From Aquitalea magnusonii (GTDB taxonomy: Bacteria > Pseudomonadota > Gammaproteobacteria > Burkholderiales > Chromobacteriaceae), in assembly GCF_002217795.2 (NCBI RefSeq), contig NZ_AP018823.1, positions 2,108,001 through 2,172,000 on the forward strand: 64,000 nt of DNA, read 5' to 3'. Below, piece after piece: positions 1 through 64,000 of the stretch. Below the pieces are notes generated by a model. It ran no database searches, was not told where the DNA came from, and worked only from the letters and a program-made list of their open reading frames with translations. The number at the start of each line of letters is the position of its first letter. Positions within the stretch are counted from its first letter, which is position 1. A program made the translations under genes and the position numbers.

Positions 1-1
1 G

Positions 2-493
2 CCCTATGCCGCACTGGGCTACAAGATGATCACCCTGTCCGCCAAACAAGACATGACACCACTATTGCCGTTACTGGATGGCGAAACCTGCGTGTTTGTC
101 GGCCAGTCCGGCATGGGCAAGTCCACCCTGACCAATGCCCTGCTGCCGGAGGCCAATGCCCGCATCGGTGATATTTCCGAGGCACTGGACTCCGGTCGCC
201 ACACCACCACCCACGCCACGCTATATCACCTGGACAGCCTCTCGCCGGGCAGCGACCTGATCGACTCCCCCGGCCTGCAGGAATTCGGGCTCAAACATCT
301 GCAAGCCAGCGACCTGCTGCACTACTTCCCGGAGATGCGCCCGCTGATCGGTCAGTGCCGTTTTCACAACTGCACACACCGCAAGGAACCTGACTGCGCC
401 ATCAAGCAAGCAGCAGCCGATGGAAGAATTGCAGCACAAAGACTGGATTTACTCCAACGTTTGAGTAATGAATTGCTAAATCAATCTGCATAA
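2..493 (+). CDS. rsgA: Ribosome small subunit-dependent GTPase RsgA, 3' part
   Basis: The reading frame is open from the left edge, so the N-terminal OB-fold part lies outside the window; the first full codon is at base 2. RsgA is a circularly permuted GTPase that helps late maturation of the 30S ribosomal subunit. Visible are the P-loop GQSGMGKST, the DSPG switch motif after it, and the C-terminal zinc finger (CRFHNCTHRKEPDC). In this permuted family the G4 motif comes before the P-loop and is therefore missing here. The end of the gene is intact. About 120 bp separate it from the next gene, so it is probably its own transcription unit or the end of an upstream one. Confidence 0.93.
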   Translation, partial: PYAALGYKMITLSAKQDMTPLLPLLDGETCVFVGQSGMGKSTLTNALLPEANARIGDISEALDSGRHTTTHATLYHLDSLSPGSDLIDSPGLQEFGLKHLQASDLLHYFPEMRPLIGQCRFHNCTHRKEPDCAIKQAAADGRIAAQRLDLLQRLSNELLNQSA

Positions 494-612
494 AACGTTT
501 TGTCATCCAAGCTGTTTACAATTCCGTGTCGGACTCATATTCTGGTAAGAAAACAGTAAAACCAGACCGAGACCAGCGACTTTCGCCCCAACAAAGACAA
601 GGAGCCAGCATC

Positions 613-1353
613 ATGACAAAACGTATCGCACTCGTAACCGGAGGCATGGGCGGCATTGGCACCGCCATCTGCAAGGCCCTGGCCGAATCCGGCCACACCG
701 TGATCACCACCTACAGCAAACCGGGCAAGGAGCAAGCCTGGCTGGCTGACATGAAGGGCATGGGCTTTTCCGACATTCATGCCTATCAGTGTGACGTTAC
801 CGACACCGCCGCCTGCGCCGCCATGCTGGCCAAGGCACAAGCCGAAGTGGGTGCCGTGGATGTACTGGTCAACAATGCCGGCATCACCCGCGATGGCACG
901 TTCAAGAAGCAGACCAAGGATGACTGGGACGCCGTCATCAAGACCAATCTGGATTCGCTGTTCAATATGGTGAAACCGGTACTGGATGGCATGGTGGAGC
1001 GTGGCTTTGGCCGCATCATCAACATCTCCTCCATCAATGGCCAGAAAGGCCAGTTTGGCCAAACCAACTACTCCGCCGCCAAGGCCGGCATGCATGGCTT
1101 TACCATGGCCCTGGCCCAGGAAGTGGCACGCAAGGGCGTCACCGTCAACACCATCTCGCCTGGCTATATCGCTACCGACATGGTGATGGCCGTGCCGGAA
1201 GAAGTACGCAACAAGATCATCGCCAACATTCCGGTAGGCCGCCTGGGCAAGCCGGAAGAAATTGCCGGCCTGATCAACTACCTGGCATCAGACATATCCG
1301 GTTTCATGACCGGCGCCAACCTGGCCATCAACGGTGGTCAGCACATGATGTAG
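613..1353 (+). CDS. phaB: Acetoacetyl-CoA reductase (PhaB type)
   Basis: NADPH-dependent reduction of acetoacetyl-CoA to (R)-3-hydroxybutyryl-CoA, the second step of polyhydroxybutyrate synthesis. The 246-residue protein is a short-chain dehydrogenase: the Rossmann motif TGGMGGIG is at residues 9-16, NNAG at 87-90, and the catalytic Ser140, Tyr153 and Lys157 lie in ISSINGQ and YSAAKAG. The ATG at 613 is chosen because AAGGAG lies 8 bases before it and 246 residues is the family's usual length; an in-frame extension to 526 adds residues unlike the family. phaC and phaA are not in the window. A FabG assignment is the main alternative, but GQFGQTNYSAAKAG and the length fit PhaB better. A terminator follows. 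Confidence 0.88.
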   Translation: MTKRIALVTGGMGGIGTAICKALAESGHTVITTYSKPGKEQAWLADMKGMGFSDIHAYQCDVTDTAACAAMLAKAQAEVGAVDVLVNNAGITRDGTFKKQTKDDWDAVIKTNLDSLFNMVKPVLDGMVERGFGRIINISSINGQKGQFGQTNYSAAKAGMHGFTMALAQEVARKGVTVNTISPGYIATDMVMAVPEEVRNKIIANIPVGRLGKPEEIAGLINYLASDISGFMTGANLAINGGQHMM

Positions 1354-1380
1354 GCCCATCCTGCACGGCCTTGCACAAAA

Positions 1381-1404
1381 ACCCGGCGCTTCGCCGGGTT
1401 TTTT
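1381..1404 (+). terminator. Rho-independent terminator after phaB
   Basis: Stem ACCCGGCG / CGCCGGGT with loop CTT, followed by a run of T. Confidence 0.85.
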
Positions 1405-1469
1405 ACTGGCTTTTTCCGGGCGGACAATCTGCTATGCTAACGGCCTTGAATTACCTAGCAGAGCAAGAC

Positions 1470-1952
1470 ATGGCTGAACATTTGACCATTCAGGGCGAAA
1501 CCAAAGAAGAAAAGTATCAGACCTTGCTGCCCCAGGCCCAGGCACTGGTACAGCATGAAGACGACCGGATTGCAGCACTGGCCAATCTGGCCGCGGCACT
1601 GCACAGCACATTCGACTGGTTGTGGACCGGATTTTATCTGGTGAAAAACCAGCAACTGGTATTGGGACCATTTCAAGGCCCGATTGCCTGCACACGCATC
1701 CCGCATGGCAAGGGGGTATGCGGCAGCGCCTGGGCGCAAAACCGCACCCTGGTGGTGCCGGATGTTGATGCCTTTCCTGGCCACATCGCCTGCTCGTCCA
1801 GCGCCCGCTCGGAAATCGTGGTTCCGATTCGCGATGCCGGTGGCACAGTCGTGGCCGTACTGGATGTCGACTCCAGCAAGCTCGATCAATTTGACAGCAC
1901 CGATGCCAGATACCTGGAACAAATCTGCACGGCCTTGCAGCACCTGTTCTGA
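1470..1952 (+). CDS. msrC: Free methionine-(R)-sulfoxide reductase (GAF domain)
   Basis: Reduces free L-methionine-(R)-sulfoxide in the cytoplasm. The 160-residue protein is a single GAF domain with Cys74, Cys84 and Cys108 in IACTRIP, GVCGSAW and HIACSSSAR. The spacings of 10 and 24 residues are those of the catalytic cysteines of the E. coli fRMsr enzyme (84, 94, 118), so this is a reductase rather than a signalling GAF protein. The ATG at 1470 gives the usual family length. Another in-frame ATG at 1434 would add 12 residues, and neither has a strong ribosome binding site. It stands alone, after the phaB terminator and convergent with the next gene. Confidence 0.88.
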   Translation: MAEHLTIQGETKEEKYQTLLPQAQALVQHEDDRIAALANLAAALHSTFDWLWTGFYLVKNQQLVLGPFQGPIACTRIPHGKGVCGSAWAQNRTLVVPDVDAFPGHIACSSSARSEIVVPIRDAGGTVVAVLDVDSSKLDQFDSTDARYLEQICTALQHLF

Positions 1953-1967
1953 AATTCACCACCCAAT

Positions 1968-2005
1968 GCACAAACAACAGATGCCAATGCATCCGTTGTT
2001 TGTGC
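1968..2005. terminator. Possible bidirectional terminator hairpin
   Basis: An 11-bp perfect inverted repeat (GCACAAACAAC / GTTGTTTGTGC, 16-nt loop) lies between two convergent genes. There is no long T tract, so it may be a weak terminator. Confidence 0.45.
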
Positions 2006-2015
2006 TGACACGGAC

Positions 2016-3086
2016 TCACCCCAAAGGCAGTTGCAGTTGGCGACTAACCCATTCGCGCATACCTGCCTCATCCAGCACCAGCAAGTCCTGTCTGGCATCA
2101 TGCATGGCGCTGGCCAGCCGCGCCAATTGCCGCTCCAGGCCGGCTGACATTTCACTTGCCAGCCGTGCATTTTCGCCTGCCATGTCCAGCAGGCGCGCAC
2201 TGGCTTGCTCGCTAAGCACGGACTGTCGTTCGCAAGCCTGCTGCAATTCTGCATTGCGCAGCTCCAGCATCTCCAGGCGCGCGGCCTGCTTGCCTGCCTC
2301 CCGATCGCGCTCGGCCAGTCGCTCGCGCCATTGCTGCTCTGTACGGGACGCCTGCAGACGCGCAGCCTGCAGCTCATCCTGCAAGGAGGCGGTTGCCAGC
2401 TTCATGGATTGACGCTCCTCCTCCACCTGTTCATACAGGCGGACCCGCAAACCTTCCAGACGCTCATAAGCCAGCGTCTCGCGCCGCTCAGCCTCCTGGC
2501 GTGCCTCTTGCAGCCGCTGATCATGACGGGACTCAAGCTCAGCCACACGCTCTTCGGCCTCTTGCCGCAGTTGCAGCAAGGACTGACGCCCTTGCTCCAA
2601 CTGTTCGTTCAGGCCAAGGCAGTTGGCTTCCAACAGTGCATGCCGCTGCTCTGCGGCCTGCAGTTTGGCCTCCAGTTCTTGCTGACGTGCCGCACGCAAC
2701 TCCAGCTCTCGCAGCGATGACTGCAGGGCGGACTCAACGCTTTCCAACTGCGCTTGCAGCGTGGTTTTTTCCTGCTCAGCGGCCGCCACCTGGGCAGCCG
2801 CTTCCTTGCGCATCCCTTCCCACTGCTGCTCAGCCGCCTCGCAAGACTTTTGCCAGATCATGCCAAACGCCTCGGCCAGACCAGTCGGCCAATCCGGATA
2901 TCGCGACGAACTGGCCATGCGCGACAAAAACTCCTGCCGCCACTCTTTAAGCGTGTTGTTGATGGTGGTATTGGAGCCCGTTCCCAGACGAGAGCGCACC
3001 TCCACCACCGTGGGCCAGATGCCCTCGCCCACCAGATCAAATGCCACTTGCCGGATGCGCGCATAAATATCTGCAGCCATCACCAT
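2016..3086 (-). CDS. KfrA-like DNA-binding coiled-coil protein
   Basis: 356 residues. The first ~115 residues match the KfrA N-terminal DNA-binding domain (pattern IRQVAFDLVGEG, PTVVEVRSRLGTGSNTT, LKEWR). The rest, about 120-330, is rich in Glu, Gln, Leu, Ala and Arg with heptad-like spacing, i.e. a long alpha-helical coiled coil. KfrA of plasmids such as RK2 and R751 binds its own promoter and takes part in plasmid segregation; chromosomal relatives are less studied. Nothing else here points to a plasmid. ATGs at 3086 and 3080 are both possible: GAGGTG is 4 or 10 bases away. The region just upstream holds an array of TATTAC repeats that could be its operator. Confidence 0.75.
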   Translation of the reverse strand: MVMAADIYARIRQVAFDLVGEGIWPTVVEVRSRLGTGSNTTINNTLKEWRQEFLSRMASSSRYPDWPTGLAEAFGMIWQKSCEAAEQQWEGMRKEAAAQVAAAEQEKTTLQAQLESVESALQSSLRELELRAARQQELEAKLQAAEQRHALLEANCLGLNEQLEQGRQSLLQLRQEAEERVAELESRHDQRLQEARQEAERRETLAYERLEGLRVRLYEQVEEERQSMKLATASLQDELQAARLQASRTEQQWRERLAERDREAGKQAARLEMLELRNAELQQACERQSVLSEQASARLLDMAGENARLASEMSAGLERQLARLASAMHDARQDLLVLDEAGMREWVSRQLQLPLG

Positions 3087-3123
3087 CTCACCTCAAGTTG
3101 AACTGAGTGCAGTGTATCACAGG

Positions 3124-3156
3124 CGTAATTTATTACGTATTACATTATTTTATTAC
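3124..3156. repeat. TATTAC repeat array before the KfrA-like gene
   Basis: A perfect inverted repeat CGTAAT-TT-ATTACG (3124-3137) is followed by further TATTAC copies at 3138-3143 and 3151-3156. The array ends about 40 bp upstream of the gene start, where an autoregulatory operator would be expected. Binding by the KfrA-like protein is inference. Confidence 0.55.
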
Positions 3157-3248
3157 ATCAGTCTGAATAATTTTTCCGATTACTAGACTTATCGGTAGTT
3201 ATCGATCACCGCCACAAAGAAGCACTGCCAAATAAACGCACCCGGCAA

Positions 3249-3279
3249 AGAAAAGGCCCGGCAACACATGCCGGGCCTT
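3249..3279 (-). terminator. Terminator after the response-regulator gene
   Basis: Stem AAGGCCCGGC (3253-3262) / GCCGGGCCTT (3270-3279) with a 7-nt loop. On the minus strand it is followed by a T-rich stretch. Confidence 0.75.
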
Positions 3280-3348
3280 GCATCACACTCCGCAACAATA
3301 TTTCGCGTGCAAACACGCCGCGCCACCAAGCTGGCGCATCACCTCAAC

Positions 3349-4488
3349 TCAATGCGCAAACACACCTGCCACCTGGCGCAACTCCACCACCATGCGTGAC
3401 AGCATGTCCTGCAAATCAGTCAGGTCTGACTGGGAATTCAACAACGCCTCAATCCCCTCATCCAGCGCCCTTCCCAACAGAATCTCCTGCCCATTGGTCA
3501 GCAACATGGAAACGCAGGCCTCATCTATGCGTTGCCGAATCCCCTCCAGCGCGATACGGCCTGCCACCTGATTGTCTCGCTGCGCCCTATCCACCTCACC
3601 CAGCGTCTGAATCATGCGCAAGGCCACCTGCACAATCAGGTCATCACGACGACGCGCCTCCGCCATCCGCGCCAAGGATTCAACATGCACATTGGCCGCC
3701 TCCAGCAACATGGACAAATGGTCGCGCAAACGACCGCAACGCTCCTCATCATGCTGCGGCATATCACGCACCAATAAGGACACCGACGGAAAGTTGATGA
3801 TCATCCGGCTCTTGAATTGCGTCAGACGCCCCATTTTCATCAAATGATCCAGCACTGACGCCTCCAGCGGACTGATCTCTCCGTCACTGCTGCGCATCAC
3901 CACCCCTTCGCTTGTACGCAACTGCACACTGCCCTGCAAACCATACAAAGCCATGCCCGCCACCATGGCATCCGCCAGCTCATGCAGACCACCAGCCGAA
4001 CCCAACTGCTTGATCACTTCCAGCAAGGCCCCCATCTCACTCATGCTGATCATGGCCGTCATGGCGGCGCTGCTTGCCGCACGGGCCAGCCCATTCAAAC
4101 GCTGCCGCTCCTCGGCTGCGGCAATCAGTTTCTGTAACTTGGCTTCCAGCTCCGGAGCAGAAAACGGCTTGACAATGTAATCCTCACCCCCGGCTTCGTA
4201 ACCACTCAGCCTGTCCTCCACCGCATCCCTGGCGGAAACAAATACAACCGGGATACAAGCAAAGCGCTCATCACCGCGAATGCGCCTGCACGCCTCGAAA
4301 CCATCCATGCCAGGCTGCATCTCCACATCCAGCACAATAGCCGCCGGCTGCACCGTTTCCAGCATGGCCAGCGCATCCTCCCCACTTTCCGCATCAAGCA
4401 CTTCAAAACAATGCGCCAACCCAGCCTTCATCAGACGGCGGGTAATCAGTACATCGTCCACCACCAGTATTTTTGGTTTTTCATGCAT
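3349..4488 (-). CDS. Response regulator with uncharacterised ~250-residue output region
   Basis: 379 residues. The first 120 are a typical receiver domain: acidic pair Asp11/Asp12, phosphoacceptor Asp54 (IVLDVEM), Lys107 (YIVKPF). The remainder matches no output domain I recognise. It has no helix-turn-helix, GGDEF, EAL or HD-GYP motif. It starts with an Ala-rich helical linker, then a mixed region with possible beta strands (residues ~185-235), and ends in a long helical part. No histidine kinase gene is adjacent, so its partner is encoded elsewhere. The start has GGGTGAG 6 bases upstream. It sits alone between terminators. Confidence 0.8.
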   Translation of the reverse strand: MHEKPKILVVDDVLITRRLMKAGLAHCFEVLDAESGEDALAMLETVQPAAIVLDVEMQPGMDGFEACRRIRGDERFACIPVVFVSARDAVEDRLSGYEAGGEDYIVKPFSAPELEAKLQKLIAAAEERQRLNGLARAASSAAMTAMISMSEMGALLEVIKQLGSAGGLHELADAMVAGMALYGLQGSVQLRTSEGVVMRSSDGEISPLEASVLDHLMKMGRLTQFKSRMIINFPSVSLLVRDMPQHDEERCGRLRDHLSMLLEAANVHVESLARMAEARRRDDLIVQVALRMIQTLGEVDRAQRDNQVAGRIALEGIRQRIDEACVSMLLTNGQEILLGRALDEGIEALLNSQSDLTDLQDMLSRMVVELRQVAGVFAH

Positions 4489-4571
4489 TTGTTCTCACCC
4501 TGTTCCCCTGGCCAAATAACCAGTGCCTTCTCATCTATAGCTGGATCAACCAGCAGAATTCAAGGCAGGCA

Positions 4572-5519
4572 TCAAACCAAGGACAGCGGCGTCAATAATG
4601 ATCTGCCGGCAAAGTGTGCCTGCAGATTGTCCAGCATCAACTGCGCCATGGCCGCCCGTGTTTCAAGCGTGGCACTGGCTATATGCGGGGTAAGCACTAC
4701 ACTATCCAGCTTACACAGCGCATCCGGCACCACCGGCTCATCTTCGAACACATCCAGCCCGGCCCCACCCAGGCGGCCATCAAGCAGGCGTTCCACCAGC
4801 GCGGCCTGATCCACCACCGAACCTCTGGCAATATTGATCAGCACGCCCTCCGGCCCCAGCGCATCCAGCACCCGGCCATCCACCACATGCCGCGTGGCAG
4901 CACCGCCCGGCAGCGACAACACCAGCACATCAACCGACGCCGCCATCTGCAGCAGATCCGCATAGTATGGATAGTCCACACCCACCTTGGGTCTGGGGCC
5001 GTGATAACACGGCAACATGCCAAAGGCCACCACCCGCCGCGCAATGGCCTGCCCGATATGCCCCAGCCCGACAATGCCACAACGCTTGCCCGCCAGACTG
5101 TGCGTCAACGGAAATCCTCCCTGCAACCACCTACCCGCCCGCACAAAGCCATCTGCCTGCACCACACGGCGAAAAACCGCCAGCAACAAGGCAAGCGCAG
5201 TATCAGCAACGCAATCGTCCAGCACGCCGGGAGTAGTGGTGATGGCAATGCCCCGCTCACGGGCATAGGCCACATCAATGGCATCAAAACCCACACCCAC
5301 ACATGCCACCAGCTCCAGCGCAGGCAGCGCCTGCAGCAACTGGCGCGCAGCCCCGGCACCGCCCGTCGTCACCACCGCCCGCACCGCCGGCCAAACCTTG
5401 CCCGCAGCCAGCAGCTCCTGCTGCTCCCAGCCGCGCAGGCATTCATACTGCGCTTCCAACTGCGCCATCACCGCAGGTGCCAGCGGCACGACAATCCAAA
5501 CAAGGGGTCGACTTGTCAT
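4572..5519 (-). CDS. D-2-hydroxyacid dehydrogenase (NAD(P)-dependent)
   Basis: 315 residues of the D-isomer 2-hydroxyacid dehydrogenase family, which reduces 2-keto acids such as glyoxylate or hydroxypyruvate. The Rossmann motif GLGHIG is at 151-156. The catalytic Arg232 (NIARGSVVD), Glu261 (FEDEP) and His279 (TPHIASAT) are all present. The ATG at 5519 is chosen because AGAGGA precedes it; the frame continues 19 codons upstream without a better start. The exact substrate cannot be read from sequence; glyoxylate/hydroxypyruvate reductase is the likeliest. Confidence 0.85.
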   Translation of the reverse strand: MTSRPLVWIVVPLAPAVMAQLEAQYECLRGWEQQELLAAGKVWPAVRAVVTTGGAGAARQLLQALPALELVACVGVGFDAIDVAYARERGIAITTTPGVLDDCVADTALALLLAVFRRVVQADGFVRAGRWLQGGFPLTHSLAGKRCGIVGLGHIGQAIARRVVAFGMLPCYHGPRPKVGVDYPYYADLLQMAASVDVLVLSLPGGAATRHVVDGRVLDALGPEGVLINIARGSVVDQAALVERLLDGRLGGAGLDVFEDEPVVPDALCKLDSVVLTPHIASATLETRAAMAQLMLDNLQAHFAGRSLLTPLSLV

Positions 5520-5642
5520 CTGTTTCCTCTCACGCGCTCCAATACAGGAACTGCATGCTAGCACCAGACAGCACAATCAACGCACATGCCATCGGTAAAA
5601 GCCTTGTCGCCACCACAGCCTGCTTCTAGAATCAGGCACAAC

Positions 5643-6794
5643 ATGCCAGACACCCTTCCCGCCCGGCCACCAGCAGGCCAGGCACTGATTGCAGCCCAAT
5701 CCGACCAGCAGGCCGTCCTGCTGTGGCTCAGCGAGTTCATTGACCGCCCCGCCACCTTGCGCAGCTACCGCAAGGAGACCGAGCGCTTCTTGCTGTGGCT
5801 GAGTGATCGCAACAAGCAACTGCAGCAGGTGCAGCGTGAAGACGTACTGGACTACCAACGCTTCCTGCAAGCCCCATGGCCGCCAGAGCGCTGGATCGGC
5901 CCGGCCCGCCCGCGCCAGCACCCGCAGTGGAAACCCTTTACCGGCCCCCTGCAGCCGGGCAGCATCCGGCAGGCACTCACCATTTTGTCGGCACTGTTCA
6001 GCTATCTGAGCGAGGCCGGCTACCGCCGTGGCAACCCCTTCAAACTGCTGCGCCAGCGTCAGCCACAGGACAGCCGTCCAATTGAACGCTTTCTCGATAC
6101 CCAGGCCTGGCAAGCCATTCTCGACACACTGAGCAACCTGCCGACAGCCAGCCGGCGCGAACAGCTACAAGCCGCCCGTGCGCGCTGGCTGATGACCCTG
6201 CTTTACCTGACCGGCGCCCGCAGGCAAGAAGTGGCAAACGCCCGCATGAATGACTTCAGCCAGCGCCGCCAGCAATGGTGGTGGCGGGTGCAGGGCAAGG
6301 GCGGCAGCCTGGCCGACATTCCGGTATCAGAGGAATTGCTGGCAGCACTGAGCGCCTACCGAGACTCGCTGGGACTGCCGCCGCTGCCGGATCATGCCGA
6401 CAGCACGCCACTAATCTGCCGCATTCCAGGGCAGCGCAACACGCAGCTACACGGCATCAGTGACAAGGCGATTTACCTGATCTGCCAGGAAATATTCCAG
6501 CGCGCCGCCGAACGCTGCCATGAGACAGACACCCGCGCCCGCCTGTTGCAGGCCAGTACCCACTGGCTGCGCCACACCGCCGCCAGCCATCAGCTGGACG
6601 CCGGCATTCCCTTGCTGATGGTGAGCCAGAACCTGCGCCACGCCAGTATTCAAACCACGCGCCGCTATCTGCACAGCGAAGAGGATGCCCGCCACGCAGC
6701 CACCGGTCTGCACCGCATGCAGGAGCGGGAAACCACTACCGAAACAGCGCCAAAACCGGATCGAAGCGCGCAAACAGACAGCAACTCACCATAA
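5643..6794 (+). CDS. Tyrosine recombinase / site-specific integrase, stand-alone
   Basis: 383 residues from the ATG at 5643; an earlier in-frame ATG at 5586 would add 19 residues, and neither has a clear ribosome binding site. An N-terminal core-binding (SAM-like) domain covers about 20-135. The catalytic domain has Arg193 (TGARRQE), Lys219 (GKGG), His307 and Arg310 (HWLRH), His333 (LRHAS) and Tyr342 (TRRYLH), i.e. the complete active-site set. It is larger than XerC/XerD and carries an insertion around residues 245-300. No attachment repeats, tRNA gene or phage genes are next to it, so it may be a resident recombinase rather than part of a mobile element. Confidence 0.85.
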   Translation: MPDTLPARPPAGQALIAAQSDQQAVLLWLSEFIDRPATLRSYRKETERFLLWLSDRNKQLQQVQREDVLDYQRFLQAPWPPERWIGPARPRQHPQWKPFTGPLQPGSIRQALTILSALFSYLSEAGYRRGNPFKLLRQRQPQDSRPIERFLDTQAWQAILDTLSNLPTASRREQLQAARARWLMTLLYLTGARRQEVANARMNDFSQRRQQWWWRVQGKGGSLADIPVSEELLAALSAYRDSLGLPPLPDHADSTPLICRIPGQRNTQLHGISDKAIYLICQEIFQRAAERCHETDTRARLLQASTHWLRHTAASHQLDAGIPLLMVSQNLRHASIQTTRRYLHSEEDARHAATGLHRMQERETTTETAPKPDRSAQTDSNSP

Positions 6795-6855
6795 GGCCCC
6801 TTCCCAAAATGGCCGGTTCCGCGTACCATCCCGCCTCGCTTTTCGGGATGGAATC

Positions 6856-8121
6856 ATGAATACAAGCAGCGCTGCACGGGCATGCGGCATCGACTTTGGC
6901 ACCTCAAACTCCACCGTAGGCTGGCTGCGCCCCGGCGCGGATACGCTGATTGCACTGGAAGACGGCAAGATCACCCTGCCCTCGGTTGTGTTCTTCAACT
7001 ACGAAGAAGACCACTCGGTGTTTGGCCGCAAGGCATTGCTGGAGTACACCGAAGGCTACGAAGGGCGGCTGATGCGCTCCCTCAAGAGCCTGCTGGGCAG
7101 CAGCCTGATTGACAGCCAGACCGAAGTGCAAGGCCGCGCCCTGCCATTTCGCCACCTGCTTACCCTGTTCATCCAGGAAATCAAGCAGCGCGCCGACCGT
7201 GCCGCAGGCCGCCCGTTTGAACAAGTAGTGCTGGGCCGCCCGGTATTCTTTGTGGATGACAATCCCAAGGCCGATGCCCAGGCAGAAGAAACCTTGGCGC
7301 AGATTGCCCGCCAGGTGGGCTTCAAGGACATCTCCTTCCAGTTTGAGCCACTGGCTGCCGCCTTCGACTACGAATCCTCCATCACCCGCGAAGAACTGGT
7401 GCTGATCGTGGATATCGGCGGCGGTACTTCAGACTTCTCCCTGGTACGCCTGTCGCCAGAGCGCCGCCTGTTGGACGACCGTCGCGCCGATATCCTGGCC
7501 ACTGGCGGCGTACACATCGGCGGGACGGACTTTGACAAGCAACTGAGCCTGCACGGCGTGATGCCGCTGTTCGGTTTCAAGAGCCGCCTGCGCAACAATG
7601 CCGAAATGCCCTCGGCGCAATACTTCAACCTGGCCACCTGGCACACCATCAACTTTGCCTACACCCGCAAGGCATGGATGGATTTGCAGGATATTCATCG
7701 CGACGTGGAAGACCCACGCGCCTTCGACCGCCTGTTCAAGCTGATTCAGGAGCGTGCCGGCCACTGGCTGGCCATGCAGGTGGAAGAAGCCAAGATTGCC
7801 CTATCCGGCAGCGACAGCCACCGCCTGGACCTGGAACTGATCGAAGACGGCCTGTATGCCGAGTTGCTGCGCGAGCAGTTCAACCACAGCATTGCCAGCA
7901 TGCTGGGGCAAATCGGCAAGACCATCGACAAACTGCTGCAGGATGCCAATATCCAGGCCAGCCAGATCGACACCGTATTCTTTACCGGCGGCTCCAGCGG
8001 CGTGCCGGCGCTGCGCCAATGCGTGCAGGAGCAACTGCCCAACGCCCGCCACGTGGAAGGCAATCTGTTTGGCAGCATCGGCAGCGGTCTTGCCATCGAA
8101 GCCAGAAAACGTTACGGCTGA
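6856..8121 (+). CDS. yegD: Hsp70-family protein, YegD-like
   Basis: 421 residues. The nucleotide-binding half of an Hsp70/actin-fold ATPase is complete: phosphate loop 1 GIDFGTSNST near the N-terminus, phosphate loop 2 VDIGGGTSDFS, and the adenosine motif FTGGSSGVP near the C-terminus. The substrate-binding domain of DnaK is absent, as in E. coli YegD. Its role is unknown; relatives are called putative chaperones. The ATG at 6856 fits the family start, and the frame remains open upstream to 6685 within the end of the recombinase gene. Only 61 bp separate the two genes, so they could be cotranscribed. A terminator follows. Confidence 0.85.
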   Translation: MNTSSAARACGIDFGTSNSTVGWLRPGADTLIALEDGKITLPSVVFFNYEEDHSVFGRKALLEYTEGYEGRLMRSLKSLLGSSLIDSQTEVQGRALPFRHLLTLFIQEIKQRADRAAGRPFEQVVLGRPVFFVDDNPKADAQAEETLAQIARQVGFKDISFQFEPLAAAFDYESSITREELVLIVDIGGGTSDFSLVRLSPERRLLDDRRADILATGGVHIGGTDFDKQLSLHGVMPLFGFKSRLRNNAEMPSAQYFNLATWHTINFAYTRKAWMDLQDIHRDVEDPRAFDRLFKLIQERAGHWLAMQVEEAKIALSGSDSHRLDLELIEDGLYAELLREQFNHSIASMLGQIGKTIDKLLQDANIQASQIDTVFFTGGSSGVPALRQCVQEQLPNARHVEGNLFGSIGSGLAIEARKRYG

Positions 8122-8131
8122 TGCCCAAACA

Positions 8132-8162
8132 AAAAGGCTGCCCCACTGGAGCAGCCTTTTTT
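8132..8162 (+). terminator. Terminator after the Hsp70-like gene
   Basis: Stem AAAAGGCTGC / GCAGCCTTTT with a 9-nt loop and T run. It can also serve the convergent gene that follows. Confidence 0.85.
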
Positions 8163-8178
8163 ACTATCCTGAACCGTA

Positions 8179-8526
8179 TCAGCCCTGCCGTTTGCGCGAG
8201 GCTTTTTTTCCGCCTGGCGGCAGCTCAAAGCCAAACAACATGCCGGTGCGACCGGTTTGCGACTGGCAGGCAATCTGCAAGGCACGGTTGATGGCTTCTT
8301 TCTTGCTCACCCCCCACCACTCGATCATCTTGTCCAGCGACTTCTGCGCATCGCGGCTCAACTCCACAGTCACCGACAACTCTTGCAGACGGTTGCGCCG
8401 CTGCTCACGGCTGCGGCGCTTGCGCTCGGCCACCGTCATGGCGCGCTCACCCAAGGGCTTGCGTCCAGGCTTTTTCTGCACGCCGCCGATCAGGTCAAAA
8501 GTGTAGTGATCGCAGGGATCTTTCAT
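8179..8526 (-). CDS. Small putative ribbon-helix-helix DNA-binding protein
   Basis: 115 residues and strongly basic. It holds an AT-hook-like patch GRKPLG near residue 22, then AMTVAERKRRSREQRR, and then a segment (about residues 50-85: LSVTVELSRDAQ, LDKMIEWWG, KKEAINRALQIA) with the strand-helix-helix pattern of a ribbon-helix-helix protein. It probably binds DNA; no target is known. No strong ribosome binding site is visible. It lies between convergent and leftward genes and has no evident partner. Confidence 0.6.
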   Translation of the reverse strand: MKDPCDHYTFDLIGGVQKKPGRKPLGERAMTVAERKRRSREQRRNRLQELSVTVELSRDAQKSLDKMIEWWGVSKKEAINRALQIACQSQTGRTGMLFGFELPPGGKKASRKRQG

Positions 8527-8646
8527 TGGATGGGTGACGGGTCACAATCAAGAGGGGCGCAAGAATACCACAAAGCCGCAGCAGATGGGGCAGACCGGCC
8601 CGCTGAGCATGCAATTAAGCGCATCGCATAGACTGCCGGTCGCTTG

Positions 8647-9531
8647 TCACAAGGGGTTGGCGGCAAAGGTGTCGCACTGGGCGATATCACCACTGTCAAA
8701 GCCGCGCTTGAACCAGCGCACCCGCTGCGCACTGCTGCCGTGGGTAAAGCTGTCCGGCACCACGGCATGGCCGGCAGAACGCTGCAGGGTATCGTCGCCG
8801 ATTTTCGATGCTGCATTGAGCGCAGTTTCCAGATCACCCGTTTCCAGAATATGGCGCGCCTTGTCGGCATGACTGCCCCAGACGCCGGCAAAGCAATCGG
8901 CCTGCAACTCCAGCCGCACCGACAGCGCATTGGACTTGCGTTCGGAAGCACCACGCCGCGCCGCATCCACCTTGCCGGAAATACCCAGCAGGTTTTGCAC
9001 GTGGTGACCCACCTCGTGGGCAATCACGTACGCCTCGGCAAACTCGCCCGGCGCACCCAGTTGCTGGTTCAGCGTGCGGTAGAAAGCCAGGTCGATATAC
9101 ACCTTGTGATCGGCCGGGCAGTAGAACGGCCCCATGGCCGACTCGCCCTGCCCGCAGGCGGTGGGTGTGCTGTTGCTGAACATGACCAGTTTGGGGCGCT
9201 CGTAACTGCCGCCACGCTGCTGGAAAATCTGTCCCCAGACGTCTTCGGTATCAGCCAGTACCACCCGCACCAGCTTGGCTTCGCGCTCTTCTTCGGCCGA
9301 ATGCACTTTGGGCTGATGCGGCTGGGTCTGCACCTGCTGATGGCCGCCGCCACTCAGCGCGGAAATCACCTGCAAGGGGTTGGCACCAAACACCAGCCAC
9401 GCCACCAGGCCAATGGCGACCGTACCCAGCCCGATACTGCCGCCACCAAGACTGAAGCCGCCAGAGGAGCCGCTTTCTTCGTCGCGCCGGTCCTCGACAT
9501 TGTCACTTTCGCGATTGCCATCCCACCGCAT
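8647..9531 (-). CDS. ypfJ: YpfJ-type neutral zinc metallopeptidase
   Basis: 294 residues. It begins MRWDGNRES, typical of this family, followed by a Gly/Ser-rich stretch, one membrane segment (about residues 45-65, VAIGLVAWLVFG) and a catalytic domain with the zinc motif HEVGHH. The enzyme is predicted to be membrane-anchored with its active domain outside the cytoplasm; the substrate is unknown. The ATG at 9531 has AAGGAG 7 bases upstream. It follows pgpA by 19 bp and may be the last gene of that operon. Confidence 0.87.
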   Translation of the reverse strand: MRWDGNRESDNVEDRRDEESGSSGGFSLGGGSIGLGTVAIGLVAWLVFGANPLQVISALSGGGHQQVQTQPHQPKVHSAEEEREAKLVRVVLADTEDVWGQIFQQRGGSYERPKLVMFSNSTPTACGQGESAMGPFYCPADHKVYIDLAFYRTLNQQLGAPGEFAEAYVIAHEVGHHVQNLLGISGKVDAARRGASERKSNALSVRLELQADCFAGVWGSHADKARHILETGDLETALNAASKIGDDTLQRSAGHAVVPDSFTHGSSAQRVRWFKRGFDSGDIAQCDTFAANPL

Positions 9532-9550
9532 CAAGCTCTCCTTGCAAAAA

Positions 9551-10066
9551 TCAGACCGGCAGCCAGCTTGCCAGCAGCGCCTGTACCGCCAGGGCAAAAC
9601 CAGCGGCAATGATGTCGTCCAGCATCACGCCAAAACCGCCATGCACGCGCCGGTCGAACCAGCCTATCGGCCAGGGTTTTACAATATCAAACAGACGGAA
9701 CAGCGCAAAGGCCAACAGCCAGCCCGCCCAGCCAGCCGGAGCCCAGGCCAGCACCAGCAGCATGGCTACCACTTCGTCCCACACAATGCCGCCGTAATCG
9801 TGCACACCCAGCGCATCGCCGGTTTTCTGGCAGGCCCACACCCCCAGCACAAACAGCGGCACGCACAGCAGGCTGATCAGCAGCGGCCCAGCACCCAGCG
9901 CCAGCAACAGGAAAAACAGTGGATAGGCCACCAGCGTGCCCCAGGTTCCGGGTGCTTTGCGGGCCAGCCCGCTGCCAAAGCCAAAAGCCAGCAAATGCGC
10001 CGGATGGCGCATCAAGAACGCCCAGTCCGGGCGAAAGGCCGGAGCCTGCTTATGCGAAGTGGTCAT
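9551..10066 (-). CDS. pgpA: Phosphatidylglycerophosphatase A
   Basis: 171 residues. Removes the phosphate of phosphatidylglycerophosphate to give phosphatidylglycerol in the inner membrane. The family motifs KAPGTWGTL and DYGGIVWDEVVAM, with acidic catalytic residues, are present, as are several hydrophobic segments. Its start overlaps the end of thiL by 17 bp, the usual arrangement nusB-thiL-pgpA in betaproteobacteria, so translational coupling is likely. Confidence 0.93.
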   Translation of the reverse strand: MTTSHKQAPAFRPDWAFLMRHPAHLLAFGFGSGLARKAPGTWGTLVAYPLFFLLLALGAGPLLISLLCVPLFVLGVWACQKTGDALGVHDYGGIVWDEVVAMLLVLAWAPAGWAGWLLAFALFRLFDIVKPWPIGWFDRRVHGGFGVMLDDIIAAGFALAVQALLASWLPV

Positions 10067-11006
10067 AACCCGCCTTGTTCAATGTCATCACCGCGCCCTG
10101 CCCATCCAGCAGGCGCACGCCGCTGCCCGCCACGATATGGCCGATACGCGTCACCCGGCAGCCTGCCGCCTTGCCTGCGGCTGCCACTGCCTCACGCGCA
10201 GCCTGCGGCGCGGTGAAGCACAGCTCGTAATCATCACCACCGGCTGCCAGATAGTCCAGCCAGCGCTCACGCTGCGCCTCCAGCGGCGGCAAGGATGGCA
10301 GGCTGTCGGCCCGGATTTCCGCCGCCACGCCGGAGGCCGTCAGGATATGCCCCAGATCAGCCAATAGCCCGTCTGACACATCAGCCGCCGCACGCGCCAC
10401 GCCAAGCAGGGCCTGCCCCAGCTCCAGCCGTGGCAACGGAAAATCCAGCTTGCACTGGCATGCCGCCAGCACATCTTCGCTCAAGCCGGCATCGACCAGT
10501 TGGCCGTTGCGCACAGCGACCGCGATGGCACCCAGGCCCAGCTCGCCGCTTACCCACACATCATCGCCCACCTGCGCTGCATCGCGCCGCAAGGCCTTGC
10601 CTTGCGGTGTTTCACCCATGATGGTGATGGACAGTGTCAGCGGGCCGCGCGTGGTATCGCCACCGGCCAATTCCACGCCATGCTGCCCGGCCAGCGCAAA
10701 CAGGCCGCGGCTGAAATCGCGCGCCCAGGCTTCGTCCAGCCGTGGCATGGCCAGCGACAGAAAGGCCCAGCGCGGCTTCGCCCCCATGGCCGCCATATCG
10801 GACAGATTGACTGCCAGCGTCTTGTGCCCCAAGGCTTGCGGGCTGACATCGGCAAAGAAATGCCGCCCCTCCACCAGCATGTCGACAGAAACGTGCAGGT
10901 CCTGCCCCGGCGTCGGGCGCAGGATGGCAGCATCGTCGCCGACACCCAGCACTGCGGAGGGGGCCGGGCGGGTGAAGTACTGGCGAATCAGGTCGAATTC
11001 GTTCAT
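10050..11006 (-). CDS. thiL: Thiamine-monophosphate kinase
   Basis: 318 residues. Phosphorylates thiamine monophosphate to the active cofactor thiamine diphosphate. Motifs of the AIR-synthase-like fold are present: GVGDDAAIL near the N-terminus, SVDMLVEGRHF, and GGDTTRG. The ATG at 11006 (MNEFDLIRQYF) matches the family start; a further in-frame start at 11039 would run into the hairpin upstream. It is separated from nusB by a terminator-like hairpin, so part of its transcription may depend on read-through. Confidence 0.93.
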   Translation of the reverse strand: MNEFDLIRQYFTRPAPSAVLGVGDDAAILRPTPGQDLHVSVDMLVEGRHFFADVSPQALGHKTLAVNLSDMAAMGAKPRWAFLSLAMPRLDEAWARDFSRGLFALAGQHGVELAGGDTTRGPLTLSITIMGETPQGKALRRDAAQVGDDVWVSGELGLGAIAVAVRNGQLVDAGLSEDVLAACQCKLDFPLPRLELGQALLGVARAAADVSDGLLADLGHILTASGVAAEIRADSLPSLPPLEAQRERWLDYLAAGGDDYELCFTAPQAAREAVAAAGKAAGCRVTRIGHIVAGSGVRLLDGQGAVMTLNKAGYDHFA

Positions 11007-11030
11007 GTAGATAGATTCCGGGTCTGGATG

Positions 11031-11055
11031 CAAAAACACCCGCCGTAGCGGGTGT
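11031..11055 (-). terminator. Terminator or attenuator between nusB and thiL
   Basis: Stem ACACCCGC / GCGGGTGT with loop CGTA, followed on the minus strand by a T run. It lies only 25 bp before the thiL start. Since the NusB protein itself is an antitermination factor, read-through control here is conceivable, but this is inference. Confidence 0.7.
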
Positions 11056-11076
11056 CAGCATCAGACATCAGCGTCA

Positions 11077-11523
11077 TCAGCCCTGACGGCGCGCACGCTG
11101 CGAGGCAACCTCGTCGGCACGTACGTCGGCAGCCAGCTTGTCCAGCACGCCATTGACGAATTTGTGGCCGTCGGTACCACCAAAGGTTTTGGTGATTTCG
11201 ATGGCTTCGTTGATGATGACCGGGTACGGCGTTTCCGGATGCTGGGTCAGCTCCAGCGCAGCCATCAGCAGCACGGCACGTTCCACCGGGCTGACTTCCT
11301 CTTCGTTGCGTTCGTAGTACGGACGGATCTGGCCGGACAGCAGCGGCACATCCTTCAGTACACCGTACAGCACAGCGCGGAACAGGGCTTCATCCGCCTT
11401 GGCGAAGTATTCGTTTTCGCGCAGGTGTTTTTCAATCAGCGAAGCCGGACGGTCCGGATTCAATTCCCATTCATAGATGCCCTGAACGGCAAACTCGCGG
11501 GCACGGCGACGGGCGGTTTTCAT
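11077..11523 (-). CDS. nusB: Transcription antitermination factor NusB
   Basis: 148 residues, all-helical RNA-binding protein that joins S10 (NusE) on boxA RNA of rRNA operons. It starts MKTARRRAREFAVQG and has the conserved VERAVLLMAALEL and NEAIEITKTFGGTDGHKFVNGVLDKL segments. AGGAAACC precedes the start. It lies directly downstream of ribH, as in many proteobacteria. Confidence 0.95.
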   Translation of the reverse strand: MKTARRRAREFAVQGIYEWELNPDRPASLIEKHLRENEYFAKADEALFRAVLYGVLKDVPLLSGQIRPYYERNEEEVSPVERAVLLMAALELTQHPETPYPVIINEAIEITKTFGGTDGHKFVNGVLDKLAADVRADEVASQRARRQG

Positions 11524-11567
11524 ATCGGTTTCCTAAAAAGAACAAGTGAGCGGCAAGCCCGCAAGGG

Positions 11568-12035
11568 TCAGCCGCGCAGCGTTTTGTGCAGATTGGCCAT
11601 TTCCACCGCAACGCGGGCTGCGTCGCGGCCTTTTTCCAGCATGCGTACTTCAGCCTGCTCGTCATTCTCGGTGGTGAGGATGGCATTGGCGATGGGGATA
11701 TCGAAGTCCAGACCGACACGGGTCACACCAGCACCGGATTCATTGGAAACCAGCTCGAAGTGGTAGGTTTCGCCACGGATGATGGCACCCAGCGCCACCA
11801 GCGCGTCGAACTTGCCACTCTTGGCCATGGTTTGCAGCACCAGCGGCACTTCCAGTGCGCCCGGCACGGTGGCCAGGGTTACGTCGGCGGCGGCCACACC
11901 CAGCGTTTTCAGCTCGGCCAGGCAGGCATCACGCAAGCCATGGCAAACCTCTTCGGTAAAGCGGGCCTGAACGATACCGACCTTGAGGCCTTGACCGTTG
12001 AAATCGGGGGCAATGCGCTGGATAGCTTCAAGCAT
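11568..12035 (-). CDS. ribH: 6,7-dimethyl-8-ribityllumazine synthase
   Basis: 155 residues. Condenses 5-amino-6-ribitylamino-uracil with 3,4-dihydroxy-2-butanone 4-phosphate, the step before riboflavin synthase. The conserved [12 protein letters not shown], with the catalytic His92, is visible, and the length is normal. The ATG at 12035 is preceded by GTGAGGA. It follows ribB by about 100 bp. Confidence 0.95.
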
Positions 12036-12137
12036 GTGAGTCCTCACGGCAAAAATCAGATAAGGCAATCAGATAAGCCCCTGACAGCCGGACTAGCGGC
12101 GCCATCAGGGGATGGTCATGACGGAAAACCGGTTATT

Positions 12138-13244
12138 TTAACCGATTTCGATATGAAAGTGTTCAGGCTGGCAAAATCCGGTGACTTCCAGATTGAAGCC
12201 GGCCATCGACAGCACGTTCAGCGGCGGCGACATCAGCTTCATCTTGCCTACGCCCAGTGATTTGAGCATTTGCGCGCCCACGCCGAAGGTCTTGCCGTCC
12301 CAGGGCGAGCGCTTCACGTTCTGCCCCAGCGCACGCTGCAGCAGGTCGTCACCGGTTTCGTCGCGGTACAGCAGGATGACCACGCCCTTGCCGGCTTCGT
12401 CGATGGCTTCCAGCGCACCGGGCACCGTCCAGGAGTGCGGACGCGAGGTGGGGTCCAGCACATCCATGATGGACAGCGGCTCGTGCACGCGCACCAGGGT
12501 TTCCTCGTTTTCGTCCAGCTTGCCCTTGACCAGTGCCAGATGGGTTTCGCGGGTAGTGACATCGCGGAACACATGCAGGTCAAACGCACCGAACGGGGTT
12601 TCCACCGAGCGCTGACCCACTTCTTCCACCAGCGATTCGGTACGGCTGCGGTAGTGGATAAGGTCGGCGATGGTGCCCACCTTCAGGCCATGCGTCTTGG
12701 CGAACTCCAGCAATTCCGGCATGCGCGCCATGGTGCCGTCGTCATTCATGATTTCGCAGATCACCCCAGCCGGTTCCAGGCCAGCCAGCATCGGCAGGTC
12801 GCAGGCCGCTTCGGTATGGCCGGCACGAATCAGCACACCACCGTTTTGCGCCTTGAGCGGAAAGATATGGCCAGGCTGCACCAGATCACTGGCCTTGGCA
12901 TTGCGCGCCACCGCCGCCTGCACGGTGCGGGCGCGGTCGGCGGCGGAAATGCCAGTGGTCACGCCTTCGGCCGCTTCGATGGAAACAGTGAAGTTGGTAC
13001 CAAAGGAAGTACCGTTATTGGCTGCCATCATCGGCAGCTCCAGCAGTTTGCAACGCTGCTCGGTCAGGGTAAGACAGATCAGGCCGCGCGCATGCTTGGC
13101 CATGAAATTGATGGCTTCCGGGGTGACGAACTCGGCCGCCATCACGATATCGCCTTCGTTTTCCCGATCTTCCGCATCAGCCAGCACCACCATTTTGCCT
13201 GCCTTGATATCGGCAATGATGTCCTGCACCGGAGAAATAACCAT
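12138..13244 (-). CDS. ribB: 3,4-dihydroxy-2-butanone 4-phosphate synthase with degenerate RibA-like domain (RibBX)
   Basis: 368 residues. The N-terminal ~200 residues form an active-looking RibB domain ([14 protein letters not shown] near residues 25-38; [14 protein letters not shown]), which converts ribulose 5-phosphate to 3,4-dihydroxybutanone phosphate and formate. The C-terminal half has the fold of GTP cyclohydrolase II, but the zinc ligands (three Cys in the family's HSECLTGD and SxRCDC motifs) are missing: the sequence here reads [15 protein letters not shown]. This matches RibBX fusions described in other proteobacteria, so a separate ribA is expected elsewhere. The ATG at 13244 follows AAGGA by 8 bases. 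Confidence 0.9.
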
Positions 13245-13416
13245 TTGCTGCATCCTTATATCGGGTTTGCGCCACCCGGCATGCCAGGCAGGCAATAAAA
13301 TCTGTAGCAACAGGCCGATTTGCAGCCTGCTCACGGCGGAAACCGCCCACGTATTTAATAAAACATGGAGACAATCAGGCCAGCATCAAGCCATCGGGCC
13401 AGATTTTTATCCAATT

Positions 13417-14037
13417 TCAAATGGCAAAAGAATTGCGCTGCGCCAGCACCCGCTCCACGGTATCGACAATGGCTTGGGTTTGCGGGTCGATTTCGATATT
13501 GATGGCATCCCCCGGCTGGCGGAACTGGATGATGGTGCGCTCCAGCGTTTCCGGAATCAGGTGTACGCAGAAGCGATTTCCCTCCACCGAGCCGATGGTG
13601 AGGCTGCAGCCATCAATACCGATATAGCCTTTGCTCAATACATATTTGGCAAACTCTGCCGGCAGGCTGAACCATACCGTGCAGTTATTGGGGGTGCGCA
13701 GCACTTCTTCCACTCGCGCCTGGCAGATGATGTGGCCGGACATGGCATGACCGCCGATTTCATCGCCAAACTTCGCCGCGCGCTCCACATTCACCCTGTC
13801 GCCCACCTGCAAAGCGCCCAGATTGGTCAGCCGCAGGGTTTCGGCCATCAGGTCGAAGGCCACCAGATCATCATTGACCTCGGTTACAGTCAGGCAGCAT
13901 CCGTTGTGGGCAATGGACGCACCCAGTTCGATGCCGCCGGTCAAGGCCTGCGGCAGCCGTACTACATGACGACGAAAATCCTGTTTTTCCTCGATGGCCA
14001 CCACCTCGGCCATGCCCTGCACGATACCGGTAAACAT
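13417..14037 (-). CDS. ribE: Riboflavin synthase alpha subunit
   Basis: 206 residues. Dismutates two 6,7-dimethyl-8-ribityllumazine molecules to riboflavin. It begins [12 protein letters not shown] and holds two lumazine-binding repeats, each with a start resembling GxSxxxNGxxLTV (here [13 protein letters not shown], and [14 protein letters not shown] in the second). It is the first gene of the leftward rib cluster. No FMN riboswitch is recognisable before it. Confidence 0.94.
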
Positions 14038-14291
14038 GCCTGCTCCTGTTCTTGCTTGCCCGGCAGCACATCAGGGCCGGGAAAACAGTCATGATAACCA
14101 AATCATGCAATGGTGCCGACCCAATTGCACCCCTCGGGCAGCCCTTTGAGCATGCAATTGCGCTATCTTGCTGATGTAAAAAGAAAAGCCCGCAGACATT
14201 AACGGCAAGAAATTTGCGGCCTGCGAGGTTTTGTTGTGCGCGGCTATCCTGTAAAATCACCGCCTTTCCAAGTCAAGCCTGTTCCTAATCC

Positions 14292-15902
14292 ATGTCCGCA
14301 GAATTGTCCCGTATTGCCGAGGAAGTGGCGCACCGCCGCACCTTCGCCATCATTTCCCACCCTGACGCCGGTAAAACCACGCTGACCGAAAAGCTGCTGC
14401 TGTTTTCAGGCGCCATCCAGATGGCCGGCACGGTAAAAGGCAAGAAGGGCGGCAAGTTTGCCACTTCGGACTGGATGGAAATCGAAAAGCAACGCGGTAT
14501 TTCCGTGGCTTCCTCGGTGATGCAGTTCGACTACCGCGAGCACACCGTCAACCTGCTGGACACCCCGGGCCACCAGGACTTCTCCGAAGATACCTACCGC
14601 GTGCTCACCGCCGTGGACAGCGCGCTGATGGTGATTGACGCTGCCAAGGGTGTGGAAGAGCAAACCATCAAGCTGCTGAATGTCTGCCGCCTGCGCAACA
14701 CGCCCATCGTCACCTTCATGAACAAGTACGACCGTGAAGTGCGCGATTCGCTGGAATTGCTGGACGAAGTGGAAAACGTGCTGAAAATCCGCTGCGCGCC
14801 CATTACCTGGCCTATCGGCATGGGCAAGACCTTCCGTGGCGTGTACAGCCTGCTGAACGACGAAGTCATCCTGTTTGAAGCCGGCAGCGAAAAGCTGATT
14901 ACCGATATCGAAGTGATCAAGGGCATCGACAATCCACGCCTGGACGAGCTGTTTCCGCTGGAAATGGATAATCTGCGCATGGAGATCGAACTGGTCAAGG
15001 GCGCTTCCAACGAATGGAATCTGGAAGAATTCCTGGCTGGCGAACTCACCCCGGTATTCTTCGGCTCCGCCATCAACAACTTCGGCATCCGGGAAATCCT
15101 GGACGCACTGATCAACTGGGCCCCGGCACCGCAAGAGCGCGATGCCACCGTGCGCATGGTCAACCCGACCGAGGGCAAGTTCTCCGGCTTCGTGTTCAAG
15201 ATCCAGGCCAATATGGACCCCAAGCACCGCGACCGCATTGCCTTTTTGCGGGTGTGCTCCGGCCAGTTCGAGCGCGGCATGAAGATGAAGCACCTACGGC
15301 TTAACCGCGAAATTGCCGCCTCCAGCGTGGTGACTTTCATGTCGCACGATCGCGAAATCGTGGAAGAAGCCTTTGCCGGTGACATCATCGGCATCCCCAA
15401 CCACGGCAATATCCAGATTGGCGACAGTTTTTCCGCTGGCGAAGAGCTGGCCTTCACCGGCATTCCCTTCTTTGCGCCGGAGCTGTTCCGCTCGGTACGC
15501 ATCAAGAACCCGCTAAAACTCAAGCAGCTGCAAAAAGGCTTGCAACAACTGGGTGAAGAAGGCGCGGTACAGGTATTCAAGCCACACAGTGGCGGCGACC
15601 TGATTCTGGGCGCGGTGGGCGTGCTGCAGTACGAAGTGGTGGCCTCGCGCCTGGCGGCAGAATACGGCGTGGATGCGGTGTTTGAATCGGCCAGCATCTG
15701 GTCGGCACGCTGGTTTACCTGCGACGACCGCAAAAAACTGGATGAATTCATCAAGGCCCTGCAAATGAATATTGCCACCGATGCCGGCGGCAACCTGGCC
15801 TACCTCGCCCCCAACCGCGTCAACCTGCAACTGACGCAGGAACGCTGGCCGGACATCGTGTTCCACGAAACCCGTGAACACGCTGTCAAGCTGAACGACT
15901 GA
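14292..15902 (+). CDS. prfC: Peptide chain release factor 3
   Basis: 536 residues. GTPase that recycles RF1/RF2 from the ribosome after peptide release. The G motifs are clear: [22 protein letters not shown] and NKYDRE, followed by the RF3-specific insert and C-terminal domains. Length and N-terminus ([12 protein letters not shown]) are normal. It is divergent from ribE with a 254-bp spacer. The MscS-like gene begins 13 bp after its stop. Confidence 0.95.
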
Positions 15903-15915
15903 AGCAGGCCGCGCC

Positions 15916-16785
15916 ATGTCCGAACTGCTCGACTTGCTGCACCAGCTACGCAACGATTACTCGCACGAAATCGTGCGTTCGCTGATGCTGATTGCAGTGT
16001 TGCTGCTGATCCGGCTGGCGGTTGGCCATATCCTGTCCAGCAATGTCAATGTGCCGGTGGAGGAAAGACGGCGCTGGTCGGTCTCCACCCGCAATTTCCT
16101 GTTCATTGCCGGCCTGGCCGGCATCGGCATGATCTGGGCCGAGGAGCTGCAAACCATCGCGGTGTCCATGCTGGCCTTTGCCGCGGCGCTGATTCTGGCC
16201 ACCAAGGAGCTGATTTTGTGCGTGTCGGGCTTTGTGGTGCGCCATGCGTCCAACAGCTACAGCCTGGGGGATCATATCGAGGTGGGCAATATCCGGGGCC
16301 GGGTGGTGGACATCGGCCTGTTGTCCACCACGGTGATGGAAATTGGCCCGCAGCATAATGCCCACCAGATGACCGGCCGCGCCCTCACCTTTCCCAACAG
16401 CCTGCTGCTGTCCAATGCGGTAATCCGGGAAAACTACATGGGCGACTATGTAATGCACATCATCAATGTGCCGGTGGGCTACCAGATTCCCCCTACCCGC
16501 GCCCAGCACCTGCTGCTGGCGGCGGCAGAGGAACACTGCCAGCAGCATGTGGAAGCCGCCCGCGTACACATGGAGCGCATGGCCGAGCGCTACCTGGTGG
16601 ACACCCCGTCGGTGGAGCCGCGCATCGGCATGCAGGCGGTGGACGAAAAGCGCTACCAACTGATTCTGCGCATTGCCATTCCGGCCAAGGAAAGACAGCG
16701 TATCGAACAGGCCATCATCTACCAGTTCATGGCTGGCTGCTATCCGGAAAGCGCCGCCACGCCAGTGCCGTGTGTATCGAAATAA
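15916..16785 (+). CDS. Small mechanosensitive-channel (MscS) family protein
   Basis: 289 residues. Three hydrophobic segments at about 18-38, 52-72 and 78-104 are followed by the MscS beta-domain pattern (YSLGDHIEVGNIRGRVVDIGLLSTTV and FPNSLLLSNAVI) and a soluble C-terminal domain. It probably forms an inner-membrane channel that opens under osmotic stress. It lies 13 bp after prfC and is likely cotranscribed with it. The pore helix lacks the exact E. coli MscS Gly/Ala spacing, so gating behaviour cannot be inferred. Confidence 0.82.
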   Translation: MSELLDLLHQLRNDYSHEIVRSLMLIAVLLLIRLAVGHILSSNVNVPVEERRRWSVSTRNFLFIAGLAGIGMIWAEELQTIAVSMLAFAAALILATKELILCVSGFVVRHASNSYSLGDHIEVGNIRGRVVDIGLLSTTVMEIGPQHNAHQMTGRALTFPNSLLLSNAVIRENYMGDYVMHIINVPVGYQIPPTRAQHLLLAAAEEHCQQHVEAARVHMERMAERYLVDTPSVEPRIGMQAVDEKRYQLILRIAIPAKERQRIEQAIIYQFMAGCYPESAATPVPCVSK

Positions 16786-16811
16786 TTAGAGCTGCAACTC
16801 CAAACAGCGGT

Positions 16812-16817
16812 TATAAT
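16812..16817 (+). promoter_or_regulatory. -10 element of tetR-type gene
   Basis: Perfect TATAAT 30 bp before the start codon. No good -35 hexamer is found at 16-18 bp spacing. Confidence 0.5.
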
Positions 16818-16846
16818 CCGCGCTTGCCCCATTGTTTCGGTGCCTC

Positions 16847-17494
16847 ATGAGCAAACCCCGCATCAAGACCTACGACCGCATCATTCTGGAAAGCCTGAAG
16901 CTGTTCAATGAACAGGGCGAGCGCAATATCACCACCAACCACATTGCGGCGCATCTGGGCATCAGCCCGGGCAATCTGTACTACCACTTCCGCAACAAGG
17001 AAGAAATCGTCTACCAGATCTTCCTGATGTACCGCGACTTCATCAACGAGCGCCTGGCGGTGCCGGAAGCGCGCGACATGACAGTGGCCGATCTGGTCAA
17101 TTACCTGGATACCGCCTTCCTGGCCATGTGGCAGTTCCGCTTCATGTTCTACGACCTGCCAGGCATGCTGGCGCGCAGCCCGCAATTGCAGTCGGAGTAC
17201 CACCAGTTCGTCAACACCGAGTTAAAAGGCATTCTGGGCGAACATTTCCGCGAATTCATCCGCCTGGGCCTGCTCAAGATGGACGAAGAAGATATCGAGC
17301 CGGTCAGCATCAATATCTGGCTGGTGGTGAAGTTCTGGTTTGCCTTTGAGCAGACCTCGCGCCCAAAATCCCCCATCACCGAGGCCTCCGGCCATCGTGG
17401 CGTGCGTCAGGTGATGGCCCTGCTCAAGCCCTATGTGCAACCGGATTTCATGGCGGCCTTCCAGCAACTGCAGCAACGCCACGCCGGCCACTAA
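16847..17494 (+). CDS. TetR/AcrR-family transcriptional regulator
   Basis: 215 residues. The N-terminal helix-turn-helix covers about residues 8-55 (RIILESLKLFNEQGE, ITTNHIAAHLGISPGNLYYHF), and the rest is a ligand-binding helical domain of unknown specificity. The ATG at 16847 follows a TATAAT box. It is convergent with the alcohol dehydrogenase gene and 8 kb from the promoter of the TolC/ABC efflux operon, which carries a TetR-type dyad. In E. coli the related ybhGFSR operon is controlled by the TetR protein CecR, so this regulator is a candidate for that operon, but only by analogy. Confidence 0.85.
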   Translation: MSKPRIKTYDRIILESLKLFNEQGERNITTNHIAAHLGISPGNLYYHFRNKEEIVYQIFLMYRDFINERLAVPEARDMTVADLVNYLDTAFLAMWQFRFMFYDLPGMLARSPQLQSEYHQFVNTELKGILGEHFREFIRLGLLKMDEEDIEPVSINIWLVVKFWFAFEQTSRPKSPITEASGHRGVRQVMALLKPYVQPDFMAAFQQLQQRHAGH

Positions 17495-17576
17495 GTGGCG
17501 CACCATGAGCAAGGCCGCCGCCCGCAAGGACGACGGCCTTGAGCAGAACAGGACCGCAGTCCCGACCCGCACCCCC

Positions 17577-18674
17577 TCAGGGACGAATGGCGATCTTCAG
17601 CACCCCGTCACGCTGATGGGCAAACAGATCGTAAGCGGCTTCGATATCATCCAGCGCATAGTGATGCGTCACCAGCGCGCCCAGATCAAGCCGCCCAGAG
17701 GCAATCACTCCCATCAGCCGCCGCATGCGCTCCTTGCCGCCGGGGCAAAGTGCGGTATTGATCTTGTGGTCGCCAAGACCGGCGGCAAAAGCCCCCAGCG
17801 GAATGGTCAGATCGCTGGAGTACACCCCCAGACTGGACAGCGTGCCGCCAGGCTTGAGCACCTGCAAGGCCGAGGCAAAGGTGTGCTGGGTGCCCAGCGC
17901 CTCGATGGCCGCATCCGCCCCGCGCCCCCCGGTCAGCTTCATCACCTCCTCCACCACATCGCATTGGGTGAAATTGAGGGTGATATCCGCCCCCATCTGG
18001 CGAGAGATGCCAAGCCGGTGCGCATTGCCATCTACCGCAATAATGGTGGTGGCACCCAGCAGGCGCGCTCCGGCGGTGGCGCACAGGCCAATCGGGCCCT
18101 GGGCAAACACCACCACGGTGTCACCGATGCGGATATTGGCATTTTCCGCCCCCTTGAAACCGGTGGACATGATGTCCGGACACATCAACACCTGCTCGTC
18201 CGTCAGGCCATCCGGAATCGGTGCCAGATTGGCCTGGGCATCCGGCACCAGCACATACTCGGCCTGGGTGCCGTCGATGAGATTGCCAAAGCGCCACCCC
18301 GCCGTGGCCTTGTAGCCGTGGCAGCCACAGCGCCCGGCGGCGATCAGATAACTGCCATCCTGCGAGGCCACGCCATCCTGGGCGGCATAAGAATTGAAAT
18401 TGGGACAAATGGCACCGGCAATCACCCGCTGGCCTTCCTGATAGCCGCTGACCGCGCTGCCAAGCTTTTCGATGATGCCTACCGGCTCATGGCCGATAGT
18501 CAGACCCGGCGCTACCGGATACTCACCCTTGAGAATATGAACATCGGTACCGCAGATCGTGGTGGTGGTGATGCGGATCAGGGCATCGTTGGGACCTACG
18601 TCCGGAATGGGTTTTTCGGCAATTTCAATCCGGCCTGGTGCAATAAAAACGGCTGCCTTCATCATGCTGCTCAT
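17577..18674 (-). CDS. Zinc-dependent secondary alcohol dehydrogenase, NAD(P)-dependent
   Basis: 365 residues of the medium-chain dehydrogenase family. The catalytic zinc ligands Cys41 (ICGTD) and His62-Glu63 (GHEPVG) are present, and a Rossmann motif (FAQGPIG) follows in the middle. The lobe that normally carries four structural-zinc cysteines has lost them, as in the isopropanol/2,3-butanediol-type dehydrogenases. The ATG at 18674 has AGGAG 6 bases upstream. The physiological substrate is unknown. Confidence 0.85.
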   Translation of the reverse strand: MSSMMKAAVFIAPGRIEIAEKPIPDVGPNDALIRITTTTICGTDVHILKGEYPVAPGLTIGHEPVGIIEKLGSAVSGYQEGQRVIAGAICPNFNSYAAQDGVASQDGSYLIAAGRCGCHGYKATAGWRFGNLIDGTQAEYVLVPDAQANLAPIPDGLTDEQVLMCPDIMSTGFKGAENANIRIGDTVVVFAQGPIGLCATAGARLLGATTIIAVDGNAHRLGISRQMGADITLNFTQCDVVEEVMKLTGGRGADAAIEALGTQHTFASALQVLKPGGTLSSLGVYSSDLTIPLGAFAAGLGDHKINTALCPGGKERMRRLMGVIASGRLDLGALVTHHYALDDIEAAYDLFAHQRDGVLKIAIRP

Positions 18675-18834
18675 GGTGATCTCCTGTATGAGAGATGCAA
18701 TGCACGCAGTGTCGCACACCGGCAGGACGGCCCGGCCGCGGCAACGTCACCGCCCATGGACGGGCGGCTATCAGTCTGAGGCAAGCCACCTTGCCTTTGG
18801 TTTCCGCTGCGCTGACAAATACAGATGATCGTGC

Positions 18835-19986
18835 TCAGTCGAATTGCTTTCTGAACAACAACAGGCCGCTGGCAAACACCAGCACGCCGATAGCGCTCAT
18901 GCCCAGGATGGCTGGCTGCAAGTCGGCCAGGCCCTGACCCTTGAGCAGAATCCCGAAAGCAATGTCCAGGTAGTAATGCAGCGGTGAAACATACATCAGC
19001 CCACGCAGCCACACCGGCATGGCCTCAGGCGGGGTCCAGGCACCGGACAGAAACAGCATCGGCGCCAGAATCAGGATGGACAGCATGCCAGCCTGGGCCA
19101 GATTGCGCGCAATGGTGGCGGCAAACAAGCCCAGCCCGGCGGTGGTGAACACATACAGGCCGGACAAGGCAAAAAACAGCAGCAAGCTACCCTTCACCGG
19201 AATGGCAAACAGCGGAATCAATATCAGGAACAGGCTGAGTGCCACCCCGCACAGGATGACCCCGGTCATCGACACCACCTTGGGAAACAGGATGCCGAAT
19301 GGCGACAAGGGCGACACGATCAGTTGCTCCACCGTGCCGCGCTCCTTCTCCCGCACCATGGCGGCAGCAGGCAGCAATACGGCAAACACGGTGGCGATAT
19401 TGAGCATTTCCGCCACCCCCATAAACCAACTGTCTTCCTGGTTGGGGTTGTACCAGACACGGATATCGTTCTGTACATTTGGCAGGCTGTGCGCGGCGTC
19501 AGCCCCCATGCCCAGGCGCTGCATGGCCGACTCCAGCCCAAACTGGCTGACAATCTGCTGCGCATGGCTGGTGGCCAGAAACCCCAGTACCGAATTGGTG
19601 GTATCCACCTGCATGGCGATGCTGGTGGGCTGGCCGGTGGCCAGTTGCTTGCCAAATTGTGGCGGCACCGACAACACCAGCATGGCACGCCCCTGATCCA
19701 GCGCCGCCAGTGCGGCGGCATCCTGCCCTACTGCGCCATCCATGCGGAAGTAAGGCGGCTGGAAGCGCGACAGCAGTTCGCGCGACTGTGGACTGTGGTC
19801 CTGATCCTGCACCAGGGTGGCGGCATGATTCAGCGACAGCGACACGCCGGATGCCGCCAGAAAAATGTCGGCGGTAAAGGCATACACGATGAAGGCCAGC
19901 AATACCCGGTCGCGGCCCAATTGCTTCAATTCTTTTACCAGCATCACGGCAAAGCGCCGCCAAGCCAGTTGCCAATCTGCATTCAT
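18835..19986 (-). CDS. ABC-2 type transporter permease, second subunit (YbhR/YhhJ-like)
   Basis: 383 residues. An N-terminal membrane segment, a large extracytoplasmic domain (about 45-180) and five C-terminal membrane segments form the ABC2_membrane_3 pattern. The conserved MVREKERGTVEQLIVSP motif is present. The true start (ATG at 19986) overlaps the stop of the preceding permease gene as ATGA; the frame stays open much further upstream, but that part is antiframe to the neighbour. It is the last gene of the five-gene efflux operon. Confidence 0.88.
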   Translation of the reverse strand: MNADWQLAWRRFAVMLVKELKQLGRDRVLLAFIVYAFTADIFLAASGVSLSLNHAATLVQDQDHSPQSRELLSRFQPPYFRMDGAVGQDAAALAALDQGRAMLVLSVPPQFGKQLATGQPTSIAMQVDTTNSVLGFLATSHAQQIVSQFGLESAMQRLGMGADAAHSLPNVQNDIRVWYNPNQEDSWFMGVAEMLNIATVFAVLLPAAAMVREKERGTVEQLIVSPLSPFGILFPKVVSMTGVILCGVALSLFLILIPLFAIPVKGSLLLFFALSGLYVFTTAGLGLFAATIARNLAQAGMLSILILAPMLFLSGAWTPPEAMPVWLRGLMYVSPLHYYLDIAFGILLKGQGLADLQPAILGMSAIGVLVFASGLLLFRKQFD

Positions 19987-21137
19987 GTACTTGGCCTCTT
20001 GCTGAACAATCGATAGCCGATGGCAAACAACAGGCAGGCATAGCCAGCCAGGATGGCCAATGGCTGCCACAGCGACATCAGGCCCACCCCCTTGAGAAAG
20101 CAGCCCACCACGATATCGGTGTAATACATGGCCGGCATCAGTTGCGCCACCACATGCGCGCCGGCACCCAGCGACACAATGGGAATGATCAGGCCGGAAT
20201 ACAGCACCGCCGGAATCATGGTCACCACCATGGTGACAATCATCGCCGCCACCTGGGTGCGCACCAGCACCGACACCAACAGGCCGATGCCGGTGGTACA
20301 CAGCACATACACCAGCGTGGCCGGCAGGAAAAACAGCAGGCTGCCCTTGAACGGCACCTGATACAGCAGCACGGCCAGCAGCCACAGCAACAGGATGTTG
20401 ACGCTGGAAATGGCCACATAGGGTGCCAGCTTGCCCACCAGAAACTCGCCACGGCTGACATTGGAGGCGTAGATATTGAAGATGGAGCCGTTCTCTTTTT
20501 CTCGCACCACGCCCAGCGCGGTGAGAAAAGGCGGCGACAGCATCAGGATCACCATGATCAGCTTGGGTGCCAGCGACCAGATGCTGGACACGCTCTGGTT
20601 GTACAGATAGCGCGATTCCAGCGCGATGGGCGTTAGCTGCGCCAGGGCATCCTGCTGTGACAGGCCGGTGGCCTGCGACACCGCCTGGGCCACTGCGGCC
20701 AGGCTGAAGGCGGCATTGATGGCGGTGACATAGCCCTTGGTGGTCATGGCGCGGCTGGGAAAGCTGCCGTCCACCAGGGTCTGGATGGCCGCCGGGCGGC
20801 CTTGGGCCAGGCTCTTGCCAAACTGCGGCGGTATCACCAGCACCACCCGCACCTGCCCAGAGCCAATCAGTCGGCTGGCATCGCGCTCATCCCCGGCATA
20901 GCCGCGAAACTGGAAATAGCGCGAATCGATAAAGCGGTAGGCATAGTCGCGGCTGGCCGCGCTGCGGTCGTGGTCCACCACGGCAAACGGGATGTTTTCC
21001 ACATCCAGCGACAGACCATAGCCGAACAACAGCATCAACAAGGCCGGCACCACAAAAGCCAGCGAGAAGAACAGCCGGTCACGTACGATTTCACGCCATT
21101 CCTTGCCGGCGATGGCCAGCACGCGCTGCAGATTCAT
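19983..21137 (-). CDS. ABC-2 type transporter permease, first subunit (YbhS-like)
   Basis: 384 residues with the same layout as its neighbour: one N-terminal membrane segment (about 23-43), a periplasmic domain and a C-terminal bundle. The ABC-2 signature GVVREKENGSIFNIYASN is present. Start and stop both overlap neighbours by 4 bp (ATGA). The two permeases likely form a heterodimer with the double ATPase and the HlyD-type adaptor. Confidence 0.9.
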   Translation of the reverse strand: MNLQRVLAIAGKEWREIVRDRLFFSLAFVVPALLMLLFGYGLSLDVENIPFAVVDHDRSAASRDYAYRFIDSRYFQFRGYAGDERDASRLIGSGQVRVVLVIPPQFGKSLAQGRPAAIQTLVDGSFPSRAMTTKGYVTAINAAFSLAAVAQAVSQATGLSQQDALAQLTPIALESRYLYNQSVSSIWSLAPKLIMVILMLSPPFLTALGVVREKENGSIFNIYASNVSRGEFLVGKLAPYVAISSVNILLLWLLAVLLYQVPFKGSLLFFLPATLVYVLCTTGIGLLVSVLVRTQVAAMIVTMVVTMIPAVLYSGLIIPIVSLGAGAHVVAQLMPAMYYTDIVVGCFLKGVGLMSLWQPLAILAGYACLLFAIGYRLFSKRPST

Positions 21138-23065
21138 GACTTGCTCCCGGAGGCCGCCTTTTGCGCCTCCAACTGGCTGACACGCTGTACAAATACATCC
21201 TCCATCGCAATGGGCCGTGCTTGCGGCGGGTGCTGCACGCCAAGATCGCGCAATACCGCGCCCAGCCGCGCCACATCCGGTGTCAGCACGTGCAAGGCCG
21301 TACCATAGGGCGACACATCGGTAAAACCGGCCTGACGCAGCGGTGCCACCAGCGCGGCCGCATTGTCGGCGCGCACCTGATACAACTGGCCGGCCTCGGC
21401 CAGCACCTGCTGTTTCATCTGCTGCGGCGAGGCGTCCGCCACCACCTTACCGGCAAACATCAGCGCCAGATGGTCGCAATGTTCGGCCTCACTCATATAG
21501 TGGGTGGTCACCAGCATGGCCACGCCATCCTGCCGCGACAGACGGAACAGGATGTCCCAGAAGGCGCGCCGGCCCAGGGGGTCCACCCCGCTGGTGGGTT
21601 CGTCCAGAAACAATACCCGCGGCTGATGCACCAGCGCGCAGCCCAGTGCCAGCCGCTGGCGCAAGCCCATGGGCAGGGCGGCGGCCAGATCGTTTTCGTG
21701 ACCATGCAGCCCCGCCATGTCCAGAATCCACTGCAGCCGTACAGCACGCGCCTTGCGATCCAGGCCGTAAATGCCGGCATACAGGCGGATGTTTTCCACC
21801 ACGCTCAGGTCCAGATACAAGGAAAACGCCTGCGACATATAACCGATGCGTGACTTGATCAGCGCACCGGCCTGCTTCATGTCCGCCCCGGCCACGCGCC
21901 CGCTGCCACTGCTGGGCGGCAGAATGCCGGTCAGCATCTTGATGGCGGTGGTCTTGCCGGCACCATTGGCCCCCAACAGGCCGAAGATTTCACCTTGCCG
22001 CACCTGAAAGCTGACATCGCCCACGGCGACAAAATCACCAAAGCGCTTGCTCAGCCCCTTGGCCTCGATGGCCAGCTCCTGCCCGGCAGGCTGGGGCTGC
22101 TGCGCGGCCAGGGCAGGCGCTGCCGAACCACCCTGCTGCCCGCCCAGCATGGCAACAAACACATCTTCCAGCTCGGGCTCCAGCACATCCAGTTGGCGGC
22201 AGTCCAGCCCATCGAGCAGGGTCGTCACCTGCAGGCGGGCGGCATCAGGATTGGCTTCGGGTACAAACAGGCGGATGTCCGGCCCCATGGCCTCGCACTG
22301 CGGCCAGGCGGCGGCCAGCCGCTGCATGGCGGCCAACTGGGGTTCCACCCGGCACTGCACGATGCTGCCGGGGGCCTGCTGCAGAATCTCCGCCGGCGTG
22401 CCTTCTGCCAGTTTGCGGCCCTGATGCAGCAGGCTCATGCGGTTGAAGCGGCTGGCTTCATCCATATAAGCGGTGGACACCAGCGCAGTCAGGCCCTGCC
22501 CGGCGATCAGCTCGGCCAGAATCGCCCAGAAGTCGCGACGCGACACCGGGTCCACCCCGGTAGTGGGTTCATCCAGAATGATGAGCTGCGGGGCATGGAT
22601 CAGCGTACACACCAGGCCCAGCTTCTGTTTCATGCCACCGGATAGCTGCTTCATCGGCCGCTGGCGAAAAGCCGCCAGCCGGGTGATGGCCAGCAACTGC
22701 TCCTTGCGGGCCGCGGCCTCGGCACGCGGCACCAGCCGCAGCCGGGCAAAGAAGTCGACGTTTTCTTCCACCGTCAGATCGCCGTACAGGTTTTGCCCCA
22801 GGCCCTGCGGCATCAGCCCGATGCGGTCCTTGATGGCTTCGGCACTGCGTTCGCTGTCCAGCAACTGGCCAAACACCTCCAGGCTACCCTGCTCGTAGGA
22901 CAATACGCCGGCCACCGCCTTCATCAGGCTGGATTTGCCGGCGCCATCCGGGCCGATCAGCCCGTACAGCTCGCCACGGCGCACGGCCATGTCCAGGGTG
23001 TCAACCGCCACATGACCGGCATAGCGTTTGCCAAAACCGCTGGCCTTGATAAGGATGTCGTCCAT
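21134..23065 (-). CDS. ABC transporter ATP-binding protein with two nucleotide-binding domains (YbhF-like)
   Basis: 643 residues with two fused ATPase domains. The first has Walker A GPDGAGKSS, signature LSGGMKQ and Walker B LIILDEP; the second has Walker A GANGAGKTT and Walker B VLFLDEP. In the second domain the signature reads LPMGLRQ rather than LSGGQ, so one of the two composite ATP sites may be weak. The order is as in E. coli YbhF and unlike RbbA, which also carries fused permease segments. It starts 2 bp after the adaptor gene. Confidence 0.9.
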   Translation of the reverse strand: MDDILIKASGFGKRYAGHVAVDTLDMAVRRGELYGLIGPDGAGKSSLMKAVAGVLSYEQGSLEVFGQLLDSERSAEAIKDRIGLMPQGLGQNLYGDLTVEENVDFFARLRLVPRAEAAARKEQLLAITRLAAFRQRPMKQLSGGMKQKLGLVCTLIHAPQLIILDEPTTGVDPVSRRDFWAILAELIAGQGLTALVSTAYMDEASRFNRMSLLHQGRKLAEGTPAEILQQAPGSIVQCRVEPQLAAMQRLAAAWPQCEAMGPDIRLFVPEANPDAARLQVTTLLDGLDCRQLDVLEPELEDVFVAMLGGQQGGSAAPALAAQQPQPAGQELAIEAKGLSKRFGDFVAVGDVSFQVRQGEIFGLLGANGAGKTTAIKMLTGILPPSSGSGRVAGADMKQAGALIKSRIGYMSQAFSLYLDLSVVENIRLYAGIYGLDRKARAVRLQWILDMAGLHGHENDLAAALPMGLRQRLALGCALVHQPRVLFLDEPTSGVDPLGRRAFWDILFRLSRQDGVAMLVTTHYMSEAEHCDHLALMFAGKVVADASPQQMKQQVLAEAGQLYQVRADNAAALVAPLRQAGFTDVSPYGTALHVLTPDVARLGAVLRDLGVQHPPQARPIAMEDVFVQRVSQLEAQKAASGSKS

Positions 23066-23067
23066 GA

Positions 23068-23979
23068 CTACCAGCGCGGTGCTTGCCAGGCCACCCCAGA
23101 CTTCCAGCGGATGACCGCATCGGCAGGCAGACCGGGCGTGAGGCGCAGATCGGGATTGCTGGCCAGGGTGAGCTTGACCGCGTACACCAGTTTTACCCGC
23201 TCATCCGGGGTCTGCACTTCCTTGGGGGTAAATTCGGCGCGCGCTGCGATATGGCTGACGGTGGCGGCAAACGGATGTTGCGGGAAGGCATCGGTGGTGA
23301 TTTGCGCCGGCAGGCCAAGACGGATTTTGCCGATCTGGTTTTCCGGCACATACACCTTCAGATAGAGGTGGTTCAGATCGATGATCTCCACCACCGCCCC
23401 ACCGGCTGCCAGCATTTCCCCCGGCTCACGCAGCCGGTTGCTGACCATGCCGCCAGAAGGTGCTTTCAGTTGCAGTTCCTGCAGCACGGCACTGGCTTCG
23501 GCCACCACGGCTTCAGCCTGACGAATCTGCTCGGTCGCCTGCTGATTCTGGGTGCGGGCACTCACGGCGGCCAGTTGCATCTGTTCGGCATGCATGCGGT
23601 CTACCGAACCACGGGCCAGCAAGTCGGCAAAGCGCGCGGCGTCCTTGTCGGCCTGACTGGCGGCAGCCGCAGCACGTTGCTGCTGGGCATGGGCCGCCGC
23701 CAGGGTGGCGCGGGCGGCACGCAGGCGCGCGCTGACCTCATCCGAAGTAAGCGTGGCCAGCAACTGGCCGCTGCTGACCATATCCCCCTCATGTACCTTC
23801 ACCGTCTCCAGCCGCCCCGGATACTTGGCGGCCACCAGCACGGCGTCGCCTTCCAGTCGGCCATTGGCCTGAATCAGGCCTTCGGGCAGACCACGGTCCC
23901 GCGATTGCCAGATGCCATAGCCCAGTGCCGCCGCCAGTGCCAGCACCACCCCTGCAATCAGTACTTTGCCTTGTTTCAT
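23068..23979 (-). CDS. HlyD/MFP-family periplasmic adaptor (YbhG-like)
   Basis: 303 residues. An N-terminal signal anchor (about 5-23, VLIAGVVLALAAALGYGIW) is followed by a lipoyl half (AAKYPGRLETVKVHEGDMV), an alpha-helical hairpin rich in Ala and Gln (about 95-175), the second lipoyl half and a beta-barrel domain. It links the inner-membrane transporter to the TolC-type channel across the periplasm. The ATG at 23979 lies 1 bp after the TolC-like gene stop. Confidence 0.9.
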   Translation of the reverse strand: MKQGKVLIAGVVLALAAALGYGIWQSRDRGLPEGLIQANGRLEGDAVLVAAKYPGRLETVKVHEGDMVSSGQLLATLTSDEVSARLRAARATLAAAHAQQQRAAAAASQADKDAARFADLLARGSVDRMHAEQMQLAAVSARTQNQQATEQIRQAEAVVAEASAVLQELQLKAPSGGMVSNRLREPGEMLAAGGAVVEIIDLNHLYLKVYVPENQIGKIRLGLPAQITTDAFPQHPFAATVSHIAARAEFTPKEVQTPDERVKLVYAVKLTLASNPDLRLTPGLPADAVIRWKSGVAWQAPRW

Positions 23980-23980
23980 G

Positions 23981-25303
23981 TCACAGCTCACCGATGGCCC
24001 GCTGCAAGCCGACCACGGCCAGGGCGTGGTCGTAACGGGCATTGAAAAGATTGCGCTGACCATCCGCGCGGCGTGCTTCTGCCGCCAGCACCTCGGTCTG
24101 ATTGGCCAGACCGTTGCGATAACGGTCGCGCTGGATGCTCAGGAATTCATCTGCCGACTGCAAGGCCGCCTGTGCCACCTTGATGCGCGCGGCAGCCTCG
24201 ATCTGCTGGCTATGGGCGCGCTGCACATCCAGCGCAATCAGCGACTGCACCTCGCGCAGCTGATCTTCCACTGCCATGGCCTGTTCGCTGGCGCTGCCGG
24301 CGCGGGCGCGGATCAAGCCGCTGTCAAACACGCTCCAGCTCAGCCCCAGCCCTACCGAACCAACCCCCTTGTTCACCAGATAGGGGTTATTCAGATAGCT
24401 GTAGGCGGCATACACCCCCACTTGCGGCTGACTCTCCGCCCGGACGCTGCGCGCACTGGCATGCAAGGATGCCGCCCACTCGGCCAGGCCGCCCAGCTCG
24501 GGCCGCATTTGCAGGGCGCGCGCCTGCAACACGGGCAAGCTGCGCTGCTCATCCGGCAGGCTCAGTTCGTCCGGTTGCGCCGGCTGGCTGAACTCGCGCC
24601 CGAGCAGACGGTTATAGGCCGACTGGCTGAGGCTTTCGGCCTGCCGTGCCGATATCAGCTTCTGCTGTGCATCGGCAACGGCCAGTTCCGCCCCCAGCAC
24701 ATCGCCACGCGCCACCACGCCTTTGCGGAAAAAATTGTTCACATCACGCTGGTAGGACTGCAGGCTTTGCAGATACTGGCTGGCCACGCTGGCGGCATGC
24801 CGCGCGCGCAGCACATTGAAATAGGCCTCCGCCACCTGCAGCCGCAGTGACTGCCGGACCTGCTCCTGTGCGTACTGGCTGGCACTGGTGGCCGCTGCGG
24901 CTGCTTGCTGCATGGCGTCAAGCCGGCCAGCGGTATATAGCGGGAGACTGAGACGGGCATTGGCATAGCGCACATCGCGCTTGCTTAGCGGTGCCTCCAC
25001 ACTGGATGGCAGTTGTGCGCCCAGCGCACCCAGGCCGTGGCTGAGCGGGCTGATATCCAGCCGGGCTGTCGGGGTGTTGTCCAGTTGGCTGACGCCTGCC
25101 TCCACAGTCAGGGCCGGACCAGCAGCAGCATGGCTGGCGGCCTCCTGTTGCCGCGCCCCCGCCACCTTGCGTGCTTCGGCCCGCAGGCTGTTGCTAAGCT
25201 GTTCTGCCTGTTGCCAGGCCTGCTGCAAAGACTCCGCCAGCACGGGGCCACTCAGGACAATCAGCCCCAGCCACAGCGGGAATAACTTGCCGGAAGATGC
25301 CAT
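23981..25303 (-). CDS. TolC-family outer membrane efflux protein
   Basis: 440 residues. A signal peptide with likely cleavage after VLA (residue ~23) is followed by two repeats of the OEP family, with long helices rich in Ala, Gln, Leu and Ser that form the periplasmic tunnel. It is the first gene of the operon TolC-HlyD-ATPase-permease-permease. E. coli ybhGFSR lacks its own outer membrane channel, so here the machine is self-contained. The ATG at 25303 is preferred; a GTG at 25318 would overlap the operator-like dyad. Confidence 0.88.
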   Translation of the reverse strand: MASSGKLFPLWLGLIVLSGPVLAESLQQAWQQAEQLSNSLRAEARKVAGARQQEAASHAAAGPALTVEAGVSQLDNTPTARLDISPLSHGLGALGAQLPSSVEAPLSKRDVRYANARLSLPLYTAGRLDAMQQAAAAATSASQYAQEQVRQSLRLQVAEAYFNVLRARHAASVASQYLQSLQSYQRDVNNFFRKGVVARGDVLGAELAVADAQQKLISARQAESLSQSAYNRLLGREFSQPAQPDELSLPDEQRSLPVLQARALQMRPELGGLAEWAASLHASARSVRAESQPQVGVYAAYSYLNNPYLVNKGVGSVGLGLSWSVFDSGLIRARAGSASEQAMAVEDQLREVQSLIALDVQRAHSQQIEAAARIKVAQAALQSADEFLSIQRDRYRNGLANQTEVLAAEARRADGQRNLFNARYDHALAVVGLQRAIGEL

Positions 25304-25311
25304 TGAAGTAA

Positions 25312-25344
25312 TGAACACTCATTCATCAAGAGGTGTTCAGTATA
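25312..25344 (-). promoter_or_regulatory. Promoter and operator-like dyad of the efflux operon
   Basis: A perfect dyad TGAACAC-N14-GTGTTCA (25312-25339) contains the shorter dyad TGAA-N6-TTCA. It sits directly downstream of, and touches, a -10-like TATACT (minus strand, 25339-25344). This is where a TetR-type repressor would block initiation. No convincing -35 was found. Confidence 0.55.
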
Positions 25345-25414
25345 TTGCATGGGCATGTGCCGTTGTTGCGTTTGATCAGCCAAACTGCAGCTAAAGCCGG
25401 AACAACCGCAAAAC

Positions 25415-25454
25415 AAAGCCCGAAAATGCCCAGGCAGCGGCATTTTCGGGCTTT
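25415..25454 (-). terminator. Strong terminator after the GMC oxidoreductase gene
   Basis: A 16-bp perfect stem (AAAGCCCGAAAATGCC and its complement) with an 8-nt loop and T-rich flanks lies between two leftward operons. It closes the dehydrogenase operon. Confidence 0.9.
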
Positions 25455-25466
25455 TACTCTAGGTTT

Positions 25467-27071
25467 TCAGGCTTTCAATGCCTCTCGCAACTGATGCGCC
25501 GCCCGTAGCGCAAAGGCATAAACGGACAATTGGGGATTGGCACCAATGCTGGTGGGAAACACCGAACCATCGATCACGCTGAGATTGCGCAAGCTCCAGT
25601 GGCGGCCATATTCATCCACCACGCCCTGATCCGGCTGGCTGCTCATGGCGGCCCCGCCCATCACATGGGCGCTGACCAGACGCGCCAGCAAGGGCTTGAG
25701 TGGCAGTTGGCCAATCATCTCCTTGGCTTCACGCCAACTGTTCAGCAAGGGAGCCTGCTCGTGAATCACCTGCACCTGACGCGCACCAGCGGCAAACTGC
25801 ACTTCGGCCATGGTCAGCCAACTGCGCCGCACGCCATCCCACAGTACATCAGTCAAGGGATAATCCAGCTCCGGCGTACCATCGCTACGCAAGCGCACTT
25901 GTCCGCCCTGACTGTCGGGATGAAACCCGTCCCGCAGCAAGGCCAGCATCACATGCAACTGGGGCAGTTGCTGCATCAGCTGCGCGCTGTGCTGGCCGAA
26001 GCCGGACAGCGTCACCCCCACCAGCAACGGATGGACCGGCGGCACTTCCAGCTTGTACCCGAGCGGGCCATCCAGTGGCTGGGTGTGCATGAAGTGATCG
26101 GAATAGACGGTTTGCGGCGCGCCGTTATAGGCCTCGATACGCTGCGACATCACCGCGCCGCAGATGCTGACCGGATGCAAAAAGGTGCGCTTGCCCAACT
26201 GCGCGCCGCCCAGGCCGCTGCGCAACAGAATGGCCGGCGTGCCGATCGCCCCGGCGGCAAGCACCACATGCCGGGCCTTGAGATGAAACTGATAGCCACT
26301 GCTGCTGTGGTCATCGGCACGCAGCAAGCTGCCTTGCGCCCCCTGCACCGACTTGCCATCCGCCGCCAGCAGCAGCCGTTCCACCCGTGCGCGGCTGAGC
26401 AAGCCGGCCTTGTGCTGCAAGGCGGCCGGAATGGTCGTCACCAGCATTGATTGTTTGGCATTGGTGGCACAGCCCATGCCGCAATAGCCCAGATTCCAGC
26501 AGCCGCGCACATTGCGGCGGATGCGACCATGCTTGAGGCCCAGCGCCTGGCAGCCACGCTCCAGCACACTGTTATTGGGATTGGGGTCGGCCAGCCAGTC
26601 ATCTATCCCCAGCCTGGCTTCTGCCATGTCAAACCACGGTGCCATCGCCTGTGGGTTAAGCCCGTGCAGGCCATAACGTTCACCCCACCAGTTGAGGGTG
26701 TCGGCTGGCGTGCGAAAGGCGCTGGTCCAGTTGACCGTGGTGCTGCCACCCACCGTGCGGCCCTGCAGGATGTTGATGGCCTTGTCGGCGGTCTTGCGGC
26801 TGGCGGATTCCTGATACAGCTCCGGATAAGCCTTGGCTTCCAGCAGACGGAAGTCACGCGATGTCCGCAAGGCACCCTCTTCCACCATCAGCACATCCAG
26901 CCCGGCGCTGGCCAGCACTTCCGCCGTCATGCCGCCGCCGGCACCGGTGCCGATGATCAGCACATCGCATGTCAGATGCAGGTCCTGCGTCTGCGCCGCA
27001 CCATCCAGCACCCGCCAGCCACTGGCCACACCTTCGGCCACTGGATCGGGCAAACTCATCTTGCAACTCAT
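25467..27071 (-). CDS. GMC-family oxidoreductase (LaoA-like alcohol dehydrogenase)
   Basis: 534 residues. The FAD-binding motif GTGAGGG is at 41-47 (after DVLII), and the C-terminal GMC domain has the active-site pair His469 (SAHVMGGAAM) and Asn512 (IGANPQLS). The family oxidises alcohols with FAD. The start (ATG 27071) overlaps the stop of the Tat-signal gene as ATGA. The three-gene set aldehyde dehydrogenase, small Tat protein and GMC enzyme matches lao of Pseudomonas aeruginosa (PA0364-PA0366), which oxidises long-chain alcohols. The assignment rests on gene order and family, not on alignment. Confidence 0.85.
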   Translation of the reverse strand: MSCKMSLPDPVAEGVASGWRVLDGAAQTQDLHLTCDVLIIGTGAGGGMTAEVLASAGLDVLMVEEGALRTSRDFRLLEAKAYPELYQESASRKTADKAINILQGRTVGGSTTVNWTSAFRTPADTLNWWGERYGLHGLNPQAMAPWFDMAEARLGIDDWLADPNPNNSVLERGCQALGLKHGRIRRNVRGCWNLGYCGMGCATNAKQSMLVTTIPAALQHKAGLLSRARVERLLLAADGKSVQGAQGSLLRADDHSSSGYQFHLKARHVVLAAGAIGTPAILLRSGLGGAQLGKRTFLHPVSICGAVMSQRIEAYNGAPQTVYSDHFMHTQPLDGPLGYKLEVPPVHPLLVGVTLSGFGQHSAQLMQQLPQLHVMLALLRDGFHPDSQGGQVRLRSDGTPELDYPLTDVLWDGVRRSWLTMAEVQFAAGARQVQVIHEQAPLLNSWREAKEMIGQLPLKPLLARLVSAHVMGGAAMSSQPDQGVVDEYGRHWSLRNLSVIDGSVFPTSIGANPQLSVYAFALRAAHQLREALKA

Positions 27072-27586
27072 AGCAATAAACCCATCACCTGTTGCGGTTG
27101 TTGATAGCCCAGTCCGCCCCAGCTGGCGGGATTGCCAAACCAGGCGGCGTTGATCAGTGCATGCAGCGCCTGATAGCCGGAGCGCAGTAGCAATAGCGGG
27201 CTGTTTTGCCAACGCCGCAGGAATGCAGCCAGCTCGCTGCTGCTTGCCGTCGCCCACGGACTGACGACACCGGCCAGCCAGCGCCGTCCCCAACGATTCG
27301 CCAGCAGATCAAACAGTTGGCGCAGCTCTTGCTGCACCGCTGGCAGCAGCTTGGTGATGGCCCGATCCACCCCTTGCACCACCGCATCCAGCGGCAAGCC
27401 GGCAATACCCAGCATCACCGGGGCAATACTGCGGATGATCTGCACATCGCTCGGCCGCAGGAATTCCAGTTGCATCGCCTGCCCCGGCACCAGCGCATCA
27501 GGCTGCGGCGTGGCCAGCCAGCCTGCGGCCAGCAGCACCACGCTGCCTGCCATGCCGGTCTTGATCAGTTGTCGTCTGGTCAGCAT
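27068..27586 (-). CDS. Small protein with twin-arginine signal (LaoB-like)
   Basis: 172 residues. The N-terminus MLTRRQLIKTG, followed by a hydrophobic stretch, is a Tat signal, so the folded protein is probably exported or anchored. The body is mostly helical and recalls subunit 3 of gluconate 2-dehydrogenase. It is sandwiched without gaps between the aldehyde dehydrogenase (1 bp) and the GMC enzyme (4-bp overlap). In the lao system the equivalent gene is required together with LaoA. The GMC protein itself has no signal peptide, so the small protein may carry it through the Tat pathway; this is inference. Confidence 0.75.
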   Translation of the reverse strand: MLTRRQLIKTGMAGSVVLLAAGWLATPQPDALVPGQAMQLEFLRPSDVQIIRSIAPVMLGIAGLPLDAVVQGVDRAITKLLPAVQQELRQLFDLLANRWGRRWLAGVVSPWATASSSELAAFLRRWQNSPLLLLRSGYQALHALINAAWFGNPASWGGLGYQQPQQVMGLLL

Positions 27587-27587
27587 G

Positions 27588-29018
27588 TCAGCCCCTCAGC
27601 ATCAGCCGCAGCAGCCATTGCACCGCGCGCCCGTAAGGCGGGCGGGTCAGCCAGGTGCCGGCCCAGCGGCTTTGCTCGAATACCGGCTTGAGCTTGGAGA
27701 AGGTCAGAAAGCCTTCGTAACCATGGTAATGGCCCATGCCGGAGGCTCCGACACCACCAAACGGCATGGCATCCTGTACCACGTGCAGGATGGTTTCATT
27801 GATGCACACACCACCGGAGATGGTCTGCTGCAGCACCTTGTCTATGCGTACCGGATCACGGTCGAACAGATACAGCGCCAGCGGGCGCGGTCTGGCATTG
27901 ATATAGCTAATGGCATCCTCAAAGCGGTCATAGCTGATGATCGGCAGGATGGGGCCAAAGATTTCCTCCTGCATCAGCGCGCAGTGCGGCGGAGAATTCA
28001 GCACCAGGGTCAATGGCATCTTGCGTACCGACTGCAACGACTCGGCGGCAGGGTTGACCTGACGGATGTCGGCCCCCGCGGCGGCAGCCTCGTCCAGCCA
28101 TTGCTGCAGGCGCTGGTAATGCCGTGGGTGGATGATGCTGCTGTAGTCCGGATTGTGTGCCAGCGTGGGATAGGCGCGGGTGGCGGCAGCGTCCAGCATG
28201 GCCAGCAGCCGGTCACGATCCTTGGCATTCACCAGCACGTAATCCGGTGCCACGCAGGTCTGACCGGCATTAAACAGCTTGCCGGCCACAATGGATTCCG
28301 CAGCGCGGGCAAAGTCGGCATCGCGTGCCACGATGGCTGGCGACTTGCCGCCCAGTTCCAGCGTCACCGGCGTCAGATTATCCGCCGCAGCCCGCATCAC
28401 ATGGCGGCCAACAGCGGTAGAGCCGGTAAACAGCAAATGGTCGAAAGGCAGGCGGGTAAATGCCTGGGACAACTCGGGGCCACCATTTACCACGCTAACC
28501 ACACCCGGCTCAAAGTAACGCGTCATCAGCGCAGCCAGCAGCGCTCCGGTAGCCGGGGTCAGTTCGGACATCTTGATCATCACCCGGTTGCCCGCGGCCA
28601 AGGCACCAATCAATGGCCCTAGCGCCAGAAACAAGGGGTAGTTCCATGGCACCACGATGCCCACCACCCCCAAAGGCTGCGGCAACAGGCGATTGCGTGC
28701 CGGGCGGAACCAGATGGAAACCGGCCTTCGCTGCGGCCGCATCCAGACTGCCAGCTTGCGCCGTGCCCGGCGCAGCTCTTCCAGGCTGGGAAACAGCTCG
28801 CCCAGTTGCGTTTCCACACTGCTGCGCTGGCCAAAATCTGCATTGATGGCATCAATCAGGGCCTGGCGGTTTTCTTGTAGCAATTTCTCCACCGCATCCA
28901 GCCAGCCACGGCGGCGGGCCAAGCCAGGAAAACGCTCACTGTCCGCGGCCAGGCGCAAGGCGGCATAGCCATGCTGCAGCGCGGTTTCAGTGCCCGGCAT
29001 CATCGGCAAAACATTCAT
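27588..29018 (-). CDS. Aldehyde dehydrogenase, coniferyl-type (LaoC-like)
   Basis: 476 residues. NAD(P)-dependent oxidation of aldehydes to acids. Catalytic Cys255 (FNAGQTCVAP) and general base Glu221 (LELGGKSP) are present, as is the cofactor motif FTGSTAVGR. The sequence is closest in style to coniferyl aldehyde dehydrogenases (VGIVVPWNYPLFLALGPL). The ATG at 29018 has GAGGA 7 bases upstream. It is the first gene of a three-gene operon and would oxidise the aldehyde made by the GMC enzyme. A lao-type TetR regulator is not next to it. Confidence 0.88.
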   Translation of the reverse strand: MNVLPMMPGTETALQHGYAALRLAADSERFPGLARRRGWLDAVEKLLQENRQALIDAINADFGQRSSVETQLGELFPSLEELRRARRKLAVWMRPQRRPVSIWFRPARNRLLPQPLGVVGIVVPWNYPLFLALGPLIGALAAGNRVMIKMSELTPATGALLAALMTRYFEPGVVSVVNGGPELSQAFTRLPFDHLLFTGSTAVGRHVMRAAADNLTPVTLELGGKSPAIVARDADFARAAESIVAGKLFNAGQTCVAPDYVLVNAKDRDRLLAMLDAAATRAYPTLAHNPDYSSIIHPRHYQRLQQWLDEAAAAGADIRQVNPAAESLQSVRKMPLTLVLNSPPHCALMQEEIFGPILPIISYDRFEDAISYINARPRPLALYLFDRDPVRIDKVLQQTISGGVCINETILHVVQDAMPFGGVGASGMGHYHGYEGFLTFSKLKPVFEQSRWAGTWLTRPPYGRAVQWLLRLMLRG

Positions 29019-29124
29019 TGTGCTATCCTCGTGTTGTTCCATCCGGCAAACGGTCGTTTAGAGCCACGACTCTAAAGCCAGAATAACATCTGAATTTTTC
29101 TCTGTCACGCTGCACGAAGCCACC

Positions 29125-30324
29125 ATGCTGATCGATTTCTTTTATACATTGCGCACTGCCGGCCTGCCGGTATCGCTCAAGGAATTCCTCACCCTGCTTG
29201 AGGCACTCAAGCAGCATGTCGCCTTTGGCAGCCTGGACGCCTTCTACTTTCTGGCGCGCACCACGCTGATCAAGGACGAAAAGCATTACGACCGCTTCGA
29301 TCAGGCCTTCGGTCATTACTTTCAGGGCAAGACGCTGAATCTGGACGACTTGCAGCGCGAGATTCCGGAAGACTGGCTGCGCAAACAGGTAGAGAAATTT
29401 CTCAGCCCGGAAGAACAGCAGCAATTGCAAGCCATGGGTTGGGACAAGCTGATGGATACTCTGCGCCAGCGGCTGGAAGAACAGAACGAGCGCCATCAGG
29501 GCGGCAACAAGTGGATAGGCACTGGCGGCACCAGCCCGTTTGGTGCCTATGGCTATAACCCGGAAGGCATACGCATCGGCCAGGATGGCTCGCGCCACCG
29601 CCGGGCGGTAAAGGTGTGGGACCAGCGTGAGTTCCGCAATTTCGACAATGCGGCAGAGTTGGGCAGCCGCAATATCAAGCTGGCCTTGCGCCGGCTGCGC
29701 GAATTTGCCCGCGATGGTGCCGAGGAAGTGCTGGACCTGGATGCCACCATTGCCGCCACCGCGCGCAATGCCGGCCTGCTGCGGCTGCAGATGGTGCGTG
29801 AATTGCGCAATACGGTGAAGGTGCTGGTGCTGTTTGATGTCGGCGGCTCGATGGACGACCACATCAAGGTGGTGGAAGAGTTGTTCTCTGCGGTCAAAAG
29901 CGAGTTCAAACACCTGGAGTATTACTACTTCCACAACTGCGTGTACGAAACGGTGTGGCAAGACAACCGCCGGCGGCAGGGCAGCAGCCTGCCCACCTGG
30001 GATCTGATCCACACCTTCGGCAAGGACTACAAGCTGATCTTTGTCGGTGATGCCACCATGAGCCCGTATGAAATCAGCCATCCGGGCGGCAGCGTGGAGC
30101 ACATGAACCCGGAATCCGGCGAAGTGTGGATGCGCCGTCTGCTGCAGCAGTTTCGCCATGCGGTGTGGCTTAATCCAGTGGCAGAACAATACTGGGACTA
30201 CACCCCCTCGCTGCAGATGATGCACAAGCTGCTGCAGCAACGCATGTATCCGCTCACCCTCGATGGCGTGGACCGCGCCATGCGCAGCCTGAAACAGACG
30301 GCAGCAGCCCTGCCCCCGACCTAG
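29125..30324 (+). CDS. VWA-domain protein, CoxE-like
   Basis: 399 residues. The C-terminal half is a von Willebrand factor A domain with the MIDAS start DVGGS (Asp238, Gly240, Ser242; DxGxS). The N-terminal ~130 residues match the CoxE/YehP-like region (LPVSLKEFLTLLEAL, FYFLARTTLIKDE). Proteins of this type work with a MoxR AAA ATPase in metal-centre or complex maturation. No MoxR gene is adjacent, so the partner must be elsewhere. Its stop overlaps that of the convergent diguanylate cyclase gene by 4 bp. Function unknown. Confidence 0.82.
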   Translation: MLIDFFYTLRTAGLPVSLKEFLTLLEALKQHVAFGSLDAFYFLARTTLIKDEKHYDRFDQAFGHYFQGKTLNLDDLQREIPEDWLRKQVEKFLSPEEQQQLQAMGWDKLMDTLRQRLEEQNERHQGGNKWIGTGGTSPFGAYGYNPEGIRIGQDGSRHRRAVKVWDQREFRNFDNAAELGSRNIKLALRRLREFARDGAEEVLDLDATIAATARNAGLLRLQMVRELRNTVKVLVLFDVGGSMDDHIKVVEELFSAVKSEFKHLEYYYFHNCVYETVWQDNRRRQGSSLPTWDLIHTFGKDYKLIFVGDATMSPYEISHPGGSVEHMNPESGEVWMRRLLQQFRHAVWLNPVAEQYWDYTPSLQMMHKLLQQRMYPLTLDGVDRAMRSLKQTAAALPPT

Positions 30325-33188
30325 TCGCCGGGCGGAAAGCGCTGGCCATTGCCATCAAAGGCCTTGACCTGATCGCGCCCTGCCAGCTTGGCCTCATACA
30401 GCGCCTGATCGGCCAGCGCCAGCGCCACCGCCGCATCCTGCTGCTGCCGTGAAAAACAGCTCACGCCGATACTGGTGTGAATCTGCAGCGATGCCTCGCC
30501 CACATGCACCACATGGGCGCGTACCGCCTCGCGCAGACGCTCTGCCAGTGCCAGCGCTCCGGCCATGCCACAACCAGGCAGGATGACGGCAAACTCCTCG
30601 CCGCCCAATCGGCCCAGCACATCCACCTGGCGCACTTCCTGCTGGCAGAGCGCGGCAAAATCGTGCAGCACCTTGTCACCCACCGCATGTCCCCAGGTAT
30701 CGTTCACCTGCTTGAAATGATCGATATCCAGCATCAGTACCGCCACCGGATTGCCAAAGCGCAGGAAACGGGCAAATTCATCAACCAGTTTTTCCATAAA
30801 GCTGCGCCGGTTGGCAATACCGGTGAGGGCATCCGTGGTGGCCAACTGGCGCAGAGCCTCTTCCTGCTTCTTGCGACTGCTGATGTCACGGTAAACCCAT
30901 AACACGCTGCGCAGCCTGCCCTCGATGAAGATGGGGACATGGTCGCGCTCCAGCATGCGGCCATCCCGCAGCGCCCACTCCTCGCCCAGCACCATCTGCC
31001 GTGAACGCTGCAACTCCTCCAGCCGCTGCAGCATGCGCTCCGGCTCGGCAAAGCCAGCAGACGCTTGTGCGGCAACATGCAGGCGGCTGCTGGCCTTGAG
31101 CTGTTCTGGCGTTTGGTCCGGCATGAACATTTCACAATACTGCTGGTTGACCAGCACCACGGAGCCATTCTGGTCTTCCAGCAAGATGGCGCCATGGAAA
31201 TTCTCGATAATGGCCAGCAACTGGCGCTGCAGGGTGGACAGGGCATCTTCCGCCTGCCGGCGCGCGGTAATGTCGTGGATGATGGAAAACAGCAGGGTGC
31301 GACCACCGGACTCCACCGGCGAGGAATGCACATCCACCGTGCGCAACTCGCCACTGGCCAGGCGGTGGGTAAAGGTGAAGTGATTGTGCGCCTGCAGCAG
31401 GGCCACGCCCATGGTGCCGCGTATCCGTTCCTCTTCCATCAGATTGATCTGACTGACCGGCATGCCGACCAGCTCGTCACGGCGATAGCCATAAAAGCGT
31501 ACTGCGGAGGCATTGGCGTCCACGATCTGGCCACTGTCCGGATCAATCAGAATCATCACCGCGCCATGATTCTGGAACAGCATGCGGAAGTGGGCCTCGC
31601 TGCTCTCCAGCAGTTTCTGCGCCTGCTTGTGCGTGGTGATGTCCTGCACCGTACCGACAATGCGGCAGACATTGCCATTACCGTCCACCTCGGTGGCCTG
31701 GCCCTTGTCCAGTATCCACATGATCTCGCCGCTACGCTTGATCAGCCGGTATTCGATGCGGTATTGCCGCGCTTCGCGCTTAAGCAGCGCCCGGATATTG
31801 TGCCGCACGGTGGGCAGATCATCCGGATGCACCAGCGCCTGCCATTGCGCCGGATTACAGTGCAAGGTGTGCTGGTCATAACCCAACATGTCCACCAGTT
31901 GCTGGTTGTAGTCCAGCCGGCCCAGCGCCACATGCCAGTCCCACAGGCCGATCCTGGCACCACGCATCGCCATGTCCAGCCGTTCCTGGCTCTCGCGCAG
32001 CGCTTCTTCGGTACGCTTGCGCTGGGTGATTTCCGAAATCAGTCCATGCCAGCGCACCGATTGATCGTCTTGCAGCTCGGGCGTGGCCCGTCCCTCCACC
32101 CAGATCATGCGCCCATCGGGCAGCAGGATGCGAAACTCGCTGATCCATGGCTGCTCGTAGCGCAGCGCGGCCTCACTTTCCTCTTTCACCCTTTGCTGAT
32201 CATCCGGGAAGACCCGCTGCCAAACCAGATCGGTATTGTGCATTACCTGCTGCGGGGACACCCCGAAGATGCTGCGCACCCCTTCACTGACATAGGAAAA
32301 ATGGCCGGCACCATCCGGATTGGTGGAAAACTGGTACAGCATGCCGGGAATATTGCTGGCAATCTTGGTAAGCCGGTCTTCCCCATCCACCTGTTTGGTG
32401 ACATCAATCCAGTAGCCTTGCACCACATCGCTGCCCAGTTGCTGGACATACTCTTCCAGCCAGCACCAGTGGCCGCTGCCATGCAAGAAGCGGTAGCGCC
32501 GGGTGACAAAACCCGCCCCCTGTGCCAAACGCCACTGACCATCGGCAAGACATGGCCTGTCGTCCGGATGCAAACGCTGCAACCACCACGCCGGCTCCAG
32601 CAGGATATCCTCGGGAAAACAACCCAGGATATCCGCCACATTAGGGCTGACTTCCACCAGCACATCCGGGCGCGCCGGGTGACAGGAAAAGGCCACCATG
32701 GGTCCGGCGGCAAACAGCGCATGCTGACGATGCATCAACTGCTGCATGCGCTTAAGTTCGGTGATGTCTTGCAATACCAGCATGTAGCCGCTGTTTGGCC
32801 CGACACCGGCAATTGCCGTCACCGACAGTCGCACCGTGTGTTCCCGTCCCTGCTTGTCCAGCAATGGCCACTCGCGCTGCAGGCTATGCCCCGGCCTGAC
32901 CTCGGCAGTGAACACTTCCACCTCCGCGACACTACGCCCCAAGCGTTGCGCAAGCTGGCGGCACTCCTGCTCCAGGCGCTCAGCCGCCAGCAAACAGCCA
33001 GGATGCCGGCCACACAACTCCGCTGCCGGATAGCCCAGCAGTTGTTGTGCCGCCGGATTGCACAGGGTGATGACGCCATTGGCATCCAGTGTCAGCAAGG
33101 CCGCATCTGCCGCATCGAACATGGCTTGAAACACGCTGGTGGAAGATGTTGTCGGCAGTGAGGAATCAGTATGGGATGGCGCGGTCAA
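30321..33188 (-). CDS. Diguanylate cyclase with multiple PAS domains
   Basis: 955 residues, no membrane segment. About six PAS/PAC units can be made out (starting near 20, 150, 275, 400, 530 and 660; e.g. LTLDANGVITLCNPAAQQLLG, ARIGLWDWHVALGRLDYN). A GGDEF domain (about 795-955) follows, with the active site GGEEF at 862-866 and an intact inhibitory RxxD (Arg853-Asp856). It should make c-di-GMP and be feedback-inhibited. The start is a TTG at 33188 with GGAG 7 bases upstream; the first ATG (33122) would cut into PAS 1. Ligands are unknown. Confidence 0.85.
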   Translation of the reverse strand: MTAPSHTDSSLPTTSSTSVFQAMFDAADAALLTLDANGVITLCNPAAQQLLGYPAAELCGRHPGCLLAAERLEQECRQLAQRLGRSVAEVEVFTAEVRPGHSLQREWPLLDKQGREHTVRLSVTAIAGVGPNSGYMLVLQDITELKRMQQLMHRQHALFAAGPMVAFSCHPARPDVLVEVSPNVADILGCFPEDILLEPAWWLQRLHPDDRPCLADGQWRLAQGAGFVTRRYRFLHGSGHWCWLEEYVQQLGSDVVQGYWIDVTKQVDGEDRLTKIASNIPGMLYQFSTNPDGAGHFSYVSEGVRSIFGVSPQQVMHNTDLVWQRVFPDDQQRVKEESEAALRYEQPWISEFRILLPDGRMIWVEGRATPELQDDQSVRWHGLISEITQRKRTEEALRESQERLDMAMRGARIGLWDWHVALGRLDYNQQLVDMLGYDQHTLHCNPAQWQALVHPDDLPTVRHNIRALLKREARQYRIEYRLIKRSGEIMWILDKGQATEVDGNGNVCRIVGTVQDITTHKQAQKLLESSEAHFRMLFQNHGAVMILIDPDSGQIVDANASAVRFYGYRRDELVGMPVSQINLMEEERIRGTMGVALLQAHNHFTFTHRLASGELRTVDVHSSPVESGGRTLLFSIIHDITARRQAEDALSTLQRQLLAIIENFHGAILLEDQNGSVVLVNQQYCEMFMPDQTPEQLKASSRLHVAAQASAGFAEPERMLQRLEELQRSRQMVLGEEWALRDGRMLERDHVPIFIEGRLRSVLWVYRDISSRKKQEEALRQLATTDALTGIANRRSFMEKLVDEFARFLRFGNPVAVLMLDIDHFKQVNDTWGHAVGDKVLHDFAALCQQEVRQVDVLGRLGGEEFAVILPGCGMAGALALAERLREAVRAHVVHVGEASLQIHTSIGVSCFSRQQQDAAVALALADQALYEAKLAGRDQVKAFDGNGQRFPPGD

Positions 33189-33283
33189 AAGTTTCTCCGG
33201 CGCATTGCGTGTTGGTTCATGCCTTACTTTATAGATGATGTTTGGATTGCTACCTGCCGTACTATGAAATTACGCAGATTTGC

Positions 33284-33313
33284 TTGAAAAAAACCATAAT
33301 TGCCGCATATTTA
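33284..33313 (+). promoter_or_regulatory. Putative sigma-70 promoter of the 48-residue peptide gene
   Basis: TTGAAA (33284-33289), 18-bp spacer, TATTTA (33308-33313), 83 bp before the start codon of the small gene. Confidence 0.5.
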
Positions 33314-33395
33314 ACTTGAGCAACAAGCCAGTTGTGTCGACAATCAATGCAGGGTTCAACCAGACAGAACCATGCCTAGCCGAGGGAGATCAGCC

Positions 33396-33542
33396 ATGGA
33401 AACCGTTTTGATGATCGTACTGATCGCCGCTTTTGCCGTTGTGCTGGGCATGATGCTTGCCCCGCTGGAAAAAAAGCGTGCGCTGATTCCCATCCGCATC
33501 CGCCATGACGAACAGCCGGCGCGCCGTCAGCGTCGTTACTGA
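33396..33542 (+). CDS. 48-residue single-pass membrane peptide
   Basis: ATG at 33396 with GAGGGAG 7 bases upstream; stop TGA at 33540-33542. The peptide has one hydrophobic helix (about residues 4-22: VLMIVLIAAFAVVLGMML) and a short, very basic tail (KKRALIPIRIRH and ARRQRRY). It is therefore probably an inner-membrane protein with a cationic cytoplasmic end. It has its own promoter-like sequence and terminator, which supports a real gene. Unrelated to the flanking diguanylate cyclase and ftsK, both leftward. I do not recognise a family. Confidence 0.72.
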   Translation: METVLMIVLIAAFAVVLGMMLAPLEKKRALIPIRIRHDEQPARRQRRY

Positions 33543-33558
33543 GTTCTGGCACCACAAA

Positions 33559-33587
33559 AAAGGCAGCCAAAGCTGCCTTTTGTTTTT
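33559..33587 (+). terminator. Bidirectional terminator between small gene and ftsK
   Basis: Stem AAAGGCAGC / GCTGCCTTT with loop CAAA, followed by a T-rich tract on the plus strand and by an A run upstream that serves the minus strand. Confidence 0.85.
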
Positions 33588-33628
33588 ACCCTTGGCATCC
33601 TGCCTGGGATGCCGCGACCAGCCCGGCT

Positions 33629-36600
33629 TCAGAAGTCCCGCTGCGGTACCAGCACGGTACGGTTGCCGTTGCTTTCCATGGCACTGACAATGCCCGCCGC
33701 TTCCATTTGCTCGATCAGTCGCGCCGCACGGTTGTAGCCAATGCGCAAATGGCGTTGCACGGCTGAAATGGACGGCTTGCGGGTTTTCAGCACAATTTCC
33801 ACCGCCTCATCGTATAGCGGATCGCTCTCGGTAGCCGCCTGGGTCTTGGCGGTGGCTGCGGCCGACTCCTCATCTGCCTCGCTCTCGCCGGTAAGCAAGC
33901 CTTCCACGTAGTCCGGCTCGCCCCATTGTTTGAGGAAATCCACCACCGCATGTACTTCGTCATCGGTGACAAAGGCACCATGCACCCGCTGCGGATAACC
34001 GGAACCCGGCGGCAGGAACAACATATCACCCTGCCCCAGCAGGCTTTCGGCCCCCATCTGGTCCAGAATGGTGCGGCTGTCTATCTTGCTGGATACCTGG
34101 AAGGCAATCCGCGTGGGGATATTGGCCTTGATCAGGCCGGTAATCACATCCACCGACGGGCGCTGAGTAGCCAGAATCAAGTGAATGCCAGCGGCGCGGG
34201 CTTTCTGCGCCAGACGTGCAATCAGCTCTTCAATCTTCTTGCCGGCCACCATCATCAGGTCGGCAAACTCATCCACCACCACCACGATGAAGGGCAGCTT
34301 GTGCAGTGGTTCCGGCGTTTCCGGCGTCAGGCTGAAGGGGTTGGTCAGACGGCGACCCGCCTCTTCGGCTTCACGTACCTTGTCGTTGTAGCCGGCCAGA
34401 TTACGCACGCCCAGCGCGCTCATCAGCCGGTAGCGGCGCTCCATTTCGCCCACGCACCAGTTAAGCGCATTGGCGGCCAGTTTCATGTCGGTCACCACCG
34501 GGGCCAGCAGGTGCGGAATGTCGTTGTATACCGACAGTTCCAGCATCTTGGGGTCGATCATGATGAAGCGCACTTCATCCGGCGTGGCCTTGTACAGCAT
34601 GGACAGAATCATCGCATTCACGCCCACCGACTTGCCGGAACCGGTGGTACCGGCCACCAAGAGGTGTGGTGCCTTGGCCAGATCGATGGCGACCGGCTGG
34701 CCGGTAATGTCCTTGCCCAGCGCCATGGTCAGACGCGAGGCGGGCTGCTGGAACACCTCGGCCGAGAAAATCTCTGACAGCCGTATCATCTGGCGCTTGG
34801 CATTAGGCAGCTCCAGCCCCATGCAGGTTTTGCCGGGAATGGTTTCCACCACCCGGATGGAAGCCAGGCCCAGCGCGCGCGACAGGTCTTTCATCAGGTT
34901 GACCACCTGATTGCCACGCACGCCAACTGCCGGCTCCACTTCGTAGCGGGTAATCACCGGCCCGGCATAGGCATCCACCACACTCACCTTGACCTTGAAC
35001 TCGGCCAGCTTTTCCTCGATCAGGATGCCACGCTCCAGCAATTCGTCTTCCGACACCACCGTAGTGGCCTCTTCGGCCGGGCGCAGCAAATCCAGCCCCG
35101 GCAGGCAGTCTTCACCGTAAATCACCGGCAGGCTGGAGCGATGTGCAGCAGCGGGTGCCGGCAGCGCCCAGGGCAGGGCTGCATCCGCGGTCGTGGCGGC
35201 TGGCAGTTGCGCCGGGGACAGCGTGGGTGCCTCTGCGTTACTGGTGGTTTCGGGTACTGGCAGCGGGGAGGACTGGCTAGCGGCGGCATCGCCGGGAGTG
35301 GCTGCGGCAGCATGGGTGCTCTCCGGCGCAGCGTCATCCAGCAGATGCCATACCAGCGGACTGTCGGCAACCGGTGCAGCTTCGGCCTGCGTCCCTCGTT
35401 CGACAATGGTGGTCCAACGCAAACCACCCGGTGCGGCCTCGGTGCCGGACTCTTGCGCGACTTGCACCTGCTGGCGCTGTTCTGGCCAGCGCCAGGGCTG
35501 GCGCTCTTCCACGGGTGGGGCAAGGCTGCTGGCTGCGCTAATGGCAGGAGCCGCCACTGACTGCAAGGACACGGCTGCCGCCACACCGGCAGCAGGCAGT
35601 TCACTGGCGGAGAGATGGTCATCAGGCATGGCTGGCGTGGTGTTTGGCAACACGGTATCCGGCAAGGCGGGCGTTTGTTGCGCAGGCTGGACCACCGCGG
35701 CAACCTCGTCGGTATCGGCTGCCGGCACGACATCCTCATGCACCGTATGCACCTGTTGCGCGGCAGCAGGCATGCCGACCTGAGCCACAACGGCGGCAGT
35801 GCACACATTATCGGCAGGGGCAGGCAGGCCATCCTCGGCGGGCAAAGACGCTGCTGCAGGCTGCGCAGCGGCAGGCGGCAGCGTCTGCGACGGAGGCACC
35901 AGGGCCGCAGCGGCAAGCGGCGCATCCGGAATATCCGCCAGCGACAAACCGCCCGGCACCGGTGCGACGGGAGCTGGCGCCGCCTTAGTCAGCGCCGCCT
36001 TGCTTTCCGGAGGACGGATCCAGCCTTCGTAAGCCTTGCTGCGCGGCAACTGTTCGTGACGCACGATGGGCGGCTCTTCCGGCAGCGGTTCGCGACGCGC
36101 TGCCGGCGGCGCAGAAGAGATAATCTTGTGGGGAGCTGAGCGTACCGGCTGCAGCACCACCGCGGGCTTGGCTACCGGGGGTTCACTACTGCGGCGTTTG
36201 CTGTGCAGCGCATTAACCTGAGCCCGCACCTCGTGCGGGTCGATCAGCGGCAGGGTTTTCTGTTCCGGCTGGCCGGCAAGCGGCTGACGCTGTGCCTGAC
36301 GGCGACGCGCACCGTGGTGCATATTGTGCTGCAACTCATCCAAACCGATCACCGGCAGATTGCCTGCCACCGGTGTGGCTGTCGGCTTGGGCTGCGGCTT
36401 GCTCTTGCGATAGCTGCGTGCCAGCTCGACATGCGGCAGATCGGCAGCCGGAGCGTTACGGCTTGCGGCCAAGGGGCTGGCCGGACTGGCCGGGCCGGGT
36501 TTCGCTGCCGCTGCCAGCGGTGGCTCCACCCTGGCCGCATGGACGTTAGCCGGGGATGAGGGGCGGGATTCCAGCGGGAGCGGGCCGGACAGGCCCGGCT

Positions 36601-36874
36601 GTGCGCCGGTATCATCCAATGCGGCAAGCGGTGCTGACGGGCTGCTTTCGGCAACGGCATCAAAACGGATGGCCACCGGTTCCCGGCGACGTTCGCGAAA
36701 AGCCGCCGGCGGGACATCCAGCGCCTCGTCGTGACCGGCACCCAGCATCTGGTCCAGCTTTTTCAGCAGGCGCACGCGCTGTTGCGACAAGTCCCAGGAC
36801 TGCCCTGCCCCCAGCTTGCGCCAGGCCACGCCAGCTGCCACACCCAAACCAATCAGCACAAACACAAACCACAC
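33629..36874 (-). CDS. ftsK: DNA translocase FtsK, variant with a single N-terminal membrane segment
   Basis: About 1081 residues. The C-terminal motor is canonical: Walker [11 protein letters not shown] (Lys near 748), Walker B ([12 protein letters not shown]) and a final winged-helix gamma domain ([23 protein letters not shown]) that reads polar DNA signals. The N-terminus has only one hydrophobic helix (about residues 2-17) instead of the usual four, followed by ~580 residues of Ala/Pro-rich linker. It pumps chromosome ends during division and activates XerCD at dif. The start is probably GTG at 36874 (AGAGG 9 bases upstream); a TTG at 36883 is too close to that site. A second, four-segment FtsK could exist elsewhere. 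Confidence 0.88.
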
Positions 36875-37002
36875 GATCCGCAACCTCTTTCGTCATTCAA
36901 ACGCTGCCTGTAACCGGAAGCTGACCCACAGGCAATCAAGACCTTTGATTGTACCTGTTTTTCGTCGCCAGACCGCACTGCCCGGCTACTTGCAGCGGAA
37001 AC

Positions 37003-37028
37003 AAAAAAACCCCGCACCAGGCGGGGTT
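37003..37028 (-). terminator. Terminator after acnB
   Basis: Stem AACCCCGC / GCGGGGTT with a 5-nt loop, followed on the minus strand by seven T. Confidence 0.9.
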
Positions 37029-37048
37029 CTTGGCGATCACGGCCAGAA

Positions 37049-39643
37049 TCAGTTCACTGTCACGGTGGCAGCGATATCCTGATAGTCCTTGATCTGGTCA
37101 AAGTTCAGGTACTTGTAAACCTCGGCACCCTTCTCGTTGATGATGCCGATATTGGCCTTGTACTCTTCCACGGTCGGAATCTTGCCCAGCTTGGAGCAGA
37201 TGGCGGCCAGTTCTGCCGAACCCAGGAACACATTGGTGTTCTTGCCCAGACGGTTGGGGAAGTTACGGGTGGAAGTGGACATCACGGTAGCACCTTCACG
37301 CACCTGTGCCTGGTTACCCATGCACAGCGAGCAGCCCGGCATTTCGGTGCGGGCACCGGCCATGCCGAACACGCCGTAGTGGCCTTCGTCGGTCAACTGC
37401 TGCGCATCCATCTTGGTCGGCGGGGCCAGCCACAGTTTTACCGGCAGGTCGCGCTTGCCTTCCAGCAGCTTGGAAGCGGCACGGAAGTGACCGATGTTGG
37501 TCATGCAGGAACCGATGAACACTTCGTCGATCGGGGTGCCGGCCACTTCGGACATGAACTTCACGTCGTCCGGGTCGTTCGGGCAGGCCACGATAGGCTC
37601 TTTCACGTCGGCCAGGTCGATTTCAATCACGGCTGCGTATTCGGCGTCGGCATCGGCCTTCAGCAGTTCGCCATTGGCAATCCACTCTTCCATCTTCTTG
37701 ATGCGGCGCTCCAGCGTGCGGGCATCAGCGTAGCCGTCGGCAATCATGGTCTTCATCAGGGTGATGTTGGAGCGCATGTATTCGACGATGGGTTCCTTGT
37801 TCAGATGCACGGTGCAACCGGCAGCGGAACGTTCGGCAGAAGCGTCGGACAGTTCGAATGCCTGTTCCACCTTCAGGTTGGGCAGACCTTCGATTTCCAG
37901 AACGCGACCGGAGAAGATGTTCTTCTTGCCAGCCTTGGCCACAGTCAGCAGACCTTGCTTGATGGCGTACAGCGGGATGGCATTCACCAGGTCACGCAGG
38001 GTGACGCCCGGTTGCAGTTCGCCCTTGAAGCGCACCAGAACGGATTCCGGCATGTCCAGCGGCATTACGCCGGTAGCCGCGGCAAAAGCCACCAGACCGG
38101 AACCGGCCGGGAAGGAAATGCCAATCGGGAAACGGGTGTGGGAGTCACCACCGGTACCCACGGTATCCGGCAGCAGCAGACGGTTCAGCCAACTGTGGAT
38201 CACGCCATCGCCCGGACGCAGCGCAACGCCGCCACGGGTGGAGATGAAGGCCGGCAGTTCCTTGTGCATCTTCACGTCCACCGGCTTCGGATAAGCGGCG
38301 GTGTGGCAGAAGGACTGCATCACCAGATCGGCGGAGAAGCCCAGACAGGCCAGGTCTTTCAGCTCGTCGCGGGTCATCGGGCCAGTGGTGTCTTGCGAAC
38401 CCACGGTGGTCATCTTCGGTTCGCAGTAGGTGCCCGGACGCACGCCCTGACCTTCCGGCAGACCACAGGCGCGGCCAACCATCTTCTGTGCCAGCGAGAA
38501 GCCCTTGCCGGAATTGGCCGGGTCTTTGGGCAGACGGAATACGGTGGACGGAGCCAGACCCAGTGCTTCGCGCGCCTTGGAAGTCAGGCCACGACCGATG
38601 ATCAGGTTGATACGGCCACCGGCACGCACTTCATCCAGCAGCACGTCGGACTTCAGCTGGAAGTTGGCAACGGTGGCACCGTTCTTTTCGATCTTGCCGT
38701 CGTACGGGTAGATGTCGATCACATCGCCCATTTCCAGCGCGGACACGTCCACTTCGATCGGCAGCGAGCCGGAGTCTTCCTGGGTGTTGAAGAAGATAGG
38801 TGCAATCTTGCCGCCCAGGGTGACGCCGCCAAAGCGCTTGTTCGGCACGAACGGGATGTCCTGGCCGGTCGCCCATACCACCGAGTTGGTGGCGGACTTG
38901 CGGGAAGAACCGGTGCCCACCACGTCGCCCACATAGGCAACCAGATGGCCTTTTTTCTTCAGGTCTTCAATGAACTGCATCGGACCGCGCTTGCCATCTT
39001 CTTCCGGCACGAAGGCAGCACCCGGACGGGTGTTCTTCAGCATGGCCAGGTAGTGCAGCGGGATGTCCGGGCGGCTCCAGGCGTCCGGTGCCGGCGACAG
39101 ATCGTCGGTATTGGTTTCGCCCGGCACCTTGAATACGGTAACGGTGATTTTCTTTTCCACTTCCGGACGGCTGGTGAACCATTCGGCATCGGCCCAGCTT
39201 TGCAGCACGCCCTTGGCATTGGCGTTGCCGCCTTCAGCCAGCACTTGCACGTCGTGGAAGAAGTCGAATACCAGCAGGGTTTTCTTCAGGCCTTCGGCGG
39301 CGATGGCACCCACTTCGGCGTCAGCCAGCAGGTCGATCAGCGGCTTGACGTTGTAGCCACCCAGCATGGTGCCCAACAGTTCGGTGGCCTTGGCACGGGA
39401 AACCAGCGGCGAAGCCACGCTGCCTTCGGCCACGGCGGCCAGGAAGGATGCCTTGACCTTGGCCGCATCATCCACGCCCGGCGGTACGCGGAAGGTGATC
39501 AGCTCGACCAGCAGATCTTCCTCGCCCTTGGGCGGGTTTTTCAGGAGTTCGACCAGTTGTTCGGTTTGCTTGGCGTTCAGCGGCAGGGGCGGAATGCCCA
39601 GTGCAGCGCGCTCTGCAACATGCTGACGGTAGGCTTCGAGCAT
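37049..39643 (-). CDS. acnB: Aconitate hydratase B
   Basis: 864 residues, the length of E. coli AcnB. Isomerises citrate to isocitrate in the TCA cycle, and can also act on 2-methylcitrate. The [4Fe-4S] ligands are visible as the Cys in VFIGSCMTN and the two in [10 protein letters not shown]. The AcnB-specific N-terminal HEAT-like domain is present ([16 protein letters not shown] at the start). The ATG at 39643 fits the family; the frame is open 23 codons further upstream. It is divergent from a LysR-type gene, with 180 bp between the starts. Confidence 0.96.
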
Positions 39644-39804
39644 AGCTTGGGACCTTTTTGCTTGGGTTGTTTGCAATGAGTCAGCCGCCAGCGCGGGATC
39701 AACTGGCGGCAACCGTCCGGGGAGATTTCCTTCTACCCCGTTTTGATTGCTGGAAGATTACGCCCTCTGCATGCCAGTTACAAACGAGTAATCGAAACAT
39801 CGTC

Positions 39805-39821
39805 TGTGAGTTATACTCACA
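39805..39821. promoter_or_regulatory. 17-bp palindrome at the LysR gene start
   Basis: TGTGAGTTATACTCACA is a perfect dyad and contains the LysR box T-N11-A. It ends 2 bp before the regulator's start codon and lies in the acnB/LysR divergent region. Autoregulation is likely; control of acnB (start 160 bp away) is possible. Confidence 0.6.
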
Positions 39822-39823
39822 CC

Positions 39824-40768
39824 ATGAGTACTTACCCCCCTCTTAATGCGCTGCGGATATTCGAGGCCGCAGCAAGGCTGGAAAGCTTTTCCTCGGCAGC
39901 CGACGAGCTGTTCGTTACCCACGGTGCTGTGAGCAAGCAGATCAAGCAGCTAGAAGAATGGCTGGGTGTGCGTCTGTTCGAGCGCGCTGGCGGACGGGTG
40001 AAGCTGACCGACACCGGCTGGCGCTACCTGATCCAGGTGCAGGACGGGCTGGACCTGATCGCCAATGCCACTTCGCAATTGCTGCAGCCGGACAACCAGC
40101 GCCGGCTGACCATCAACTCCACCCCCACCATGGCCATGCACTGGCTGATGCCGCGCCTGCATGTATTTCGCGAAAGCTACCCGGATGTGGAACTGCATCT
40201 GGTGACATCCGACCGCGACATCAGCCGGCTGGACAGCCCGTTTGACATTGCCATCCGTCGCGGCCCCGGCGACTGGCCGGGCCATATTGCCAAGCCTTTC
40301 CTGGAAGAGTGCGAACTGCCCTTGTGTTCGCCGGCGCTGCTCAAGCGCTTTCCGATTGAAAGCCCGGCAGACCTGGCCCAGCACACCCTGCTGTATGCCG
40401 ACACCCGTCCCACCGCCTGGCAGCGCTGGCTCACCCTGGCTGGCGTACCCGAGCTGAAACCGGCCTGCGGCTTGCATTTCGACCGTTTCTCGCTCGCCTT
40501 GCAAGCAGCGCTGGATGGCCTGGGCGTGGCACTGGGGCCATTACCGATGGCGCAGGCGCTGGTGGATTCCGGCCATCTGGTGGCGCCGCTTTCCAGCCCG
40601 GTGGTGCCGGTGCGGGATTATTGCTGGATCGTGCCGCGCACGGCATCGGGCGATTCCACCGTGGCCTCCTTCTGTCGCTGGCTGGAGCAGGAAGCCGGCC
40701 AGATGCGGCCCTTCCCCGCTGCCGGGCTGAATGCCAACATGATTGCCCACGCCTTCCCGGCGGACTGA
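39824..40768 (+). CDS. LysR-family transcriptional regulator, GcvA-like
   Basis: 314 residues. The winged helix-turn-helix covers residues ~6-65 (LNALRIFEAAARLESFSSAADELFVTHGAVSKQIKQLE, written here in overview as the GcvA/AmpR pattern), and a periplasmic-binding-like effector domain covers 90-290. The ATG at 39824 aligns with the family start. It is divergent from acnB. A 17-bp palindrome sits just before its start. The effector is unknown. Confidence 0.88.
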   Translation: MSTYPPLNALRIFEAAARLESFSSAADELFVTHGAVSKQIKQLEEWLGVRLFERAGGRVKLTDTGWRYLIQVQDGLDLIANATSQLLQPDNQRRLTINSTPTMAMHWLMPRLHVFRESYPDVELHLVTSDRDISRLDSPFDIAIRRGPGDWPGHIAKPFLEECELPLCSPALLKRFPIESPADLAQHTLLYADTRPTAWQRWLTLAGVPELKPACGLHFDRFSLALQAALDGLGVALGPLPMAQALVDSGHLVAPLSSPVVPVRDYCWIVPRTASGDSTVASFCRWLEQEAGQMRPFPAAGLNANMIAHAFPAD

Positions 40769-40783
40769 CCCGCCTGCCTGCAT

Positions 40784-41548
40784 TCAAGGTGCGGGCGGCA
40801 GACCAAGCTGCCGCACTTCCAGCGGTGCAATCTCGTGCGGCAGCCATTTGTTGTAGATACGGCGGAAGGTGCCATCTTTCTTGATGGCTGCCAGACCCTC
40901 ATACCAGCGGCGGATGATCTTGCCGGAGGTGCCGCGCGAGAAAGCCAGGTAGAGATCCAGCGACTCCAGCACCCGCACCACCTCCACGGCATCGGCAGGC
41001 TGCCGGATATCCTTGAGCACCGCAGCCACAACAAAGCTCCCCTCCGACCACAAGTCATAACGGCCACCCAGCAGTTTCTGGGCGGCAACCTGCGGCGTCG
41101 GGGCCAGATCGACCTCGACAAAACCGGCCGCCACTGCGGCATCGGCAAAAATACTGCCCCGGTAAGCCCCCACCGGACGACTGAAAATGCCGCTTCCCAA
41201 GGCCAGCAAACCAGCCGCCTCTCCCTTGCGGCACAGCAGCACGGTCTGCGACACCGCCACCGGGCCGACCAATGTCATGATTTTTTCACGCGCATCGCTG
41301 CGCCCCACGGTAAACAGCATCACATTGGCCGTGGTTTCCAGTTCGCGGTAGCCACGCACCCAGGGCACGACATCAATACTGCTGTTGTCATGGATGCGCG
41401 CCTGGATCTCCCTGACCACTTCCACCGCCATGCCATCGGCAATGCCGTTGCGCTGGAAGGTGATGGGAGGCCAGTCCTCGGTATAAATGCTCAGCGCCAT
41501 GGCACCGGGCAGCCAGAGCAAAACAATCAGCGCCAGAAGTATCCGCAT
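40784..41548 (-). CDS. Periplasmic solute-binding protein (family 3-like)
   Basis: 254 residues. A signal peptide (MRILLALIVLLWLPGAMA, cleavage after residue ~18) is followed by the two-lobe pattern of extracellular solute-binding family 3 (YTEDWPPITFQ, GMAVEVVREI, and ANVMLFTVGRSDAREK). No permease or ATPase gene is adjacent, so it may be an orphan binding protein or a sensory one. GAGAGG precedes the start. It is convergent with the LysR-type gene, with only 15 bp between the stops. Confidence 0.82.
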   Translation of the reverse strand: MRILLALIVLLWLPGAMALSIYTEDWPPITFQRNGIADGMAVEVVREIQARIHDNSSIDVVPWVRGYRELETTANVMLFTVGRSDAREKIMTLVGPVAVSQTVLLCRKGEAAGLLALGSGIFSRPVGAYRGSIFADAAVAAGFVEVDLAPTPQVAAQKLLGGRYDLWSEGSFVVAAVLKDIRQPADAVEVVRVLESLDLYLAFSRGTSGKIIRRWYEGLAAIKKDGTFRRIYNKWLPHEIAPLEVRQLGLPPAP

Positions 41549-41616
41549 GGCAAGCCTCTCGACCGAATCATCGTTTATTGATAGCTGTTAGCGCATGACG
41601 ATGCAGGCATATTCGT

Positions 41617-41622
41617 TATAAT
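41617..41622 (+). promoter_or_regulatory. -10 element of fbp
   Basis: Perfect TATAAT 71 bp before the fbp start; no good -35 at standard spacing. Confidence 0.45.
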
Positions 41623-41693
41623 GACCGCCTGACATTGATTCGCTGTGCCAGAACCAGACCCGTTTTGCACATCCACCGCACGCAAGGAATGAC

Positions 41694-42698
41694 ATGAGCC
41701 GCATCACCCTTTCCCGCTTCCTGATCGAACAACAGCGCAAGGCCGGCACCTTGCCGCCAGAGCTGCGACTGCTGATCGAAACCGTTGGCCGCGCCTGCAA
41801 GGCCATCAGCTACTCCGTCAACAAGGGTGCGCTGGCAGGCATTCTGGGCGAAGCCGGTACCGGCAACATCCAGGGCGAGGCGCAAAAGAAGCTGGATGTG
41901 ATCGCCAATGATTTCCTGCTGGATGCCAACGAATGGGGTGGCAGCCTGGCCGCCATGGCATCGGAAGAAATGGAACTGCCCTACCACATTCCGGGCGAAT
42001 ACCCGAAGGGCGAATACCTGCTGATGTTCGATCCGCTGGATGGCTCGTCCAATATCGACGTCAATATTTCGGTCGGCACCATCTTCTCCATCCTGCGCTG
42101 CCCGGAAGGCATCGACCACCCCACCCAGGAAGCCTTCCTGCAGCCGGGTACCAAACAGGTTGCCGCCGGTTATACCGTTTACGGCCCGCAAACCATGCTG
42201 GTGCTGACCTTTGGCAGCGGCGTGCATGGCTTTACGCTGGACCGCGAACACGGCTCCTTCGTGCTGACCCACTCCGACATGCAAGTACCGGAAAGCACGC
42301 AGGAATTTGCCATCAACATGTCCAATATGCGCCACTGGGAAGCCCCGGTAAAGCGCTATGTAGACGAAATGCTGGCCGGCAAGACCGGCCCGCTGGGCAA
42401 GGACTACAATATGCGCTGGGTGGCCTCCATGGTGGCTGAAGTACACCGCATCATCACCCGCGGCGGCATCTTCATGTACCCGAAGGATGCCCGCGATCCG
42501 GACAAGGCCGGCAAGCTGCGCATCATGTACGAAGGCAACCCGATGGCCTTCATCATCGAACAGGCCGGCGGCGCAGCCACCAACGGCTACCAGCGCATCC
42601 TGGAGATTCAACCACAAGGCCTGCATGAACGCATTGCGGTGTTCCTGGGTTCCAAAGAAGAAGTGGAACGCATCACCCGCTACCATCAGGAGCAATAA
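41694..42698 (+). CDS. fbp: Fructose-1,6-bisphosphatase, class I
   Basis: 334 residues. Hydrolyses fructose 1,6-bisphosphate in gluconeogenesis. The metal-binding [10 protein letters not shown] and the C-terminal GGIFMYPKD motifs are present. AAGGAA lies 5 bases before the ATG. It is monocistronic, with a TATAAT box upstream and a strong terminator after it. Confidence 0.95.
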
Positions 42699-42707
42699 AC
42701 CGGACCA

Positions 42708-42734
42708 ACCCTGCCGCCCGCGGCAGGGTTTTTT
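42708..42734 (+). terminator. Terminator after fbp
   Basis: Stem ACCCTGCCG / CGGCAGGGT, loop CCCG, followed by six T. Confidence 0.9.
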
Positions 42735-42805
42735 CATTGACCGGGCTGACAGCGCAGACAATCAGCCTATAGTGGAATATAGCCTCACAGAAAACGGATA
42801 CTCGT

Positions 42806-43603
42806 ATGCTGTCTACCCAACACCTGATTGTCGCGCTGGCGGAAAGCTCGTCGGTGCAAGCGCAGATCATCCGTCAGGCGCTGTCCGAGCTTGGCATCTC
42901 GCGCATGGAAGTATTCGAAACCGGGGAAGCCCTGCTGGATTACATCGGCAAATACAAGCCGGACGTGGTGATGAGCGCCTTCCACCTGCCGGACATGACC
43001 GCCGGCCAGATGATTTTCCAGATGCGCGGCCATCCGGAATTGCGTGACCTGCCCTTCATCCTGGTTTCCAGCGAAACCAATCCGGAATTGATCGACCCCA
43101 TGCGCCAGGCCGGGCTGATGGGCATTCTGCCCAAGCCCTTCGATCTGTCCCAGCTGCGCAAGGTCATCAACGACACCATGGATTTTCTGGCAGTCAACCA
43201 GAACGACACCGACAGCGATATCGACTATGCCGACCTGAACATCCTGGTGGTGGATGACAGCGTGATGGCTCGCCGCCATATCCGCACCGTGCTGGAACGG
43301 CTGGGCTTCGAGAAGATCACCGAATCATGGAGCGGCAAGGATGCCGTGCCGCTGATCGACAAGACCCTGTTCGACCTGGTGCTGACAGACTACAACATGC
43401 CGCTGATGGATGGCTGTGAGCTGGCCAGCTACATCCGCACCAGCAGCATGCAAAGCTCGGTACCCATCATCATGATTTCCAGCGAGGAAAACATGGAAAA
43501 ACTGGCGGCAGCCGAAGCTGCCGGGGTATCGGCCATCATGGGCAAACCGTTCGAAACCTCGGCGGTGCGTCAGATTCTGCGCACCCAGCTGGCACAACGC
43601 TGA
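42806..43603 (+). CDS. Tandem-receiver response regulator, first receiver degenerate
   Basis: 265 residues with two receiver domains and no output domain. In the second (about 144-262) Asp195 (VLTDYNMP), Lys247 and the Asp150/Asp151 pair are intact. In the first (about 5-128) the phosphoacceptor position holds Ala58 (VVMSAFHLP) and the acidic pair is reduced to a single Glu13, although Lys110 is kept. The first receiver is therefore probably phosphorylation-independent and used for interaction. Such double receivers occur in chemotaxis and phosphorelay systems; no kinase is adjacent. Confidence 0.85.
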   Translation: MLSTQHLIVALAESSSVQAQIIRQALSELGISRMEVFETGEALLDYIGKYKPDVVMSAFHLPDMTAGQMIFQMRGHPELRDLPFILVSSETNPELIDPMRQAGLMGILPKPFDLSQLRKVINDTMDFLAVNQNDTDSDIDYADLNILVVDDSVMARRHIRTVLERLGFEKITESWSGKDAVPLIDKTLFDLVLTDYNMPLMDGCELASYIRTSSMQSSVPIIMISSEENMEKLAAAEAAGVSAIMGKPFETSAVRQILRTQLAQR

Positions 43604-43604
43604 A

Positions 43605-44441
43605 TCAGCGCGGCATCACCCACACCAGGCGGGAGCCGCCCTGTGCGTCGCTCAGCGCCTGGCGTCGCCAGTAGCCCTGATTGGCATACCCCGTGCCTGC
43701 CTCGGCCACCCCTGCCATGCGGCAATAGCTGACTTCCTGAAAACCGGCCTGCAGCAACTGGCTGCGGCCCTTCTTGCGTGACTTGGCGCAAGTGGGATGA
43801 CTGGCCAGCGCCACCGCGTCTGCCGGGGCGGCCTCCTCCCAGCCGCGCAGCATTTCCAGCTTGGGCTGGGTCATGACGGCCAGCCCGCCCAACACCGTGC
43901 TCAACAGCGCATGCCATTCTGCCGCCACTGTCGCCATTGGCGCGGCCAGCTCGCCGGGGTAGTTCACCAGCAAGGCCAGGCTGTGTTCGGCATCCGCCAG
44001 CCAGTCGCTGCCCGTGGCCGAAAAATCCGCATGGACCAGCAACAGGGCAACGGCATTGCTGGCCGGCAGATGCATGACAAAAGCACCGCCCAGCGCAGCG
44101 GCATGCAGATAGAAGGCTTCAGCCGGCAGGGTGAGCCGATCCGGCATATTGCCGGGCAAACGGGTGTGCGCCAGCGCCAGCATCAGCTTGTCATCCAGAT
44201 GTGCCATGAGCCGGCCATGCCGGCAAAACTGACCATAGGCATCGGCCAGCCGCTGCTCGATGGCAATACGGGCCGTGGCAGCCGGATACACCTGGGCTGC
44301 GCGTTCCAGTTCGCGCGCCACCAGCGCCATGCCTTCCTGTTGAACCGCTTCGGCTTGCACCGCCTGGGTGTAGAGTTGCCCGACACGTCTGGCCCATGGC
44401 CGCGTGGCGGCATAGCGTTGCACAGCGTAGTTCATTTCCAT
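43605..44441 (-). CDS. Conserved hypothetical protein
   Basis: 278 residues from the ATG at 44441, which has GAGG 6 bases upstream. It is soluble, without signal peptide or membrane segment. The first ~100 residues look helical (YTQAVQAEAVQQEGMALVARELERAAQ-like pattern), and the C-terminus has a Gly/Tyr-rich stretch (GTGYANQGYWRR). I do not recognise a family. It is convergent with the tandem-receiver gene (1 bp between the stops) and lies downstream of the GNAT gene, with which it may form a two-gene unit. Confidence 0.6.
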   Translation of the reverse strand: MEMNYAVQRYAATRPWARRVGQLYTQAVQAEAVQQEGMALVARELERAAQVYPAATARIAIEQRLADAYGQFCRHGRLMAHLDDKLMLALAHTRLPGNMPDRLTLPAEAFYLHAAALGGAFVMHLPASNAVALLLVHADFSATGSDWLADAEHSLALLVNYPGELAAPMATVAAEWHALLSTVLGGLAVMTQPKLEMLRGWEEAAPADAVALASHPTCAKSRKKGRSQLLQAGFQEVSYCRMAGVAEAGTGYANQGYWRRQALSDAQGGSRLVWVMPR

Positions 44442-44524
44442 GACAGCCCTCGGACAAGAAAAAAGGGCCGCATTGTAAGCGCAAGCGGGCCTTTGCCGCC
44501 AGTCAGGCGCCAACGGTTTGCGCT

Positions 44525-44959
44525 TCAGGCCTGGCTGTTAGCGCTGGAAATGAAGGAATAGCGGCAGATATCCTCGCGCCGCTGCCAGCCCTGGTTTTCC
44601 CAGAAACTCTGCGCCGCCGTATTGCTGCGGAAGACATCAAGATGGGTCTTGGCAATGCCCTGGCGTGCCAGTTCGGCAATGCAGGCATCCACCAGACGAC
44701 GCGCCAGCCCCTGCCGCCGATAGGCCGGCAGCACCAGTAAATGCTGCAGATAGCCGCGACGGCCATCGTGGCCGGACATCACACAGCCCACGATCTGGCC
44801 GTCGCACTCGGCAACAAAACTCAGGCCGGGGTTGCGCGCCAGATAACGCGCGGTGGCTGCTGCGGAATCCGCATCGCGGATGGAAATACCAGGTGTTTGC
44901 TGCATCAGTTGCAGCACGGTGGGGTAATCATCCAGCGTCATCAAACGTATGACAGGCAT
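44525..44959 (-). CDS. GNAT-family N-acetyltransferase
   Basis: 144 residues. Acetyl-CoA-binding motif A is LQHLLVLPAYRRQGLARRLV (RRQGLA as the pyrophosphate loop), and the C-terminal motif is SFWENQGWQRR. The substrate cannot be predicted. The ATG at 44959 has AAAGGA 6 bases upstream. It is followed after 83 bp by the hypothetical gene in the same direction. Confidence 0.85.
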   Translation of the reverse strand: MPVIRLMTLDDYPTVLQLMQQTPGISIRDADSAAATARYLARNPGLSFVAECDGQIVGCVMSGHDGRRGYLQHLLVLPAYRRQGLARRLVDACIAELARQGIAKTHLDVFRSNTAAQSFWENQGWQRREDICRYSFISSANSQA

Positions 44960-45265
44960 GACAGTCCTTTCCTTGAGGCACACGCATCATGTTATGCCCG
45001 AAGGCTGCAGTCAGAAAAGCCCGCTGCATTTGCCAAGCAATAGGGCCGGTGCAAATGCACCGGCCCTCAGGCTGCTGACAAAGTGAGTTGCTGCGATTGC
45101 ACCGGCCCCGGCAAAACCGGGCCTGTCGATGAAGCGACTGATTGCGCAGCCGCCCCATCCATTCCCTATCCCCCGCCCTTACACTGCCCATTGCAGCAGC
45201 GAGCCTCGCTTTCTGTTCAGAACGCGAGCGGGGTTTGGGGCCAGCCAGCAGCCGGTGACACCGCC
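44960..45265. other. Intergenic stretch between the GNAT gene and the encapsulin operon
   Basis: 306 bp without a supported gene. It holds a long perfect hairpin at 45042-45067 (see separate entry) and the promoter region of the GNAT gene. The rest shows no clear motif. Confidence 0.6.
45042..45067 (-). terminator. Long hairpin downstream of the encapsulin operon
   Basis: A perfect inverted repeat of AGGGCCGGTGC and its complement around AAAT. It lies 200 bp after the desulfurase stop. It lacks a T run, so it may act as an mRNA-stabilising 3' structure rather than a classic terminator. Confidence 0.5.
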
Positions 45266-47086
45266 TTAATGCCGCCGTGCCAGACGCTGCAATACCGCTA
45301 CCAGGGTATCGACTTCCTCGCAGGTGTTATAGAAAGCCAGCGAAGGCCGCACCGTGGCTTCCAGCCCGAAGCGCCGCAGAATCGGTTGGGCGCAGTGGTG
45401 GCCGGAGCGCACTGCAATGCCTTCCTGATTCAGCGCCTTGCCCACTTCCTCGGTGCGATAGCCCGGCAACACAAAGGACAGCACGCTGGCCTTGTTGGCT
45501 GCCGTGCCGACCAGGCGCAAACCCGGCACCGACTGCAGGCCGTGGGTGGCGTATACCAGCAGGTCGTGCTCGTAATGGGCAATGGCTTCCAGCCCGATAC
45601 GCTCGACATAGTCGATGGCTGCGCCCAGGCCCACCGCGTCCGCGATATTGCCGGTACCCGCCTCGAACTTGTTGGGTGCCGGCTGATACAGCGTTTTCTC
45701 GAAGGTGACATCGGCAATCATATTGCCACCCCCTTGCCACGGCGGCATGCTGTCCAGCAATTCCTTCTTGCCGTACACCACGCCAATGCCGGTGGGTGCA
45801 AACACCTTGTGCCCGGAGAACACAAAGAAGTCTGCATCCAGCGCCTGCACGTTCACCCGCATGTGCGACACCGATTGCGCGCCGTCCACCAGCACCCGCG
45901 CCCCGGCGGCATGCGCCAGCGCCACGATTTCCTGCACCGGTGTCACCGTGCCCAGCGCATTGGATACCTGGGTGATGGCCACCAGTCTGGTGCGGCTGTT
46001 CAGCAGCTTGCGGTATTCGTCCAGCAGGATCTGCCCGCTGTCATCCACCGGAATCACCCGGATTTTGGCGCCGCTGGCGGCTGCCAGCATCTGCCAGGGC
46101 ACGATGTTGGCGTGGTGTTCCAACTGCGACACCACGATTTCATCGCCCGCGCCGATATTCTGGCGCCCCCAGGTATTGGCCACCAGATTGATGGCCTCGG
46201 TGGCACCGCGCACGAAAATCACCTGATCCGGGCTGGGAGAGCCGATGAAACGGGCCACCTTGTTACGGGCCGCTTCGTAGGCATCCGTTGCCCGCGCCGC
46301 CAGCTCATGCGCGGCGCGGTGGATGTTGGAGTTTTCGTGCTGGTAGAAATAGGCCAGCCGGTCGATCACCGCTTGCGGCTTGTGCGTGGTGGCGGCGTTA
46401 TCCAGCCAGATCAAGGGCTTGCCATTGACCCGTTCGGCCAGGATGGGGAAGTCACGTCGCACAGCGTTTACATCAAAGCCATGGCCGCGACTGGCCACCT
46501 TGCGGTCGAAATCCGGCGCCTTGCCATGCTGCGGCCACTCCTCGACAAAGTAATAGCCATGGCTATTGCCCTGTGCGGGTGTTGCCACCACCGGCTGGCG
46601 GCTGTCACCGGCCAGCAGGGCGCGCAACTCATCCGCCCCCGGCAGGCCGAAAGACTGCGCCGTAACCCGGTCATCCACCGGCAAACTGCTGGACGATGCC
46701 GGGTAAGCCGAGGATTCGCCGATAAAGTAATACGGCGAGGACGGCACGGCGGCACCGGCAGCAGACGGGGCGGAAGGCTGGGCGGCGGCCAGTTGCGGAA
46801 TGGCCGCACCATAGCCCTCCGGCACGGCATAAGCATGCGGACCACCACGGCCAAAGCCATCCAGCGCCGCCGGTTCCGGCGTGTGCGCGGCGGCAGCGGC
46901 CGGTTGTGGCGACAACTGCGGACCGGCCACATCCAGATTCAGCCCATTGGACGCCGCTGGCGCACTGCCCGGCACCTGACCCGGCAAGGCGCTGAAGAAG
47001 GCATTGGCCAGATTCGCCAACTGGGCGACATCCGGCAGGCCGTCTGGCAGGCCGGAAGGCTTACTTGTAGGTATCTGGGTAGTCAT
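45266..47086 (-). CDS. Encapsulin-cargo cysteine desulfurase (SufS-like, with N-terminal targeting extension)
   Basis: 606 residues. Residues ~206-606 are a complete group II (SufS-like) cysteine desulfurase: PLP lysine Lys427 (FSGHKVF) and catalytic Cys565 (RSGHHCAQP). It releases sulfur from L-cysteine as persulfide, leaving alanine. The first ~205 residues are an Ala/Pro/Ser/Gly-rich, probably disordered extension with short conserved-looking blocks: LPDVAQLANLANAFFSALPG (17-36), PHAYAVPEGYG (83-93), and two YYF(I/V)xE motifs (119-124, 179-183). Such an extension directs the enzyme into family 2A encapsulin shells. The start overlaps the shell gene by 26 bp, so the two are cotranslated. 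It is last in the operon. Confidence 0.92.
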   Translation of the reverse strand: MTTQIPTSKPSGLPDGLPDVAQLANLANAFFSALPGQVPGSAPAASNGLNLDVAGPQLSPQPAAAAAHTPEPAALDGFGRGGPHAYAVPEGYGAAIPQLAAAQPSAPSAAGAAVPSSPYYFIGESSAYPASSSSLPVDDRVTAQSFGLPGADELRALLAGDSRQPVVATPAQGNSHGYYFVEEWPQHGKAPDFDRKVASRGHGFDVNAVRRDFPILAERVNGKPLIWLDNAATTHKPQAVIDRLAYFYQHENSNIHRAAHELAARATDAYEAARNKVARFIGSPSPDQVIFVRGATEAINLVANTWGRQNIGAGDEIVVSQLEHHANIVPWQMLAAASGAKIRVIPVDDSGQILLDEYRKLLNSRTRLVAITQVSNALGTVTPVQEIVALAHAAGARVLVDGAQSVSHMRVNVQALDADFFVFSGHKVFAPTGIGVVYGKKELLDSMPPWQGGGNMIADVTFEKTLYQPAPNKFEAGTGNIADAVGLGAAIDYVERIGLEAIAHYEHDLLVYATHGLQSVPGLRLVGTAANKASVLSFVLPGYRTEEVGKALNQEGIAVRSGHHCAQPILRRFGLEATVRPSLAFYNTCEEVDTLVAVLQRLARRH

Positions 47087-47993
47087 GGTACTTGCCAATC
47101 TCCACGTCTTCGAGCACGGCCAGCGCATCTTCGGTCAGCACGGCCAGCGAGCAATACAGCGAAATCAGGTAGGACGCGATGGCGTTGCGGTTGATGCCCA
47201 TGAAGCGCACCGACAGGCCCGGACTCTGTTCGCCCGCCACACCCGGCTGGTACAGGCCGATCACGCCCTGACGCTTTTCACCCACGCGCAGCAGCAGGAT
47301 CTTGGTCTTGCCGTTTTCGTCGATAGGCAGCTTGTCCGACGGGATGATGGGCACACCGCGCCAGGTGATGAACTGCGAACCGAACAGGCTCACGGTCGGC
47401 GGCGGTACGCCACGGCGGGTGCATTCACGACCGAAGGCGGCAATGGCCAGCGGGTGGGCCAGGAAGAAGCCCGGCTCTTTCCATACCTTGGTCAACAGCT
47501 CGTCCAGATCGTCCGGGGTCGGTGCGCCGGTCAGGGTGGAGATGCGCTGGGTTTCGTCCACATTGGCCAGCAAGCCGTATTCCGGGTTGTTGATCAGCTC
47601 GGATTCCTGACGCTCCTTGATGGTTTCAATGGTCAGGCGCAGCTGTTCCTTGATCTGGTCGTGCGGACTGCTGTACAGGTCGGACACGCGGGTGTGTACG
47701 TCCAGCACGGTGGTGACCGCATTGAGGAACAATTCGCGCGGCTGTTCTTCGTAATCGACAAAGGTTTGCGGCAGTTCGGATTCGTCGCGCTGCGAGCAGG
47801 CCACCTGCACACCAGCGGCGTTTTTCACCCGGTTCAGACGGAAAATGCCCGCTTCTACCGGCGACCATTGCAGCAGATGCACCAGCCAGCGCGGGCTGAT
47901 GGTGGACAACTGCGGTACGGTTTTGGTGGCATTGGCTAGCTGGCGCGCGGCGTTGTCGCCCAGTGCCTGTTTGACGTCCTGATGTTGAGACAT
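47061..47993 (-). CDS. Family 2A encapsulin shell protein (SrpI-like)
   Basis: 310 residues, the size of Synechococcus SrpI. It is an HK97-fold capsid protein that self-assembles into a nanocompartment. Visible are an extended N-arm (about 1-40), the block LFLNAVTTVLDVHTRVSDLY, the segment EPGFFLAHPLAIAAFGREC, and the C-terminal domain GVPIIPSDKLPI to VRFMGINRNAIASYLISLY. There is no cyclic-nucleotide-binding insert, which separates 2A from 2B. The ATG at 47993 has GGAG 5 bases upstream. It is followed by the cargo desulfurase and preceded by serine acetyltransferase and rhodanese genes, the known 2A gene set. The protein was long annotated as a Crp-related or SrpI membrane protein in databases. 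Confidence 0.93.
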   Translation of the reverse strand: MSQHQDVKQALGDNAARQLANATKTVPQLSTISPRWLVHLLQWSPVEAGIFRLNRVKNAAGVQVACSQRDESELPQTFVDYEEQPRELFLNAVTTVLDVHTRVSDLYSSPHDQIKEQLRLTIETIKERQESELINNPEYGLLANVDETQRISTLTGAPTPDDLDELLTKVWKEPGFFLAHPLAIAAFGRECTRRGVPPPTVSLFGSQFITWRGVPIIPSDKLPIDENGKTKILLLRVGEKRQGVIGLYQPGVAGEQSPGLSVRFMGINRNAIASYLISLYCSLAVLTEDALAVLEDVEIGKYHDYPDTYK

Positions 47994-48027
47994 GTCTGCT
48001 CCATAAGGGATGGTGGAAGAAACAAAA

Positions 48028-48100
48028 CTGCAGGCAACACAGCCCCCTTGCCGGCGGCCTGCAGGCAAAGCTCCGCCCTGCCCGCTGCCCATGCAGCGGG
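48028..48100 (-). other. Two intercistronic hairpins before the encapsulin gene
   Basis: CTGCAGGC (48028-48035) pairs with GCCTGCAG (48057-48064), and CCCGCTGC (48081-48088) pairs with GCAGCGGG (48093-48100). They fill the 142-bp gap between epsC and the shell gene; the other joints in this operon are 40 bp or overlapping. They may stabilise the downstream mRNA or adjust shell versus enzyme output. T runs are absent. Confidence 0.5.
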
Positions 48101-48135
48101 ATCAGGTGGTCAATCAGTGATTGGTAGTGGTGCGG

Positions 48136-49080
48136 TTAAGGTGAGGCGGCTTGCAGGCTGGCCTGGCTAATCTGACTGCCTGGCGGCACGCTGCGGGTGA
48201 GCCAGACATTGCCGCCGATGCTGGAGCCACGCCCGATGGTGATGCGCCCCAGCACAGTGGCCCCGGCATAAATCACCACATCGTCTTCCACGATGGGGTG
48301 GCGCGGCTGGCCCTTGAGCAGGCTGCCATCCTCGCCCTGTTCGAAGCGTTTAGCCCCCAGGGTGACGGCCTGATACAGCCGCACCCGCTCACCGATGACG
48401 GCGGTTTCGCCGATCACCACGCCGGTGCCGTGATCGATGAAGAAGCCGGCACCGATCTGCGCGCCGGGGTGAATGTCGATACCGGTTTCACCATGGGCGA
48501 TTTCGGCAATGATGCGCGCCACCAGCGGCAGGCCGGCGCGATACAGCAAGTGCGCCAGACGGTGATGCAGGATGGCGTTGATGCCGGGATAGCACAGCAG
48601 CACTTCATCCACACTGCGCGCTGCCGGATCGCCTTGCCAGGCGGCGGTGATGTCGGCATCCAGCAGGCGGCGCTGATCGGGCAAGGCGGCGGCAAACTGC
48701 TGAACAATGGCCACCGACTGTGCCTCGATATCCTCTGCCGACAAACCGTTCAAGCGCGCGCTATAGCGCAGCTCCAGCACTACTTGCTCGGCCAGCGCAT
48801 CCAGCGCCACCGCCAGGCTGTGGCCGACAAAAAAGTCCTCGCTGCTGTCACGCAGCCCCGGCGGACCCAGCCGCATCGGAAACAGCGCCGCTGCCAGCGT
48901 GGCCACGATGTCACGCAAGGCGGTACGGGACGGAAACTCGCGGGTGGAAAAATCCCGCAAACGGCCCTGGCTTTGCCGCCAGTCGGCACGCGCCGCATGC
49001 AGGGCGCTGACTACGCTGTCCAGATGCCAGTCGTGTACCACCGGCTGGGCAGGACCAAAGGGGCGGACCAGATCATTCAT
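48136..49080 (-). CDS. epsC: Serine O-acetyltransferase, EpsC type
   Basis: 314 residues. Acetylates serine to O-acetylserine, the precursor that is sulfurised to cysteine. The N-terminal half is helical; the C-terminal part is a left-handed beta-helix of hexapeptide repeats (IDIHPGAQIGAGFFIDHGTG and VVIGETAVIGERVRLYQAV) with the catalytic His/Asp region. It is longer than CysE of E. coli and fits the EpsC subgroup. The ATG at 49080 is the only sensible start, with a weak ribosome binding site. It sits between the rhodanese and the encapsulin genes, so it probably feeds cysteine production for the encapsulated desulfurase. Confidence 0.88.
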   Translation of the reverse strand: MNDLVRPFGPAQPVVHDWHLDSVVSALHAARADWRQSQGRLRDFSTREFPSRTALRDIVATLAAALFPMRLGPPGLRDSSEDFFVGHSLAVALDALAEQVVLELRYSARLNGLSAEDIEAQSVAIVQQFAAALPDQRRLLDADITAAWQGDPAARSVDEVLLCYPGINAILHHRLAHLLYRAGLPLVARIIAEIAHGETGIDIHPGAQIGAGFFIDHGTGVVIGETAVIGERVRLYQAVTLGAKRFEQGEDGSLLKGQPRHPIVEDDVVIYAGATVLGRITIGRGSSIGGNVWLTRSVPPGSQISQASLQAASP

Positions 49081-49120
49081 CGCTGCACTCGCTCTATCGT
49101 CAGTCGGGCCGGGCCGGGTT

Positions 49121-49666
49121 TCAGTCTTGCTGCCAAGGCAGGTTCCAGTAGCGCCAGCCACCCACGTCACCACGCTGGTTCTGGCTGTCCAGATCGCCTT
49201 CAAACCCTTCCAGCACGTTGTACACCTGGGTAAAGCCAGCCTTGGCCGCTGCCTCGGCGGCGGCGGCGGAACGCTTGCCGCTGCGGCACAGCAGCACCAC
49301 GATGCTGTCCTTGCCACCGGTCTTGTTTTCCAGCTCGCGCAGGAAGCGCGGATTCTTGATCAGCGCCGTGCCGGTCTGCCAGGCCACATGCAGTGAGCCT
49401 GGCACCTGGCCGACGAATTTGCGCTCCTCGGCGGTACGCACATCCACCAGCGTGGCGACACCGGCTTCCACCAGCGACCAGGCTTCCAGCGGGTAGAGCG
49501 CGCCGGTATAGGCAAGGCCGCTGTCCGCGGCACGCAGGCGGGCGATTTCCAGCAGCTCTTCGCTGGCACTGACTGCGTCGGTGGCGCTGAGGTGATGGCC
49601 GCTAGGTCCGGCCTGGTTGGTATTCGGGGTGGTGCTGGAGGTGGTGTTGGTCTGCAGTTGCGTCAT
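49121..49666 (-). CDS. Rhodanese-domain sulfurtransferase
   Basis: 181 residues. The first ~30 are Thr/Ser/Asn-rich and probably disordered; the rhodanese domain follows (VDVRTAEERKFVGQVPGSLHV) with the active-site Cys127 in LLCRSGKRS. It should carry a persulfide and pass sulfane sulfur between partners. The ATG at 49666 has GGGAG 6 bases upstream; another ATG at 49690 lacks such a site. It is the first gene of the encapsulin operon. Its leader can fold over this start (see hairpin entry). Confidence 0.9.
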   Translation of the reverse strand: MTQLQTNTTSSTTPNTNQAGPSGHHLSATDAVSASEELLEIARLRAADSGLAYTGALYPLEAWSLVEAGVATLVDVRTAEERKFVGQVPGSLHVAWQTGTALIKNPRFLRELENKTGGKDSIVVLLCRSGKRSAAAAEAAAKAGFTQVYNVLEGFEGDLDSQNQRGDVGGWRYWNLPWQQD

Positions 49667-49709
49667 ATTGGTCTCCCTGGCTGATGCCATCTGGCTTGCA
49701 GACCAATAT
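49665..49709 (-). promoter_or_regulatory. Inverted repeat covering the ribosome binding site and start of the rhodanese gene
   Basis: A 10-bp perfect inverted repeat ATATTGGTCT / AGACCAATAT with 25 nt between the arms. In mRNA the 3' arm contains the last two bases of the GGGAG site, the spacer and the first two bases of the AUG. A small nested hairpin (GCC-AGAU-GGC) lies in the loop. It could block translation until opened, or be a protein-binding DNA dyad. Confidence 0.6.
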
Positions 49710-49730
49710 ACGCGGCAGTGCGCCGCCGAC

Positions 49731-49743
49731 TAAGCAAGAAAAA
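49731..49743 (-). promoter_or_regulatory. Shared 13-base motif, encapsulin operon copy
   Basis: TAAGCAAGAAAAA (plus-strand reading) starts 65 bp upstream of the rhodanese start codon. The same 13 bases occur at exactly the same distance before ssuE. It is a probable binding site for a common sulfur regulator (CysB/Cbl/SsuR type), overlapping the promoter region. Confidence 0.6.
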
Positions 49744-49773
49744 CTGCAGTGATTATGAAGAAAATAGATAACC

Positions 49774-49801
49774 ATGCCGTTATTATGGCATTTTCTGGCA
49801 T
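49774..49801. repeat. TGGCAT half-site cluster
   Basis: TGGCAT at 49786-49791 and 49796-49801, one helical turn apart, plus the inverted copy ATGCC at 49774-49778. It lies upstream of the shared motif in the encapsulin operon promoter region; a possible operator. Confidence 0.4.
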
Positions 49802-49881
49802 AACAAAAAGAATCGTCGCTTTCTCAGCAGACAAGTGCTTACCGAACAAGGGAAAGTGCGTGATGGATGCTTTGAAAATAC

Positions 49882-49911
49882 AAAACGGGATGGCGTTTGC
49901 CATCCCGTTTT
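49882..49911 (-). terminator. Terminator after metQ
   Basis: A 13-bp perfect stem (AAAACGGGATGGC and its complement) around GTTT, with A/T-rich ends suitable for both strands. It separates the metNIQ and encapsulin operons. Confidence 0.9.
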
Positions 49912-49938
49912 CAGTCAGCAGTGCGTATCAAGTCCGGA

Positions 49939-50727
49939 TCAGAACGCCGGAATCACTGCGCCCTGGTACTTGGTTTCGATGAACTTCTTGGCTTCCGGGC
50001 TGTTCAGCGCAGCAGCCAGTTTCTTGATGGCGGCGCTGTTCTTGTTGTCCGGACGGGCTACCAGCAGGTTGGCATACGGCGAGGTGGTTTCGGTGAACAG
50101 GCCATCCTTCTTCGGGTTCAGCTTGGCTTCCAGCGCGTAGTTGGCGTTGATCAGCGCAACGTCCACCTGATTCAGCACGCGCGGCAGGGTAGCGGCTTCC
50201 AGTTCCTTGATCTTGATGTTCTTCGGGTTGGACACGATGTCCTTGGTGGTCGGGTAGATGTTCTTGCGATCCTTCAGCTTGATCACACCGCCCTGATCCA
50301 GCAGCAGCAGTGCGCGGCCGGCATTGGTCGGGTCATTCGGGATGGCCACGGTAGCGCCTTGCGGCAGGTCGGCCACTTTCTTGTACTTGCTGGAGTAAGC
50401 GGCAAACGGCTCGATGTGTACCGGCTTGGAAGCCACCACCAGATGGGTGCCACGGTCCTTGTTGAACTTGTCCAGATACGGAATGTGCTGGAAGAAGTTG
50501 GCATCCAGCTGCTTTTCTTCTACCTGGGTGTTAGGCAGCACGTAGTCGTTGAACACCTTTACTTGCAGATCCACACCTTGCTTGGCCAGGGTGGGCTTCA
50601 GGGCTTCGAGGATTTCAGCATGCGGCACCGGCGAGGCAGCCACGGTCAGCTTTACATTTTCGGCGTGGACGGCCAGGGCGGCCACGCTCAGGCTCAGGGC
50701 AGCAAACAGCTTGGAAACGCGTTTCAT
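49939..50727 (-). CDS. metQ: D-methionine-type ABC transporter substrate-binding protein
   Basis: 262 residues. Periplasmic binding protein of the NlpA/MetQ family (VAASPVPHAEILEALKP, LDANFFQHIPYLDKFN). The signal peptide (residues 1-~22) ends in AVHA with no lipobox cysteine, so this one is predicted to be free in the periplasm rather than a lipoprotein, unlike most MetQ. GGAG lies upstream of the ATG at 50727. It is the third gene of metNIQ, 107 bp after metI. Methionine is the usual ligand; other sulfur compounds are possible given the neighbours. Confidence 0.88.
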   Translation of the reverse strand: MKRVSKLFAALSLSVAALAVHAENVKLTVAASPVPHAEILEALKPTLAKQGVDLQVKVFNDYVLPNTQVEEKQLDANFFQHIPYLDKFNKDRGTHLVVASKPVHIEPFAAYSSKYKKVADLPQGATVAIPNDPTNAGRALLLLDQGGVIKLKDRKNIYPTTKDIVSNPKNIKIKELEAATLPRVLNQVDVALINANYALEAKLNPKKDGLFTETTSPYANLLVARPDNKNSAAIKKLAAALNSPEAKKFIETKYQGAVIPAF

Positions 50728-50834
50728 CGTTTTTTTCTCCAGATCAATGGGCAAAGGGGCTCCATGCAGCCGGTCAAGTCCGGCTGCACAGGGATTCACA
50801 ACAAAGGGAATGCAGTAATGTGCTGGCGGCTGAC

Positions 50835-51512
50835 TCAGCCGAAGCGACAGCGGCGCACCAGGGCGTCGCCCGCGGTTTGCAGGGCTTGTACCAGCACCAG
50901 CAGCAGGGCCACGGTGACGATCATCACCTCGGTCTGGAAGCGCTGATAGCCGTAGCGGATGGCCAGATCGCCCAGCCCGCCGCCGCCAATCACCCCGGAC
51001 ATGGCGGTGTAACCCACCAACGCCACGGCGGTGACGGTAGCCGCGCCGATCAGACCGGGCATGGCCTCGGGCAGCAGCACCTTGAACACGATCTGCGGCA
51101 GTTTGGCCCCCATGGACTGGCTGGCTTCAATCACGCCGCGGTCGATTTCGCGCAGCACGTTTTCCACCAGGCGGCCAAAGAAGGGAATGGCCCCCACCAC
51201 CAGCGGCACGATGGCACCGGCCACGCCGATGGAGGTACCCACCAGCAGCAGGGTGAGCGGAATCAGCACAATCAGCAAAATGACAAACGGCAGCGAACGC
51301 AGCACGTTCACCAGGAAAGACAGCACCGCATACAGGCGCGGGCGGGCACGTAGCTGGCCCGGTGCGCTGATGTACAGCAGCACGCCCAGCGGCAGGCCGA
51401 ACACGATGGTAAACAGCAGGGACACACCCAACATGGTCAGGGTATCCAGCGTGGCGGTGCCGATTTCCGGCCAGTCCACCGTCAACAACAGGCTTGGGTC
51501 GAATCCGCTCAT
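50835..51512 (-). CDS. metI: Methionine ABC transporter permease
   Basis: 225 residues with five hydrophobic segments and the permease EAA-type loop (EASQSMGAKLPQIVFKVLLPEAMPG region). It forms the inner-membrane channel of the MetNIQ importer. The start (ATG 51512) overlaps the metN stop as ATGA. Confidence 0.92.
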   Translation of the reverse strand: MSGFDPSLLLTVDWPEIGTATLDTLTMLGVSLLFTIVFGLPLGVLLYISAPGQLRARPRLYAVLSFLVNVLRSLPFVILLIVLIPLTLLLVGTSIGVAGAIVPLVVGAIPFFGRLVENVLREIDRGVIEASQSMGAKLPQIVFKVLLPEAMPGLIGAATVTAVALVGYTAMSGVIGGGGLGDLAIRYGYQRFQTEVMIVTVALLLVLVQALQTAGDALVRRCRFG

Positions 51513-52522
51513 GCCAGCACCTCGCAACGTACACCCTCGCGGGCAAAAATCTCCGGCAGGGCCGGCAGTTCCACATCAGACGCCACCACGCCCACTAGCA
51601 ACTGGCCGCAAGGCGTGTCACGGATTTCGCTCAAGGTGCCACTGAGCAGGTTGACGCGCAGGCCGGTCGCACGGCCCACCTTGTCCAGCACCGGGCTGAG
51701 CGTGGGCTCGCCAACAAAGGTGAGCTTGAGCAGCGGCACGCCAATGCGCGCACGCCAGGCGTCCACCCGTTCGCCCTGGCCGAAACCGGTTTCGGCCAGC
51801 AGGCTGCGGGTGACCGCATGCTGCGGCTGCAGGAACACATCCAGCACACTGCCCTTTTCCACCACCTTGCCGTGATCCATTACCGACACGTGGTCGCACA
51901 GTTGGCGAATCACGCGCATGTCGTGGGTAATCAGCACGATGGTGAGATTGAGCTGGCGGTTGATGTCGGCCAGCAGGGCCAGAATGGAATCGGTGGTTTC
52001 CGGGTCCAGCGCCGAGGTGGCTTCGTCACACAGCAGCAGGTCCGGGTGATTGGCCAGCGCACGGGCAATACCCACGCGCTGCTTTTGCCCGCCGGACAAT
52101 TGCGACGGACGTTTTTCCTTGTGATCGGCCAGGCCCACCAGTTGCAACAGCTCGTCCACGCGGGCGTCCATTTGTGCCGGGGTCAGGGTACCGGCCAGCT
52201 CCAGCGGGAAGCGCACATTGCCGCCCACGGTGCGCGAACGCAGCAGATTGAAATGCTGGAACACCATACCGATGCGCTGGCGGCGCAGTTGCAACTCGGC
52301 TTCCGGCAAGGCGGTGAGTTCCTGCTCGCCCAGTGTCACCGTGCCGCTATCCGGACGTTCCAACAGGTTGAGACAACGAATCAGGGTACTTTTACCGGCC
52401 CCCGAGCGGCCGATGATGCCGTAGATTTCACCGGCGGCCACTTGCAGGCTGACATCGTCCAGCGCAGCGATGCGGCGGCCTTCATGGCTGAAATGTTTGC
52501 TGAGATTGCGTACTTCTATCAT
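51509..52522 (-). CDS. metN: Methionine ABC transporter ATP-binding protein
   Basis: 337 residues. ATPase domain with Walker A GRSGAGKST, signature LSGGQKQR and Walker B LLLCDEATSALD. It ends in a C-terminal NIL/ACT-like domain (about 260-337) that in MetN binds methionine and inhibits transport. It is the first gene of metNIQ, 225 bp from the end of the ssu operon. No SAM riboswitch is recognisable upstream. Confidence 0.94.
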   Translation of the reverse strand: MIEVRNLSKHFSHEGRRIAALDDVSLQVAAGEIYGIIGRSGAGKSTLIRCLNLLERPDSGTVTLGEQELTALPEAELQLRRQRIGMVFQHFNLLRSRTVGGNVRFPLELAGTLTPAQMDARVDELLQLVGLADHKEKRPSQLSGGQKQRVGIARALANHPDLLLCDEATSALDPETTDSILALLADINRQLNLTIVLITHDMRVIRQLCDHVSVMDHGKVVEKGSVLDVFLQPQHAVTRSLLAETGFGQGERVDAWRARIGVPLLKLTFVGEPTLSPVLDKVGRATGLRVNLLSGTLSEIRDTPCGQLLVGVVASDVELPALPEIFAREGVRCEVLA

Positions 52523-52694
52523 ACCGTCTGCGTTCTATCCCCTGCCCTGATCAGGCAGAAAGCGGGTGAGCGACGGGGGATAACCCGTCAGGAGTGGCAA
52601 GTCTAGCGATAGTTGCTGCAAACCAAAAATAATAAAAATTTTGTTGTATATCGTTTTGGAGAATATTGGATACAGAAGACTGCATCCCTCCAAC

Positions 52695-52732
52695 GCCGCT
52701 TGCCAGCCGCACCCGCGCGGCCGGCAAGCGGC
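52695..52732 (-). terminator. Inverted repeat after ssuF
   Basis: GCCGCTTGCC / GGCAAGCGGC with a GC-rich inner stem, 16 bp after the ssuF stop. The stem is strong but no T run follows; a probable end of the ssu operon. Confidence 0.5.
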
Positions 52733-52747
52733 AGTCGTCAGCGGCGC

Positions 52748-52966
52748 TCAAGCCAGCGTGGCGATGGATACTTCAGTGGATTTGACGAAGGCCACCACCG
52801 GCGAGCCCACTTTGAGCTGCAGTTCGCGCACCGAACGGGTGGTGATCACCGAGGTGACAATGCCGGAGGCGGTTTCCACGTCCACTTCGGACAATACCGG
52901 TCCTTCGATGATTTCCTTGATCACGCCCTTGAACTGGTTGCGCACATTAATGGATTGAATGCTCAT
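52748..52966 (-). CDS. ssuF: Molbindin-type TOBE protein, SsuF-like
   Basis: 72 residues forming a single Mop/TOBE domain (NQFKGVIKEIIEGPVLSEVD and TRSVRELQLKVGSPVVAFVK). Such small proteins bind molybdate or related oxyanions. The gene order ssuE-A-D-C-B followed by this protein equals ssuEADCBF of Pseudomonas putida, where SsuF was reported to be needed for growth on sulfonates and sulfate esters. It starts 23 bp after ssuB. Its biochemical role in sulfur metabolism is not clear. Confidence 0.82.
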   Translation of the reverse strand: MSIQSINVRNQFKGVIKEIIEGPVLSEVDVETASGIVTSVITTRSVRELQLKVGSPVVAFVKSTEVSIATLA

Positions 52967-52989
52967 GCTCTGCTTTCTATGTAATGGTG

Positions 52990-53784
52990 TTACAAGGCCC
53001 AGTGCAGCTGCGAGAAATGCAGCGCCGCGAGCGGTGTTTCATTGATTAACGGTGCATTGAAGGAAGGCCCTTGCAGCACGCGCTGCAGGATGTGCTGTTC
53101 CAGCGCCACAAAGCGGCTATCTGCCGGGTTGCGGCTGCGCGGCAGCTCCACCGGCAAATCCAGCGCCACCCGGCCCTCTTCCAGCAACACCACGCGGTCG
53201 GCCAGGGTCACGGCTTCGCTGACATCATGGGTCACCAGCACCGTGGTGCAGCCATGCTGCTGCCACAGCCGCTCGATCAGGCCCTGCATTTCCAGCCGGG
53301 TGAGCGCATCCAGCGCGCCCAGCGGTTCGTCCAGCAACAGCAGCGAGGGCTGATGCACCAGCGCCCGCGCCAGGGCCACCCGCTGGCGCTGGCCGCCGGA
53401 CAGCCGGGCCGGCCATTCCCCTGCCCGGTCAAGCAGCCCTACTTCGGCCAAGGCCTGCTCGGCTTCGCCGCGGCGGCTGGCCGGCAAGCCCAGCGCCACA
53501 TTGTCCAGCACGCTTTTCCACGGCAGCAGGCGGGCTTCCTGAAACATCACCCGCACGCTTTGTCCTGCCGGCTGTTGCAACAGGCCGCCATCAGGCTGAT
53601 CCAGCCCGGCCAACAGGCGCAGCAAGGTGCTCTTGCCGCAACCGGAGCGGCCCACTATGGCCAGGAACTGACCTTGCGGAATCAGCAGATTGAGTTGGTC
53701 CAGCACCACGCGATCGCCAAAACGCCGGCTCAGATCCTGCAGATGGATGGGGCTGGCGCTGTTGAGATCATCCAGTTTCATCAT
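52990..53784 (-). CDS. ssuB: Aliphatic sulfonate ABC transporter ATP-binding protein
   Basis: 264 residues. ATPase with Walker [10 protein letters not shown], signature LSGGQRQR and Walker B LLLLDEP. Powers SsuAC-mediated sulfonate import. Two adjacent ATGs exist (53784 and 53781); AGGAG is 3 or 6 bases away, so the second is slightly favoured. It lies 7 bp after ssuC. Confidence 0.93.
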
Positions 53785-53791
53785 GTTCTCC

Positions 53792-54583
53792 TCAGGCGGC
53801 CTTGAAGTAGGACGGATGCCAGCGCAGCCAGCGTTTTTCCAGCGTCCGGGCGGCCACATCCACCACCTTGCCCAGCGCGGCATACAGCAGGATGGACAGC
53901 ACCACGATGTCGGTTTGCAGGAATTCGCGCGCATTGGCGGCCAGGTAGCCAATACCGCTGGTGGCCGACAGGGTTTCCGCCACGATCAGGATGATCCAGG
54001 CAATGCCCAGTGCGTAGCGGATGCCCACCAGGATGGACGGCAAGGCACCGGGCAACACCACCTGGCGGAACAGCGCATTACCACTGAGGCCATAGCTGCG
54101 CGCCATTTCCAGCAACTGCGGGTCCAGCGAGCGGATGCCGTGATAAGTGTTGAGGTAGACCGGAAACAGTACGGCAAAGGCCACCAGAAACACCTTGGCC
54201 GATTCGTCGATGCCAAACCACAGAATCACCAGCGGCAGGATGGCCAGCGGCGGGATATTACGCAGCATCTGCAAGGTGGTATCAAACAGCGCCTCGCCCA
54301 GACGCGACACCCCGGTAAGCAGGCCCAGCGACAGGCCAAGCCCGGCACCGATGACAAAACCGGCAGCCACCCGGCCAAAGCTGACCGCCAGATGACGGAA
54401 CAGGTCGCCACTGATCAGCAGTTGCCAGAAGGCCACTACCACTTCGCTGGGGGCAGGCAGCACGCGGTGATTGAGCCAGCCGGCCACCGAGGCCAGTTGC
54501 CAGAACGCCAGCAGCAGAATGGGCACCAGCCAGGGCAGCAGGCGCTGCCACAGGCCTTGCGCCAATGCATGTGAACGTGACAT
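53792..54583 (-). CDS. ssuC: Aliphatic sulfonate ABC transporter permease
   Basis: 263 residues, the length of E. coli SsuC. Six hydrophobic segments and the permease loop ([25 protein letters not shown]) are present. The start ATG at 54583 has GGAG 7 bases upstream; an ATG two codons earlier is too close to it. It follows ssuD by 11 bp. Confidence 0.93.
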
Positions 54584-54594
54584 GGCCATGCTCC

Positions 54595-55740
54595 TCAGGA
54601 AGCCGCCGCCTGGCGGGTTTCATTGGGCAATAGCTGGTTGGCCATCACCTCGCCTGCCGGTTGCTGGCCGATGCTGGGCTTGAGACGATCCGGCAGATGC
54701 GGGAACAGCAGCTCGGCCACGCGGTAGGCTTCGTCCAGATGCGGATAACCGGAGAACACGAAGGTTTCGATGCCCAGCTCGGCGTATTCCTGCATGCGGC
54801 GCGCCACGGTGGGGCCATCGCCCACCAGCGCCGTGCCTGCGCCGCCGCGCACCAGGCCGATGCCGGCCCACAGATTGGGTGAGATTTCCAGCTTGTCGCG
54901 GCTGCCGCCATGCAGCGCAGCCATGCGGCGCTGGCCTTCGGAATCGGCCCGTGCCAGGGTTTTCTGCGCATTGGCGATGGTGGCGTCATCCAGACGGCTG
55001 ATCAGCCGCTCGGCTGCGGCCCAGGCTTCTGCATTGGTTTCGCGCACGATGATGTGCAGGCGGATGCCAAAGCGCACCGTGCGGCCCAGCTTGGCGGCGC
55101 GCGCCCGCACATCGGCAATCTTCTTGGCCACTTCCGCTGGCGGTTCGCCCCAACTGAGGTAGACATCCACATGTTCGGCCGCCAGATCATGCGCGGCATC
55201 GGAAGAGCCACCGAAATACAGCGGCGGATACGGCTTGCTCACTGGCGGATACAGCAACTGCGCATCGCTCACCTTGATGTGCTTGCCATCCAGATTCACC
55301 TTGTCACCGGCCAGTACGCCCTTCCAGATGTGCAGGAATTCGCTGGCAGCTTCGTAGCGTTCGTCATGACTCAGCCAGCTACCATCACCGGCCAGTTCCA
55401 CCGGGTCGCCCCCGGCCACCACATTCACCAGCAGGCGGCCTTGCGACAGGCGGTCAAAGCTGGAAGCCATGCGTGCCGCCACCGTGGGCGACATGATGCC
55501 GGGGCGCACCGCCACCAGGAATTTCAGCTTGCGCGTGGCCGGAATCAGCGTGGCGGCAGTCACCCACGGGTCTTCGCATGAACGCCCGGTGGGAATCAGC
55601 GCACCATCAAAACCCAGGCTGTCTGCCGCGCGGGCAATCTGGGTGAGGTAGTCCAGGTCCACGGTGCGCGCCCCTTCCGGGCTGCCCAGATAACGTCCGT
55701 CACCATGGGTAGGGAAAAACCAGAAAATCTGCATGTCCAT
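54595..55740 (-). CDS. ssuD: FMNH2-dependent alkanesulfonate monooxygenase
   Basis: 381 residues, the length of E. coli SsuD, with the same N-terminal pattern ([14 protein letters not shown]). A luciferase-fold TIM barrel that oxidises alkanesulfonates to aldehyde and sulfite, using FMNH2 from SsuE and oxygen. The flexible loop and the Arg-rich C-terminal region near [13 protein letters not shown] are typical. It is third in the operon, 37 bp after ssuA. Confidence 0.96.
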
Positions 55741-55777
55741 TATTCCTGTCTTGTTCTTGACTTGATCTTGTCGGGGC

Positions 55778-56713
55778 TCAGGGCTTCCACACCGCGTCTT
55801 GCACCTTGATGGCCTTGGGAATCAGGCCCAGCGCGTGGAAGGTGTCGGCCACCTGTTGTTGTTGCTGAACGGTTTTGGCATTGACATAGCTGACGCTGTA
55901 GTCCGGATGACGCGCCAACATGGCGGCATAGGTTTCCGCTTCCAGCCCGGTGTAGCCGGACAGGGTTTTGGCCACTTGCTGCACATTGCCGCGCAGTTGT
56001 TTGTTGTTGTCGGTCAGCGCTTTGAACACGATGGCAATCACCTTGGGGTTGGCCTGGGCAAAGTCGCGCGCCGCCAGATAGAAGGTGTTGTTGGCGCTCA
56101 GGCCCTTGCCGCTGGACAGCACCCGCACACCACCGGCGCGGCTGGCCGCGGCGTAGTACGGGTCCCAGATACTCCAGGCGTCCACGCTGCCGCGCTCGAA
56201 GGCGGCGCGCGCCTCGGACGGCGTCAGATAAACCGGGGTGATGTCGCTGTACTGCAAGCCGGCTTTTTTCAGTGCCGCCACCGTCAGGTAGTGCGCGCTG
56301 GAGCCCTTGGTAAAGGCCACCCGCTTGCCCTTGAGGTCAGCCAGCTTCTTGATGGTCGAACCGGCCGGCACCAGGATGGCGGAGGATTCCGGCTTGGAAG
56401 GCTCCTGGCCGATATACACGATATTGGCCCCGGCAGCCTGGGCGAACACCGGCGGGGAATCACCGGTCATGCCGATGCTGACACTGCCGGCATTCATGGC
56501 TTCCAGAATCGGCGGCCCGGCCTGGAACTCATACCATTTCACCGTCACGCCCAGCGGGGCTAGCTGTTTTTCCAGCGTGCCTTGTGCTTTGAGCGAAACC
56601 AGATTGATGGCGCTTTTCTGGTAGCCCACGTTCAGGTCCAGCGCCTGGGCCGCCAGCGACCAACCGGCCAGCACGGCCAGGCCCAGTGTTTTTTTCAGAA
56701 TTGATGCAGTCAT
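55778..56713 (-). CDS. ssuA: Aliphatic sulfonate-binding periplasmic protein
   Basis: 311 residues. Signal peptide with cleavage after AAQA (residue ~24), then the NMT1/SsuA-like binding fold ([40 protein letters not shown]). It captures sulfonates for SsuBC. It lies 13 bp after ssuE. Confidence 0.94.
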
Positions 56714-56726
56714 GGTGTATCCGGAT

Positions 56727-57317
56727 TTACAGGCTGATCAGCCGGGAAATGAAATCGTTGGCATAGCGCAGCGCATGCGGGGCCGGGGCGTTCACCCCCA
56801 GCAGGGCGGCAAACTCATGCACGGCGGTTTGCAGGCGCTGTTCCAGCTCCTCGGCCAGTTCGGCCTCGCCGTTGGCATTGGCGCCGATTTGCGACTCCAC
56901 CGCATACACGCCCTGATGGATGGCGCTGGCCTTGAGCGCCGCCAGTACCGGCTTGATGGAGTAATCCACCGCCAGCAAATGGCCGGGGCTGCCGCCGCTT
57001 ACCAGTGGCAATACCGGCTTGCCGGCCAGGCCGCCTTCGGGAATCAGGTCCAGCAGCACCTTGAGTGCGCCGGCATAGGCCGCCTTGTACACCGGGGTGG
57101 CAATGATCAGGCCGCTGGCCGCGCCAACCCGCTGCTGGAAGTCCTGGATTTGCGGGTGAGAAAACTGGCCGTACAACAGTGCATCGGCCGGAAAGTCGTG
57201 AATGCTGATGGTTTGCAGCTCGATATCCAGTGCGGCCAGCGCAACACGGCTGCGATCAATCAGACGCGCAGTGCGCGAGGTTTTACTGGGGCTGCCGAGA
57301 ATGGCGAGAACGGTCAT
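56727..57317 (-). CDS. ssuE: NADPH-dependent FMN reductase
   Basis: 196 residues of flavodoxin-like fold. The phosphate-binding GSPSKTSRTARL is near the N-terminus, and IIATPVYKAAYAGALKVLLDL and LPLVSGGSPGHLLAVD follow. It supplies FMNH2 to SsuD. It is the first gene of the ssu operon; its promoter region carries a large inverted repeat and the 13-base motif shared with the encapsulin operon. Confidence 0.94.
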   Translation of the reverse strand: MTVLAILGSPSKTSRTARLIDRSRVALAALDIELQTISIHDFPADALLYGQFSHPQIQDFQQRVGAASGLIIATPVYKAAYAGALKVLLDLIPEGGLAGKPVLPLVSGGSPGHLLAVDYSIKPVLAALKASAIHQGVYAVESQIGANANGEAELAEELEQRLQTAVHEFAALLGVNAPAPHALRYANDFISRLISL

Positions 57318-57705
57318 GGGTGGGTTTTCCGCAGTGCGTCATGGCAATGGACAGCACCTTAGCAGAGCCGCTTTATATCCATAAGCAAGAAAAAATGATC
57401 TTGTTATCAAGAAAAATGCTTATGGAAAAAGCGGATATGCATAGCAAAAAAGCTCCGCCACGCACGGCAAAGCACGCCGCCCCGATAAAACAGCAGTGCA
57501 GCACGCTCCGGGAAAACCGCGCCAGCTTGCCGCCGCAAGCTGCCAAACCGCACTGCCGGGCCACCGCCGACTTGCTCAATAGCAGCGCGTGCGGGCAAGG
57601 ATGCAGAATTTGCCTGCCAGCCAAACCCTGGCGCGGGATGGCTCTGACTACCCAAATGACCCGGCTGCTTGCAAAATGGCGGCCTGTCATCCGGAAACCA
57701 TCACC
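57318..57705. other. Divergent intergenic region between ssuE and the hydrolase gene
   Basis: 388 bp. The ssuE-proximal half is AT-rich and holds the shared motif and the inverted repeat described separately. The half next to the hydrolase gene (about 57440-57705) is GC-rich and stays open in one frame, but shows no start signal or known domain; I see no gene in it. Confidence 0.6.
57368..57434 (-). promoter_or_regulatory. Large inverted repeat in the ssu promoter region, with the shared motif
   Basis: Left arm 57368-57387 (ending CCATAAGCA) is nearly complementary to right arm 57417-57434 (starting TGCTTATGG). Nine bases pair perfectly at the inner end, and AAAGCGG/CCGCTTT pair again after a 2-base slip. 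The shared motif TAAGCAAGAAAAA is at 57382-57394, 65 bp from the ssuE start; a related CAAGAAAAATGC lies at 57408-57419. Likely activator sites of a LysR-type sulfur regulator. Confidence 0.6.
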
Positions 57706-58482
57706 ATGAGCCAGCATCTCCTGATCATCGATCCGCAAAACGACTTTTGCGACCTGCCCACCGCAGCCCTGCCGGTAACGGGGGCCTGCCGCGACATGGC
57801 GCGGCTTGCCAAGCTGATTGAGCAGCATGGCCCGGCACTGGATGCCATCACCGTCACCCTGGACAGCCACCACCGCTACGACATCGCTCACCCGGCTTTC
57901 TGGCGCGGCCCGGCGGGCGAGCAGCCGCTGCTCTGCCCCATCACCCTGGCCGATGTGGATGCCGGACGCTGGTTGCCCGCCGACCCGGCCCTGCTGCCTG
58001 CCGTGCGCCACTACCTGCAGCACTGCGCGCTGTTTGTCTGGCCGCCGCATTGCCTGACTGGCAGTTGGGGACACAATATTCACGACGGACTGAACCAGGC
58101 ACTGCAGCAATGGGAATGCCAGCGTCTGCGGACGGTGCAGTACCTGTTCAAGGGCCTGAACCCGCTGACCGAGCATTTCTCGGCCTTCGAGGCCGATCTG
58201 CCGCTGGCGGATGACCCGGCCACCCGCTTCCAGCCGCAGCAGGTGGCCGCGCTGGTGGCGGCACAGCGGGTTATCGTGGCCGGCGAGGCGCTGTCGCACT
58301 GCGTAGCCAGCTCGGTACGCAGCCTGCTGCGCCACCTGGGGACAGACTTTGCCCGCAAGCTGGTGCTGCTGTCTGACTGCAGCAGCCCGGTGCCGGGATT
58401 CGAGGCACAGGCGGCAGACTTTGTCGCGGAAATCCGCCAGTTTGGTGCGCAGATAAGCCCCAGCACCGCCCTCTTCGCCTAA
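57706..58482 (+). CDS. Isochorismatase-fold cysteine hydrolase, nicotinamidase-like
   Basis: 258 residues. The catalytic triad of the family is visible: Asp9 (IIDPQNDF), Lys149 (YLFKGLNP) and Cys199 (EALSHCVAS). Asp53, His55 and a following His match the metal site of PncA-type nicotinamidases. The likely reaction is amide hydrolysis (nicotinamide or a related compound), but the protein is longer than PncA, so the substrate is uncertain. The ATG at 57706 is used because the fold starts there; the frame is open upstream. A terminator-like hairpin follows. Confidence 0.78.
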   Translation: MSQHLLIIDPQNDFCDLPTAALPVTGACRDMARLAKLIEQHGPALDAITVTLDSHHRYDIAHPAFWRGPAGEQPLLCPITLADVDAGRWLPADPALLPAVRHYLQHCALFVWPPHCLTGSWGHNIHDGLNQALQQWECQRLRTVQYLFKGLNPLTEHFSAFEADLPLADDPATRFQPQQVAALVAAQRVIVAGEALSHCVASSVRSLLRHLGTDFARKLVLLSDCSSPVPGFEAQAADFVAEIRQFGAQISPSTALFA

Positions 58483-58526
58483 GCACGACTCAAAACCCTG
58501 CGGCGGCGCGCCAAACGCCAGGCCAG

Positions 58527-58557
58527 CAAAAAGGGCCTGCCCGCAGGCACGCCCTTT
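58527..58557 (-). terminator. Terminator after the amino acid permease gene
   Basis: Nested stem AAAGGGC...GCCTGC-GG-GCAGGC...CCCTTTTT on the minus strand with a T run at its end, between convergent genes. Confidence 0.75.
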
Positions 58558-58599
58558 GCATGGATATTAACCGCGTGCCGTTGCACGCCGCTGCCTCAC

Positions 58600-59997
58600 T
58601 CAGTCGCGCTCCACCGCAGCCAGTGCCGGCTGATGGTGGCGACCCAGATTGAACATCTTGTACACCAAGGACACCGCCAACAAGAGCCCACTGCCGACAA
58701 ACAGCGATACGCGGGTATCCGGATTCACCAGCATGCCAAACAGCACGCACACCAGGAAGGCAATGGTCAGCCAGTTGGTGAAGGGAAACAGGATGGACTT
58801 GAAGGGATGGCTGGCCATCTTGTCGCTATGCGCCAGACGGAAACGGGCCTGACATACCAGCACCACAAACCAGGGCACCATGCCCGGCAGCACACTGGCA
58901 CTGTACACATACACGAACACGCGTTCCGGATTGGGGATGATGTAGTTGAGCGCCGAACCCAGGCCGATGCAGGCAATGGTCACCCAGATGGCGTTGACCG
59001 GCACCCCGCCCTTGGACACCTTGGCCAGGAAAGACGGCAACTGCTTGTTCTGTGCCAGGGTGTACAGCATGCGGCCACAGCTATAGATACCGCTATTGCA
59101 ACCGGACAGCGCCGCGGTCAGCACCACGAAATTGATGACACCGGCTGCGGCGGCAATGCCCACCTTGGCAAAGGTCAGCACGAAGGGGCTGCCGCTGCTG
59201 CCAATCTGGTTCCACGGATAAATGGCCACGATGACAAAGATGGCACCCACATAGAAAATCAGGATGCGCCAGATGATGTTGTTGATGGCGCGCTTGAGGG
59301 TGACTTGAGGGTCCTTGGCTTCACCGGCGGTAATGCCCACCAGTTCCACCCCCTGATAAGCCGCCACCACCAGGCACAAGGCAAACAGGAAGCCCTGCCA
59401 GCCACCGGCAAAGAAGCCGCTGTGCGCGGTGAGGTTGGCAAAACCCACCGCCGGCATGTCGGCACCGCCCACCAGGATCAGCTTCATGCCCACCAGAATC
59501 ATCACCACGATGGTGGAAATCTTGATCAGGCCGAACCAGAACTCGAACTCGCCGTACAGGCGCACCGCCAGCAGGTTGGACGCTGCCAGAATGGCGACAA
59601 AGGCAATGGCCGGCACCCACTGTGGCACGCTGGGGAACCAGTACTGCACATACACACCTGCGGCGGTAATTTCCGAAATACCCACCGCAATCCACATCAG
59701 CCAGTAAGCCCAGGCGGTGAGATAGCCCCAGTAGGGGCTGAGGTATTTGTAAGCGTAATGGGCAAAGGAACCGGCCACCGGTTCGGTATGCAGCATTTCA
59801 CCCATGGTGCGCATGATGAAGAAAATAAAGACCCCGGCAATGGCATACGCCAGCAAGACCGAAGGGCCCGTCCATTTCAGCGTGCTGGCCGAGCCCATGA
59901 ACAGACCGACACCGATTGTCCCACCCAGGGCAATCAGTTCGATATGTCGTGCCTCAAGCCCGCGCTGCAGCTTTTTGTCACCTTGATTTTCTGACAC
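58600..59997 (-). CDS. Amino acid permease (APC superfamily, AAT type)
   Basis: 465 residues with twelve predicted membrane helices. The N-terminal signature [20 protein letters not shown] and the motif [16 protein letters not shown] place it in the amino acid transporter (AAT) family of proton symporters (relatives: ProY, YtnA, LysP). The substrate cannot be fixed from the sequence. Translation starts at GTG (59997) with GGGA upstream; GTG is supported by the family's N-terminus MSENQG. A plausible promoter is at 60033-60061. Confidence 0.9.
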
Positions 59998-60527
59998 GAT
60001 TTATTTCCCGTTGGTTTCACATGTTTATAGCGATAATCAAATACCAGCCCGATTCTGCCAAGGGCATTCTTGATCATCTTTGATCTGACTACGCATCCAT
60101 GCTAACCACTTCATTCCATGCACGCAATGCAAGCCATGTCGTTGAAAACAATGGGAAACAACCCATTCGAAAACCCGAACACACCCACCGCACGATATTC
60201 GCAAAACCGAATGCCTGCAGGTTTTTCATTTAATTAAAAAACCATTTTCATTCAAAAAAAGTCGCAAAATCATAAAAACAATTCACGCCGCCAAATAAAA
60301 AAAATCTTGCCGGCTGATTTGATATTTCGACAAGCATACAACTGAGCGCAATTTACATTGCAGCGCACAACACGCCGCGCCCTCCTGCCCGGCACAGCCG
60401 CCACCTCCCCCGCCAGGCATCTGCCAGATGACATTGCACAAGCAAGTAAAGCAATACTTTCAATACGTATTTTCATTACCCATAATGGATAATCAGTCGT
60501 CCCCTCATCACAAGGTGGAACAGGCGC
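59998..60527. other. AT-rich divergent intergenic region
   Basis: 530 bp between the permease and the kinase. The stretch 60160-60350 is strongly A/T-rich, with A tracts at 60235-60300 that may bend DNA or bind H-NS-like proteins. No coding frame with a ribosome binding site or known motif was found, and no RNA gene is recognised. TGATC repeats occur at 60071-60086. Confidence 0.5.
60033..60061 (-). promoter_or_regulatory. Putative promoter of the permease gene
   Basis: Minus strand: TTGGCA, 17-bp spacer, GATTAT, 36 bp before the GTG start. Confidence 0.45.
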
Positions 60528-62309
60528 ATGGAAAAACTGCTCGCAGACCTGCTACAAGCCTCCCCCATCGGCATTGCCGTGCTGGACAGCGAGCTGCGCT
60601 ATGTTCATATCAACCAGCAACTGGCCAGCTCTAACGGCCTGCCTCCCGCCGCCCACATTGGCCGCACCCCGCGCGACGTGCTGCCGGAAGCCGGCCCCGG
60701 CCTGGAAGCACTGATGCACAAGGTGATGGCCAGCCGCGTGGCCGAGTGCAATTTCGAAGCCTGTGCCGAAATACCGCCTGGCAGCGGACACTTTACCTAC
60801 TGGACTGCCAGCTACCACCCGCGTTTTGACAGGCAGGGCCAGCCCTGCGGCATTATCGCCATGGTGGAAGACATCACCCTGAAGAAAAAGGCCGAGCAAG
60901 CCATCCGCGCCAGTAACGATCGCATCCGCAAGGTGCTGGACGCCCTGTTCACCTTTGTCAGCGTGCTCAGCAACGATGGCACTTTGCAGGAAGCCAACCG
61001 GGCCCCGCTGGAGCAGGCCGGGCTGGAGCTGTCCCAGGTGCAGGGCAAGCTGTTCTGGGAATGTTACTGGTGGAACCACGACCCGGCAGTACAAGCCGAA
61101 CTGCAGCAAGCGGTGGCGCAGGCAGCCCGCGGCCAGACCGTGCGCTACGACGTAGTGGTGCGCATGAAGAACGACAGCCGCATGACCATAGACTTCATGC
61201 TCAGGCCCTTGTGGGATGAAGACGGACAGATCAGCAACCTGATTGCCTCCGGCATCGATATCACCGCCCGCAAGCAAAACGAGCTGGCCTTGCAGATCAG
61301 CGAAACCTATTTCCGCGAAGTGGTGGAATCCACGCCGGACGGCCTGATGATGGTGGACCAGAGCGGCACCATCCGCCTGATCAACACCCGCATGGAACAA
61401 CTGTTTGGCTACAGCCGGCGCGAACTGGTGGGCGAAAAGCTGGACCATCTGCTGCCGGCGGATTTCCGCAGCCAGCATGCTCACAACCTCAGCAGCTTCT
61501 TCCGCCAGCCGCAGGCACGCGGCATGGCCAACCGCAAGCCCCTGTTTGCCCGCCACCGCGATGGCACGGCGTTTCCCTGTGAAATCGGCCTCAATCCCAT
61601 GCATGTGGGCGGCGAACTGCTGACCCTGGCCTGTATTTCCGATGTTTCGGAACGCTATTACGCCAAGCTGGACCTGGAAAAGGCCCTGCAAGAAAAAACC
61701 GTGCTGCTCGGCGAGGTACACCACCGGGTGAAGAACAATCTGCAGGTGATTTCCAGCCTGCTTAACCTGCAGGCCAGAACCGCCACCCCGGAGGTGAACA
61801 AGGCCTTGCTGGACAGCCAGAACCACGTGCGCTCGATGGCGCTGATCCACCAGTTGCTGTACGAGCGCAATGATTTCTCGCGCATCCCGATGTCGGTCTA
61901 TATCGAAAGGCTCAGCCACCTGCTGCGCGATGTCAGCACCGGCTATGGCAACCACATTGTCTTCCTGTTCCAACGGGATGGACCGGAAGCCTACCTGGAG
62001 CTGCACAACAGCATTCCCTTCGGGCTGATCCTGAATGAAATCGTGGTGAATGCCTGCAAGCACGCCTTCCTACCCGGCCAGCCGGGCCGGCTGGAAATCC
62101 TGATGCACACGGCCGAGCAGGTGCAACTGCAAATCCGTGACAACGGCAAGGGCTGCCCCGACGGGGTGACACTGGGCAATGCGGCCACCCTGGGCTTCCA
62201 GCTACTGCCCATGCTGACCGAACAACTGAAAGCCACGTTGACGCTGGAAACGGCACCAGGCCAGGGCTGCTGCTTCACCCTGACCATTCCAGACCTTATC
62301 CGGGAGTAG
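60528..62309 (+). CDS. PAS-domain sensor histidine kinase (HisKA_2 type)
   Basis: 593 residues, soluble. Three PAS domains (about 5-125, 130-250, 262-380) precede a HisKA_2 phosphoacceptor helix (His398/His399 in GEVHHRVKNNLQ) and an ATPase domain with N box LNEIVVNACKHAF and G box DNGKGCPDG. The kinase type is one that usually pairs with stand-alone receivers in light or general stress signalling; the signal here is unknown. AAGGTGG lies upstream of the ATG. The response regulator starts 4 bp after its stop. Confidence 0.9.
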   Translation: MEKLLADLLQASPIGIAVLDSELRYVHINQQLASSNGLPPAAHIGRTPRDVLPEAGPGLEALMHKVMASRVAECNFEACAEIPPGSGHFTYWTASYHPRFDRQGQPCGIIAMVEDITLKKKAEQAIRASNDRIRKVLDALFTFVSVLSNDGTLQEANRAPLEQAGLELSQVQGKLFWECYWWNHDPAVQAELQQAVAQAARGQTVRYDVVVRMKNDSRMTIDFMLRPLWDEDGQISNLIASGIDITARKQNELALQISETYFREVVESTPDGLMMVDQSGTIRLINTRMEQLFGYSRRELVGEKLDHLLPADFRSQHAHNLSSFFRQPQARGMANRKPLFARHRDGTAFPCEIGLNPMHVGGELLTLACISDVSERYYAKLDLEKALQEKTVLLGEVHHRVKNNLQVISSLLNLQARTATPEVNKALLDSQNHVRSMALIHQLLYERNDFSRIPMSVYIERLSHLLRDVSTGYGNHIVFLFQRDGPEAYLELHNSIPFGLILNEIVVNACKHAFLPGQPGRLEILMHTAEQVQLQIRDNGKGCPDGVTLGNAATLGFQLLPMLTEQLKATLTLETAPGQGCCFTLTIPDLIRE

Positions 62310-62313
62310 AAAC

Positions 62314-64000
62314 ATGGCCAACCGCATCCAGATCGTTGAAGATGAACGCATTGTCGCGCTGGATCTGAAAATCGCGCTGCAAAGCCTGGGCTTTGACGTG
62401 GTGGCCAGTTGCGCCAGCGGCGAGGAAGCCATTACCGCCGCCGGCAAGCTCAAGCCCGACCTCATCCTGATGGACATCCACCTGGAGGGCGGCATGTCCG
62501 GCACCGAAGCCGCTCTCATCATCCGCCAGACGCTGGATATCCCGGTGGTTTACCTCACTGCCTTTGCCGAAGAAAACATCCTGCAGCAGGCCGAAAAAAG
62601 CGCCCCCTACGGTTATTTGCTCAAACCCTTCGAACTGCGCGAACTGAATGCCACCATCCGCATGGCACTGGCCTGCCGCACCGCCGAAGTGGAAGTCCAC
62701 AAAAAGCAGCGCCTGCTGATGCTGGCGGTGGAAACCGCCCAGTTGGGCATTTGGGAATGGGACCAGCAACAATCCACCTTCACCGGCCAGGGCTATTTCG
62801 GCAAGATCACCGGGCTGGACATGGCCACGCGCCAGGAAGCCGTGCCGCCCTTCCTGCGCCTGCTGGAACATGCCGACCAAAGCCGGCTGAACCAGTTGCT
62901 GAAAGACCGGGGCCGGGTAGACATGATTACCACCATCACTCCGGATGATGGCGATGCGGTATGGGTGGAGATGTCGGTGCAGGAGTACGAACCGCAGTGG
63001 CAGGAAAGCGCCAAGCAGATCGGCGTGCTGCGCGACATCACCGAACGCATCAAGTCCGAGCAGTTGCTGCAGCAGGCCGGGGCGGTATTTCAGTCCACCG
63101 CCGAGGGCATCGTGGTGATAGATGGCGAGCGGCTGGTGAAATCCGCCAATCCGGCCTTCCTGCGCCTGACCGGCTACGCGCTGATGGAAATCCTGGGGCA
63201 GGATATCGACGAGCTGCTGCACGTAAAAAAACACACCCCGGATTTCTACAGCAAGCTGATCCAACTGGGCGATGCCGGCTGGCATGGCGAAGTGATGTGC
63301 CAGCGCAAGAACGGCGAGCACTTCCCCGCCTGGGAACACATCTGCCTGGTGTCCTACGACATGGACCTGCCGGCGCACTACATCATCGGCTGCACTGATG
63401 TCAGCTCCATCAAACAGGCCGAGATCGAGCTGAACCGCATGGCCTTTCATGATGCCCTGACCGATCTGGGCAACCGCTATCTGCTGAACGAACAACTGGC
63501 CATCGAGCTGCAACGCGCCGAAACCAGCGGCACGCAGATGGGACTGGTCTTCATCGACCTTGACGGCTTCAAGCTGATCAACGACGGCATGGGACATGCC
63601 ATGGGCGACCAGCTACTGCAGGTGGTGGCACAGCGCATTCGCGAAACCATCCGCCGCGCCGACATTCCGGTGCGTTTTGGCGGCGACGAATTCTTCATCA
63701 TCTGCCCGCATAGCAGCGAGGCCGACTGCACCGCCATGGCAGACCGCCTGCTGGAAAAACTGGAACAGCCGATGCAGGCGGGCAAGGAAAACATCGTCGT
63801 CACCTGCAGCATCGGCATTGCGCTGTATCCGCAGCATGGCACCACGGCAGAAAAGCTGCTCAGCGCGGCCGACAGCGCCATGTATCAGGCCAAGCAGGCC
63901 GGCAAGCGCCGCCACTGCACTTTCAATGAATCCATGGCGGAAAAAGTACACGAACGGCTGCGGCTGGAACAGCGGCTGCGCCAGGCGGTAAAGGAGCGCA
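62314..64000 (+). CDS. Receiver-PAS-GGDEF response regulator, partial at right edge
   Basis: At least 562 residues, open at the window end. A receiver domain has phosphoacceptor Asp54 (LILMDIHLEGG) and Lys at LLKPF. Two PAS units follow (about 130-250 and 255-375), then a GGDEF domain with the intact active site at 456-460 and inhibitory RxxD (447-450). After it the frame goes on with RLRLEQRLRQAVKER, the usual lead into an EAL phosphodiesterase domain, which would lie outside the window. Start ATG 62314, 4 bp after the kinase, so the two form one signalling operon controlling c-di-GMP. Confidence 0.9.
   Translation, partial: MANRIQIVEDERIVALDLKIALQSLGFDVVASCASGEEAITAAGKLKPDLILMDIHLEGGMSGTEAALIIRQTLDIPVVYLTAFAEENILQQAEKSAPYGYLLKPFELRELNATIRMALACRTAEVEVHKKQRLLMLAVETAQLGIWEWDQQQSTFTGQGYFGKITGLDMATRQEAVPPFLRLLEHADQSRLNQLLKDRGRVDMITTITPDDGDAVWVEMSVQEYEPQWQESAKQIGVLRDITERIKSEQLLQQAGAVFQSTAEGIVVIDGERLVKSANPAFLRLTGYALMEILGQDIDELLHVKKHTPDFYSKLIQLGDAGWHGEVMCQRKNGEHFPAWEHICLVSYDMDLPAHYIIGCTDVSSIKQAEIELNRMAFHDALTDLGNRYLLNEQLAIELQRAETSGTQMGLVFIDLDGFKLINDGMGHAMGDQLLQVVAQRIRETIRRADIPVRFGGDEFFIICPHSSEADCTAMADRLLEKLEQPMQAGKENIVVTCSIGIALYPQHGTTAEKLLSAADSAMYQAKQAGKRRHCTFNESMAEKVHERLRLEQRLRQAVKER

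Follow-up and report, generated by a model that had tools for sequence, protein, structure and literature searches.

The four leftward genes in the window (the whole stretch of 64,000 nucleotides of Aquitalea magnusonii DNA that was analysed) are a typical Family 2A encapsulin operon for a bacterial sulfur compartment of an already known kind, with a virus-derived shell and the standard gene order. On the minus strand, a rhodanese, a serine acetyltransferase (SAT), a shell protein and a cysteine desulfurase were found as four open frames, the last two overlapping by 26 bp (Table 1).

Gene order and overlap

The NCBIfam and Pfam profiles agreed with the initial annotation, which had described a leftward set of rhodanese, EpsC-type SAT, SrpI-like shell and desulfurase, identified it as a Family 2A encapsulin with desulfurase cargo and two accessory enzymes, and placed it in a sulfur island; all four genes and the overlap lay where it had put them. 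It had also taken gene order, overlap and island together as the marks of a special model operon, and this was not supported. The same order was found in 58 of the 71 relatives with complete flanks, 69 of the 78 relatives that could be judged had an in-frame ATG in the corresponding position, and the island is set apart from the operon by a hairpin. Order and overlap were therefore ruled out as distinctive features, both being usual among the fetched relatives. Among the 71 loci, seven had the rhodanese and no SAT, and one, from Azotobacter vinelandii CA, had neither. Moreover, the SAT lay on the opposite strand in five Acinetobacter loci (out of six fetched), in contrast to its place inside the Aquitalea operon, while rhodanese, shell and desulfurase followed the Aquitalea order. 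Thus, a SAT need not be part of the operon.

A total of 1281 Family 2A operons with a desulfurase have been reported, and among their accessory genes SAT and rhodanese show the strongest enrichment (PMC8346489). The Aquitalea operon shares with these the shell and desulfurase and both accessories; nothing essential in that account sets it apart, and it adds a neighbourhood of ssu and metNIQ genes. Neither Rfam families nor tRNAs were detected when the window was scanned.

Table 1. Features of the Aquitalea magnusonii window, in window coordinates
Feature	Position	Strand	Basis and remarks
SufS-type cysteine desulfurase cargo, 606 aa	45266-47086	-	NF041166; N-terminal targeting domain, catalytic RSGHHC
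Shell/cargo overlap, 26 bp	47061-47086	-	Shell stop and desulfurase ATG; shell C-terminus HDYPDTYK, cargo N-terminus MTTQIPTS
Family 2A encapsulin shell, HK97 fold, 310 aa	47061-47993	-	NF041162; 8t6r; Foldseek of partial model
Serine O-acetyltransferase, EpsC type, 314 aa	48136-49080	-	NF041874; second SAT beside housekeeping cysE
Single-domain rhodanese, 181 aa	49121-49666	-	PF00581; PDB 8w14; N-terminal extension of ~50 residues, active loop CRSGKRS
Candidate upstream control region of the operon	49667-49850	-	Recurring stretches, compared by eye
Intrinsic-terminator-like hairpin, 13 pairs	49882-49911	-	Between MetQ-like gene and rhodanese
MetN/MetI/MetQ-type ABC transporter	49939-52522	-	MetI over curated cut-off, MetN and MetQ under theirs; assigned by type, not substrate
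ssu-type alkanesulfonate genes ssuB, ssuC, ssuD, ssuA, ssuE	52990-57317	-	NCBIfam/Pfam profiles and position

Shell protein and cargo

As the initial annotation had anticipated, the shell passed the Family 2A model NF041162 (encap_f2a, NCBIfam) with 551 bits against a cut-off of 380, and it matched the SrpI-like Pfam family PF19307 with 364 bits. The 2B model NF041163 was also passed (442 bits, cut-off 400), with a best stretch covering only model positions 209-449 and a score below that of 2A. The cyclic-nucleotide-binding domain that divides 2A from 2B was not found in the shell, PF19307 being the sole Pfam domain detected. By sequence, the shell matched the PDB entries for the cargo-loaded Family 2A encapsulin of Acinetobacter baumannii (8t6r, 581 bits over residues 7-310) and SrpI of Synechococcus elongatus (6x8m, 510 bits). 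The predicted HK97 fold was likewise recovered: an AlphaFold model built from 40 sequences was partial (mean pLDDT 54, confident only in parts, residues ~111-240), and with it Foldseek returned seven matches at E <= 0.001, all of them Family 2 encapsulin shells (8t6r, 8wol, 6x8m, 8won, 9bje, 9bix and 9bhu), 8t6r at E 1.3e-34. An earlier model, built on 24 close sequences, was of low quality (pLDDT 39.6) and was left out of the analysis. Furthermore, the SrpI pore residues Gly194/Pro196 and cargo-site residues F262/Y273 (PMC8049743) correspond to G195, P197, F264 and Y275 of the shell, as read by eye from an alignment, and all four are invariant in another alignment of 24 rows.

The cargo passed NF041166 (f2_encap_cargo1, NCBIfam) with 934 bits over residues 1-602 (cut-off 800) and matched PF00266 with 494 bits. 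Its N-terminal targeting domain spans about 203 residues; since SufS homology starts at about residue 204, the ~205-residue extension noted in the initial annotation is right. Counterparts of the published targeting motifs LARLANEFFS and AASPYYFLDG (PMC8049743) were present in this domain, as LANLANAFFSALPG, YYFIGE and YYFVEE. The catalytic R[STA]GHHC appeared in 74 of 79 cargo frames of relatives, the five others being truncated at a contig end (L070, L072, L076 and L085) or split (L074). Besides shell, residues and targeting motifs, which it has in common with Aquitalea, the S. elongatus SrpI system differs in being plasmid-borne with sulfur-related genes (PMC8049743), and the main text of that paper mentions neither rhodanese, serine acetyl-, serine O-acetyl- nor CysE.

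That the shell gene might be a prophage capsid remnant lying beside sulfur genes by chance is extremely improbable. The HK97 fold is common to phage capsids, and weak Foldseek matches such as 2fte (E 0.055) were seen; however, the shell scores above the cut-off of the encapsulin equivalog, the targeting domain is present on the cargo and the gene order is kept across many genera. With the cargo fitting its own profile and the order conserved, such an origin is already contradicted.

Accessory enzymes and proposed function

The rhodanese matched PF00581 (55.7 bits, residues 61-157) and the PDB entry 8w14, 'Rhodanese' (186 bits). Its loop was conserved among the rhodaneses of 76 relatives, with CRSGKRS in 73, CRSGNRS in one and no match in two. 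The SAT passed the EpsC model NF041874 of NCBIfam (169 bits, cut-off 150) and stayed under the cut-off of the cysE equivalog TIGR01172 (173 bits against 210.65). The housekeeping cysE of the same genome (G000:C1:4558234) scored 246 bits, and the identity between the two was 38% over 164 columns. Because IscS, this other cysE and a cysK all lie outside the operon, the SAT and desulfurase encoded within it appear to be dedicated ones.

The compartment and its cargo chemistry, namely a Family 2A shell with a packaged desulfurase and sulfane sulfur held inside, are very probably as proposed here by analogy with published relatives. The shell protein would assemble into a ~25-nm T=1 capsid, into which the desulfurase would be drawn by its N-terminal domain; cysteine entering through the five-fold pores would be converted to alanine and sulfane sulfur, the latter being kept inside. 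Sulfur storage by such encapsulins is reportedly described in Science Advances. The dedicated SAT may raise O-acetylserine, so that sulfide is caught as cysteine for the cargo by CysK/CysM-type enzymes of the genome, and the rhodanese most likely would carry sulfane sulfur to or from the shell. Counting against this function, knock-outs of the S. elongatus pair had no growth phenotype (PMC8049743).

The initial annotation had the compartment being fed with cysteine. In its favour, a cysteine synthase gene (CysK) is added between rhodanese and SAT in nine of 80 relatives, one of them the Dechloromonas locus L077, whose CysK passes TIGR01139; against it, the Aquitalea operon has no CysK, the one of its genome lying elsewhere. 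The chances of a feeding role for the SAT alone are about even. A C-terminal isoleucine of the SAT was tried as a sign of CysK binding and rejected: Ile was last in 4 of 69 SATs of relatives, and it is non-discriminating since the housekeeping CysE of the genome lacks it too, its last residues being MDQRV as read by eye.

The direction in which rhodanese and SAT act can only be deduced, and a retrieval role is a serious candidate, though somewhat less likely than not. The compartment would be the same, the rhodanese freeing sulfane sulfur from the store in the form of persulfide or sulfide, and the SAT giving O-acetylserine to trap it as cysteine in sulfur starvation. The conserved rhodanese catalytic loop and the induction of SrpI in S. 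elongatus starved of sulfur (PMC8049743) point this way, and CysK beside SAT fits trapping as much as feeding; gene content alone, however, does not tell the direction. Less probably, and in our judgement unlikely, the shell restricts cysteine breakdown or protects the desulfurase persulfide until it is passed to a partner, for example the rhodanese, with sulfur storage secondary. Selective hand-over to a co-regulated rhodanese has been proposed (PMC8346489), and protection and restriction have been discussed (PMC8049743), but the S. elongatus cargo was about sevenfold more active when encapsulated (PMC8049743) and a subsequent publication refers to these cargoes as taking part in sulfur storage (PMC12407261).

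Upstream region and sulfur island

The location within a larger sulfur island, as initially annotated, is real: ssu-type genes, the MetNIQ-type transporter and the operon all run leftward from 57317 to 45266, with a terminator-like hairpin preceding the operon. In particular, ssuD exceeded the cut-off of TIGR03565 (622 bits against 518), ssuB fell under that of PRK11247 (356 against 395), and ssuC, ssuA and ssuE were named from their position and a general Pfam domain. Three Aquitalea relatives with long flanks have the same metNIQ/ssu neighbourhood. A total of seven terminator-like sites were found, an unremarkable number because shuffles gave 4.3 (sd 2.1); the hairpin before the operon has the longest stem of the seven, the next having 7 pairs. 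Judged from its sequence, this hairpin suggests that metNIQ is transcribed separately from the encapsulin operon.

Parts of the candidate control region, TTTTGTTATGCCAGAAAATGCCATAA among them, are shared with little alteration by three other Aquitalea loci, and its CAGTTTTTCTTG.TTAG was found in Vogesella too, both by eye. A scan of 44900-50000 for sigma-70 promoters detected none of consensus type, with 1.1 expected. The motif ATTCTTTTTGTTATG near the rhodanese occurred four times in the window with at most three mismatches, against 0.54 expected, and may hint at a binding site for a sulfur regulator.

A putative regulator gene in relatives

Of the gene clusters recurring around the 80 loci, HTH and CysK were the two inside the operon. 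A small HTH_3 gene precedes the shell in 45 of the 80 relatives, and a conserved operator-like element, located at the -35 box, was present in 42 of these 45 versus 1 of 34 without the gene. The element occurred once in each of eight genomes tested. Relatives of this subset, such as Janthinobacterium (L060) and Dechloromonas (L077), have the same four genes and the 26-bp overlap; unlike them, the Aquitalea operon has neither the HTH gene nor the GGCKATAGCMKGTTGA element and so lies outside the subset, and unlike L077 and the eight other CysK-bearing loci it has no CysK. The L060 HTH protein had no relative in the Aquitalea window at E 1e-4, and GGCKATAGCMKGTTGA had no exact copy in the Aquitalea genome, where one 1-mismatch site was found compared to six for the reversed control. 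A search of open-access main texts found no published description of an HTH gene before a 2A shell, which is a weak negative.

In many proteobacterial relatives, the shell-cargo pair may have its own sigma-70 promoter under a dedicated small Cro/C1-type regulator, whose single operator would overlap the -35 box. The two seem to be present or absent together; in the Aquitalea and Vogesella loci, which have neither, control of the compartment would fall to the region upstream of the rhodanese and SAT. We consider this proposal equally likely to be right or wrong.

Significance

The Aquitalea operon being ordinary, its order and overlap call for no special explanation. If the proposed regulation is true, many 2A compartments would have a private switch with a single target. 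Both the apparent private regulator with its single operator and the relatives that have more of the cysteine-making genes (rhodanese, CysK and SAT) before the shell are directly testable, and either the CysK set or the regulator could reveal when cells build sulfur compartments and the source of their cysteine.

Operon genes and family assignment

The four genes of the operon were found at the coordinates and on the strand proposed by the initial annotation, with the proposed length of the N-terminal extension of the desulfurase and the 26-bp overlap. The shell was assigned to Family 2A, as its score against the NCBIfam 2A model (551 bits) exceeded the cut-off of 380, while the cargo reached 934 bits against the 2A cargo model (cut-off 800); a chance resemblance is ruled out for both matches. 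The NCBIfam 2B model was also reached by the shell (442 bits, cut-off 400), although with a lower score than 2A, and the 2B-specific part was absent.

Features of the window and of relatives' encapsulin loci (positions with an L-number are those of the relative's locus)
Feature	Position	Strand	Remarks
Rhodanese, single-domain	first of four genes in 49666-45266	-	
Serine O-acetyltransferase (SAT), EpsC type	second of four genes in 49666-45266	-	
Family 2A encapsulin shell	third of four genes in 49666-45266	-	NCBIfam 2A model
Cysteine desulfurase (cargo), SufS-type, long N-terminal extension	fourth of four genes in 49666-45266	-	NCBIfam 2A cargo model
Short inverted repeat ATGCCATAATAACGGCAT	49774-49791		upstream of rhodanese
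metN-, metI-, metQ-like genes (MetNIQ-type transporter)	49939-52522	leftward	upstream of operon
ssu-type genes		leftward	upstream of operon; SsuD model exceeded, SsuB under cut-off
CysK relative	L077:7714-8700		between rhodanese and SAT
HTH gene	L060:9659-9883		directly upstream of shell
Split cargo desulfurase	L074:10824-12309		Propionivibrio MAG; two overlapping open frames

The HK97 fold claimed for the shell was supported chiefly by sequence, which matched the A. baumannii 2A shell structure (8t6r) at 581 bits, as well as S. elongatus SrpI (6x8m) and mycobacterial shells. The AlphaFold model built on 24 close sequences was poor, and that built on 40 sequences averaged a pLDDT of 54, the ten-residue means ranging from 62 to 86 within residues 111-240. 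With the latter, Foldseek returned seven matches at E <= 0.001, every one a Family 2 encapsulin shell. The top match was 8t6r (E 1.3e-34), with a TM-score of 0.52 and a large rmsd because parts of the model were unfolded.

Gene order and overlap among relatives

The best 80 of at least 565 confirmed loci, ranked by shell similarity and thus biased towards close kin, were taken for comparison, and all locus counts below refer to them. Gene order was counted in the 71 loci whose flanks exceeded 3 kb upstream and 2 kb downstream of the shell frame, excluding nine with shorter flanks. The order rhodanese-SAT-shell-cargo appeared in 58 of these, with intact frames in 57, the cargo frame of L074 being split; in L062, one of the 57, the rhodanese and SAT sat ~6 kb from the shell. 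SAT was missing in seven of the 71 and lay on the opposite strand in five, all Acinetobacter, while a single locus, L033 (Azotobacter vinelandii CA), had shell and cargo with no rhodanese or SAT match in its 10-kb flanks. In PMC8346489, SAT and rhodanese are the most enriched accessories of Family 2A, for which 1281 operons with a desulfurase were counted.

Moreover, the 26-bp overlap, through an in-frame ATG, was present in 69 of the 78 loci with a judgeable cargo start (omitting L073, which lacks a cargo frame, and L074), followed by 29 bp in two and no overlap in seven. All seven kept the shell C-terminus, either HDYPDTYK or HDYPDTYKQ, so the shell frame seems to set the overlap sequence, the first residues of the cargo seemingly being largely its by-product. 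The initial annotation, which had singled out the operon for its order, overlap and sulfur island, was correct in its observation, and the operon represents the standard form of a system type already known.

Sulfur island and genomic copies

The MetN and MetQ models fell short of their cut-offs, and the transporter substrate may be another sulfur compound. Among the ssu-type genes, ssuC, ssuA and ssuE were assigned by general domains and position. The met/ssu block was also found in all three long-flanked Aquitalea relatives (the flank of L022 being too short to tell), and at least one ssu or met gene exceeded the score thresholds in seven of the best 80 loci, including these three Aquitalea. 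Relatives of the transporter also appeared downstream, on the opposite strand, in Serratia (L032) and Ralstonia (L096).

Seven terminator-like sites were detected (4.3 in shuffles), of which the strongest, a hairpin of 13 pairs followed by a T-rich tail, separates the metQ-like gene from the rhodanese. Since this hairpin precedes the rhodanese, and blocks of the region upstream of the rhodanese, compared by eye, recur in other Aquitalea loci, the operon is probably its own transcription unit. The repeat ATGCCATAATAACGGCAT, a possible operator, lies in a stretch similar across Aquitalea loci, with the repeat itself incompletely kept in the others.

Shells 99% identical to that of the window were found in four loci, all Aquitalea. 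A 2A shell was present in 18 of 61 genomes of the family and in eight of ten of the genus, the window's own counted (the two misses being 61% and 100% complete), and the shell Pfam family was matched in 20 of 397 genomes drawn from the phylum, again counting the window's own. The host genome, a single contig of 4.85 Mb, had a second cysE above the cut-off plus three weaker matches, a cysK above the cut-off with another CysK-like gene below it, and IscS. Among its 16 Aminotran_5 matches, the best four, tested as pieces, were the cargo, IscS, phosphoserine transaminase and a kynureninase-like gene, the last just below its cut-off (242 bits, cut-off 246). Given these separate cysE, cysK and IscS genes, and the identity of 38% (164 columns) between the encapsulin SAT and the housekeeping CysE, the SAT and desulfurase of the operon look dedicated to the compartment.

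HTH gene and associated element in relatives

In 45 of the best 80 loci, the shell was immediately preceded by a small HTH gene of Cro/C1 type; that of L060 encodes 74 aa (Pfam HTH_3, 55 bits). The element GGCKATAGCMKGTTGA, searched with up to two mismatches in the 200 bp preceding the shell, was present in 42 of the 45 loci with the HTH gene vs. 1 of 34 without it, leaving out L096, where the shell begins at the contig edge. As the element was defined on the very loci counted, its presence there is by construction, the informative parts being its distribution between loci with and without the HTH gene, and its absence elsewhere. The sole HTH-less locus with the element, L062, had an HTH relative ~6 kb upstream. 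In eight of eight genomes picked from loci with the exact element, it occurred once, ~80-120 bp before the shell by coordinates, while the reversed control gave none.

Furthermore, the element overlaps a -35 box, with a -10-like hexamer (at least 4 of 6) located 16-18 bp after its terminal TTGA in 26 of the 43 loci, L062 included, compared to 0-4 of 43 at other offsets. The HTH protein can thus be read as a putative private regulator, repressor or activator, of the shell-cargo promoter. On the quick tree, the HTH label changed at least five times on starred branches and 12 times on the best tree. Joint gain and loss of gene and element is suggested rather than proven, because only five independent pairs were available (median p 0.06). 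No mention of such a regulator or element at 2A shells was found in the open-access literature searched, a weak indication of novelty. Neither a relative of the L060 HTH protein in the window nor an exact GGCKATAGCMKGTTGA in the Aquitalea genome was found, so Aquitalea must control the shell-cargo pair in some other way.

CysK variant and proposed function

By analogy with published relatives (PMC8049743 and PMC12407261), the shell would assemble as T=1 particles, ~25 nm in size, which cysteine would enter via narrow five-fold pores, and the cargo would convert it to alanine and sulfane sulfur. In the aligned Aquitalea shell, the residues of the pore and of the cargo site were conserved. We infer that SAT and rhodanese act in feeding or retrieval.

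A CysK relative between rhodanese and SAT was found in nine of the best 80 loci, the single copy tested (L077) scoring 456 bits against TIGR01139 (cut-off 351). Seven of the nine fell within a single starred clade, comprising eight rows around Dechloromonas, of which the eighth (L089) lacks CysK, while L066 and L092 were placed elsewhere in the tree. The succession of rhodanese, CysK and SAT before the shell is the clearest support for the idea of a supply of cysteine to the cargo, although recovery of the stored sulfur would fit it equally well.
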